Positions 1 to 42,115 of a DNA stretch of 42,115 nt are shown here, one piece after another. This DNA is from Sneathiellales bacterium (GTDB lineage: Bacteria; Pseudomonadota; Alphaproteobacteria; JANQFL01), in NCBI GenBank assembly GCA_028277845.1, contig JANQFL010000057.1, positions 1 to 42,115 on the forward strand, in the 5' to 3' direction. Every line of letters starts with the position of its first letter. Position 1 is the first letter of the stretch. A program made the translations under genes and the position numbers. The notes beneath the pieces were generated by a model. The model did no database searches. It was not told the origin of the DNA and saw only the letters and a program-made list of their open reading frames with translations.

Positions 1-824
1 TCGGTCGCGTTGGCGGTCTGCTGCGCCAGGTTCTTGACCTCCGAGGCCACGACCGCGAAGCCCTTGCCGGCCTCGCCCGCCCGCGCGGCCTCGATCGTGG
101 CGTTGAGCGCCAACAGGTTGGTCTGCGAGGCGATCTCCTCGATCGACGTGACGATCTCACCGATCTTGACCGAGGCTTCGGCCAGGCCGTGCACCTGCTC
201 GGCCGCCTGCCCGACCGCCTGGGAGATGTTTTCCATGCTGCGCGACGCCTCGGCCACGGCGTTGCGGCCGCCCTGCGCGGCTTCGTGCACCGCCTTGGCT
301 TCCGCCGCCGCGCTTTCGCTGGCGTCGCCGATGCTGCGCACGGTCGCCACCATTTCCTCGGCGGCGGCGGCGATGGACTGGCTCTGGCCGTCCACCTCGC
401 GCAGGGCCCCCAGCATATGGGCGTTGGCGATGCCCGAGCGGTTGGCCTGAATGGAAATCTCCACGGCCTGGTCGAGGCTGGATTCGGCGTCCGCCACCAG
501 TTTGTCGATCAGCGCGAGGACCTGGCGCGACAGCGCGTCGTCCCCCGCCGGCCGCACGGCATAATCGCCGCCGATCACGGCCTCCAGGCAACGCACGAGA
601 TCGGCGTCCCGGTCGCGAGGCGCCGCACCGTCGGCGCCGGCGCCCGCAACCGCATCCACGCCCGCGCCGCCGTCCACACCCGCGGCATCCGCTTCCGCAT
701 CCGCGTCACAAGACGTCGCGCCGCCGGGTTTCACGTCACCGGATTTCACCTCATTGGACTGGCCACCGCCGGACGTCACAGCACCGACGACACCCCCCAA
801 TCCCTTGCCAAAGAGCGCCCGCAT
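1..824 (-). CDS. Methyl-accepting chemotaxis protein, C-terminus cut by window edge
   Basis: Chemoreceptor signalling protein that would control the CheA kinase. Reading leftward from ATG at 824, about 274 codons are present before the window ends. The hallmark signalling-tip motif [18 protein letters not shown] followed by [11 protein letters not shown] is seen near the cut end, preceded by a long Ala/Glu-rich coiled-coil region. There is no transmembrane segment and no periplasmic domain: the first 70 residues are a Gly/Ala/Asp-rich linker, so this is a cytoplasmic receptor. A GGAGAG ribosome site lies six bases before the ATG. The C-terminal part of the signalling domain, and any CheR tether, lie outside the window. 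The family is certain; the stimulus is unknown. Confidence 0.93.
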
Positions 825-914
825 ACTAACTCTCCAATCGAATACCTGGCTTTTTATTCCATCTGTGATGGATTGTTCCGGCACAGGTTTTCCCACGAGT
901 TTCCTAACAGAAGG

Positions 915-2870
915 CTAACGGGGGCCGGCTTCGCCGGGATCGGTGCGGCTCTCCTCCGCGGCGACGTCGGCGGCGGTGGGCGGCGACCAGCCCCGGTCGA
1001 CTCGGGTCGCGAAGGCCCGGTCCATGCCTTTCAGCGCCGCCTCGTTCTCGGCCATGACCTCGCGGGATTTCTCCACATAGGCGGTGTTCTCGTGCAGCGG
1101 CACGTCCGGGTCGTAGAGCGCCGCCAGCGCCGCCAGATGGGCCTTGTCCTGGCGGACGAACTGGCGCACCTTGCGCTCCGCCTCGAACGGATGGTCGCCC
1201 AGCGCCTCGAGCACCGAGCGCCCGGCCCGCACCGCGCTGTCGAAGGTCTCGCGGATGATGTCGTGGGCGCCGGCGGCGTACAGTTCGTAGACATGTTCGC
1301 GGTCGATCGCCCGGGCGACGACGTGCACGTGCGGGTGCTGCTGGCGCACGTGACGCACCAGGGCGGTGATCTGCTCGCGCCCGTCCAGCGCCACCACGCA
1401 CAGCCGCGCCGCCTCGATGCCCGCCGCGTGCAGCAGGTCGGGCCGGGTGGCATCGCCGAAATAGACCCGGAAGCCGAAGGCGCGCAGCCGCTCGAGATGG
1501 GCCGAGGAATAGTCGAGCACCGTCGTCGCGTAGCCGGCCTCGCGCAACAGGCGGTTGACGATGCCGCCGTAGCGGCCGTGCCCGGCGATGATGACCGGAC
1601 CCTGCTCGGTGATCTCGTCGGCGGCTTCGTCGCCACCACCGGCGGCGAAGCGCGGCGCGATGACCTTGTCGTAGAGGATGAACAGCGCCGGCGTCAGCAG
1701 CATGGACAGCGCGACAACCAACAGCAGCTGGTCGGCCACCGCGGCCGGGATGACGGCGTTGGCGACGGTAAAGGACAGCAGCACGAAGCCGAACTCGCCG
1801 GCCTGGGCCAGGCTCAGGCTGAACAGCCAGCGGTCGCCGCCGCGGATGCCGAACAGGAACGACAGCGCCAGCAGCACCGCCGCCTTGAGCGCCATCAGGC
1901 CGAGCGTCAGCCCGATGATGGCGGCGAAGTTGCCGAACAGCAGCGGGAAATTGAAGCCGGCGCCGACGGTGATGAAAAACAGCCCCAGCAGCAGCCCCTT
2001 GAACGGCTCGATGTCGCTCTCCAACTCGTGGCGGTATTCGCTGTTGGCCAGCACCACGCCGGCCAGGAAGGTGCCGAGCGCCGGCGACAGCCCGACCAGG
2101 GTCATCAGCAGGGCAATGCCGACCACCAGCACCAGCGCCGCGGCGACGAAGATCTCGCGCAGGTTGGCCAGGGCGATGAAGCGGAACAGGGGCCGCGTCA
2201 GCCAGGTGCCGCCACCGATCACCACGCCGATGGCGCCGAGCATCACCAGCGCCCGCTGCCAGCCGGCCAGGCCGTGGGTCAGATCGAGGCCGCCGCCGTG
2301 GCCGTTTCCGTGATCATCGCCGGCCGCCGCGCCGCCGGCCATGGCGTCCATCAGTTCGGGCAGGGCAAGCAGCGGGATCAGCGCCAGGATCGGGATCACG
2401 GCGACGTCCTGGAACAGCAGCACCGAGAAACCGCCGCGGCCGCCGTCGCTTTTCATCAGGCCTTTTTCGTTGAGGGTCTGCAGCACGATGGCCGTCGACG
2501 ACAGCGCCAGCACCAGCCCGATGGCCAGCGCCACCGACCAGGCCTGCCCCAACGCCAAAGCCGCCGCCATGACCAGCCCGGCGGTGACCGCGACCTGCAG
2601 CCCGCCCAGGCCGAGCAGCCGCGCCCGCATGGACCACAACAGCCGCGGTTCCAGCTCCAGGCCGACCAGGAACAGCATCATCACCACGCCGAACTCGGCG
2701 AAGTGCTGCACGCTGACCACGTCGACGCCGAAGGCGGCAAGCAGCGGGCTGATGGCGATGCCGGCGATCAGGTATCCGAGCACCGAGCCGAGGCCGAGGC
2801 GCGACGCGAGCGGCACGGCCAGCACGCCGGCGACCAGGAAGACGAAAGTGATCAGCAGAATGTCGCCCAT
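915..2870 (-). CDS. KefB/KefC-type glutathione-gated K+/H+ antiporter (CPA2 family)
   Basis: Inner-membrane potassium efflux antiporter, 651 residues. The N-terminal ~390 residues carry about a dozen hydrophobic helices of the Na+/H+ exchanger fold, interrupted by a His/Gly-rich loop near 185-200. A cytosolic TrkA-N Rossmann domain follows (GHGRYGGIVNRLL, then FGDATRPDLL), the nucleotide/glutathione-sensing domain of Kef systems. The C-terminal tail is similar to KefC. The stop of the upstream quinone-reductase-like gene lies one base before this ATG, so the pair should be translationally coupled. In the known system, glutathione adducts of electrophiles open the channel and acidify the cytoplasm for protection. 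KefB and KefC cannot be told apart here. Confidence 0.93.
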   Translation of the reverse strand: MGDILLITFVFLVAGVLAVPLASRLGLGSVLGYLIAGIAISPLLAAFGVDVVSVQHFAEFGVVMMLFLVGLELEPRLLWSMRARLLGLGGLQVAVTAGLVMAAALALGQAWSVALAIGLVLALSSTAIVLQTLNEKGLMKSDGGRGGFSVLLFQDVAVIPILALIPLLALPELMDAMAGGAAAGDDHGNGHGGGLDLTHGLAGWQRALVMLGAIGVVIGGGTWLTRPLFRFIALANLREIFVAAALVLVVGIALLMTLVGLSPALGTFLAGVVLANSEYRHELESDIEPFKGLLLGLFFITVGAGFNFPLLFGNFAAIIGLTLGLMALKAAVLLALSFLFGIRGGDRWLFSLSLAQAGEFGFVLLSFTVANAVIPAAVADQLLLVVALSMLLTPALFILYDKVIAPRFAAGGGDEAADEITEQGPVIIAGHGRYGGIVNRLLREAGYATTVLDYSSAHLERLRAFGFRVYFGDATRPDLLHAAGIEAARLCVVALDGREQITALVRHVRQQHPHVHVVARAIDREHVYELYAAGAHDIIRETFDSAVRAGRSVLEALGDHPFEAERKVRQFVRQDKAHLAALAALYDPDVPLHENTAYVEKSREVMAENEAALKGMDRAFATRVDRGWSPPTAADVAAEESRTDPGEAGPR

Positions 2871-2871
2871 C

Positions 2872-3480
2872 TCACCCCTCCCCGCGGATCGGCAGCGTCT
2901 CGGCCGTCACGATGTCGTGTCCGTCGGCCGCGGCGAAGTCGTAACGGTCGTCGCGGATCGCCTCGATCAGCCGCCGGTAGCCGGCGACGTGGGGGTCGAG
3001 CCGGCCGTCCCCCGGCGCCCCCAGCGAGCCGTGCAGCACATAGGGCGCGGCGAAACGCATGCGGCACAGCCGCGCGGTCTGCTCCAGCGGTGTCAGGAAG
3101 GTGCGCAGCGGAAAGTGCTGGTAGCCGCCGGGCGTATAGGCCTCCTCCGGCCCGGCCGCGGTCAGCGACAGCATCATGGTCTTGCCGTCCAACCGGTCGC
3201 CGCCCGCGCCGTAGGCGAAGCCGTGTTCCAGCACCAGGTCCTCCCATTCCTTGATGATCGACGGCGTCGAATACCAGAACAGCGGAAACTGAAACAGGAT
3301 CACCTCATGCGCGAGCAGCCGCGCCTGCTCCCGGTCCACGTCGATGTCGTGGCGCGGGTAGAGGGCATAAAGATCGACGAACCCGACCCCCTCCACCCCG
3401 CTAGCCGCGTCGGCCATCGCCCGGTTGACCTGGGATTTGTGGTGCCCGGGATGGGCATAGTAGATGAGGAGCTGTGCCAT
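2872..3480 (-). CDS. KefF/KefG-type ancillary NAD(P)H:quinone oxidoreductase
   Basis: Flavodoxin-fold protein of the NQO1/MdaB family, 202 residues. It begins with the family motif LLIYYAHPGHHKSQVN. Further Kef-ancillary features are DLYALYPRHDIDVDREQ, FQFPLFWYSTPSIIKEW and GFAYGAGGDRLDGK. In E. coli KefF and KefG bind the cytosolic face of KefC and KefB and are needed for full transport activity. Its position directly upstream of the antiporter, one base apart on the same strand, supports that role. It is the first gene of the two-gene operon. Whether it behaves as KefF or KefG is not resolved. Confidence 0.92.
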   Translation of the reverse strand: MAQLLIYYAHPGHHKSQVNRAMADAASGVEGVGFVDLYALYPRHDIDVDREQARLLAHEVILFQFPLFWYSTPSIIKEWEDLVLEHGFAYGAGGDRLDGKTMMLSLTAAGPEEAYTPGGYQHFPLRTFLTPLEQTARLCRMRFAAPYVLHGSLGAPGDGRLDPHVAGYRRLIEAIRDDRYDFAAADGHDIVTAETLPIRGEG

Positions 3481-3834
3481 GACGCTGCGGTCTCCGACGG
3501 CGGACGTGGAGTGAGATGGGCGACGGGTGCGCGTTTACACGCGCGGGGCCGACAACGCAAGGGCGAGAGTGTGCCTGGAAAGGCGGAGGGAGCCAAGGAG
3601 GGGGGTGCCGTCGATTTTGAGATGGTTCGTGTTTGGCGGTGATTGAATGGACTGTTATTGGCGACGCCCACCGCCGCGGCCTCATCGCCGGCTGAGCTTG
3701 GCTTGCCAGGACGCAATCCAGCAAACCAAAGTGCGTTCAAAATCAACTGATGGTACAATTAACCTTGACGACACACGTATAACGGTGCTGAGTTTTCCCG
3801 AACTAGGCTTGGGCAAAATCATTGGAACAAACAA
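3481..3834. other. Intergenic boundary between core genes and accessory region
   Basis: A divergent intergenic stretch of 354 bases. The left half is GC- and G-rich like the core genome, and composition shifts toward AT after about 3640. It must hold promoters for the kef pair (leftward) and the OLD/helicase pair (rightward). AT-rich hexamers such as TACAAT near 3753 and TATAAC near 3777 are possible -10 boxes, but no well-spaced -35 stands out. No copy of the enoyl-CoA hydratase 3' end found on the other side of this region was seen here. No coding sequence is credible. Confidence 0.5.
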
Positions 3835-6084
3835 ATGCACCTAAGCAACTTAAGACTAAAAAATTTTCGCCGCTTGTCAGATGTGAAAGTCGACCTAGAC
3901 AGAGACATTTCGATTTTTGTTGGCGCGAACAATAGTGGAAAAACGTCAGTTGCCCACGCGATGAATGTCTTTCTTGGCGGGACTCGTGACAAGGTGTCAT
4001 TCCACGACATCAGCGCCTGTCGGTGGGCGGATGTAGAAGCCTTTTCCCGCGGAGAAGCAAACACAAATCTGCCAGCAATGGCTTTAGATCTTTGGTTTCA
4101 GGTGGAAGCGAATGACCTACACCGTGTGATCGACCTATTGCCAAGCCTCGACTGGCAAGGCACTCATGTCGGCATAAGGATTGCTTTCGCTCCACAAAAT
4201 CAAGACGAAACTCTTGCGCGCTTCCATGAAAGGCGCGATCAGGCACAACAAGCGGCGACGGGTGCTCAGATCCCCGATGGCGATGAGCTTCACGTGCCCC
4301 CGCTGCGGACACTGTCCGAGTTCTTGGAATCCGAAATCAGACGCGAATATGAGTTCAAGTACTTTGTGCTAGACGCCGCTCAATTCGACGGAGAATTCCA
4401 GCCAAACGAAGGCTATGAGCCCCTGGAACTGCTTAGAGATCAGGGACGTACAGGTAAAGATATCATTGGCTCCCTAATAAAGGTGGATTTCCTCCATGCG
4501 CAGCGTCACCTTTCAGATACTACAGGCAGCCGGGCTGAAGAACTTTCGAGGCATTTGAGCCGCTATTACACTCGCAACCTTGAAAGACATTCGGAAGATT
4601 TCAGTGCAATCCAGGCGCTGGCCGAATCCGAGCGACAACTGAACCAGCATCTCGAACAGGTATTCGCCGAGACACTAGATCGGCTGGCACAGCTCGGTTA
4701 CCCAGGGTTTGCAAACCCGCGACTGATGATTAAGTCGGCATTGAACCCGGCAACGGTCATGAGCAACCAGGATGGAGCGCAAGTCCACTACGCCCTCAGT
4801 GCGGAAAACGACGATTTCACGTTACCGGATAAATACAATGGGCTCGGATTTAAGAACCTAATCTATATGGTTGTCGAGTTGCTCGACTTGCATGCGCAAT
4901 GGCTTGTGATTGAAGACAACCGCCCTCCTCTGCATCTCGTGTTTGTCGAAGAGCCGGAAGCACACTTGCACGCACAATTGCAACAAGTCTTCGTCAACAA
5001 GGTGCTCGATATCCTCGAGGAAGAATCGGACGACCAGGCGAGCTTCCGTACCCAACTTGTTCTGACGACGCATTCGCCGCACATACTGTATGAGCGGGGA
5101 TTTACGCCAATTCGCTATTTCAGACGTGAAAACACAGGTGTCGCACAGAGTTCCACGGTACTTAATCTTTCGGAGTTCTATCAGAGAACCGCGGATCCGA
5201 GTCGCGATTTTCTCGAACGCTATCTCAAGTTAACGCACTGCGACCTTTTTTTCGCCGACGGAGCCGTCCTGGTCGAAGGCAGTGTCGAAAGACTTCTAAT
5301 GCCGCAAATGATCAAGAGCACCGCTCCAGGATTGCGATCGAGCTATCTAAGTGTACTTGAAATCGGTGGCGCGTTCGGACATCTGTTTCGCACTCTCATC
5401 GAGTTTCTAGGCATTACAACGCTGGTCATCACCGATTTGGACAGTATTCACTTCGCTCCCCTGGAAGAGGGCGAAGTACACGACGAAGAAGATGCTGACG
5501 AAGGTGATGATGCAGACGAAGCCACTGATGAAGAAGAACCGGGTGAAGCACTTGCCGATCGCAGGAAAAGAAAGACCTGCACGCCGGAAATGCAAGATGC
5601 CGAAACATCGAACCAGATGCTTATTCAATGGCTTCCGGCGCGGCGGCGTATAGATGAACTCTTAGCGCTTGGTCCAGACGACAAAACTATTGAGGCCGAT
5701 GAGGCCGGACTGGGCGCAGTGCGTGTCACCTATCCTACCACTGTTCAGTTGAATCATGACGGCGAGACCATCGAGCGGGCCGGACGCACCCTGGAGGTGG
5801 CATTTGCCTTTGAGAACCTTCACTGGACACAGAACGCCGACAACAAGGACCTGAAACTGTCCATACGAAATCCTATAGACCTCGCTGACCTAGCGCTTCG
5901 TCTGCACAACAAAGTTCATGCGCCTAGTTTCAAGAAGACAGATTTTGCGCTCGCTTTGCTCACCAAGAATCCCGATGCGTGGATAGTTCCGCACTACATC
6001 ACCGAAGGGCTCCTTTGGCTCGAAGACATACTGGGCCTTACCGAGGAAGATGCAGACGATCAACTGGAAGTCGCGCAAGCATGA
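3835..6084 (+). CDS. gajA: GajA-like OLD-family ATPase/TOPRIM nuclease (Gabija-like defence)
   Basis: Predicted DNA-targeting nuclease, 749 residues. An ABC-type ATPase half has Walker A GANNSGKT (30-37), a signature-like region near 335-350, Walker B LHLVFVEEPEAH (366-377) and an H-loop TTHSPH (411-416). A C-terminal TOPRIM half has VEG (480-482), the acidic DLDS (534-537) and a Lys-rich FKKTDFALALL (699-709) matching the conserved catalytic Lys region. Directly after DLDS there is an unusual Asp/Glu-rich insert (about 544-572). It is longer than the GajA I remember (near 580 residues). The next gene is a UvrD-like helicase overlapping by ATGA, the class 2 OLD/Gabija arrangement. GC and codon use are clearly lower than in flanking genes, indicating transfer. 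Confidence 0.85.
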   Translation: MHLSNLRLKNFRRLSDVKVDLDRDISIFVGANNSGKTSVAHAMNVFLGGTRDKVSFHDISACRWADVEAFSRGEANTNLPAMALDLWFQVEANDLHRVIDLLPSLDWQGTHVGIRIAFAPQNQDETLARFHERRDQAQQAATGAQIPDGDELHVPPLRTLSEFLESEIRREYEFKYFVLDAAQFDGEFQPNEGYEPLELLRDQGRTGKDIIGSLIKVDFLHAQRHLSDTTGSRAEELSRHLSRYYTRNLERHSEDFSAIQALAESERQLNQHLEQVFAETLDRLAQLGYPGFANPRLMIKSALNPATVMSNQDGAQVHYALSAENDDFTLPDKYNGLGFKNLIYMVVELLDLHAQWLVIEDNRPPLHLVFVEEPEAHLHAQLQQVFVNKVLDILEEESDDQASFRTQLVLTTHSPHILYERGFTPIRYFRRENTGVAQSSTVLNLSEFYQRTADPSRDFLERYLKLTHCDLFFADGAVLVEGSVERLLMPQMIKSTAPGLRSSYLSVLEIGGAFGHLFRTLIEFLGITTLVITDLDSIHFAPLEEGEVHDEEDADEGDDADEATDEEEPGEALADRRKRKTCTPEMQDAETSNQMLIQWLPARRRIDELLALGPDDKTIEADEAGLGAVRVTYPTTVQLNHDGETIERAGRTLEVAFAFENLHWTQNADNKDLKLSIRNPIDLADLALRLHNKVHAPSFKKTDFALALLTKNPDAWIVPHYITEGLLWLEDILGLTEEDADDQLEVAQA

Positions 6085-7961
6085 CAAGTCGCATTAGGAG
6101 ACCAGACACCGACACTGACGCTGCGCTGAGAGCTCGTCTTGCGGCGGACGGCAGCCGTCACTTTGTGATGGTCGCAGGTGCCGGATCTGGAAAGACCACT
6201 TCGCTAGTCAAGGCACTCGCCCACATTGAAAATTCACAAGGAGCAGACCTACGCCGCAAAGGCCAGAAGATTGCCTGCATCACTTTCACTGAGGTAGCAG
6301 TAAACGAAATTCGCGGCGATGTCGGCAATGACCCACTCTATCATGTTTCGACCATCCATAGCTTTCTGTGGGAAGTGATAAAGCCCTTCCAAAACGATCT
6401 ACGCGAATGGGTTCGCGCCCGTCTTGACCGAAAAATTGCAGAAAGTCAGGAAAAAATAGACAATCCGAGGACGCAAATGCGGACCAAGGAACGTGCGCGC
6501 GAGGAAATCGATCGACATAGGCGACAGCTTCAGCAGATCGACCGGGTAAAGAATTTCCGGTACGGCACCGGCAGTGACTACAACAATGGCGTGTTAGGTC
6601 ATAATGATATACTTAGAATCGGTCCCTCGTTTATTCACGAGCAAGCTCTGATGCGGCGAATTGTTTCCCAGCGTTACCCAGTTATCTTTGTTGATGAAAG
6701 CCAAGACACCGATCCCGACTTCGTCGCTGCATTGCGCACTGTGGCCAATGAAACAGAAAATGCCTTCTGTGTTGGTTTTTTTGGTGATCCAGTGCAGAAG
6801 ATTTACATGCAGGGCGCGGGTCCGATACCGATAGAGGAAGGCTGGCAGAAACTCGAAAAGCCCGAAAACTTCCGCTGCCCGCAAAAAGTGTTAAGCGTCA
6901 TCAACCGAATCAGAGCAGAAGATGACGGTCTTCAGCAAACTCGAGGCCGCTACGAGGATCGTAACGGAGCCAGTGTACCCGTCGAAGGCACTGCGCGAGT
7001 ATTAATTATGCCTGATGACGAGCGGCGACCGGAACGGCTCGAAGAAGTTAGGCAATGGCTTGCCGAACAAGATGGCGACGAGAATTGGCTTGCCGAAGAA
7101 GATGAAGAGGCACTCCGCCTGCTAGTATTGGTCCACCGTGTTGCTGCCGACCGATTAGGGTTTTCGAACCTTTATTCTGCGCTTAACGACAAGTCCACAG
7201 AATCTTTGAGCTCCGGCATCACTGACGGAACTGCATGGGTACTTAGACCTTTTCTACAATTCCTCCTCCCGTTGCTTATTGGACACACCGAAGGTAGGTC
7301 GTTTGATGTGATGCGCCTCTTGCGCAAGCATTGCCCCAGACTTCAAGAAGAAAACTTAGTTGGCGAAAACATCGCTCAGTTGTTGCGTACGTTACAGGAA
7401 GAAATCGCGACACTTGACGGCATGCTCGCGGAAGATGCTGAAACGACGATCGGTGAAGTTGTTGCGTTCATTCGAGATAGGCGGTTTCTAGTGCTCGATG
7501 AGCGCTTTCAAGGCCTGGTCGATGAATACCTTGACGCGGACCAAGTAACCATCGCTGCGCCAGAAAATGCAGCGCTTCGCTTCATGCAATGCCGGGCACT
7601 AGAATTGTGGGGCTACCGGCGATACCTCGAAAAGCTTTCGCCATTTGCGACACAGCAAGGGATTAAAGGCGCGGAATTTGACAAAGTACTAGTTGTAGTT
7701 GACGACAAAGAGCGCCAGCTACCGGGATTCTCATACGGCAAGTATTTTGGCGTCACGCCTCTGTCGGATAAGGATCAAGAGAATATCAATGCAGGCAAGG
7801 ACTCCGTCATTGGCCGAACGCGGCGACTGTTTTATGTGTGTTGTTCGCGCGCTTTGACCGATTTGGTCGTAGCAATCTTCACAGACGACACGCAACGAAT
7901 GCACCAAGCCGTATTGGAAAAAGGTTTTTTTGAACCAGAGTATGTAGTGATTATCCAATGA
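6081..7961 (+). CDS. gajB: GajB-like UvrD/Rep-family helicase (Gabija-like defence)
   Basis: Superfamily 1 helicase partner of the OLD nuclease, 626 residues from the ATG that overlaps the gajA stop as ATGA. An in-frame start further upstream would lie deep inside gajA and is rejected. Walker A is GAGSGKTT (33-40), motif Ia is FTEVAVNEIRG, motif II is VDESQDT (204-210), motif III is GDPVQKIY (235-242), and a motif VI-like TRRLFYVCCSRA lies near the C-terminus. In Gabija, GajB is thought to sense or process DNA ends and activate GajA. At 626 residues it exceeds canonical GajB (near 490). Low GC matches gajA, so the two moved together. The next feature is a fragment of enoyl-CoA hydratase. Confidence 0.85.
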   Translation: MTSRIRRPDTDTDAALRARLAADGSRHFVMVAGAGSGKTTSLVKALAHIENSQGADLRRKGQKIACITFTEVAVNEIRGDVGNDPLYHVSTIHSFLWEVIKPFQNDLREWVRARLDRKIAESQEKIDNPRTQMRTKERAREEIDRHRRQLQQIDRVKNFRYGTGSDYNNGVLGHNDILRIGPSFIHEQALMRRIVSQRYPVIFVDESQDTDPDFVAALRTVANETENAFCVGFFGDPVQKIYMQGAGPIPIEEGWQKLEKPENFRCPQKVLSVINRIRAEDDGLQQTRGRYEDRNGASVPVEGTARVLIMPDDERRPERLEEVRQWLAEQDGDENWLAEEDEEALRLLVLVHRVAADRLGFSNLYSALNDKSTESLSSGITDGTAWVLRPFLQFLLPLLIGHTEGRSFDVMRLLRKHCPRLQEENLVGENIAQLLRTLQEEIATLDGMLAEDAETTIGEVVAFIRDRRFLVLDERFQGLVDEYLDADQVTIAAPENAALRFMQCRALELWGYRRYLEKLSPFATQQGIKGAEFDKVLVVVDDKERQLPGFSYGKYFGVTPLSDKDQENINAGKDSVIGRTRRLFYVCCSRALTDLVVAIFTDDTQRMHQAVLEKGFFEPEYVVIIQ

Positions 7962-8018
7962 TTCAGACAAAACGATCAATTCGACACCAGCGATTAACCC
8001 CACACTCTCTCGAAAAAC

Positions 8019-8142
8019 TCACTCCCCCTTAAACACCGGCGCCCGCTTCTCGGCAAACGCCGTCACGCCCTCGGCCCAGTCTTTGGTGGCGGCGCAGTCG
8101 GCAAAGCTCAGGGCTTCGGCGGCGCGCTTGGCTTCCATGGCG
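8019..8142 (-). pseudogene. 3'-terminal fragment A of an enoyl-CoA hydratase gene
   Basis: These 124 bases align without gaps to the end of the intact crotonase gene (10407-10530), with about 10 mismatches by eye (near 92 % identity). In frame they encode the same C-terminus, ending APVFKGE and a TGA stop aligned to the TAA of the full gene. Homology stops abruptly after 8142. The fragment begins 57 bases after the gajB stop, so it marks the right border of the OLD/helicase block. It has no start and is not a gene. The divergence shows it is not a very recent copy of the intact gene. Confidence 0.88.
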
Positions 8143-8330
8143 TGGCAAGGCCAGCGGGATCTGTCTGGCGCTTAGCTCCGGACAGTCTCTTCGCAGTCAA
8201 GAGATGGCTTTCACCGTTGGATTGGCACTGCTAGCATCGATGTCAGCGCGATGTCTTCGCGTGAAGAACGCGCTTATGAGCGGTGTCTTCGCCGACATGA
8301 AATACGGTCGGCAGGTGCGGGGAGGAACGG

Positions 8331-9002
8331 ATGGATTCGGAAATCAAGGCGGCATTGGACAAGCTGTTTGCAGCCGACAGCAGCCTCTATCAGGCCCGGG
8401 GTTTTCAACGCCGTATCGGCTGGGGCAAGAAACCGGCCCTGGTCAATATCGACCTGGCCAACGCATGGACGCGGGAAGGCAACGCCTTTACCTGCGAGGG
8501 CATGGACGAAGCGATCCCGGCGGTGCAGCAGGTGCTGGCGGCCTTTCGCGCCAGGGGCCTGCCCATCGTATTCACCACCACCGCCTACGAAATCGTCGAC
8601 GGAGCGCATACCGACATGGGTCTTTGGGGCAGGAAAATCCCGACGGAAGTGTTGCGCGCCGGATCGGAAGCGGTCCAGATCGACGACCGCCTCGAACGCC
8701 GCGACGATGAAATGCTGATCGTCAAGAAACAGGCCAGCGCGTTCCGCGGCACCAATCTGAACAGCTATCTCAATGCCTGCGGCGTCGATACCGTGGTGGT
8801 GACCGGCGCCACCGCCAGTGCCTGCGTCAGGGCCACCGTGGAGGATGCCATCGCCGATGGTTTCCGCCCCATCATCGTGCGCGAATGCATCGCCGACCGC
8901 ATCGCCGGAGCGGTGGAATGGAACCTTTACGACATGGACGCCAAGTTCGGCGACGTGGAGCCCCTGGACGCGGTCCTGGACCACCTGCGCCGCAATCAGT
9001 AA
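8331..9002 (+). CDS. Isochorismatase-family cysteine hydrolase (N-carbamoylsarcosine amidase-like)
   Basis: Predicted cytosolic amidohydrolase of 223 residues. The catalytic triad of the family is visible: Asp41 in LVNIDLANAW, Lys132 or Lys133 in IVKKQASAF, and Cys165 in TGATASACVRAT. The long insert with TAYEI and MGLWGRKIP resembles N-carbamoylsarcosine amidohydrolases rather than small nicotinamidases. A strong GGGGAGG ribosome site lies before the ATG. Its GC content is high, unlike both neighbouring cargo blocks. It lies between two enoyl-CoA hydratase 3' fragments (8019-8142 and 9031-9247), so it appears to be a separate insertion. The substrate is unknown. Confidence 0.88.
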   Translation: MDSEIKAALDKLFAADSSLYQARGFQRRIGWGKKPALVNIDLANAWTREGNAFTCEGMDEAIPAVQQVLAAFRARGLPIVFTTTAYEIVDGAHTDMGLWGRKIPTEVLRAGSEAVQIDDRLERRDDEMLIVKKQASAFRGTNLNSYLNACGVDTVVVTGATASACVRATVEDAIADGFRPIIVRECIADRIAGAVEWNLYDMDAKFGDVEPLDAVLDHLRRNQ

Positions 9003-9030
9003 CCGGCGCCGGTCACGCCCGCTTAGACAC

Positions 9031-9247
9031 TCATTCGCCTGTGAATTGGGGCGCCCGCTTCTCCGCGAACGCCGTCACGCCCTCGGCCCAGTCCTTCGTC
9101 GCGGCGCAGTCGGCGAAGCTCAGGGCTTCGGCGGCGAGTTGGGCTTCCATGGCGTTGCCGAGGGACTGGTTCAGCAGCGTCTTGGTGTTGCCGATAACGT
9201 GGCGCGGGCCATTGGCGAGGCGGCCGGCGAGCTTGGCGGTTTCGGCC
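9031..9247 (-). pseudogene. 3'-terminal fragment B of an enoyl-CoA hydratase gene
   Basis: These 217 bases align without gaps to 10407-10623 of the intact crotonase gene with about 27 mismatches by eye (near 88 % identity). The reading frame is preserved and ends APQFTGE with a TGA stop at the same codon position. Homology ends sharply at 9247, where the sequence switches to AT-rich DNA. The fragment is longer than fragment A and differs in sequence from both other copies, so the three are distinct alleles or paralogues. Confidence 0.88.
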
Positions 9248-9279
9248 GGGAATCAACCTGCTTTGAAAAGTAAATACGT

Positions 9280-10167
9280 CTAAATAACAAACAATGTCAC
9301 AGAATTTGTCAAGTATCCAAACAGTCCTGACCCTTTTTCTACAATAATTCCACTCTCCACCGGAGCTAATATTTCAGCAATACGTTCAGTAAAGCGTCGA
9401 TGTCTTTCAAAATAGTAATAAATTCGGCCTTTGTGCTGCGAACTTCCGTCTTTTGGAACCCGTTGTATATTTATTATATCGGCATCATTGTTACGCAATA
9501 TTTCCGCGATTTTTTTAACATCAACTTCTCGGCTACAGCAATAATATATTCTTACTCTTAATTGCTCTAAAGATTTACGCTCGTCTGAATACTCTTGGTC
9601 AAACTTCCAAGGTTTAAAAAAAGGTTTATCTTGCTGCTCTTCCCCTTCAGCCAAGAAAATCAAATCTGCACTATTAACTTCATCTTCTTCTGCTGGTTCT
9701 TGCGCTAGACTCGACACCTTATGAACTAAATTTGACAAAGGCAGGTTGTGCACCTCTTTATCTACTGCTTCCGCCATTCGATAGTCATTCTTGCTTTGGT
9801 CAGTTTGAAATAAGTACTTGGCGTCATTTGAATAGGAATTTAATGGCATTACTTCAGTATATTTGAGTTCAGCGGCTTGAACCTGACTTACGCCCATTGC
9901 AGCAGCAAAAATTACTCCAGTGTTTATGACAAAATAAATAATTTTCAGAAGTAATCCTCCGCTGCTCCACCGAATCATAACAGCGCCAGAAATCAATAAA
10001 CTCAAGATGCCGCCAGAATAGCGAGGCTCTATGTCAAAATGCGCGTTTAATGCGGCCGAGATCATGACTATCGCTCCAGCAGCGATGCCAGGTGTTATCA
10101 TCGATTGTGGAGTCAAAAAGTCGTCAATATTTACACTAGAAGTTTCAACCTCTTCTGGATCCGCCAT
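9280..10167 (-). CDS. Orphan three-TM membrane protein with a soluble C-terminal domain
   Basis: I do not recognise this protein. From ATG at 10167 it has about 295 residues. An alternative TTG start lies at 10179, but the GGGGGAG tract fits the ATG better although it is close. A short acidic N-terminus is followed by three hydrophobic helices (around ITPGIAAGAIVMISAALNA, GGILSLLISGAVMI and IIYFVINTGVIFAAAMGV). The ~190-residue soluble part is charged and ends in an alpha/beta-looking region (VRIYYCCSREVDVKKIAEIL, then GRIYYYFERHRRFTERIAEI). That pattern loosely recalls LytR C-terminal or SPOR-like folds. The DNA is near 40 % GC where I counted, far below its surroundings. It is the only gene in an AT-rich block bounded on both sides by enoyl-CoA hydratase 3' ends. 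Confidence 0.7.
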   Translation of the reverse strand: MADPEEVETSSVNIDDFLTPQSMITPGIAAGAIVMISAALNAHFDIEPRYSGGILSLLISGAVMIRWSSGGLLLKIIYFVINTGVIFAAAMGVSQVQAAELKYTEVMPLNSYSNDAKYLFQTDQSKNDYRMAEAVDKEVHNLPLSNLVHKVSSLAQEPAEEDEVNSADLIFLAEGEEQQDKPFFKPWKFDQEYSDERKSLEQLRVRIYYCCSREVDVKKIAEILRNNDADIINIQRVPKDGSSQHKGRIYYYFERHRRFTERIAEILAPVESGIIVEKGSGLFGYLTNSVTLFVI

Positions 10168-10406
10168 CTGCTCCCCCAATTTATTAAGAGGTCATAGGTT
10201 GTAACAATTAGTGCACTGCTACTAATTGTAGGCATTTGACATTCGCCATGTCAATTTAGGAGATATCTAGAAGAAGATGTGTATTATTTGAAAAGCGTTT
10301 CCGATGCCCTCCATTCCAATTGGTCATTGACGTCTATATTTTGTTGAGCTGATGAATGGCTAGTGTGACGGATTGTTTTCCGACCAACTAGGCAGATAAA
10401 TACCTG
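10168..10406. other. AT-rich spacer between the orphan membrane gene and enoyl-CoA hydratase
   Basis: About 240 AT-rich bases that belong to the same low-GC block as the membrane protein gene and end within a few bases of the enoyl-CoA hydratase stop codon. It presumably carries the leftward promoter of the membrane gene. No coding sequence, strong terminator or clear repeat is seen. Confidence 0.4.
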
Positions 10407-11201
10407 TTACTCCCCCTTAAACTCCGGCGCCCGCTTCTCGGCGAACGCCGTCACGCCCTCGGCCCAGTCGTTGGTGGCGGCGCAGTCGGCGAAGCTCAGG
10501 GCTTCGGCCGCGAGTTGGGTTTCCATGGCGTTGCCCAGCGATGCGTTGAGCAGCGTCTTGGTGTTGCCGATGGCGTGTCTTGGACCATTGGCGAGGCGGC
10601 CGGCGAGCTTGGCGGTTTCGGCCTCCAGCTCGGCGGCGGGCACGATGCGGTTGATCAGGCCGAGCTCGAGCGCCGTTTGCGCGTCGAAGCGGTCGCCCAG
10701 CAGGGCGATTTCCATGGCCCGCTTCATGCCGACCGTGCGGGGCAGGAAGTAGGTGCCCGAGCCGTCGGGGCTGGTGCCGATGCGCACGTAAGCCAACGAG
10801 AAAAACGCGTCGTCGCCGGCGATGGCCAGGTCGCAGGCCATGACCAGGCTCATGCCGAACCCGGCGGCAGCGCCGCGCACGCTGGCGATGACCGGCTGGC
10901 GCATGCGGCGGAGCGTAAAGACGACTGGATGCAGGCGGTGGATGCGGGCCTCGAACATCTTGCGCCGCTCCTCGCCGTCCATTTCGGCCAGGGTCGAGAA
11001 GTTCTTGACGTCGCCGCCCGACATGAAGTGCTCGCCCGCGCCGCGGATGACGACGGCGCCGACGTTGCGGTCGTGCTCGGCGTCGATGAGGAAGTCGCGC
11101 AGGCCCGCGACCATGTCGTCGCTCAACGCGTTGAGCACCTCGGGCCGGTTGAGGGTGATGGTGGCGACGCCGTCGGCGATGTCGGTCAGGATATCGGGCA
11201 T
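10407..11201 (-). CDS. Enoyl-CoA hydratase/isomerase (crotonase family)
   Basis: Crotonase-fold acyl-CoA enzyme of 264 residues, full length for the family. The first oxyanion-hole segment is GEHFMSGGDVKNF and the second is GAAAGFGMSLVMACDLAIAG. The usual second catalytic Glu region reads GTSPDGSGTYFLPR, with an Asp where classical hydratases have Glu. This recalls PaaG-type isomerases, so hydratase versus isomerase activity is open. A GAGGA ribosome site precedes the ATG. It lies downstream of a metallo-hydrolase and an acyl-CoA dehydrogenase on the same strand, consistent with fatty- or branched-chain acyl catabolism. Its 3' end is repeated twice to the left, marking an insertion hot spot. 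Confidence 0.9.
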   Translation of the reverse strand: MPDILTDIADGVATITLNRPEVLNALSDDMVAGLRDFLIDAEHDRNVGAVVIRGAGEHFMSGGDVKNFSTLAEMDGEERRKMFEARIHRLHPVVFTLRRMRQPVIASVRGAAAGFGMSLVMACDLAIAGDDAFFSLAYVRIGTSPDGSGTYFLPRTVGMKRAMEIALLGDRFDAQTALELGLINRIVPAAELEAETAKLAGRLANGPRHAIGNTKTLLNASLGNAMETQLAAEALSFADCAATNDWAEGVTAFAEKRAPEFKGE

Positions 11202-11226
11202 GATGGTCGGTCCTCTTTTTGTTAGC

Positions 11227-11408
11227 GGCCATGACCGGAACGGTCATGGCCTTACCTCAAGCGCCGGGCGCAGCACCTCCGTGCTGCTTGGCTCGCCGCA
11301 TTAGCGGCGCGGCGCCCATATCTGTTTTTGGGCGCCGGCCAAGTTCCGATGAAGGAAATTCATCGCAACTTGGAAACTTAGCGGCCATGACCGGCACCGG
11401 TCATGGCC
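11227..11408. repeat. Cluster of five inverted repeats in one intergenic spacer
   Basis: Five stem-loops lie in about 180 bases. The first (11227-11251) has perfect 11-bp arms GGCCATGACCG/CGGTCATGGCC. The second (11270-11287) has 7-bp arms. The third (11310-11337) has 8-bp arms around a T-rich loop. The fourth (11339-11373) has 15 pairs with one internal mismatch. The fifth (11383-11408) repeats the first motif with 12-bp arms. The first and last share both the stem and the flanking TTAGC. They may act as terminators or RNA-processing sites, or be a REP-like mobile repeat. No strong T tract follows them. Confidence 0.8.
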
Positions 11409-11444
11409 TGACTTCACACGCCGGACTCTGTCTCCGCGCCTCGT

Positions 11445-12530
11445 TCAGGCGGCGTCGGCGGAGCCGGAACCCGCGTCGCCGAAATGCCGGACCGCGCCGA
11501 TGGTGCGGTACTGATAAACGCCGGCCTCGTCCAGCTCGCGGCCGATCAAGCCGCGGCCCATCAGGTAGTGCAGATGCGCCATGCCCTCGCCGGTGGCCAG
11601 CACCACGTTGGGGCCCTCCAGCTTGCGGCGGAAGATGTGGGGCAGCACGGTCAGCGCGGTCTGCGGCTCGGCGCAGGCGGCGAGCAGGGCATCGAGGCGC
11701 GTGTCGTGGTGGTGGGCGAGGCTGTCGAGCCTTGCGTGCAGGCCGAAGAACGGGTCGTTGTGGGCCGGCAGGGTCAGCGTGTCGTCGGGCAGCGGTTTGA
11801 AGGTGGGGAGTGAGTCGAGATAGAAGCCGAGCGGGTTGGCGTCGGGCTCGCCCGGGTAGACGCCGATGTGGGGCGAGATGTTGGGCAGCACCTGGTCGCC
11901 GGAGATGAGGAGCTTCAAGTCGGCGCAGTAGAGGCAGGCGTGCTCGGGCGAATGGCCGCGGCCGACCATGACGCGCCATTCATGGCCGCCGATGATGATG
12001 GCCTCGCCGTCGACGATGCGGCGGAAGGACCGCGGGATCGGTGTGACGGCGCTCTGGAAGTGGCTGTAGCCGCGTTTCTTGTAATCGTCGATGAGGTCTT
12101 CGCCGAAACCGGCGCGGCGGTAGAAGCGCACCACGTCGTCGGGCAGCGCGTCCTGGGCGTCGAGCGCCAGCATGCGGCCGAAGGTCCACTCGCCCAGCGT
12201 CATCCACAGGCCGACGTCCCAGCGTTCGGTCAGCCAGCCGGCCTGGCCGAGATGGTCGGGGTGGAAGTGGGTGCAGATCACCCGCTTGACCGGGCGGCCG
12301 TCGAGGGTCTGGGCGAAGACCGATTCCCAGGCCTCCCGGATGGTGCCGGTGCCGAGGCCGGTGTCGACGATGGTCCAGCCGTCGTCGTCGCGCAGCAGCC
12401 AGAGATTGATGTATTCCAGCCCGGGAATGGGGATCGGCATGCGCACCCAGAAGACGCCGTCGGCGACCTCGAGGGCCTGGCCGGTCTCGGGGCGTGTGTC
12501 GAAGGGAAAACGGATCGTCTCGCTGCTCAT
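11445..12530 (-). CDS. Metallo-beta-lactamase-fold hydrolase with C-terminal helical domain
   Basis: Predicted zinc hydrolase, 361 residues from ATG at 12530 (MSSETIRFPF). An upstream in-frame ATG at 12647 would add a low-complexity Pro/Arg stretch that overlaps a palindromic operator-like region, so it is rejected. Metal ligands are visible in THFHPDHLGQ (HxHxDH), GRGHSPEHACLY and SGDQVLP. The C-terminal ~70 residues form a winged-helix-like domain as in LACTB2-type proteins. It sits between an acyl-CoA dehydrogenase and an enoyl-CoA hydratase on the same strand, so a thioester or lactone substrate is a reasonable guess but not shown. Confidence 0.87.
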   Translation of the reverse strand: MSSETIRFPFDTRPETGQALEVADGVFWVRMPIPIPGLEYINLWLLRDDDGWTIVDTGLGTGTIREAWESVFAQTLDGRPVKRVICTHFHPDHLGQAGWLTERWDVGLWMTLGEWTFGRMLALDAQDALPDDVVRFYRRAGFGEDLIDDYKKRGYSHFQSAVTPIPRSFRRIVDGEAIIIGGHEWRVMVGRGHSPEHACLYCADLKLLISGDQVLPNISPHIGVYPGEPDANPLGFYLDSLPTFKPLPDDTLTLPAHNDPFFGLHARLDSLAHHHDTRLDALLAACAEPQTALTVLPHIFRRKLEGPNVVLATGEGMAHLHYLMGRGLIGRELDEAGVYQYRTIGAVRHFGDAGSGSADAA

Positions 12531-12654
12531 ACGTCTCGGTCTTTCGTGATCGCCTATGCCGGTTCGGGCGGGTCCCGGCGGGTCTCTTCGGAACTTGGCC
12601 GGCCGTGCCGGAACGGACGGGCGGAACCCCGGCATGAGGCCCCGCACCAGACTA

Positions 12655-12680
12655 AGTTAACGTTAACGTAAACGTCAACT
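12655..12680. promoter_or_regulatory. 26-bp operator-like palindrome before the metallo-hydrolase gene
   Basis: The arms AGTTAACGTT and AACGTCAACT are inverted repeats with one mismatch, separated by six bases. The right part contains ACGTAAACGT, whose complement ACGTTTACGT resembles the core I remember for LiuR, a MerR-family regulator of branched-chain acyl catabolism. A related ACGTTTACG lies upstream of the acyl-CoA dehydrogenase at 14563-14571. The position, 125 bases before the metallo-hydrolase ATG, suits transcriptional control. Confidence 0.5.
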
Positions 12681-12742
12681 CCTAAGGGCATAAGCCGGCA
12701 CCCGCCCTACAGGTTTTCTAAACGTATCCCGCCGAAAACGGC

Positions 12743-14539
<1,797 letters not shown>

Positions 14540-14562
14540 GACCCGTAACCCTCGTATCCGAC

Positions 14563-14571
14563 ACGTTTACG
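14563..14571. promoter_or_regulatory. ACGTTTACG motif upstream of the acyl-CoA dehydrogenase
   Basis: Nine bases identical to the core of the palindrome at 12655-12680, placed 24 bases before the dehydrogenase ATG. Sharing the motif suggests one regulator for both transcription units, but a 9-base match alone is weak evidence. Confidence 0.3.
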
Positions 14572-14766
14572 GCCGTTTGCCCATCATCGGCTTCGGGGCG
14601 CCGGCCGCAGGGACAGAACGCCCCTTCTAGAGCATTTCGCGGGCGGTTGGAACCGCGCGATGGGCGATTCCACCGCTCCCGGCGGCTTTCCCCGACATCT
14701 ACCGCCCGGGTTCAGCAACCATCGCGGCAATGGGCCGGCTCATCATCCCGTGTTGGTCACCAATCC
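14572..14766. other. Intergenic stretch with no recognised gene
   Basis: GC-rich spacer between the leftward acyl-CoA dehydrogenase and the rightward small gene at 14871. It presumably holds the dehydrogenase promoter. No credible coding sequence, RNA gene or terminator was seen. Confidence 0.4.
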
Positions 14767-14792
14767 GCCGAAAACCGGTGCCGAAAACCGGT
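14767..14792. repeat. Perfect tandem 13-bp repeat
   Basis: Two adjacent exact copies of GCCGAAAACCGGT, each ending in the palindrome ACCGGT. They lie just left of a CtrA-type site and could bind a protein, or may simply be a local duplication. Confidence 0.7.
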
Positions 14793-14808
14793 ATTCCGGG
14801 CGCCAGCA

Positions 14809-14823
14809 TTAATGCCACGTTAA
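14809..14823 (+). promoter_or_regulatory. CtrA-type site TTAA-N7-TTAA
   Basis: A perfect match to the full CtrA recognition pattern of alphaproteobacteria (TTAA, seven bases, TTAA) is centred about 55 bases before the ATG of the 86-residue gene at 14871. Such AT hexamers are rare in this GC-rich DNA. CtrA controls cell-cycle and motility genes in this class, so the small gene downstream may belong to that regulon. Confidence 0.55.
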
Positions 14824-14870
14824 TCCGCAGCGCCTAGCTTAGCGCCAATGATTAGGACGAGAGCGCGATT

Positions 14871-15131
14871 ATGCTGACATCAGAACAGAGCCTCGAATTC
14901 ATCCTCGAGAAGGTCGAAGACATCGGTAAGGGCGAAAAGGTCCACCAGCAGGCCGCATACAAGGCGCTGCTCAACCTGACCCAGCGCTGGGCCGAACCGA
15001 TGGACAGCTTCATCGACGACGACCTCGCCATGGCCGAGCAGGTCGGCCAGGACCTGGCCGAGGTACAGCGGCACATCGCGGACCTGCAGCACGCCTATCT
15101 GCGCGCCCTGTTCGGCGAAGCCGCCGCCTAA
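14871..15131 (+). CDS. Small all-helical protein of unknown function
   Basis: 86 residues, acidic, with no transmembrane segment and no Cys. The sequence looks fully helical with heptad-like spacing, for example ILEKVEDIGKGEKVHQQAAY and DLAEVQRHIADLQHAYLRAL, suggesting a helical bundle or coiled-coil dimer. I do not recognise the family. GGACGAGAG lies just before the ATG. It stands alone behind a CtrA-type site and is followed by a Sua5/TsaC gene 63 bases later. High GC and normal codon use argue for a real gene. Confidence 0.75.
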   Translation: MLTSEQSLEFILEKVEDIGKGEKVHQQAAYKALLNLTQRWAEPMDSFIDDDLAMAEQVGQDLAEVQRHIADLQHAYLRALFGEAAA

Positions 15132-15194
15132 GGCACCACCGCCCCGTCACTCACGGGCTATACACCGGCGCACGGTCAGGTAGACTGCACGCCC

Positions 15195-16187
15195 GTGAGC
15201 ACAACATCATCCAAATCCGGCAAGGCCGCCAACGTGCGCGCCGCCACCGACGGCGCCGTCAAGGACGCCGCCGCCTGCCTGCGTGACGGCGACCTGATCG
15301 CCTTCCCCACGGAAACGGTCTACGGCCTGGGCGGCGACGCCACCAACGACCAGGCCGTCGCCCGCATCTTCGCCGCCAAGGGCCGGCCCCAGTTCAATCC
15401 GCTGATCGTGCACGTGCCCGACATGGACGCGGCCCACCGGCTGGTCGACTTCAACGGCCTGGCCGGACGGGTGGCGGAGGCGCTGTGGCCCGGACCGCTG
15501 ACCATCGTGCTGCCCCGGAAAGATACCTGCCCGGTGTCGCGGCTGGCCAGCGCCGGGCTGGACACCCTGGCGGTGCGCATCCCGAGCCACCCCCTGTCGC
15601 AGCGCCTGCTGACCGAATGCGGCCTGCCCATTGCCGCGCCCAGCGCCAATTCGTCGGGCCGCATCAGCCCGACCACCGCACGGCACGTGGCCGACGACCT
15701 GGGCGGCGCGGTGGCGCTGATCCTCGACGGCGGCCCGTGCAAGGTGGGCCTGGAATCCACCGTCGTCGACCTGTCCGGTCCGCAACCGGCCCTGCTGCGC
15801 CCCGGCGGCCTGACCGAGGACGCCATCACGCCCCTGACCGGCCCGCTGGTGAAACCCGAACCCAGCGCCGAGGACGCCGTCATGCGCTCACCCGGCCTGC
15901 TGACCAGTCACTACGCGCCGCACCTGCCGCTGCGCCTCGACGCCACCGACCCGCGGCCCGACGAAGCCCTGCTCGCTTTCGGCCCCGACGTCCCTGCCGG
16001 GGCCGCCCGCACCGCGAATCTCAGCGACACCGGCGACCTGGTGGAAGCCGCCGCCAACCTGTTCGCCATGCTGCATGAGTTGGACGACCCGGCGCTCGCC
16101 GGCATCGCCGCCATGCCGATCCCGGAAGACGGCCTCGGTGTCGCCATCAACGACCGGCTCAGACGGGCGGCCGCACCCCGGGGGTGA
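15195..16187 (+). CDS. tsaC: L-threonylcarbamoyladenylate synthase (Sua5/TsaC type)
   Basis: Makes threonylcarbamoyl-AMP from threonine, bicarbonate and ATP for the t6A modification of ANN-decoding tRNAs. The YrdC-fold domain shows FPTETVYGLGGDAT, KGRPQFNPLIVHV, LWPGPLTIVLPRKD, LAVRIPSHP and PSANSSGRISPT. At 330 residues it has the extra C-terminal Sua5 domain, joined by a linker near 210-235 that contains SPGLLTSHYAPHLPL, the usual conserved junction. The GTG at 15195 is the only start that keeps the N-terminal strand intact. This is a core housekeeping gene. Confidence 0.95.
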   Translation: MSTTSSKSGKAANVRAATDGAVKDAAACLRDGDLIAFPTETVYGLGGDATNDQAVARIFAAKGRPQFNPLIVHVPDMDAAHRLVDFNGLAGRVAEALWPGPLTIVLPRKDTCPVSRLASAGLDTLAVRIPSHPLSQRLLTECGLPIAAPSANSSGRISPTTARHVADDLGGAVALILDGGPCKVGLESTVVDLSGPQPALLRPGGLTEDAITPLTGPLVKPEPSAEDAVMRSPGLLTSHYAPHLPLRLDATDPRPDEALLAFGPDVPAGAARTANLSDTGDLVEAAANLFAMLHELDDPALAGIAAMPIPEDGLGVAINDRLRRAAAPRG

Positions 16188-16219
16188 GACCGGTCTCCGG
16201 CTTTCGGATGAGCCGACTC

Positions 16220-17410
16220 TCACATTTCCCGCCGGTCGACCCACAGCACAGAGATGGCAGCGAACAGTCCCAGGACCGCGGAGAGCAACATCATACCGAG
16301 CAGGCCGTAGGCCGCGTTGTGTTCGGTCAGCACCGCGCCGGTGATCGCCGACATCACGGCGCCGCCGCCGACGGTGAGCGCGCCCGACAGTCCCGCAGCG
16401 CTGCCCGCCAGTTTCGGCCGCACCGACAGGGCGCCGGCATTGCTGCCGGGCATGGTGATGCCGTTGCCCATGCCGTAGAAGATGCAGGCGCCGAACAATG
16501 TGACCGGGTGCACGTACCCCAGCAGTACGATGACGAGCCCCGATATCAAACCCGCACACGCGACCAGCCGCCCGGCGATCATCATGGTGGTGAGCGCATG
16601 GCGCGCCGCGAACCGGCCGGCGAGAAAACTGCCGAACACGAAGCCGCAGGTGATGCTGCCGATGTAGAGCCCGAGTTCCACGGTCGGGATGCCGAACAGG
16701 ACGGTGGCGACGAACGGCGCGCCGCCCAGGAAGGCATAGAAGCCGCCGATCGAGAACGCCATGCACAGGGCATACCCCCAGAACCGGCGGGAACCGAACA
16801 GCTCGGGATAGGCACGGAACTGCTGCCCCATGGTTTGCGACGGGCTCAAATTGGTTTCGCGCAAGTCGAACAGACACAGCGCAAACACCGATAGACCGAA
16901 CACCAGGAACGCGGCGAAGCTGGCGCGCCAGCCGAACAGCCCGTCCAGGGCGCCGCCGAACATCGGCCCCAGCATGGGCGCGATGGCATAGGCCATGGCG
17001 AGATAACCCATCAGACTGGCCGATTTCCGGCTTCCCGACGTGTCGCGGATGACCGCCAGCGAGACCGTGTGGCCGGAAATGATGGCGGCCTGCATCATGC
17101 GGAACAGCAGAAACACGGTCACATTGGGCGCCAGCAGGCACCCGAACGACGCCAGACCGAAAAGCACAAGTCCCGACAGGATCACCGGCCGGCGTCCGAA
17201 GCGGTCGGACAGCGGCCCCATGATCAACTGCAAGGCCGCGGTCATGGCGGCATAGCCGGCGATGGAGAGGTTCACCAGGGCATAGGGGGCGTCGAACTCC
17301 GCCGCGATGTTGGACAACGATGGCAGAAACATGTTCAGGGAGACGATCGACAACCCGCTCAACAGGATCAGCGTGACCAATCGGGGCGGATTGACGGTTT
17401 CCTGGTTCAT
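16220..17410 (-). CDS. Bcr/CflA-family drug efflux MFS transporter
   Basis: Inner-membrane proton-coupled exporter of about 396 residues with 12 predicted helices. MFS motif A appears as GPLSDRFGRRPVIL after helix 2, with RMMQAA and AYAIAPMLGPMFGG typical of the DHA1 Bcr/CflA group. The start at 17410 (MNQETVNPP) has a GGAGAG ribosome site eight bases upstream. An in-frame ATG at 17425 overlaps that site and is less likely. Upstream on the same strand lie a sigma70-like promoter, a candidate 15-codon leader peptide and an intrinsic terminator ending 37 bases before the start, which suggests inducible attenuation. Substrates could include antibiotics or sulfonamides; none is shown. Confidence 0.92.
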   Translation of the reverse strand: MNQETVNPPRLVTLILLSGLSIVSLNMFLPSLSNIAAEFDAPYALVNLSIAGYAAMTAALQLIMGPLSDRFGRRPVILSGLVLFGLASFGCLLAPNVTVFLLFRMMQAAIISGHTVSLAVIRDTSGSRKSASLMGYLAMAYAIAPMLGPMFGGALDGLFGWRASFAAFLVFGLSVFALCLFDLRETNLSPSQTMGQQFRAYPELFGSRRFWGYALCMAFSIGGFYAFLGGAPFVATVLFGIPTVELGLYIGSITCGFVFGSFLAGRFAARHALTTMMIAGRLVACAGLISGLVIVLLGYVHPVTLFGACIFYGMGNGITMPGSNAGALSVRPKLAGSAAGLSGALTVGGGAVMSAITGAVLTEHNAAYGLLGMMLLSAVLGLFAAISVLWVDRREM

Positions 17411-17447
17411 CGCATATCTCTCCATCGGCAGCGGTCAAACCGCAGGC

Positions 17448-17479
17448 AAAAAAAACGCCCCCGCAAAGCAGTGGGGGCG
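17448..17479 (-). terminator. Intrinsic terminator in the 5' leader of the efflux gene
   Basis: Reading leftward, a 7-bp all-GC stem CGCCCCC/GGGGGCG with a 10-base loop is followed at once by eight T residues. It lies between the leader promoter and the efflux start codon, so it would stop most transcripts before the transporter gene unless prevented. Confidence 0.85.
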
Positions 17480-17503
17480 CATGGGGATCCGGTTCGGGTA
17501 CCG

Positions 17504-17551
17504 TTACCGGTCCAAGCGCCTTTCTCCTACGACGACGATAAGGATGTGCAT
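17504..17551 (-). CDS. Candidate 15-residue leader peptide before the efflux gene
   Basis: The short reading frame encodes MHILIVVVGERRLDR and stops 25 bases before the terminator stem. Its IVVVGE core at residues 5-10 resembles the IAVVE arrest motif of Erm-type antibiotic leader peptides. GGGAG lies ten bases upstream. An overlapping alternative ATG at 17559 would encode MPECTSLSSS but is only two bases from the GGGAG. A weak hairpin with CCGGT/ACCGG arms spans its stop codon and could switch with the terminator. The peptide is a prediction from layout; no homologue is known to me. Confidence 0.45.
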   Translation of the reverse strand: MHILIVVVGERRLDR

Positions 17552-17580
17552 TCCGGCATGGCTCCCGCTGTTCAACCGGA

Positions 17581-17610
17581 ACGGTAAGGGCGGCCGGCCG
17601 CTTCTGTCAA
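17581..17610 (-). promoter_or_regulatory. Sigma70-type promoter of the efflux leader
   Basis: On the minus strand TTGACA (17610-17605) is followed after 18 bases by TACCGT (17586-17581). Transcription would begin near 17574, giving a short untranslated lead before the leader peptide start at 17551. Confidence 0.55.
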
Positions 17611-17686
17611 CGGCGTCGGGACCGTCGCGGGGACAATCCGGACCGGCTCATTGCCGACGCCCGCGCAATCCGCTACATCCTAGGGC

Positions 17687-19108
17687 ATGAGTGTTTCCTC
17701 CACCGTACTCGATCGTCTCAAGGACATCGTCGGGCCCAAGGGAGTCATCGACGATCCGGCCGACATGGAGCCCTATGTCACGTCCTGGCGCGACGGTTTG
17801 CGCGGGCGCACGCCGCTGATCGTGCGGCCGGCCGCGACCGAAGACGTCGCGCGGGTGCTACGGATCTGCAACGACAGCCGCACCCCAGTGGTGCCGCAAA
17901 GCGGCAATACGGGGCTGACCGGCGCCGGCATTCCCTTCGACGGCAATGACGAAATCGTCCTCTCCCTCAACCGCATGACGAACGTGCGCGCCGTCGACAC
18001 GGCCAACGACACGTTGACCGTCGAGGCCGGCTGCATCCTGGCCGACATCCAGGCGACGGCGGCAGAGCACGGCCGGTTGTTCCCCCTCAGCCTGGGCGCG
18101 GAAGGCAGTTGCCGCATCGGCGGCAATCTATCGACCAACGCCGGCGGCGTGCAGGTGCTGCGCTACGGCAACGCCCGCGACCTGGTGCTCGGCCTGGAAG
18201 TGGTGCTGCCCAACGGCGAGGTCTGGGACGGCCTGCGCGGCCTGCGCAAGGACAATACGGGTTACGACCTGAAGCACCTGTTCATGGGGGCGGAGGGGAC
18301 GCTGGGCGTCATCACCGCCGCCGTGCTGAAACTGTTCCCGCGCCCGAAACAGAAACAGACCGCCTTCGTCGCCGTACCCGATGTGGCGGCGGCGGTGTCG
18401 CTGCTGTCGCTGGCCCGGGACGAGTGCGGCGACGCCGTCACCTGCTTCGAGCTGATCCAACGCATCGGCCTGGAATTCGTGCTGCGCCACGTGCCGGGCA
18501 CCCGCGATCCGTTCGACGACACCTATCCCTGGTACGTGCTGATCGAACTGTGGGGACAGCGCCCGGGCGACCATCTGCGCGAGGATCTGGAGCGGGTGTT
18601 GGAGCTGGCCATGGACAAGGGCCTGATCGGCAACGGCGTGGTCGCCGCCAGCGACACCCAGGCGGCGGCGCTGTGGCGCCTGCGGGAGGAACTGTCGGCG
18701 GCGCAGAAGCCGGAGGGCGAAGGCATCAAGCACGACGTCTCGGTGCCCATCTCCAATATCGCCGAATTCATCGAGCGGGCCAATGCGGCCGTTACCGACT
18801 ACATGCCGGACATCCGGCCGCTGGCCTTCGGCCATGTGGGCGACGGCAACCTGCACTACAACCCGGCCCCGCCCGTCGGCGCCGACATCGCCGCATTCAA
18901 GACCCACACCGCCGCGATCAACCGCATGGTGCACGACATCGTGCACGACCTGAACGGCTCCATCAGCGCCGAGCACGGCCTGGGCCGCATCCGCCGCGAC
19001 GAAATCAAGCGCTACAAGTCGGCCATCGAGCTGGACCTGATGCGCAGCCTGAAACGCGCCGTCGACCCCAACAACATCATGAACCCGGGCAAGATGCTGC
19101 CGGATTAA
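17687..19108 (+). CDS. FAD-binding D-2-hydroxyacid (D-2-hydroxyglutarate/D-lactate) dehydrogenase
   Basis: Flavoprotein of the GlcD/D2HGDH group (VAO fold), 473 residues. The PP-loop FAD domain shows VVPQSGNTGLTGAGIPF, GAEGSCRIGGNLSTNAGG and HLFMGAEGTLGVITAAVLK. The C-terminal substrate domain carries HDVSVPISNIAEF, the metal-binding FGHVGDGNLHYN and AEHGLGRIRRDEI near the end, finishing with NNIMNPGKMLPD. These are the standard family signatures. It oxidises a D-2-hydroxyacid and passes electrons to ETF or quinone. The gene stands divergent from the efflux unit. The substrate, whether D-2-hydroxyglutarate or D-lactate, cannot be separated by eye. Confidence 0.93.
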   Translation: MSVSSTVLDRLKDIVGPKGVIDDPADMEPYVTSWRDGLRGRTPLIVRPAATEDVARVLRICNDSRTPVVPQSGNTGLTGAGIPFDGNDEIVLSLNRMTNVRAVDTANDTLTVEAGCILADIQATAAEHGRLFPLSLGAEGSCRIGGNLSTNAGGVQVLRYGNARDLVLGLEVVLPNGEVWDGLRGLRKDNTGYDLKHLFMGAEGTLGVITAAVLKLFPRPKQKQTAFVAVPDVAAAVSLLSLARDECGDAVTCFELIQRIGLEFVLRHVPGTRDPFDDTYPWYVLIELWGQRPGDHLREDLERVLELAMDKGLIGNGVVAASDTQAAALWRLREELSAAQKPEGEGIKHDVSVPISNIAEFIERANAAVTDYMPDIRPLAFGHVGDGNLHYNPAPPVGADIAAFKTHTAAINRMVHDIVHDLNGSISAEHGLGRIRRDEIKRYKSAIELDLMRSLKRAVDPNNIMNPGKMLPD

Positions 19109-19135
19109 CGGTGGAATTCGGGCTGCGCGATAGGA

Positions 19136-19882
19136 TCATTTCGCCGTAACGAGCCGGTATCCCAGGTCGCAGGCGTCGCGGTCGAGCAGTCCGGCATGGC
19201 GCCGCGCCCATGCGCCGCTGTCCAGGTCGCGGGCCAGGTCCTCCAGCCGTTCGGCGACATTGTCGATCTTCCAGAACGAGGACATGGCGGCCCGGATCCT
19301 GGGATCGAGGTAGGCCGCGGGCCGGCGCCAGTAGGCGCACAGGAAACCGTCCGTGCAGTCGTGCGGTATGGGAACGGGCGCGATGTCCACCGGCCCGAGC
19401 CAGGCCTCGTAATCCGTCATCACGGGCATCTGCGCCTCGTCCAGGGTCACCAGCTCGGGAATGTAGTCCGCCAGCCAGAAGCCGCGGAACGACGGATCGT
19501 AGGTCAGTACGACGACGGGACCCCGCGTCACCCGTCGCATCTCCTTGAGGCCCTTCTCCTGGTCGGTCCAATGGTGCACCGTCAGAACCGCCATCGACGC
19601 ATCGAAGGACTTGTCGGCGAACGGCAGATCCTCGGCATAACCCTGAATGGCCGGCGCGGCCGAGGCGGCCCGTTGGCGGATCATTTCCGCCGAAGGTTCG
19701 AGCGCCGTGACCTGCCTGTCGGCCGGCTCGTACGATCCCGCGCCGGCGCCGACGTTGAGGACCGTTTGCGCGGCGCCCAGCGCCCGCCCGATCAACGCCT
19801 CGATCCGGGAGTCGGGTTTGCGGAGGTCGGCGTAGTTGATTCCTATGGTGTCGTAGGGCGTGCGCATGGGGCCGAGTACCAT
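19136..19882 (-). CDS. SAM-dependent class I methyltransferase
   Basis: 248 residues. Motif I is TVLNVGAGAGSYEP, with acidic motif II in TALEPSAEM, then AEDLPFADKSFDASMAVLTVHHW, the UbiE/Methyltransf_11 pattern. The C-terminal half has an aromatic-rich stretch DGFLCAYWRRPAAYLDP that may shape the substrate pocket. Two starts are possible, 19882 and 19867; neither has a clear ribosome site. The gene faces the dehydrogenase to its left tail to tail and is divergent from the cyclase to its right. The substrate, small molecule or lipid-like, is unknown. Confidence 0.88.
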   Translation of the reverse strand: MVLGPMRTPYDTIGINYADLRKPDSRIEALIGRALGAAQTVLNVGAGAGSYEPADRQVTALEPSAEMIRQRAASAAPAIQGYAEDLPFADKSFDASMAVLTVHHWTDQEKGLKEMRRVTRGPVVVLTYDPSFRGFWLADYIPELVTLDEAQMPVMTDYEAWLGPVDIAPVPIPHDCTDGFLCAYWRRPAAYLDPRIRAAMSSFWKIDNVAERLEDLARDLDSGAWARRHAGLLDRDACDLGYRLVTAK

Positions 19883-20007
19883 ATGACGACGAACTTGTCA
19901 TGACAGCTTCGCCCTGGGATACCCATTGGGCCGAACCCGGCGCGAATCTGCAACTGCGTAGCATTTCCAACGCCGAAACGATACCATTGCGGCGGGAGGC
20001 GAATGCC

Positions 20008-21747
20008 ATGGAGCGCCGTCTCGCTGCCATATTGGCCGCTGACGTGGTCGGATATTCGCGGCTCGTCCGGGCCGACGAAGATGGCACGCTCGCGTCTCTC
20101 AAAGCCCTGCGCACAGAACTGGTCGAACCGCGCATCGCCGAACACAACGGGCGTGTCGTCAAGCTGATGGGCGACGGCATGCTGGCGGAATTCGGCAGCG
20201 TCACGAGCGCCGTGCAGATGGCGACAGAGGCGCAGCGGGCCATCGCCGAGCACAATGCCGCACTGCCGGCCGACAGGCGCATCATGTTCCGGGTCGGGGT
20301 CAATCTGGGCGATGTGGTGATCGACGGCGACGACATTCACGGCGACGGGGTCAACCTGGCGGCACGGTTGGAAGCGCTGGCGGAACCCGGCGGTGTCTGT
20401 ATATCGGCGGCGGTCTACGAACAGGTGCGCGACAAGCTCGACCTGCCGTTCCGCGACATGGGCGCGCAGGACCTCAAGAACATCGACCGGCCGGTGCAGG
20501 TGTGGCAGTGGGAAGCCGCGACCGCGTCCGTGACGGCCGAGGAAGCCAGGCAACCGACGTTTGCCCTGCCCGACAAACCGTCGATTGCCGTTTTGCCCCT
20601 CGACAACATGTCCGGCGAGGCCGGGCAGGACTATTTCGCCGACGGCCTGACCGAGGACATCATCACCGAGCTGTCGCGCTTCCAGACCTTCTTCGTCATC
20701 GCCCGGCATTCGTCGTTCGTCTACAAGGGCCGGCCCGTGACCGTGCAACAGGTCGGCCAGGAACTGGGCGTGCACTATGTGGTCGAGGGCAGCGTACGCC
20801 GGGCGGGCGGCACGTTGCGTGTGACCGTGCAACTGATCGAGGCAGCCAGCGGCACCCACGTCTGGGCCGAACGCTACGACCATGAGTTTGCCGAGATTTT
20901 CGACCTGCAGGACGAGATCACCCGGGCCATCGTCGCCGCCATTCCCGGCCGGCTTGCGAAAGCGGATCTTCACCGTATCAGCCGCAAACGCCCGGAAAAC
21001 ACTTCGGCGTACGACTACATGCTGCGTGGCAAGATGCACCATCATCGCTGCACGCCCGAAGACAACTCGGAAGCGGTGCGGTTGCTGGACAAGGCCATTG
21101 AACTCGATCCCGAATTCGCCGAGGCCCATGCCTGGCTGTCGTGCACCTACGGCCAGGCGTTGCTGGCCGGGTTCGGCGACAACAAGGCGGAACTGTTCGC
21201 CCTGGACGTCGCGGCCGCGGAACGGGCGTTGGCTCTGAACGACAACATCCCCGATATCCAATGGATCATGTGCGAGTTGAGTTTGATGGGCGGACGGCCG
21301 GAACAGGCGGAACAGCATCATGAGAAGGCGTTCGTGTTGAACCCCAACGATCCGCGCATCGTCGCCCAGCGGGGTGAACTGATGACGTGGCTCGGCCGCC
21401 CGGAAGACGGCGCCGAATGGGCTCGCCTGGCCATGCGCCTCGACCCCTACGACGCCGCCGGGCGCGCCCACCTGCTGGGCCGCGCCCTGTTCGTGGCGCA
21501 CGATTATGCCGGCGCCATCGAGGCGTTCAAGCAGGTGCGTAAACTGCGCTTCGGCCACCATGCCGAAATCGCCGCCTGCCACGCCTACCTGGGATCGGAC
21601 GAAAGCGCCGGCCTGCACGCCGGCGAAGTGCTGACCCTGAAACCCGATTTCACCGTGTCCGGCCATGTCGACGGCCTGCCGTTCAAGCAACCCGCCGACC
21701 GGGCCCACTATCGGGATGGATTGCTGAAAGCGGGACTGCCGGCGTGA
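20008..21747 (+). CDS. Class III adenylate cyclase with FlgO-like and TPR domains
   Basis: Predicted cyclic-AMP synthase of 579 residues. I chose ATG 20008 because GGGAGG lies just before it and the cyclase domain begins at once with RRLAAILAADVVGYSRL. Metal-binding Asp residues sit in AADVVGYS and MGDGMLAEF; the transition-state Asn and Arg are in VNLAARLE, and Lys in RVVKLMGDG. A middle domain with SIAVLPLDNMSG and DYFADGLTEDIITELSR is the TolB/FlgO-like unit common in such proteins. The last ~230 residues are TPR-like repeats. No membrane segment is seen, so it is cytosolic. This architecture is frequent in rhizobia and other alphaproteobacteria. Confidence 0.92.
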   Translation: MERRLAAILAADVVGYSRLVRADEDGTLASLKALRTELVEPRIAEHNGRVVKLMGDGMLAEFGSVTSAVQMATEAQRAIAEHNAALPADRRIMFRVGVNLGDVVIDGDDIHGDGVNLAARLEALAEPGGVCISAAVYEQVRDKLDLPFRDMGAQDLKNIDRPVQVWQWEAATASVTAEEARQPTFALPDKPSIAVLPLDNMSGEAGQDYFADGLTEDIITELSRFQTFFVIARHSSFVYKGRPVTVQQVGQELGVHYVVEGSVRRAGGTLRVTVQLIEAASGTHVWAERYDHEFAEIFDLQDEITRAIVAAIPGRLAKADLHRISRKRPENTSAYDYMLRGKMHHHRCTPEDNSEAVRLLDKAIELDPEFAEAHAWLSCTYGQALLAGFGDNKAELFALDVAAAERALALNDNIPDIQWIMCELSLMGGRPEQAEQHHEKAFVLNPNDPRIVAQRGELMTWLGRPEDGAEWARLAMRLDPYDAAGRAHLLGRALFVAHDYAGAIEAFKQVRKLRFGHHAEIAACHAYLGSDESAGLHAGEVLTLKPDFTVSGHVDGLPFKQPADRAHYRDGLLKAGLPA

Positions 21748-21774
21748 TGGCTAAGTGTCTCTGGTCGCGTCGGC

Positions 21775-22428
21775 TCAAGATATTTCCTTCAACGCCGACA
21801 GCACGGTACTGGCGTCTACGTTGATCAGTGTATCAATGCCAATACCTGGTTGATTGTCGAGCCAATGCCGGACGAGAACATAACCCAGTGAATAGCCGAC
21901 CCAGCGCGGTCGACGTCCACCCGCGCCAAAGAACCAGGCGGCATGATCGTATTCTGTCGCATGTAGGTCTTCACGCCCTGGAAGATGCTGTTTCAGTTCA
22001 TCCTCACCTAGCCCGCACTCCCAGGGTTCAGGTGAATTATCATACAGGAGGCGCACGAAATGACCGGCCAAACCTTCGCTCACCACTGCTTCTCCCAGCG
22101 TACGTCCATAGCCCGGGCCGCTCATACGAAGGCAGTGATGGACCTCGTGCGCCACTTGTCGGCGGACTGCACCGTTTGAAAGGCTGGGTTCGAAATTCTC
22201 GTTGCCCGGATCGCATTGCAAAGAAAATAGACTGTGCCGATATGCGTGACCGACCCAGCCAATTTCCGGTATGACCATGCCCGGCAGATACTGAATCAAT
22301 ACATCCAGACGCGGCGGTGTGAGAACATCGGCGATGGCCTCGCGGGTAGCAAGGATCTCGTTTTCGATGGCATGCCGCCACGCGCCAAGACTTCCTTCCG
22401 CCTCCAACCAATGTAGAGTCCATTGCAT
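21775..22428 (-). CDS. DUF2268-like putative zinc protease
   Basis: 217 residues with the zinc-protease motif HEVHH in QVAHEVHHCLRM and a downstream Glu in GEAVVSEGLAGHFV, the arrangement of DUF2268 predicted metallopeptidases. LPGMVIPEIGWVGHAYR precedes the motif. No signal peptide is evident, so it is probably cytosolic. The coding DNA is less GC-rich than both neighbours and its codon use is looser, which hints at recent acquisition. It is divergent from the DUF2161 gene. The substrate is unknown. Confidence 0.75.
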   Translation of the reverse strand: MQWTLHWLEAEGSLGAWRHAIENEILATREAIADVLTPPRLDVLIQYLPGMVIPEIGWVGHAYRHSLFSLQCDPGNENFEPSLSNGAVRRQVAHEVHHCLRMSGPGYGRTLGEAVVSEGLAGHFVRLLYDNSPEPWECGLGEDELKQHLPGREDLHATEYDHAAWFFGAGGRRPRWVGYSLGYVLVRHWLDNQPGIGIDTLINVDASTVLSALKEIS

Positions 22429-22542
22429 CTTGTTGACCTATCCGGATCAGGTATTGGGCTTTCGAATTTCGCTGTGCATTATGACAAACGTGGCACCAAA
22501 AAGTTCGATACATTTCCGCTTACGTGTTGGGGCGACGCAAGC

Positions 22543-23271
22543 ATGACCAGCGAGGCCGACCTCTACGCGCCGGTCAAGGACCTGCTCGCGCGGCAGGGAT
22601 ACGACGTCAAGGCGGAGGTCAACGGCTGCGACGTGGTCGCGGTCAAGGACGGCGCGCCGGACGTGGTGGTCGAACTCAAGCTCAGCCTGTCGCTCGATCT
22701 GGTCTTGCAGGGCATCGACCGGCTCGGCGTCAGCGACAGCGTCTACCTGGCGGTGCCGGCGCCCGATACCCCAGGCAAGCGCCGCAACTGGCGGTCGCGC
22801 CGGCGCCGCGTGCTCAAGCTGTGCCGCATGCTGGGGCTGGGTTTGATCCTGGTCGATCCGGGCGGGAAACCCGGCCGGCAGACTGAGGTGCTGCTCGACC
22901 CCGCGCCCTACCAGCCGCGCAAGAACAACCGGCGGCGCTCCATCCTGAAGACCGAATTCGTCAGCCGCCGGGGCGATCCCAACACGGGCGGCACCACCCG
23001 CATGAAAATCGTCACCGCTTACCGCCAGGATGCCCTGCGCTGCGCCGCCACCCTGAACGGTTCGGACGGCATGACACTCGCCGACATCCGCGCCACGGCC
23101 GGCGTGCCGCGCGCCGGATCGATCCTGCAGAACAATCACTACGGCTGGTTCGAGCGGACAGGCCGCGGCGTCTACCGGCTGTCCGAACACGGTCAGGCGG
23201 CGCTCGAGGACTACCGGCCGGTCTTGCCGGACATCACGGAAACCGAACACACACAAAACCAGAAGGCATAG
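22543..23271 (+). CDS. DUF2161 family protein with PD-(D/E)XK-like core
   Basis: 242 residues from ATG 22543 (MTSEADLYAPVKDLL). A longer in-frame start at 22423 overlaps the divergent gene and has atypical composition. Residues around CDVVAVKDGAPDVVVELKLS show the D-x(n)-ExK pattern of a restriction-like nuclease fold. The C-terminal part has KIVTAYRQDALRCAATL and a winged-helix-like segment ending GWFERTGRGVYRL. DUF2161 proteins are common in alphaproteobacteria, and their function is not established as far as I know. The next gene begins ten bases later, so the two are likely cotranscribed. Confidence 0.82.
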   Translation: MTSEADLYAPVKDLLARQGYDVKAEVNGCDVVAVKDGAPDVVVELKLSLSLDLVLQGIDRLGVSDSVYLAVPAPDTPGKRRNWRSRRRRVLKLCRMLGLGLILVDPGGKPGRQTEVLLDPAPYQPRKNNRRRSILKTEFVSRRGDPNTGGTTRMKIVTAYRQDALRCAATLNGSDGMTLADIRATAGVPRAGSILQNNHYGWFERTGRGVYRLSEHGQAALEDYRPVLPDITETEHTQNQKA

Positions 23272-23280
23272 GAGAACATC

Positions 23281-23604
23281 GTGGCATTGTACGAATTGCG
23301 CACATACCAGGTTTATGTCGGCCAGATGGCCGAGGCCGTACGGGTCTACCAGGAATACGGCTGGCCGGCCCTGCAGAAGGGCGGCTTCGACGCCAAGCTG
23401 GTGGGTTATTTCATATCGGACACCGGCGAGTTGCATCAACTGGTGCACCTGTGGCGCTTCGACGATGACGCCGACCGGCGCGATCACTGGCGCAATCTGT
23501 ACGGCGACGTCGATTTCATGGCCTTCGCCGGCAAAATCCGGCCGTTGATCCTGACCCAGAAGAACCAGTTGCTGCAGTCGGCGCCGTGGGGTCCGCAGCC
23601 GTAG
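23281..23604 (+). CDS. NIPSNAP family protein
   Basis: 107 residues of ferredoxin-like (dimeric alpha/beta barrel) fold. MALYELRTYQVYVGQMAEAV, then VGYFISDTGELHQLVHLWRF and the terminal LLQSAPWGP are the NIPSNAP signature. The start is GTG with AGGAG seven bases before it. It follows the DUF2161 gene by ten bases. Bacterial NIPSNAP proteins are often found in small-molecule catabolism, but no reaction is assigned. Confidence 0.9.
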   Translation: MALYELRTYQVYVGQMAEAVRVYQEYGWPALQKGGFDAKLVGYFISDTGELHQLVHLWRFDDDADRRDHWRNLYGDVDFMAFAGKIRPLILTQKNQLLQSAPWGPQP

Positions 23605-23818
23605 ACGACGGGCAATGTGAAGCAAGGCTACCGGCAGCCGATGGAAATTTTTTCCGCACTTCTGCGGTGAATCCGCCGCACTGCGCTAAACATGCGTATT
23701 AGTTGCAATGCAGGTCATGCTGAAAGGACTTGCCATTCAAGGCGTCCCGCCTTTCGCAACGGCAATGCCGGGGTGGTTTTCCGGCTGCGGCGGGGCCGGA
23801 GCATCAAACCCGCAATAA

Positions 23819-23832
23819 TTGAGCAGCCTCAA
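23819..23832. promoter_or_regulatory. FNR/CRP-like inverted repeat before the metal-handling locus
   Basis: TTGAG-CAGC-CTCAA is a perfect 5-4-5 inverted repeat with the geometry of FNR/CRP-family sites (TTGAT-N4-ATCAA), differing at the inner base of each half. It is 34 bases before the first gene of the locus. The region just upstream (23690-23720) is also AT-rich with TGCGTATTAGTTGCAATGCA, a possible iron-regulator target. Confidence 0.4.
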
Positions 23833-23866
23833 GGAACTGGTACGTGTTGCGCGGTAGAATCCCGCT

Positions 23867-24232
23867 ATGGTCGACGCAATTCTTACCAATCCGCCGGCAC
23901 AAACCGTCGCTATGCTCCTGACGTTGCGCAGGGATTTGCGCATCGTGCACCACGTTCCGGGCCGGCTGCGTGTCAAGCTCGGCGCGGCGGCGCTGCGGAA
24001 GGCGCGGGGGTATAAGTGGCCCGACTACCGGCAAGCGCTGGATGAACTGGCCGGGATGTGCAAATTGCGGCTTTCGCCGGAAAGTCTCTCCGCCATCGTG
24101 GAATACGATTGTCACCGGCTGCCGCAAAATATGTGGACGGCCTTGATCGAAGGCTCGGACGACGACGCCATGGACGCGTTCAACCGGCTGGCAGTTCATG
24201 TCCGGACCACAGAGGAACACGACGATGACTGA
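23867..24232 (+). CDS. Cys-less HMA-like protein with Arg-rich motif
   Basis: 121 residues. The central HHVPGRLRVKLGAAAL and later LRLSPESLSAIVEYD fit the HMA_2-type ferredoxin-like fold, but the metal-binding CxxC is absent. The G-R-L-R segment recurs in the ATPase N-terminus (RRIRLR) and in the last protein of the locus (GRIRYK). The C-terminus is acidic (TTEEHDDD). The start at 23867 lacks a strong ribosome site; ATG 23912 is possible. It overlaps the next gene by eight bases. In ferrosome clusters, as I remember them, such R-rich HMA-like proteins accompany the P1B-6 ATPase. The specific role is inferred. Confidence 0.72.
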   Translation: MVDAILTNPPAQTVAMLLTLRRDLRIVHHVPGRLRVKLGAAALRKARGYKWPDYRQALDELAGMCKLRLSPESLSAIVEYDCHRLPQNMWTALIEGSDDDAMDAFNRLAVHVRTTEEHDDD

Positions 24233-24779
24233 CAAATCCGAACAAGCACTTCGGCAGCACGAACGCACCATGCACCGGGGGGCAGCCGGCAATAATGGCG
24301 GCCAGGAAGGGCGGTCGATGTTGCCGTCTCCCGGTGCCGTGTTGCAGGCCGGCGCTTTCGGCGCGGCCCTGGGCGGCATAACGGCCGGGGTCACGGAAAC
24401 GGCGCGGGTCAAGCAGGGCGAAATCACGACCGACGAAGCCGTGAGCAACGTCATCAAGAGCACGGGACAATCCGCCGTCACCATGATCGTCGCCTCGGTG
24501 GCGGGACAGGTCGTCCGGTCGCATCCCTTGATCGGGCTGGCCGCCTTGGCCGCCGCCGGTATCGGCGCGGTTGTCATGCTCAGCAACGCCGGCAAGGTGA
24601 AGGAAGCGGTCGTCGAAACGGCGGACGCCGCCGATACGCCGGACGAACCCGAAGCCAAGCCGAGAACCAAGCCGGCAAGTAAACCCAAGACCAAATCCGC
24701 GCCCAAACCCAAGACGACACGAAAAACCACCCGGAAACCGGCCGCCAAGACCGGGACGCGCAAGAGCGCGCGCGCCTGA
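24225..24779 (+). CDS. Membrane protein with Lys/Pro-rich basic tail
   Basis: 184 residues from ATG 24225, preceded by AGAGGA. Residues about 35-115 hold glycine-rich hydrophobic helices (AGAFGAALGGITAGVTE, then VTMIVASVAGQVV and GLAALAAAGIGAVVMLS). The last ~50 residues are almost entirely Lys, Pro, Thr, Arg and Ala (such as KPRTKPASKPKTKSAPKP), like a histone H1 tail. I do not know the family. The basic tail could bind phosphate-rich mineral, polyphosphate or nucleic acid; this is inference. It overlaps the previous gene and precedes a one-TM protein, within the same operon as the P-type ATPase. Confidence 0.75.
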   Translation: MTDKSEQALRQHERTMHRGAAGNNGGQEGRSMLPSPGAVLQAGAFGAALGGITAGVTETARVKQGEITTDEAVSNVIKSTGQSAVTMIVASVAGQVVRSHPLIGLAALAAAGIGAVVMLSNAGKVKEAVVETADAADTPDEPEAKPRTKPASKPKTKSAPKPKTTRKTTRKPAAKTGTRKSARA

Positions 24780-24811
24780 CGCCGTTCCGACCAACAAGGA
24801 GAAACCGATCC

Positions 24812-25054
24812 ATGATCGACGCCAAGAACCCGATGATGCGCTCCATGACCGACGGTAATTTTCTTGCCGGACTGGCCATCGGTGCGTTGACCACGTTCGT
24901 TCTGACCAATCCGAGCGTCCAGCAGGCCTTGTTCCGCACGGCGGCCAGGACCGTCAATGTGGTCAAGGGCGGCGTGGCGGAGGCCAAGGAACGCTTCCTC
25001 GACGCGGAAGCGGAAGTCGAGATGGAAGCCGGCGAGGAAGCCGACGCCGGCTGA
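24812..25054 (+). CDS. Short single-TM protein, DUF5132/PacL-like
   Basis: 80 residues with one membrane helix (NFLAGLAIGALTTFVLTNP) followed by an amphipathic acidic helix (VAEAKERFLDAEAEVEMEAG). This layout resembles short proteins encoded beside P1B ATPases (DUF5132, or the mycobacterial PacL scaffold). It lacks the His-rich metal tail of PacL. AAGGAG lies before the ATG. It is encoded just before the ATPase and probably acts as its membrane partner, or as a structural component of the compartment if the locus makes ferrosomes. Confidence 0.68.
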   Translation: MIDAKNPMMRSMTDGNFLAGLAIGALTTFVLTNPSVQQALFRTAARTVNVVKGGVAEAKERFLDAEAEVEMEAGEEADAG

Positions 25055-25075
25055 CGAACCGCATCCCGTTCCATC

Positions 25076-27157
25076 ATGCTTATCGTCCATGAGTTGCCGC
25101 GGCGTATCCGGTTACGGGCCGCCAGCTCATTCGATGCCCGGCTGCACGACGATTTCGTACGGCACTTGCCCGAACATATCGGCGGCATCCGGTCCGTGCG
25201 GGCGAACCCGTCCGCGCGCAGCCTGATCGTCACGTACAACGGTTCACCGGATACCCGCGCCGCGCTGTTGAACCATATCGCAGAAACGCCGCCCGACTTG
25301 CGGCCGCGCTACGCCGAGCCGAGCGAGACGCAACGCCATCTGCGTCAGACGCTGGTCTCTACCGCCGTCTTCGCCGGAAGTTTCGTGTTGCCTCCAAGCG
25401 TGCGCATGGCACTGGCGATAGGGGTCGTCGGGCCGACGATCGTGCATGGCATCGATGCCTTGTTCCGGCGCGGTCTGTGCGTCGAGGCTCTCGACTCGGC
25501 AGCCCTGAGCATCGCCCTGTTGCGGGGCGAACCGGCGACGGCCGCCGCCACCATGGCCCTGGTGCATTTGGGTGAATACCTGGAGGCCACCACCGACCGG
25601 TCGTCCACCGACCTGCTGCGCCACATGCTGGCCAAGCCGCCCGGCAAAGCGTGGGTCGAGGATGCGGACGGCGCGCTCACCGAAATCCCGGCCGACGAAA
25701 TTGACATCGACGACATCGTCGTGGTCGGCCCTGGTGACATGATTCCGGTCGACGGCCAGGTGGTCAGCGGCACCGCCACGGTCAACGATGCCATGATCAC
25801 CGGCGAGAGCGTGCCGGCGGACCGCGAGGCCGGGCACCGTGTGCTGGCCGGCGGCGTGCTGGAAGACGGCCGCCTGCGTGTGCGCGCCGTGCGGGTCGGA
25901 AGCGCCACCACCACCGCCCGGATCGCCGAATTCATCGAGGCGGCGCTCGAAACCAAACCGGACATCCAGTCGAGCGCCGAGCGCCTGGCCGACCAGCGCA
26001 TCCTGTTCACCGTCGGCCTCGCCGCCCTGACCTTTCTGTTCACCGGCGACCTCAACCGCCTAGCCTCGGTGTTCCTGGTCGACTATTCCTGCGCCCTCAA
26101 ACTGGGGGCGCCGGTGGCCATCAAGTCGGCGCTGTATCACGGCGCCAAGGGCGGCGCCCTGATCAAGGGCGGCCGCGGCATCGAGGGATTGGCCAAGGTC
26201 GACACGGTGGTGTTCGATAAGACCGGCACCCTGACCCACGGGTCGCTGGACGTCACCGATGTCATTCCGATCGACGGTTCGGACAGCCAGGAGAAGCTGC
26301 TGGCCCTGCTGGCCTCGCTGGAAGAGCACGCCAACCACCCTGTGGCCGACGCCATCGTCCAGGAGGCCCAGCGCAAGCAGCTGACCCACGTGCATCACGA
26401 CGAGGTGGATTTCATCGTTGCCCACGGCCTGATCAGCGAGGTGGACGGCGCCCGGGTCGTGGTCGGCAGCCGGCATTTTCTCGAAGAACACGAACAGGTG
26501 CCCTATGCGGCGTTCGAGGAGGACGCCCGGCGGCTGGAGGCACAAGGCAAGATCCTGCTCTACGCCGCGGTCGACGGTGCGCCCGCCGGTATTGTCGGTC
26601 TGCGCGATCATGCCCGGCCCGACGCCAAGGCGACATTGGCGCGGCTGCGCGAGGCCGGGGTCGGTTCCATGGTATTGCTGACCGGCGACCGGGCGCCGAA
26701 AGCACACGCCCTGGCCGGGGACCTGGGCCTGGACCGGGTGTTCGCCGACTGCAAGCCCGAGGAAAAGGCGGCGATCGTGCAATCCCTGCAGGAAGAAGGC
26801 CGCACTGTGGCGTTCGTCGGCGACGGCGTCAACGACGCCCCGGCGCTGGTCGCCGCCGACGTCGGCATCGCCATGCCCCGTGGCGCCGACCTGGCGCGGG
26901 CCAGCGCCGACGTGGTCCTGCTGCGCGACGAGATCGCCGGTGTCGCCGACAGCCGGGAACTGGCCGACAACACCATCCGGCTGATCCGTTCGAACTTCCG
27001 CCTGGCGGTCGTGCTGAACACGCTGTTGTTCGTCGGCGCCGTCACCGGATACGCCTCGCCGGTGACCGCCGCCGTCACCCACAACAGCGTCACCATCGGC
27101 ACCCTGGTCCGTGCGTTGATCGGCCCTCGGCCGTCCAAGCGGCCGAATTCGGAATAA
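25076..27157 (+). CDS. P1B-type metal ATPase with YSC in place of CPC (FezB-like)
   Basis: Metal-transporting P-type ATPase, 693 residues. The N-terminus is an HMA-like domain without Cys but with the Arg-rich LPRRIRLR (7-14). Actuator TGES is at 242-245, phosphorylation motif DKTGT at 381-385, the P1B HP pair at 421-422 and GDGVND at 582-587; THNS near 668 lies in the last helix. The transmembrane motif is YSC (337-339) in VDYSCALKLGAP, not CPC. This sets it apart from Cu and Zn exporters and fits the P1B-6 subgroup that includes ferrosome FezB, as I recall it. Flanking Cys-less HMA-like genes support an iron-related role. The ferrosome link is inferred, not proven. Confidence 0.85.
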   Translation: MLIVHELPRRIRLRAASSFDARLHDDFVRHLPEHIGGIRSVRANPSARSLIVTYNGSPDTRAALLNHIAETPPDLRPRYAEPSETQRHLRQTLVSTAVFAGSFVLPPSVRMALAIGVVGPTIVHGIDALFRRGLCVEALDSAALSIALLRGEPATAAATMALVHLGEYLEATTDRSSTDLLRHMLAKPPGKAWVEDADGALTEIPADEIDIDDIVVVGPGDMIPVDGQVVSGTATVNDAMITGESVPADREAGHRVLAGGVLEDGRLRVRAVRVGSATTTARIAEFIEAALETKPDIQSSAERLADQRILFTVGLAALTFLFTGDLNRLASVFLVDYSCALKLGAPVAIKSALYHGAKGGALIKGGRGIEGLAKVDTVVFDKTGTLTHGSLDVTDVIPIDGSDSQEKLLALLASLEEHANHPVADAIVQEAQRKQLTHVHHDEVDFIVAHGLISEVDGARVVVGSRHFLEEHEQVPYAAFEEDARRLEAQGKILLYAAVDGAPAGIVGLRDHARPDAKATLARLREAGVGSMVLLTGDRAPKAHALAGDLGLDRVFADCKPEEKAAIVQSLQEEGRTVAFVGDGVNDAPALVAADVGIAMPRGADLARASADVVLLRDEIAGVADSRELADNTIRLIRSNFRLAVVLNTLLFVGAVTGYASPVTAAVTHNSVTIGTLVRALIGPRPSKRPNSE

Positions 27158-27206
27158 ATTCCCTTGAAATCCGCGTCGGTGGGTCAACGAGAATCGATCT
27201 CGCCCG

Positions 27207-27235
27207 TTGCGAATGCTTCTCATTAAAACTATAAT
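27207..27235 (+). promoter_or_regulatory. Promoter with Fur-like box between -35 and -10
   Basis: TTGCGA (27207-27212), 17 bases, then a perfect TATAAT (27230-27235). Within the spacer, 27208-27222 reads TGCGAATGCTTCTCA, a 7-1-7 imperfect palindrome resembling the Fur/Irr consensus TGATAAT-N-ATTATCA. A repressor there would block RNA polymerase. The promoter would drive the HMA-like gene at 27272. Confidence 0.5.
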
Positions 27236-27271
27236 GTAGGGATATTCTGCAATCGCTCGAGAGCCGTTTCC

Positions 27272-27664
27272 ATGGGTTACAGCGCACATCATGTCAGGGG
27301 CCGCATCCGCTACAAAATTCCCGGCCTGCGGGACAGCGAAACGTTGGCCCACGACATTCATCGTGCCCTGCAGGAACTGGACGGCATCCGCCGGGTGGAA
27401 ATCCGTCCGTCGTCCAACTCGTTGATCGTGCACTACGACCCGGACCGGATCGACGACGAGCAGGTGGCCGCGCACTTGGGAACCCGGTCGCGGCGAGAAG
27501 CCCGCCCGCATCCGGTGGACCGTATTCTCTCGGACGATGCGCTGACCGGCAATCTCAGCCACTACGGCGCGGTGTTCGGACGCGCGGCGTTCAAGGTGGC
27601 CCTGCAACAGGCGGTGACCGGCGGCCTCAACTCCATCGTCCGCACGGCGTTGGTCCGCGGCTGA
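27272..27664 (+). CDS. Cys-less HMA-like protein, last gene of the metal locus
   Basis: 130 residues. It begins YSAHHVRGRIRYKIPGLRD and continues with GIRRVEIRPSSNSLIVHYDP, a ferredoxin-like HMA_2 fold with no CxxC. The R-G-R-I-R motif mirrors the ATPase N-terminus and the gene at 23867. The C-terminal third (AAFKVALQQAVTGGLNSIV) is hydrophobic enough to contact a membrane. It lies 114 bases after the ATPase behind its own candidate iron-responsive promoter. In ferrosome clusters a small protein of this kind is a known companion, as I recall; direct evidence here is only motif and context. Confidence 0.72.
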   Translation: MGYSAHHVRGRIRYKIPGLRDSETLAHDIHRALQELDGIRRVEIRPSSNSLIVHYDPDRIDDEQVAAHLGTRSRREARPHPVDRILSDDALTGNLSHYGAVFGRAAFKVALQQAVTGGLNSIVRTALVRG

Positions 27665-27733
27665 CCCGCCGGCGGCGGCACACGGAATTCATATCGATTG
27701 AAGGTACCCGTCGGGCGTTGGCCGGACGGCAGC

Positions 27734-28072
27734 CTATTGGGTACCCGGCTGACGCGCGCCCATCTTGCGCCGCGCGGATGGCCGCGGGCTTTTTTCAGCC
27801 GGTTTCGATGTCCTGTTGTTGGCCAGTCGGGCGTATTTGGCCTGCTGGGATGCATGCCACAACGACAGTCCGATCAAGGCGGCCCCGGCGCCCAGATGGG
27901 TGGTTTTCCAACCCTTGCCGCGCACCAGTCCGGTATAGAGCAGGGTACTCATGGCGGCGACCATGCCGCCGATGGTCAATGTCGTGTTATTGAGCGGGTT
28001 TTTACTGCGTTTGGCCATGGACGAAATCGAACCGGGTTCTTCAACGGATATCGGCTGGGTTTGCGCGGGCAT
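27734..28072 (-). CDS. Small two-TM membrane protein with basic tail
   Basis: Up to 112 residues, or 94 if ATG 28018 (MAKRSKNPLN) is used; neither start has a clear ribosome site. Two hydrophobic segments, TLTIGGMVAAMSTLLYTGLV and HLGAGAALIGLSLWHA, are followed by a Lys/Arg/Pro-rich tail (KPAEKSPRPSARRKMG). The tail recalls that of the protein at 24225. It converges on the HMA-like gene and could belong to the same metal-handling system, but I do not recognise the family. Confidence 0.6.
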   Translation of the reverse strand: MPAQTQPISVEEPGSISSMAKRSKNPLNNTTLTIGGMVAAMSTLLYTGLVRGKGWKTTHLGAGAALIGLSLWHASQQAKYARLANNRTSKPAEKSPRPSARRKMGARQPGTQ

Positions 28073-28131
28073 ATAGCCGCGTCACACCGGTCTTGGCGAG
28101 CGATTTCTGCCGGCCGGCAGCCGTAACCGTC

Positions 28132-28167
28132 AAAAAAGATAATGGGCCCCGTGAGACTACCGGGGCC
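28132..28167 (-). terminator. Terminator at the 3' end of the candidate RNA
   Basis: Leftward, the 7-bp stem GGCCCCG/CGGGGCC (28145-28151 with 28161-28167) is followed by CATTATC and six T residues (28137-28132). The T run is offset from the stem by seven bases but the intervening bases are AT-rich. Confidence 0.65.
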
Positions 28168-28630
28168 GGTGAGCGGTCTTTCGCGCAGCGTACCGGAAGG
28201 TTGCGCCTTCCGTTACTGTCGTGTCCACCGTCCTTCCGAACGGTATCCGCCCGACACTGGCGGCTTGGGCCGCCACGCCTTAGCGGACAATGCTTCTCCT
28301 GGCTTTCCGGCCGTGCTGGAGTGCGCGCTCCAATGCGGTTGGTCCGTCCAGAAACCTCCTCCGCTTGCCAATACTCCGCCCAACGCGCGATCACCGGCGG
28401 GGCTATCACCCCCCTTTTCGGCACCGTCTTTCAGGGACCTTATCCATTGCGGACCGGTTCGTTGTTCGGCCTACCTCCGTCGTTCGAAGGTCCCTCACGG
28501 GATAGGCTGCGGCCTGCTTGAACGGACCCTTGCGGGCGGTGCTGCGTAGGCTTCACACCTTTGCGACGGTTACCCGCCGTTATCCTGCGATCTCAAGCGA
28601 CCGGGCCACGGAAGGTATGGATGGCTGCAC
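28132..28630 (-). ncRNA. Candidate long structured RNA, family not recognised
   Basis: About 500 bases without a convincing protein gene but packed with stems. They include CGGAAGG/CCTTCCG (28194-28212), GGCGG/CCGCC (28259-28274), TGGAG/CTCCA (28317-28332), ACGG/CCGT (28566-28580) and a long-range perfect 9-bp pair AGGGACCTT/AAGGTCCCT (28433-28441 with 28487-28495). The left end has a stem followed by T residues on the minus strand, so transcription would run leftward. Flanks on both sides are AT-richer. I could not match it to RNase P RNA, tmRNA, 6S RNA, SRP RNA, rRNA or a group II intron domain V. An omega/HEARO-type RNA remains possible. The right border is approximate. Confidence 0.55.
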
Positions 28631-28850
28631 AAAGGATCAACTGCAAATTTACGAAAGCCGCAAAAACGCAACGAAATGAGAAGTTTTGCCCGTTATGATT
28701 TAGAAAAGCATGCCGTTGCCACGTCCGGCATGCGGAAAATTTCCCCACCGGAAAACAAGTGCGACCTGTGAACAGCGATTTTGCTACTGTGCGGATCCGC
28801 ATATGGGCGGTTGCACGAACTTGTTATCCGATCACGTCAAGGACATCAGT

Positions 28851-29717
28851 GTGGATTCATCGTCGACATCGCCGACCGTGTACTGGGTGGTGGGCAGCGG
28901 CACCAATGTGGGCAAAACCACCATCGCCGCGACGTTGATCACCGCATTGAACGCGGCCGGCACGCGGACGGCCGGTTTCAAGCCGTTCGCCGGCGGCCGC
29001 CTGCAAGGCCTGATCGATTTCATGCTCGCCCACTATCCCGGCGCGTCGTCCGGACTGTTCGGTCAGGATGGCCTGGCGCTGACCGAGGCGTCGCCGTTGA
29101 CGGACGAGAGCCTGGTCGACCTGGTCGCGCCGGTGCAAATGCTTTCCTACCCGACCTGGCGCAACATCGTGCTCATGCGCACCGGTTCGGGCGTGTTGAA
29201 CAACGTGGACTATCTGTGCAGCGCCCAAGGCGCGCAACTGCGGCACCGCCCGGACATCAAGGACTTGATCGCCAGGACGGGCCTGCCGTTCGCGGAGGCC
29301 GCCGTCAAACCCGCCCTGGAGCCGGAACTCGGCGCGCCCGCCACGGGCGACAAGCAGGCGCAAGCGTTTCGGAAGCTGTGTGACATGGGTGCCGAGGCCG
29401 TGGTGTGCGAAGGCGCCGGGGGCTGGCTGCCGGTCTGGCCGGACTGCCCGGCGGTCAACCACCTGGTCTATGTCGCCGACGGCACGGTGACGCTGTTTCC
29501 CGCCCTGGACCGGCATCTGCCGTTCGACCCGAAAAACGTGCTCCGCAACGCGTCGGAACTCCACGGCATGCTGAACCATCCGGGTCGACAAAAGTTTTCC
29601 AACCCGCTTTACCTGGTCGAATCGGACCGCCGTGCGGCGATGGCGTTGCAGATCATTCAGTCGTTGCTCGCGCGTACGGGACTCGTGGAATCGGCGACTC
29701 CATCCGACGGCCAATGA
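28851..29717 (+). CDS. BioD-like P-loop ATPase of unknown substrate
   Basis: 288 residues from GTG 28851, chosen because AAGGA lies eight bases upstream; in-frame ATGs at 28710 and 28803 are alternatives. Three signatures of the dethiobiotin synthetase fold are present: P-loop SGTNVGKTTIAATL, the Lys segment RTAGFKPFAGG, and VVCEGAGGWLP. The middle region (SYPTWRNIVLMRTGSGVLNN) is unlike true BioD, and no other biotin gene is nearby, so it is probably a paralogue with a different ATP-dependent carboxylation or ligation role. It overlaps the next kinase gene as ATGA, so the two products likely work together. Confidence 0.78.
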   Translation: MDSSSTSPTVYWVVGSGTNVGKTTIAATLITALNAAGTRTAGFKPFAGGRLQGLIDFMLAHYPGASSGLFGQDGLALTEASPLTDESLVDLVAPVQMLSYPTWRNIVLMRTGSGVLNNVDYLCSAQGAQLRHRPDIKDLIARTGLPFAEAAVKPALEPELGAPATGDKQAQAFRKLCDMGAEAVVCEGAGGWLPVWPDCPAVNHLVYVADGTVTLFPALDRHLPFDPKNVLRNASELHGMLNHPGRQKFSNPLYLVESDRRAAMALQIIQSLLARTGLVESATPSDGQ

Positions 29718-30253
29718 CGGCGTTCACGTTCCCTCTGCTCGTCATCAGCGGGCCCGTCGGCGTCGGCAAGACCACCGTGGGACAGGAAATCAGCAACCGG
29801 CTGGACCGGCAGGGCGTACCCCACACATTCATCGACCTGGATGCCCTCACGCAGACCTATCCGCGGCCGGCCGGCGATCCCTATGGCTACCGCCTGGCCT
29901 TCGCCAACCTGCAGGCCGTACGGGCCAATGGCGTCGCGGCGGGATCGCGCAACCTGATCGTCTCCCGCGTCGTCGAGGACCGATCTCAATACGAGGCCCT
30001 TCAAGCCGCCTTGCCGGGTGGCGTCCCGACGATCTGCCGGCTCATGGCCAGCGAAGCGGTCCTGCTGGACCGGGTACGCAAGCGCGAGCTCGGCGCCGGT
30101 CTCGGCTGGCATGAACGGCGCGCCCTGGAACTTGCCGGCCGGTTGCGGCAATCGGGCCCGGCGGACGTCGTCATCGACACGGACAGCCGCAAGCCCGCCG
30201 ACATCGCCGAGGCGTTGGTGGCGAAGGTGACGTGGGTCGATACTCCCGCCTAA
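29714..30253 (+). CDS. P-loop nucleotide kinase-like protein
   Basis: 179 residues. Walker A is GPVGVGKTTVGQEI, then HTFIDLDALTQTYPRP with an acidic pair typical of small-molecule kinases (AAA_33, adenylylsulfate kinase or gluconate kinase type). RKRELGAGLGWHERRALELA resembles a lid region, and VVIDTDSRKPADIAEALV is the usual C-terminal motif. The start overlaps the preceding stop as ATGA. The partner is a BioD-like ATPase. The substrate is unknown. Confidence 0.82.
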   Translation: MTAFTFPLLVISGPVGVGKTTVGQEISNRLDRQGVPHTFIDLDALTQTYPRPAGDPYGYRLAFANLQAVRANGVAAGSRNLIVSRVVEDRSQYEALQAALPGGVPTICRLMASEAVLLDRVRKRELGAGLGWHERRALELAGRLRQSGPADVVIDTDSRKPADIAEALVAKVTWVDTPA

Positions 30254-30270
30254 ACGAGCCGAAGCACCGC

Positions 30271-31017
30271 TTATTGCCGGCCGAACGAACCCGTGCGCAG
30301 GAAGGTCATGGTGTATTTGGCGACGGCCTTGTCGTAGCGCAGGGCGGCATGACCGGCGTTGACGATGGCGAAATCGGCCATGCCGTCGATCCGGGTCGAT
30401 TCGACCGTGACCAGGCCGTCATCCTCGCCGGGCAGCAGGTCCTCGTTGACCCGTCCGTTGCGCACGCCGGCAATGACACCGACCGGGTAATCGGGCTCAC
30501 CGATCGTACCGGGAAAGCTGTCCGGTGACGTCCCCAGGCCGCGCGCCATCGGGCCGAGAACCCGGAACCACCACTTGTGGCCCAGATTGTCGACGATTTC
30601 CGATCCAGTGTTGGGCGTGCCGATCAGCACGACACGGCCCAGGTTGGCGATCCTGTGCTCCGCCAGGTAGGCGCGGATCAACAGTCCACCCAACGAATGG
30701 CCGACGAAGTGCACATTGGGTGACGTGCCGTGGCAACAGGCGGCAATCTGTCCCGCGATGTCGTCCAGAATCTCTTCCGGCGTCTGCCGCAACGAACTAT
30801 AGCCCACCCGCGCGACGCGGTAGCCCGCCTCCTCGATCCGCGACGCCAGCAGCCACATGGCGGACTTGCTGCGGCCCAGGCCATGAACGACGACGACGAT
30901 ATCCCGCTCCGACGCTGACGCGTCAGCGGCTCCCAGATTGTCTACGCCAAGCGCCGTCCACACGGCGGTCCAGGTCAGGACGCCGGTCACCAGGACTGCA
31001 AGGACGGCTTTTCGCAT
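30271..31017 (-). CDS. Secreted or membrane-anchored alpha/beta hydrolase (lipase-like)
   Basis: About 248 residues from ATG 31017 (MRKAVLAVLVTGVL), which gives a good signal peptide or anchor; the longer start at 31107 would bury it. HGLGRSKSAMW forms the oxyanion region, GHSLGG holds the nucleophile Ser, EDDGLVTVES the acid and NAGHAAL the His. TPNTGSEIVDNLG is typical of PGAP1/lecithin-acyltransferase-like lipases. A periplasmic ester or lipid hydrolase is expected. It converges with the kinase gene to its left. Confidence 0.87.
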   Translation of the reverse strand: MRKAVLAVLVTGVLTWTAVWTALGVDNLGAADASASERDIVVVVHGLGRSKSAMWLLASRIEEAGYRVARVGYSSLRQTPEEILDDIAGQIAACCHGTSPNVHFVGHSLGGLLIRAYLAEHRIANLGRVVLIGTPNTGSEIVDNLGHKWWFRVLGPMARGLGTSPDSFPGTIGEPDYPVGVIAGVRNGRVNEDLLPGEDDGLVTVESTRIDGMADFAIVNAGHAALRYDKAVAKYTMTFLRTGSFGRQ

Positions 31018-31143
31018 AAGGACGGTTCTCTCCGGCTTTCCGTCAACGAGCCGCATTCGGCTCGAAAGGCTATTGATATAGGTGGTTAGCACGGTGCACG
31101 TCTTCAATGATCGGCGAATTCCGTTTCCGCCGCGCCGCCGCTC

Positions 31144-31686
31144 CTAGACCGGCTCGAGCGGGTTGTGCGGTGCCGGCGGCAGCGTCACATCGACGGCATC
31201 GCCTTTGCTCACCGGGCCGCCCGTGCGCACCACCGCCATCACGCCCGCCTTGCGGATCAGGTTGCCCGCGGCGTCACGGTCGAGCACGGCGCGCATGAGG
31301 CCGGGCTGGAAATCGTCCAGTTGCTTGCAGGGATTGCGCAGTCCGGTGATTTCGACGGTGGCCTCGTCGCCAAGGCATAGAAGAGTCCCTCTCGGCAGAG
31401 CCGGCAGGTCGATGCCCTGAGTGGTGACGTTCTCGCCCAGGTCGCCTGATTTCACATCGAATCCCTTGTCCCGCAGTTCATCGAACAGTTCGGCGTGGAT
31501 CAGATGCACCTGACGCAGGTTCGGCTGACTCGGATCGGCCTTGACCCGCGAGCGGTGCTTGACCGTCTCGCCGGCGTGGGCATCCCCGTGCACGCCGATG
31601 CCGGCGATCAGGTCTATGCTCTCCCGGTTCTGCTTGTGGAAGGCGTGGCGGCTGCTGGCGCTCACGGCAAGAACGGTGCCGGTCAT
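31144..31686 (-). CDS. MOSC domain protein
   Basis: 180 residues from ATG 31686 with AAAGGAG six bases upstream. GIGVHGDAHAGETVKHRS and SGDLGENVTTQGIDL, then ITGLRNPCKQLDDFQPG with the conserved Cys, identify a MOSC (molybdenum cofactor sulfurase C-terminal) domain similar to YiiM. Such proteins bind molybdenum cofactor and act on N-hydroxylated or thiol substrates. It is divergent from a TetR gene, 152 bases apart, which may regulate it. Confidence 0.92.
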   Translation of the reverse strand: MTGTVLAVSASSRHAFHKQNRESIDLIAGIGVHGDAHAGETVKHRSRVKADPSQPNLRQVHLIHAELFDELRDKGFDVKSGDLGENVTTQGIDLPALPRGTLLCLGDEATVEITGLRNPCKQLDDFQPGLMRAVLDRDAAGNLIRKAGVMAVVRTGGPVSKGDAVDVTLPPAPHNPLEPV

Positions 31687-31802
31687 GGAAACTCCTTTGT
31701 GTAGACGGCGGCGGAGCCGCCTTTTTACCCCACGGGTCGGCATCATCCATAGATCGCGCAGGTGACAGTTTTGTACCGATGCGATGCGATGACTAAACAT
31801 AT

Positions 31803-31830
31803 TTGACATTAATTGTATTTTTTGTAAAAT
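31803..31830 (+). promoter_or_regulatory. Near-consensus promoter of the TetR gene, close to its start
   Basis: TTGACA (31803-31808), 16 bases, then TAAAAT (31825-31830). Transcription would begin about 31836-31837 and the TetR ATG is at 31839, so the message is leaderless or nearly so. The stretch also holds TTTGACA and TGTAAAA as inverted half-sites that could bind the regulator itself. Confidence 0.65.
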
Positions 31831-31838
31831 CTCGATCC

Positions 31839-32399
31839 ATGAACACCCCATCCACACACATGAACGTGCTCACGGTTTTCGCCCGTTACGGTTTCCGCAA
31901 GTCCTCGATGGAGGACTTGGCGAAGGCGGCCGATGTGTCGCGGCAAACCCTTTACAACCGCTTCCGTAGCAAGGAGGCGGTGCTGGACTGGGCCGTCGAA
32001 GGTGTGGCGGTCGACCTGAGAAACCGGGCCTTCGCCGCCCTCGATGACCGCACCCTGCCGGTCGACGCCTGCCTGACGGAGGCGTTCAGCCGCTGGATCG
32101 GCGACTTGGTGCCGCTGTTGCACAGTTCACCGCACGCGTCGGAAATCATGGACATGGGGTCGGAGTCGCTGCGCCAGGCAGGCATCGACATGCATGCCGA
32201 GGTCGAAAAGGTGGTCACGCAGACCCTGCTGGACCGCGGCGTCTACGCGACGGCGGGCGAAGCGGCGGAGATGACCTTCGTCCTGCTCGTCGCGTCCAAG
32301 GGCCTGATGTTGAAGAGCCAGACCCTGGACGAATTCGAAACCGGCATGGCGCGGGTCGTCGGCACCGTGCTGCAGCGCACGCATAGCGGCACCCGCTGA
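31839..32399 (+). CDS. TetR-family transcriptional regulator
   Basis: 186 residues. The N-terminal helix-turn-helix reads FRKSSMEDLAKAADVSRQTL followed by YNRFRSKEAVLDW. The C-terminal helices form the ligand and dimer domain, with no recognisable ligand motif. ATG 31839 lies within a few bases of the predicted transcription start and no ribosome site is possible, consistent with leaderless translation. It is divergent from the MOSC gene and upstream of the metallophosphoesterase, either of which may be its target. Autorepression is likely. Confidence 0.9.
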   Translation: MNTPSTHMNVLTVFARYGFRKSSMEDLAKAADVSRQTLYNRFRSKEAVLDWAVEGVAVDLRNRAFAALDDRTLPVDACLTEAFSRWIGDLVPLLHSSPHASEIMDMGSESLRQAGIDMHAEVEKVVTQTLLDRGVYATAGEAAEMTFVLLVASKGLMLKSQTLDEFETGMARVVGTVLQRTHSGTR

Positions 32400-32455
32400 A
32401 CGGCGCCCATCCAACCATCCCGGTATCCTCCCGCAACCACAAGGATCCCCCACTT

Positions 32456-33553
32456 ATGTACATGGCCATCGCCATCACCGTGACCCTCCTGGTCGGCATC
32501 ATCTATTACACGCCCCGGCGCCTTGGTGGTTTGCTGGCGTTGAACCGGCTGCGGTATCTCTACGCCGCATCCGCGTTCGGCCTGTTCGGCGGCTACGCCT
32601 CCATCAGCATGATCAGCAAGTTTGATTCGCAATGGGTAGACCAGTTCTATCTCTACGCCACCGTCTTTCTCGGTTTCCTGCTGTATCTGTTCCTGTTCCT
32701 GCTGTTGTTCGAGCTGGTCAATGTGTTCGTCAAGCTGCCGAGGAAAGCGGCGGCCGCCGGTGTACTGGTCCTGGCGGTCGTGGTCACCGGCTACGGCATT
32801 TGGAACGCCTACCGCTTCGAGGTGAAGACGGTCGATGTCACCCTGAAGAACCTGGAACAGCCCGTCAGCATCGCCGTCCTGGCCGATATCCAGATGGGCG
32901 GGCATCGCGGCAAGGCCTATCTGGAAAAGGTCGTCGACGCGACCAACGCGCTGCGGCCCGACATTGTCGTCATCCCCGGCGACCTGGCCGACAGCAACGC
33001 CATCCTGACGGAAGACAATTTCCGTCCGCTCGCGGAGCTTGATGCGCCGGTCTATTTCATCACCGGCAACCACGACACCTACGTCAAGGAAGAGAAGCTG
33101 AAGGATCTCATCCGCGGTCACGGCGTGCGTGTGCTGGAGAACGAAATCGTCGACACCCACGGCCTGCAACTGGTCGGCCTGCGTTACATGAACGCCGACG
33201 AAAACGCCTTCGACCTGCATCCGTCCGCCGACAAGCTAACCATCAGGAGCGTGCTGCCGACCATACCCATCGACCGCGACCGTCCGTCGGTGCTGATGCA
33301 TCACAGCCCGGTCGGTGTCTCCTACGTGGCCGAGGCGGGTGCCGGCCTGTACATCGCCGGGCACACCCACAGCGGTGGCCAGGTCTTCCCGGCACCGCTG
33401 ATCGCCTGCACGTTCTTCTTTCCCTACTGCGAAGGTTTCTATCGGCATCAGGAGACCCAGGTCTTCGTGTCCCCCGGTATCGGCACTTTCGTTCTGCCCA
33501 TGCGGGTCGGGACGCACAACGAACTGACACTGCTGCGCCTCAACGGAGGATGA
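32456..33553 (+). CDS. Membrane-anchored calcineurin-like metallophosphoesterase
   Basis: 365 residues. About four hydrophobic helices (to residue ~120) are followed by a phosphoesterase domain of the YkuE/PaeI type. Motifs are LADIQMGGHRG, PGDLADSN, ITGNHDTY, MHHSPVG and GHTHSGGQ. In the first motif the usual DxH is DxQ, so one metal-1 ligand is changed. The domain probably faces the periplasm and hydrolyses a phosphoester or pyrophosphate of lipid or cell-wall origin; the substrate is unknown. It overlaps the next gene's possible ATG as ATGA. It follows the TetR gene by 56 bases. Confidence 0.88.
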   Translation: MYMAIAITVTLLVGIIYYTPRRLGGLLALNRLRYLYAASAFGLFGGYASISMISKFDSQWVDQFYLYATVFLGFLLYLFLFLLLFELVNVFVKLPRKAAAAGVLVLAVVVTGYGIWNAYRFEVKTVDVTLKNLEQPVSIAVLADIQMGGHRGKAYLEKVVDATNALRPDIVVIPGDLADSNAILTEDNFRPLAELDAPVYFITGNHDTYVKEEKLKDLIRGHGVRVLENEIVDTHGLQLVGLRYMNADENAFDLHPSADKLTIRSVLPTIPIDRDRPSVLMHHSPVGVSYVAEAGAGLYIAGHTHSGGQVFPAPLIACTFFFPYCEGFYRHQETQVFVSPGIGTFVLPMRVGTHNELTLLRLNGG

Positions 33554-33555
33554 CC

Positions 33556-34233
33556 ATGGGCCAGACGGCGTTGCTCATCGGCGCCACCGGCATGGTGGGC
33601 AGCCAGGTGCTGGACCTGCTGCTGCGATCGCCGGCGGTCGACAAGGTGATAACGATCAGCCGGCGCACAACGGGTGTGCGCCACGACAAGCTGCGGGACA
33701 TCGCGCACGCCGACTTCCGCGATTTCGCAGCGCTGAAGGCCGACCTCACCGGCATCGACGTCTGTTTCTACTGCGTCGGCGTCTATCAGGGCCATGTCTC
33801 GAAAGAGGCGTTCTTCGAAATCACCTGCGACTATCAGAAGGCCCTCACCGACGTGCTGTCGCAGACCAGCCCGCAAGCCACGTTCGTGCTGTTCGGCGCC
33901 AGCGGCGCCGATCCCGGCGAAAAGAGCCGGGCCACCTTCGCCCAGGCCAAGGGACGGGCCGAGACCCTGTTGCACGCCGCCGGTTTTCCCAAGACGTATA
34001 TTTTTCGTCCCGGCTATATTCACCCCACGGGCGCACGCAGCCCGAGCGGCCTGGTCTACAAACTGGCCAAGCCGGTGTTCGCGTTCATGCGCAGGCGGAA
34101 CCCGGATGCCGTGCTGACGGACCGCGCCCTCGCCCGCGCTATGGTTTCGGTCGGCCTGACGACGACCAGAGCGTCCGGTGTAATAGACAATCGCGCGATC
34201 AAGGAGATCGCCGGCGGCGCCGTTCAAACCTGA
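33556..34233 (+). CDS. NAD(P)-binding atypical SDR (HTATIP2-like)
   Basis: 225 residues from ATG 33556, spaced correctly from GGAGG; an ATG at 33550 lies against that site. The Rossmann motif is LLIGATGMVGSQVLDLLL, with RR after the second strand (TISRRT) suggesting NADP. VLFGASGADPGEKSRATFAQ replaces the usual active site and resembles HTATIP2/NAD(P)H-binding proteins. The function may be redox sensing or repair of a small molecule; no substrate is clear. It lies in a likely operon with the metallophosphoesterase. Confidence 0.85.
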   Translation: MGQTALLIGATGMVGSQVLDLLLRSPAVDKVITISRRTTGVRHDKLRDIAHADFRDFAALKADLTGIDVCFYCVGVYQGHVSKEAFFEITCDYQKALTDVLSQTSPQATFVLFGASGADPGEKSRATFAQAKGRAETLLHAAGFPKTYIFRPGYIHPTGARSPSGLVYKLAKPVFAFMRRRNPDAVLTDRALARAMVSVGLTTTRASGVIDNRAIKEIAGGAVQT

Positions 34234-34256
34234 CCGGCGCCACAAGGGAGGCACCG

Positions 34257-35537
34257 ATGAACGGCGAAACCAACTTCGAACTGCCGGCGGACCTGCTGGC
34301 GTATTTGGACACGCTCGATGCGTTCATCGAACGGGAAATCCGGCCACTGGAACTGGAAAACGACAACATCCGGTTTTTCGATCACCGCCGCGAGGATGCA
34401 CGCACCGACTGGGACCGGGACGGATTGCCGAACGCGGCGTGGGAAGCCCTGTTGGCCGAGGCCAAGCGCCGTGCCGACGCCGCCGGGCATTACCGCTACT
34501 CTCTGCCGAAACAGTATGGCGGCCAGGACGGCACCAATCTGGGCATGGCGGTGATCCGCGAACACCTGGCCGCCAAGGGTCTGGGCCTGCACAACGATCT
34601 GCAGAACGAACACTCCGTCGTCGGTAACGAGGTCGGCCTGCTGCTGATGCTGGCCTACGGTACCGACGCGCAAAAGGCCGACTGGGTCGACGATCTACTG
34701 AACCGGCGCCGGTCGTTCGCCTTCGGCATCACCGAACCCAATCACGGCTCCGACGCCACCCATATGGAAACGGCGGCCGTGCGTGACGGGGGCGATTGGA
34801 TCATCAACGGCGAGAAGACCTGGAACACCGGCGTGCACACGGCGAGCCATGACCTGATCTTCGCCCGTACCGGCGGCCGGGCCGGCGACGGCGACGGCAT
34901 CACCGCTTTCCTGGTACCGGCCGACGCGCCGGGATTCACGGTCGAGGAGTATCTCTGGACCTTCAACATGCCGACCGACCATGCTCATGTGACGCTCAAG
35001 CACGTGCGCGTCCCCGACACGGCGATCCTCGGCGGTGAAGGCCGTGGATTGCAGGTGGTGCAGCACTTCTTCAACGAGAACCGCATTCGCCAGGCGGCCT
35101 CGAGCCTCGGCGCGGCGCAGTTCTGCATCAACGAAGCCGTGCGATACGCCCAGGAACGCAAACCGTTCGGCAAGCCGCTGGCGGCCAATCAGGGTATCCA
35201 GTTCCCGCTGGTGGAACTGCAGACCCAGTGCGAGATGCTGCGCGCCCTGATCCACAAGACGGCCTGGCAGATGGACCAATACGGGGCGTTCTCCGTCTCC
35301 GACAAGGTGTCCATGTGCAACTACACCGCCAACCGTCTGTGCTGCGACGCCGCCGACCGGGCCATGCAGGTCTTCGGCGGCATGGGCTATTCGCGTTACC
35401 GGCCCTTCGAACACATCTACCGCCACCACCGGCGCTATCGCATCACCGAAGGCACCGAGGAAATCCAGATGCGGCGCATTGCCGGCTACATGTTCGGTTA
35501 CATGAAACAGCGGGCGCCCAAAGGCGTGCACAGCTAG
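34257..35537 (+). CDS. Acyl-CoA dehydrogenase (FadE10/ACAD11-like)
   Basis: 426 residues with GGGAGG before the ATG. FAD and substrate segments are FGITEPNHGSDATHMETAA and WIINGEKTWNTG. The helical C-terminal domain has FGKPLAANQGIQFPLVELQ and RAMQVFGGMGYSRY, with the catalytic Glu expected in ITEGTEEIQMRRI. The N-terminus is longer and more charged than in short-chain enzymes. It probably oxidises a medium or branched acyl-CoA. It may form a unit with the SDR gene 24 bases upstream. Confidence 0.93.
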   Translation: MNGETNFELPADLLAYLDTLDAFIEREIRPLELENDNIRFFDHRREDARTDWDRDGLPNAAWEALLAEAKRRADAAGHYRYSLPKQYGGQDGTNLGMAVIREHLAAKGLGLHNDLQNEHSVVGNEVGLLLMLAYGTDAQKADWVDDLLNRRRSFAFGITEPNHGSDATHMETAAVRDGGDWIINGEKTWNTGVHTASHDLIFARTGGRAGDGDGITAFLVPADAPGFTVEEYLWTFNMPTDHAHVTLKHVRVPDTAILGGEGRGLQVVQHFFNENRIRQAASSLGAAQFCINEAVRYAQERKPFGKPLAANQGIQFPLVELQTQCEMLRALIHKTAWQMDQYGAFSVSDKVSMCNYTANRLCCDAADRAMQVFGGMGYSRYRPFEHIYRHHRRYRITEGTEEIQMRRIAGYMFGYMKQRAPKGVHS

Positions 35538-35585
35538 GGGGCGTGCCTCCCTTAGATGGAAACGGTCGGTGTCGGACTACTTTTG

Positions 35586-35612
35586 GCGTCAGAAATCAGC
35601 TATTTTTGACGC
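35586..35612. promoter_or_regulatory. Interrupted palindrome upstream of the PAS gene
   Basis: GCGTCAGAAAT and ATTTTTGACGC are 11-bp inverted arms with one mismatch and a 5-base spacer. It lies 32 bases before the chosen ATG of the PAS-domain gene, as expected for an operator. No T tract follows, so it is a poor terminator. Confidence 0.5.
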
Positions 35613-35643
35613 TCAGGACACAACGTTCAGGGTGGCTGTCTCA

Positions 35644-36105
35644 ATGGACTTCGCCGAACATAACCTGTCACCCGTTCAACAGGAGTTTCTCGCCTATTGG
35701 CGGCAAAAGGCCGGCGATCAGATCGCGCCGCGGCGGCGCGACCTGGACGTGCTGGATGTGCCGAAGCTCATGCCGCACGTGATCATTTTCGACGTTCTCA
35801 GCGATCCGCTGGATTTCCGCTACCGTTTGGTGGGAACCACGGTCCGCGAGATGTCGCGGAACGATTATACGGGCCTGAAACTGAGCGAGATCGACGGACG
35901 GGGACCGGGCAGCAAGGTCTGGTCCATGCTCGATCAGGTGCGCGAGAACCAAAAGCCGGCATTTTACGCGGTCGAATACATGGGCCCGAAAAGGGACTTC
36001 CGCAAACTGGACGACCTGTTCCTGCCGTTGGTCGACGATCGCCTGGAAACCGACATGATCATGATCGTCACCAGCTACCAGCGCAAGCCGAGGACCATGG
36101 CGTAA
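35644..36105 (+). CDS. PAS_5-type single-domain protein
   Basis: 153 residues from ATG 35644 (MDFAEHNLSP). A GTG start at 35569 would run through the palindrome at 35586-35612 and is less likely. LDVPKLMPHVIIFDVLSDP then DFRYRLVGTTVREM and NDYTGLKLSEID are hallmarks of the alphaproteobacterial PAS_5 family, with a single PAS fold and no output domain. The C-terminus ends in a beta hairpin (DMIMIVTSYQRKP). It likely senses a ligand or modulates a partner; neither is known. Confidence 0.85.
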   Translation: MDFAEHNLSPVQQEFLAYWRQKAGDQIAPRRRDLDVLDVPKLMPHVIIFDVLSDPLDFRYRLVGTTVREMSRNDYTGLKLSEIDGRGPGSKVWSMLDQVRENQKPAFYAVEYMGPKRDFRKLDDLFLPLVDDRLETDMIMIVTSYQRKPRTMA

Positions 36106-36120
36106 CGGAGCGGCGCGTGA

Positions 36121-36465
36121 TCAAGATCCGAGAGCCGATTGCTGTGCCTCGCCGAAACCCACCAGCACCTGATCTCCGGCTCGAAAGACCGGACGCTTGA
36201 TCAAAGCCGGGTGTTCCAGCATGAGCGCCGCGGCGGATGCCGCGTCTACATCGGCTCTCTGTGTATCGGGCAGTTGCCGCCAAGTGGTACCGCGCCGGTT
36301 GAGCAGGACCTCCCAACCCACGGCGTCGATCCAGCCCTGCAGGGTGGCGGCGTCCAGGCCATCGGCGCGCACATCGTGAAAACGGTGATCCAGATCTTCC
36401 GCCGCCAGCCATTTGCGCGCCTTTCGGCAGGTGTCGCAGTTCTTCAATCCGAACATCTCGATCAT
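36121..36465 (-). CDS. ArsC/Spx-family thioredoxin-like protein (YffB-like)
   Basis: 114 residues. MIEMFGLKNCDTCRKARKWL places Cys10 and Cys13 as the CxxC of the ArsC/Spx/YffB fold. The C-terminal LIKRPVFRAGDQVLVGFGE is the usual R-P-V motif region. True arsenate reductases need additional partners and no ars genes are nearby, so a redox or unknown function like YffB is more likely. It converges with the PAS gene (stop codons 15 bases apart). Confidence 0.92.
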   Translation of the reverse strand: MIEMFGLKNCDTCRKARKWLAAEDLDHRFHDVRADGLDAATLQGWIDAVGWEVLLNRRGTTWRQLPDTQRADVDAASAAALMLEHPALIKRPVFRAGDQVLVGFGEAQQSALGS

Positions 36466-36616
36466 GACGCCATCCTTGATTGGTTTGGCGCATGGCTACC
36501 CGATCCGGGGCGCCACCGCAATATGCGATGCGAACGAGAGCGATCCGCGCCGACGATATTTCGCTTGATCGGCCTATGCGTAGACAACACCATGGCCGAA
36601 ACGACAGGACACGACG

Positions 36617-37747
36617 ATGACCATGACCAACGACGATGCCATCGCCCGCGCCCGCGCTTTCGCGGCCGAACACATCACGCCGCGCGCCGCCGACTGGGAA
36701 CGCGAGCGCCGCCTGCCCCGCGAAACGATCACCGCCGCCGCCGAGGCCGGCCTCTGTGATCTGTTGGTCCCCGCGGCGCTCGGCGGCAAGGGCCTGGGCA
36801 TCCGCGGGATGGCGGGCGTGATGGAGGCGCTGGCGGCGGCCGATATGGGCTTCGCCTTCTCGCTCGTCGTCCACAACAACCACGCCGGCGCGATCTCGGC
36901 ACGGGGCAGCGACGAGCAGAAATCACGGCACCTCGGCCCCATGGCGCGTGGGGAAAGACTGGGCGCTTTCCTGCTCACCGAACCGCGCGGCGGCAGTGAC
37001 GCGGCGGCCATCACCACCACCGCGACGCTGCGCAGCGGCGGCTGGGTGCTGTCGGGCGAGAAGGCCTGGGTGACCAACGCGACCCATGCGGACCTGCTCA
37101 ATGTCTACGCCCAGACCGAGCCCGGCTCGGGTCCCCGCGGTATCGCCGCCTTTCTGGTCGCCGCCGATCAGGAGGGTGTCGAGCGCCTGCCGGGCTACCA
37201 GATGCTGGGCGCCCACGCCACCGGCGCCGGTGGTTTTCGCTTCCACGACGTCGCGCTCTCCGAAGACCAGCTCTTCATCCCGCCCGGCGAGGCCTTTCGC
37301 GCCGCCATGGCCGCCATCGACCTGGCCCGTGTCGTCGTTGCGGCCATGTGCACGGGTATGCTGAGATGCGGCCTCGACACGGCCGTCGCTTACCTCAAGG
37401 AACGGGAGGCGTTCGGCGGCCCGCTGTCGGACAAGCAGGGCCTGCGCTGGATGCTGGCCGATGTCGCCACCCACACCGAGGCGGCGGCGGCGCTGGCCGC
37501 CCGCGCGGCCGAGGCCATCGATGCGGGTGCACACGACACCGCGGTCCGCGCCGCGCACGCCAAGAAGTTCGCCACCGGTGCCGCCATGTCCGGCCTGGCG
37601 ACCTGCATGCAGGCCTTGGGCGCCAACGGATTCCGCCAGGACCGGCCGCTGGCCCGCCACCTCGCCGCCGCCAAGATGGCCGAGTATCTCGACGGCACCA
37701 CCGAAGTGCAGAACATCGTCATCGCACGGACCCTGTTCGGGCGATAG
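36617..37747 (+). CDS. Acyl-CoA dehydrogenase, short form
   Basis: 376 residues, standard length. LTEPRGGSDAAAITTTATL and GWVLSGEKAWVTNATHADLL are the FAD/substrate signatures. FGGPLSDKQGLRWMLADVA and the C-terminal LDGTTEVQNIVIARTLFG hold the helical domain. In that last motif the position of the usual catalytic Glu (YEGT) reads LDGT, so Asp or another residue may act. A downstream MFS gene starts 133 bases later on the same strand. Confidence 0.92.
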   Translation: MTMTNDDAIARARAFAAEHITPRAADWERERRLPRETITAAAEAGLCDLLVPAALGGKGLGIRGMAGVMEALAAADMGFAFSLVVHNNHAGAISARGSDEQKSRHLGPMARGERLGAFLLTEPRGGSDAAAITTTATLRSGGWVLSGEKAWVTNATHADLLNVYAQTEPGSGPRGIAAFLVAADQEGVERLPGYQMLGAHATGAGGFRFHDVALSEDQLFIPPGEAFRAAMAAIDLARVVVAAMCTGMLRCGLDTAVAYLKEREAFGGPLSDKQGLRWMLADVATHTEAAAALAARAAEAIDAGAHDTAVRAAHAKKFATGAAMSGLATCMQALGANGFRQDRPLARHLAAAKMAEYLDGTTEVQNIVIARTLFGR

Positions 37748-37880
37748 GGCTCGAACCGCGCTCCGACGGTCACATGGACAATCCCATCCGGTGCGACGAA
37801 CTGTATCGCCGGCGTGTCTGGCGTGCGATCCCGTCACAGACTATGATTGTTTGGCACGCCAACAGTTTTCCGGACCCTTC

Positions 37881-39077
37881 GTGAACGCTGCCGACAAGAC
37901 CCGCTGGGGGATCGTGTTTCTTGCCGTGGCCGCCGGTATCGCCGGCGGCTTGCAGGTTGGCAAGGTGCCGCCCGCCCTGCCCGCGCTGCGCGACAGCCTG
38001 GACCTCGGTCTGATAGCCGGTGGCCTGGTGCACAGCATGTTCAATGCCGTGTCGGCGCTGCTCGGCATTATGGCCGGTATCACGGCCGACCGCATGGGTC
38101 ACCGGACAGGCGCACTGGCCGGCGTTCTGTTCATGGCCGGTGGCAGCCTGCTCGGTTGGATGAGCGTGGACGGAACAAGCCTGATCGCCGCCCGGTTTTT
38201 CGAGGGCATCGGTTTCGTGCTCGTCATCGTCGCCGCGCCGTCGTTGATCGTCGAAGCGACGACGCCCGGCCAGCAACGGGTCGCGCTCGGCCTGTGGGGC
38301 ACCTACATGCCGACGGGCATGACCCTGGTGCTGATCACGGCGCCCCTGATCCTGGCCGGCACCGGATGGCGCGGCCTGTGGCTGGCCAACGGCATCGTGC
38401 TGGCGGTGTTCGCGGTGATCTTTGCGCTTGGAACACGGGGTATCGGCCGGCGACCGGCCGAGTCATCGACGGTCGGTGAGTCCCTGCGCGATGTCGGCAC
38501 GACGGTTTCGCGGCTCGGACCATGGTTGCTGGCGGCCTGTTTCGGTGTCTACACCACCCAATGGATGGCCTTGACCGCCTGGATGCCGACCTTCCTGATC
38601 GACGATGTCGGCTTCGGTACGGGAGCGGCGGCCGGTTTCACCGCGGCCATGGTGTTCGTCAACATATTCGGCAATCTGCTGGGCACCTGGCTGTTGCATA
38701 GGGGCGTGCCGCGCTGGGTGTTGTTGTTGTGCGCATTCATCATCATGGGATCCACCGCATTGGGCGTGTTTTCCGGCGCCATCGGCAGCGGTGCCAAGCT
38801 GGTTCTGGCGCTCCTGTTCTCGGGCCTGGGCGGTATTCTGCCGCCGAGCATTTTGTCCGGCGTACCCGTGCACTCGCCGTCCCTGGCCCTGGTGGGCACC
38901 ACGAACGGCGTGATCGTGCAGGGCGCCAATGTCGGCACGTTCGCCGGACCGCCGCTCCTGGCCGCACTCGTCGGCGCCATGGGAGGCTGGCAGCAGGCGA
39001 GCTGGCTGATGCCCCTGATGGGCTGCATCGGCATCGGATTGGCCTTGGCCCTGCGTGCCGAAGAGCGGCGTTTGTGA
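37881..39077 (+). CDS. MFS transporter (CynX/NNP-like)
   Basis: 398 residues from GTG 37881 (VNAADKTRWGIVF). Earlier in-frame codons overlap the dehydrogenase gene and are rejected. Twelve hydrophobic helices are evident. The loop after helix 2 is AGITADRMGHRTGA, the MFS motif A. LWGTYMPTGMTLVL and FVNIFGNLLGTWLLHRG resemble CynX-type uptake carriers. The start has no strong ribosome site. Its stop overlaps the next start as GTGA, so it is coupled to the EamA gene. The substrate is unknown. Confidence 0.88.
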   Translation: MNAADKTRWGIVFLAVAAGIAGGLQVGKVPPALPALRDSLDLGLIAGGLVHSMFNAVSALLGIMAGITADRMGHRTGALAGVLFMAGGSLLGWMSVDGTSLIAARFFEGIGFVLVIVAAPSLIVEATTPGQQRVALGLWGTYMPTGMTLVLITAPLILAGTGWRGLWLANGIVLAVFAVIFALGTRGIGRRPAESSTVGESLRDVGTTVSRLGPWLLAACFGVYTTQWMALTAWMPTFLIDDVGFGTGAAAGFTAAMVFVNIFGNLLGTWLLHRGVPRWVLLLCAFIIMGSTALGVFSGAIGSGAKLVLALLFSGLGGILPPSILSGVPVHSPSLALVGTTNGVIVQGANVGTFAGPPLLAALVGAMGGWQQASWLMPLMGCIGIGLALALRAEERRL

Positions 39078-39955
39078 GCCGTCTGCGCGTCAGTTCAGGC
39101 GATGCCTTTTTGCTGGCCACGGCGCTGGTCTGGGGCGGGTCGTTTCCGACCGGCAAGGTCGTGCTGGAAGTGGCGCCGCCGCTGACGTTTTCTTCCATCC
39201 GCTTTCTACTCGCCTCGCTGCTGCTGTTCGCCATCATCGCCTGGCGGGGTCAGTCCCTGCGGCTGTCCGGCCGGGATCTGCTGCATGTCGCCGTGATCGG
39301 CATGTTCGGCTTCACCCTGTTCCAGGGCTTGTGGGCCGCCGGTTTGACCCTGACCACGGCGTCGAAGGCGTCGATCCTGATATCCACATCGCCGGCGTTC
39401 GCCGCGCTGATCGCCATGACCCGTGGCGACCGCCCCAGTGGCCGGTCCTGGGCCGGTATCGTGACGGCCTTCGCCGGGGTTTATCTGGTGGTCAACAACG
39501 GACTGACCCGTTTGCAATTGGACGCCGCCACCTGGCAGGGCGATCTGATGTTTGTCGGCGTATCCCTGCTGTGGGCTGTTTACACCACGTTGTCGCCGCC
39601 CCTGCTGCAGAAGCACGGTGCGGTCAAGACCACCGCCTACAGCATGGCCATCGGCGCCTTGCTGCTGCTGCCGGCGGGCCTGTGGCAGGCCGGCGGCGCG
39701 GATTGGGGGCGGACCGACTGGGTCATCGGCTTGAATTTCGTCTTCATCACCGTGTTCAGCGCGGCGCTGGGCTTTCTGTGGTGGTTCGAAGGCATCGGCA
39801 AATTGGGCGTCGCCCGCGCCATGCCGTATATGTATCTCGTGCCGGTATTCGGTGTCATCAGCGCCGCCCTGTTTCTCGGCGAAACACTGAGCGGCATTCA
39901 GATCATTGGCGGCATCCTGGTCCTGGCTGGAGTCAGTCTGGCGCGTAGCGGGTAA
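39074..39955 (+). CDS. EamA/DMT-family transporter
   Basis: 293 residues starting at GTG 39074, which overlaps the preceding TGA. About ten hydrophobic helices form two EamA repeats, the first near TALVWGGSFPTGKVVLEVAP and the second near VSLLWAVYTTLSPPLLQKHG. RAMPYMYLVPVFGVISAALF and FLGETLSGIQIIGG at the end are typical of drug/metabolite exporters of the RhaT/YdcZ group. Coupled translation with the MFS gene suggests related substrates, but nothing specific can be named. Confidence 0.92.
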   Translation: MSRLRVSSGDAFLLATALVWGGSFPTGKVVLEVAPPLTFSSIRFLLASLLLFAIIAWRGQSLRLSGRDLLHVAVIGMFGFTLFQGLWAAGLTLTTASKASILISTSPAFAALIAMTRGDRPSGRSWAGIVTAFAGVYLVVNNGLTRLQLDAATWQGDLMFVGVSLLWAVYTTLSPPLLQKHGAVKTTAYSMAIGALLLLPAGLWQAGGADWGRTDWVIGLNFVFITVFSAALGFLWWFEGIGKLGVARAMPYMYLVPVFGVISAALFLGETLSGIQIIGGILVLAGVSLARSG

Positions 39956-39984
39956 TAGCGGATTTGGAAGGAAAAAGGGAAACC

Positions 39985-40446
39985 ATGATACCGGACAACT
40001 ACTTCGATGATCTGACGATCGGCGACGTCTTCGAAAGCGAGAAAAAGACCATCACGGAAGACGACATTGTAGGCTTCGCCGAACAGTACGATCCGCAACC
40101 TTTTCACGTCGACAAGGACGCCGCCGCCAAGACCGAGTTCGGTGGTCTGATTGCCAGCGGGTTTCACATGCTGTCCGCCAGTTTCGGCCTGTTCTTTCAT
40201 TCCAGGGTGATCGAGAAGCACAATCTCGGCTCCCCCGGCATGGACCAGGTGCGCTGGCTCCGGCCCATGCGGCCCGGCGACACCATCCATTGCCGGGCCG
40301 AAGTGACCGACCTGCAGCCGTCCAAGTCCAAGGCGGACCGGGGCTCCGTCTGGATGCGGCACGACACCATCAACCAGGACGGCGACGTGATCATGACGGT
40401 ATCGTGTATCCACCGGCTGCGCCGGCGGCCCCAGAACGACGCCTAG
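39985..40446 (+). CDS. MaoC-like acyl-CoA hydratase
   Basis: 153 residues of single hot-dog fold from ATG 39985, with AGGG six bases before it; a TTG at 39964 is in frame but poorer. The catalytic Asp/His pair of (R)-specific hydratases lies in FAEQYDPQPFHVDKDAA, followed by GGLIASGFHMLS and GMDQVRWLRPMRPGDTI. It probably hydrates trans-2-enoyl-CoA, and is consistent with the acyl-CoA dehydrogenases nearby. It sits 29 bases after the EamA gene and four bases before the DUF2332 gene. Confidence 0.92.
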   Translation: MIPDNYFDDLTIGDVFESEKKTITEDDIVGFAEQYDPQPFHVDKDAAAKTEFGGLIASGFHMLSASFGLFFHSRVIEKHNLGSPGMDQVRWLRPMRPGDTIHCRAEVTDLQPSKSKADRGSVWMRHDTINQDGDVIMTVSCIHRLRRRPQNDA

Positions 40447-40450
40447 AACC

Positions 40451-41503
40451 ATGACCGCCGCGACCAGCCTGGCCGAGATCGCCGAACAGTTCCGGCGCTT
40501 CGCCGAGCGGGAAGCCCGGGGCGAGTCGCCGATCTACATGCACCTGGCGGAACACGTCGCCGGCGACAAGGACATACTGGCCCTGTCGGCGATGACCCGG
40601 GCCGGCCAGCCCCGGCCGAACATACTGTTTGCCGCGGTTCAACACATCCTTCAAAAGGACCCCGCCAGCAACCTGGCAACACTGTACTACGCCACCCCCC
40701 TTGAAGCCGCCCGGTCCGAGCTGTGGCCGGCCTTTCGCGATTTTTGCGGCACCCACGAACAGGCGATCGCCGCCCTGCTCAGCGAACGGATCGTCCAGAC
40801 CAACGAGGCCCGGCGATCGTCGTGCCTGGCACCGGCCCTGTTGTGGCTGCACCGCTTCGCCGGCCACAAGCCTTTGGCGATCTATGAGATCGGCGCCAGT
40901 GCCGGACTGAACCTGTTGTGGGACCGGTACCATCACGTCTACGGCAACGGCCAGGAAACCGGCGACGCGCATTCAACGGTGGTGCTGGATTGTTCGGTCA
41001 AAGGCCAGACCCGGCTTCCCGTGGATACGCCCCTGCCCGCCACGGTCTTCCGGCGGGGTGTCGATCTCAATCCGATCCTGCCGGATGATATGGACGGACG
41101 AAGCTGGCTGCGGGCGCTGGTCTGGCCCGAACAGCACGACCGCCGGCAGCGTCTCGACGATGCATTGGCGCTGGCCGAGGGCGCAGACTTGGAACTGATC
41201 CGCGGCGACGGCGTCGCGTTGCTCGGCGATGCGGTGCGGGATGCCCCGGCGGAGGCGGCGTTGTGCGTGCTGCATTGCTTTACCACCAATCAGTTCCCGG
41301 TCGACCTGCGCGAACGTTTCGAGGCCACGCTGTTGCAATTGTCTGACGAACGCACGCTCTATCGCCTGGGCATGGAGTATGACGGGCAACCGGCACCGCA
41401 CCTGACCCTGACGGTCTACGACCGGGGCCGGTCGGGGTCGGAGGTGCTGGCCGCCTGCGGCGCGCACGGCGACTGGATCCACTGGCTGGCCGATGACGGC
41501 TAG
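40451..41503 (+). CDS. DUF2332 family protein
   Basis: 350 residues. QFRRFAEREARGESPIYMHL, then TNEARRSSCLAPALLWLHRF and AIYEIGASAGLNLLWDRYHH are characteristic of DUF2332. The GASAGLNL segment is Gly-rich and could bind a nucleotide or SAM, which is inference. CVLHCFTTNQFPVDLRERF near the C-terminus also fits. The stop codon shares the CTAG with the stop of the convergent VOC gene. The biochemical function is unknown. It is likely cotranscribed with the MaoC gene four bases upstream. Confidence 0.9.
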   Translation: MTAATSLAEIAEQFRRFAEREARGESPIYMHLAEHVAGDKDILALSAMTRAGQPRPNILFAAVQHILQKDPASNLATLYYATPLEAARSELWPAFRDFCGTHEQAIAALLSERIVQTNEARRSSCLAPALLWLHRFAGHKPLAIYEIGASAGLNLLWDRYHHVYGNGQETGDAHSTVVLDCSVKGQTRLPVDTPLPATVFRRGVDLNPILPDDMDGRSWLRALVWPEQHDRRQRLDDALALAEGADLELIRGDGVALLGDAVRDAPAEAALCVLHCFTTNQFPVDLRERFEATLLQLSDERTLYRLGMEYDGQPAPHLTLTVYDRGRSGSEVLAACGAHGDWIHWLADDG

Positions 41504-41895
41504 AAATCGTAGGTGCGCACTTCGATGGTGAGACCGTCCGGGTCCTTGAAATAGACCGACCAGCCGGTGCCCTGGGCGCCCCAGCGTTTGCCCGGTCCGT
41601 CGATGATGTCGACGCCGTGGGTCTCGAGCCGTTGCATCAGCGCATCGAAACTGTCCCGGTCGGTGGCCAGGCAGACATGGTCCATCAATCCCGTCTCGTC
41701 CGAAACCGTTTCGGCCTTGGCCGGGAACAGGTCGATGACCGTGCCGGGCGACACCCGGACGGAGGGAAAGAACACCTCTCCCGCCCGCCATTGCTCCACC
41801 CGTTCCGGCGGAAAGCCGAGAACGGTCGTGTAGAAGTCGAGCGACGCCTCAACGTCCCGGCAACGCACGACGAAATGATCGAAACCCCATCGCAT
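41500..41895 (-). CDS. VOC (glyoxalase/dioxygenase fold) family protein
   Basis: 131 residues from ATG 41895 (MRWGFDHFVV); a TTG at 41904 is possible. The two beta-alpha-beta-beta modules of the VOC fold are seen in DHFVVRCRDVEASLDFYTTV and MDHVCLATDRDSFDALMQRL. The C-terminal VYFKDPDGLTIEVRTYDF carries the usual metal Glu. It resembles biphenyl-2,3-diol dioxygenase-like or fosfomycin-resistance-like proteins; the substrate is unknown. Its stop overlaps that of DUF2332 tail to tail by four bases. Confidence 0.9.
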   Translation of the reverse strand: MRWGFDHFVVRCRDVEASLDFYTTVLGFPPERVEQWRAGEVFFPSVRVSPGTVIDLFPAKAETVSDETGLMDHVCLATDRDSFDALMQRLETHGVDIIDGPGKRWGAQGTGWSVYFKDPDGLTIEVRTYDF

Positions 41896-42046
41896 GAACA
41901 ACAAGATGGGTCATCGGGTGGGCGGAAACAACGCCAAGTTGGCGCCGAGGGACGAAAAGATCAGGCGGGCTGCATAGAGCGTTTCATCCTTAGACGGAAT
42001 CATTCTGACGGAGCGCATTGGCGCCAAGGCCAAGGCTGGCGGTGAC

Positions 42047-42068
42047 GGCCATACCTGACGGTATGGCC
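42047..42068. repeat. Perfect hairpin near the window end
   Basis: GGCCATACC-TGAC-GGTATGGCC has perfect 9-bp arms and a 4-base loop. Its ends resemble the palindromes at 11227-11251 and 11383-11408 (GGCCAT...ATGGCC). It lies in an intergenic stretch (41896-42115) where no gene is seen. No T tract follows. Confidence 0.6.
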
Positions 42069-42115
42069 GAGACGGCAGCCGCCGGATTTGGCGCCAAGAC
42101 GCCCGTCCCTCCGGG

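Follow-up and report, generated by a model that had tools for sequence, protein, structure and literature searches.

In the minimal mobile elements of Neisseria, accessory genes are thought to be exchanged by recombination in the conserved genes that flank them, and some integrating elements bring along a diverged 3' end that replaces that of the gene they target (icd-type attachment sites). Partial duplication of a gene end has been obtained in Escherichia coli, where the lacZ end was duplicated over 109-950 bp in 56 of 60 selected clones, which was explained as the product of a single crossover with a circle that had been trimmed of part of its homology after linearisation and then re-closed (PMC3240628). 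Restriction-modification genes of Helicobacter pylori are described, in the summaries of Nobusato et al. (2000) given by PMC1643837 and PMC4978471, as inserted with long target duplication, and for the T6SS/Rhs loci of Vibrio cholerae homologous recombination without a specific site has been proposed (PMC5361080).

The window considered here, the whole of a 42,115-nt stretch of DNA from a Sneathiellales bacterium (GCA_028277845.1, contig JANQFL010000057.1, positions 1-42,115, forward strand), contains an intact crotonase gene followed downstream by two partial copies of its 3' end, F2 and F1 (Table 1). An earlier note on this DNA had described the terminal 124 and 217 bases of the gene as repeated, ungapped and with their stops intact; realignment bears this out at the identities listed, with zero gaps and with TAA as the stop of the intact gene. 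BLAST E-values for the two matches of approximately 1e-37 to 1e-75 exclude chance as the source of the likeness. A whole-genome search with the crotonase found nothing comparable beyond F1 and F2, the next match being of 77 nt only. F1 shares 35 of 40 residues, and F2 65 of 71, with the crotonase of this genome, and the fragments share 36 of 40 with each other, whereas the best match of any relative is 25 of 40 for F1 and 47 of 71 for F2. Since both are closer to their own crotonase and to each other than to any relative, they represent ends of the same gene's own lineage.

Table 1. Features of the crotonase locus and of the further events found in the genome survey (position pairs are given for the survey events).
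Locus	Feature or host gene	Position	Strand	Description or cargo
JANQFL010000057.1	Gabija pair	3835..7961	+	GajA 3835-6084, GajB 6081-7961; PADLOC GajA 1.4e-252, GajB 2.5e-233
JANQFL010000057.1	Fragment F1, crotonase 3' end, 124 nt	8019..8142	-	114/124 (91.9%) vs intact gene; own stop TGA
JANQFL010000057.1	Cargo block 1, isochorismatase-type hydrolase, 223 aa	8331..9002	+	Pfam Isochorismatase 8.7e-33; convergent with crotonase
JANQFL010000057.1	Fragment F2, crotonase 3' end, 217 nt	9031..9247	-	190/217 (87.6%) vs intact gene; own stop TGA
JANQFL010000057.1	Cargo block 2, predicted membrane protein, 295 aa	9280..10167	-	GC 0.396; no known family
JANQFL010000057.1	Intact crotonase / enoyl-CoA hydratase, host gene of insertions	10407..11201	-	264 aa; Pfam ECH_1 2.3e-62; YwlC/ACAD/MBL/crotonase order kept in Sneathiella
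C93	Thioesterase-like gene	68202/69723		Lipase_3
C87	Class V aminotransferase	31465/32664		Membrane protein
C99	Phytase-like gene	25417/26841		Two small AT-rich proteins
C99	nrdJ	55632/58604		Fatty-acid hydroxylase and another gene
C8	TPP enzyme	32834/34244		351-aa protein, no family
C8	Class III aminotransferase	96456/99211		Radical-SAM protein and another
C22	groEL 3' end with terminator	14719/16263		Mrr endonuclease (PDC-S02)
C7	sdhB	9778/13861		Methyltransferase, TPR protein, hydrolase
C32	MFS	6297/9061		TIR protein
C40	HTH regulator	18571/23237		Fic protein and peptidase
C42	GNAT 3' end	11361/16854		PtuA-like pair (PDC-M01AB) and DUF5131

Crotonases were sought in 58 genomes of the class and by a contig scan, the nearest relatives belonging to the same class and having crotonases of about 64% amino acid identity at best. 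On the right side the order of crotonase, metallo-hydrolase, acyl-CoA dehydrogenase and YwlC-like gene is kept in Sneathiella. An SDR gene and a 5-aminolevulinate synthase come after the single crotonase there, indicating that conservation reaches as far as the crotonase stop and no further. From that stop to kefG the content is specific to the present genome among those compared.

Three cargo blocks had been proposed between the crotonase ends. Two of these, the membrane gene and the hydrolase, are indeed complete; the third, the Gabija pair, in which GajA (ATPase and TOPRIM) adjoins GajB (UvrD-like helicase), is only half-bounded, a search left of F1, on the kefG side of Gabija, having found no fourth crotonase 3' end. 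Because F1 bounds one side only, arrival of Gabija by the crotonase-end route, and with it membership of the insertion series, is unproven, and the ends prove two insertions rather than three. The differing base composition attributed to the blocks likewise holds in part: the membrane gene is AT-rich and Gabija is of lower GC (0.514), but the hydrolase block, at 0.628 against 0.633 for the window, is not compositionally foreign. The membrane protein belongs to no recognised family and has no relative among 385 alphaproteobacterial genomes, viral contigs searched with a 26-nt crotonase pattern and with the membrane protein gave no match, and a search of the cargo proteins recognised no recombinase family.

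Of the 5.39 Mb of the same genome, 2.53 Mb (47%) were surveyed for direct repeats with a length of 60-600 nt, an identity of 75% or more and a spacing of 0.3-6.5 kb. Fourteen of the 20 direct pairs so obtained, three of which make up the crotonase set, show the same architecture of gene, cargo and 3' end; four inverted pairs satisfied the same limits, and three of these lay at a contig end or close to one. These amount to 13 events at 12 loci, the crotonase locus giving two, or by extrapolation approximately 28 events per genome. The process is not specific to the crotonase; 11 other genes show the same architecture. Excluded from the count were C52, taken as tandem paralogues, and the dispersed or contig-end repeats C123, C26, C6 and C49, and a reading of C22 as a 5' event was rejected, its repeat being the groEL 3' end plus terminator. 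As controls, 680 kb from 40 other loci contained direct repeats in one locus only, read as paralogous, and in 300 kb of E. coli K-12 a single such locus was found, rhsD, which has orphan 3' ends; at the rate of the present genome the combined 0.98 Mb would be expected to hold about five events where one locus was seen (P for 0 or 1 = 0.04), and the excess of the present genome over the others is suggestive only.

Each event consists of an intact gene, 0.8-5.4 kb of usually AT-rich cargo, and then a diverged 3' end of the same gene, and in all 13 the copy is found beyond the 3' end of the gene that stayed intact. The repeats, of approximately 78-409 nt and about 79% to 97% identity, flank the inserted genes as they do in insertion with long target duplication; identity is highest at the C8 aminotransferase and at the MFS gene of C32. 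The gene left whole, the partial repeat that closes the insert on its distal side and the lack of a shared target site correspond to single-crossover (Campbell-type) integration by host recombination. Coding sequence is included in 12 of the copies, the stretch shared at groEL being mainly terminator. In 8 of the 13 events similarity ends no more than about 2 nt from the stop codon, which is what two lineages whose downstream DNA is unrelated should show; at C87, C99 (nrdJ), groEL, C8 (aminotransferase) and C32 it runs some 10-133 nt past the stop. Inner breakpoints differ between events, and inspection by eye of the ends and junctions at the 12 loci showed no common target sequence or motif. 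The earlier contention that such variable breakpoints make a classic site-specific integrase unnecessary is strengthened by recurrence behind 11 other genes, and repeated additive insertion behind the crotonase stop, as first suggested, gains from the same recurrence and from the mostly synonymous divergence described below, with two rounds in place of three. Defence genes are well represented in the cargo (a TIR protein, the PtuA-like pair and the Mrr endonuclease), and Gabija adjoins one scar.

F2 differs from the intact crotonase by 18 synonymous and 8 nonsynonymous changes (pS 0.34, pN 0.05) and F1 from F2 by 13 and 5 (pS 0.46, pN 0.05). The latter pN/pS ratio, 0.12, is unlike that of two dead, drifting fragments, indicating that most of the divergence arose while each end was part of a working gene, either in another lineage or as a paralogue. 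For the pooled gene/fragment pairs pN/pS is 0.32 and 88 of 171 differences are synonymous, where an identical duplicate of a constrained gene decaying neutrally gives at most 40% (P = 0.0017), and the C87 pair, part of which was read in the wrong frame, acts against this excess of synonymous changes and does not inflate it. Copies identical at birth, as a target duplication would produce, are accordingly not what is seen, most pairs showing this excess. The sdhB and thioesterase fragments contain internal stops, have near-neutral pN/pS values (1.10 and 0.69, respectively) and are compatible with decayed duplication, and the groEL copy is without its stop; the set of fragments includes older, decayed scars. 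Within the crotonase set, the codons private to F2 all fall in the last 23 of the 40 shared codons (P = 0.003), which would be consistent with a crossover inside the repeat and a reciprocal exchange of sequence types between the two copies, although for these sites the max-chi result is weak (P = 0.07).

On balance we favour the view that the repeats are scars of additive, homology-driven insertion without an element-encoded integrase, probably by single crossover with recircularised foreign DNA. Donor DNA from a related lineage would carry the 3' end of the same gene together with that lineage's downstream neighbour; the incoming fragment would lose part of the gene end, close to a circle by illegitimate joining, and integrate by one RecA-type crossover within the shared 3' end. 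The product would be an intact gene with a donor-derived tail, then cargo, then a partial second 3' end, and the inner breakpoint, as the joint of the circle, would differ each time. At the crotonase we infer two rounds, in which the hydrolase, brought in with the end of a more distant donor, would have preceded the membrane gene. Genes for ComEC and DprA are present in the genome and, although both are widespread, would permit natural transformation; no Ku gene (end joining) was found when looked for in the genome.

The single-crossover circle is preferred because the E. coli product has the same architecture and size (PMC3240628). There, too, a partial gene-end duplication flanks inserted DNA after host recombination following circle formation, but with a laboratory plasmid and identical homology, whereas the present genome shows natural events with diverged homology, many loci and accessory cargo (PMC3240628). 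The V. cholerae T6SS/Rhs loci resemble the crotonase locus in that successive insertions at one place displace old effector 3' ends downstream, as in their immunity arrays, and differ in that the gene's own toxin end is swapped at constant loci, whilst the present genome uses unrelated housekeeping genes as landing places (PMC5361080). According to the summarised H. pylori accounts, accessory or defence genes lie there between long direct host repeats and no mobile element is named; the repeats described here are instead diverged with a coding signature and placed at gene 3' ends, which disfavours a simple target duplication (PMC1643837, PMC4978471). Clean replacement between two conserved flanks, as in the Neisseria minimal mobile elements, is disfavoured because it would leave no partial end, and the present genome keeps one.

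Among alternative routes, we would give a real but minor chance to homology-facilitated illegitimate recombination, in which a linear donor recombines in the 5' part of the gene and its far end is joined illegitimately into the resident 3' end, so that the old 3' end becomes the fragment. Such a route has been proposed for V. cholerae effectors inserted one after another, by which older 3' ends are moved downstream (PMC5361080), and variable inner breakpoints with intact stops are among its predictions as well; moreover, over its first 38 nt F2 does not differ from the crotonase, as if a crossover had occurred just downstream of the joint. Its laboratory products are nevertheless generally deletions rather than duplications (PMC3240628), and a stretch of identity where the fragment begins on its inner side, tried as a mark of illegitimate joining, is clear only in F2 and two other pairs and absent in most other events. 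Insertion with long target duplication, whereby 60-400 bp of target would be duplicated and the copies drift apart later, has in its favour the same architecture in the summarised descriptions of H. pylori restriction-modification genes (PMC1643837, PMC4978471) and the presence of defence genes in the cargo of the present genome also; we consider it improbable, given that synonymous changes make up too large a share of the pooled differences for a neutral fragment set against a constrained gene, that F1 and F2, two supposedly dead fragments, differ mainly at synonymous sites, and that similarity usually ends at the stop codon.

The coding-type divergence would fit old paralogues equally well, and ancestral tandem crotonase copies, each cut from the 5' side by later cargo, were the alternative that the earlier note had kept in play. 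This has been weakened by the single crotonase at the locus in relatives that keep the gene order; it would further need 12 independent tandem arrays from unrelated genes, groEL, nrdJ and sdhB included, each losing 5' parts only, and is very improbable. An assembly artefact, in which contigs of co-occurring strains were joined and one strain's gene tail came to lie behind another's cargo, is scarcely less doubtful: the assembly is a draft in 124 contigs, and alleles from diverged strains would give the same picture, but contamination is 0.9%, three different crotonase ends lie on one contig, and the range of identities, with two fragments bearing internal stops and one lacking its stop, denotes aged sequences rather than living alleles. 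Insertion into gene 3' ends by a site-specific integrase, in the manner of phages with a replacement 3' end, has a precedent in the icd-type elements, and we find it barely credible here; in contrast to an integrase-dependent island, the 12 targets are unrelated with no common core noticed by eye, the cargo is without a recognised recombinase, and of the two tyrosine recombinase genes genome-wide neither is on the crotonase contig.

For single-crossover insertion of circles, the strict 3' polarity can come from selection, which is expected rather than proved. After insertion of a circle carrying a 3' end the gene would stay complete and keep its promoter; an internal piece would destroy the gene, and a 5' piece would change the promoter or break an operon. 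A dedicated and as yet undescribed route, which would pick up a neighbour's gene end along with accessory and defence genes and add them behind 3' ends genome-wide, with 3' polarity built in rather than selected, we regard as having a low probability.

How small defence systems that lack recombinases and transposases pass from one chromosome to another is a persistent question. In the half of this genome surveyed, some 13 events suggest that the ends of housekeeping genes serve as landing places for accessory and defence cargo, and accessory and phage-defence genes seem to enter the genome through ordinary recombination at the ends of genes, with no dedicated insertion enzyme involved. If the repeats are scars of homology-driven addition, the signature of an intact gene, cargo and a diverged 3' end of the same gene could be counted in any genome and would, from a single genome, date the arrival of such genes and identify the relatives that donated them.

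Behind the crotonase, the second cargo block is AT-rich and encodes a predicted membrane protein for which Pfam, PHROGs, NCBIfam and PADLOC gave no family match and 385 Alphaproteobacteria no relative; the gene is possibly a defence gene. Between the crotonase and the metallo-hydrolase, a stretch of about 64 nt is directly repeated (80%), and both copies contain GGTCATGGCC.

Elsewhere in the genome, repeats on contig C123, with further such repeats on contigs C26, C6 and C49, reach identities of up to 92-99%, are located mostly at contig ends or outside obvious genes, and possibly represent a repeat family of this genome. The C52 locus was rejected as a 3'-end event since it comprises two similar tandem genes and looks like a tandem duplication; a further repeat surrounds each gene's 3' end and extends in the direction of the following gene's start.

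Coordinates of the features (L numbers denote stretches taken from the contigs named)
Feature	Location	Contig
Predicted membrane protein, 295 aa, AT-rich	9280-10167	window
Direct repeat, two copies	11222-11284; 11378-11439	window
Repeats	L096 1-181; 3617-3900; 14652-14948	C123
Two similar tandem genes (70%)	L095 8346-11052	C52 (88346-91052)
PtuA-like pair (PDC-M01A + PDC-M01B) and DUF5131 gene	L202 11673-16463	C42
TIR-domain protein and two partner genes	L192 6781-8966	C32
groEL 3' end and terminator, two copies	L142 14719-14796; 16263-16340	C22

On C42, the 3' end of a GNAT gene occurs twice, with the PtuA-like pair and the DUF5131 gene in between, and on C32 an MFS transporter is followed by the TIR-domain protein with its two partner genes, which may constitute an undescribed defence operon. 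On C22, both copies of the groEL 3' end with its terminator flank an Mrr-type endonuclease (PDC-S02), so that a core chaperone gene is used as a landing place.
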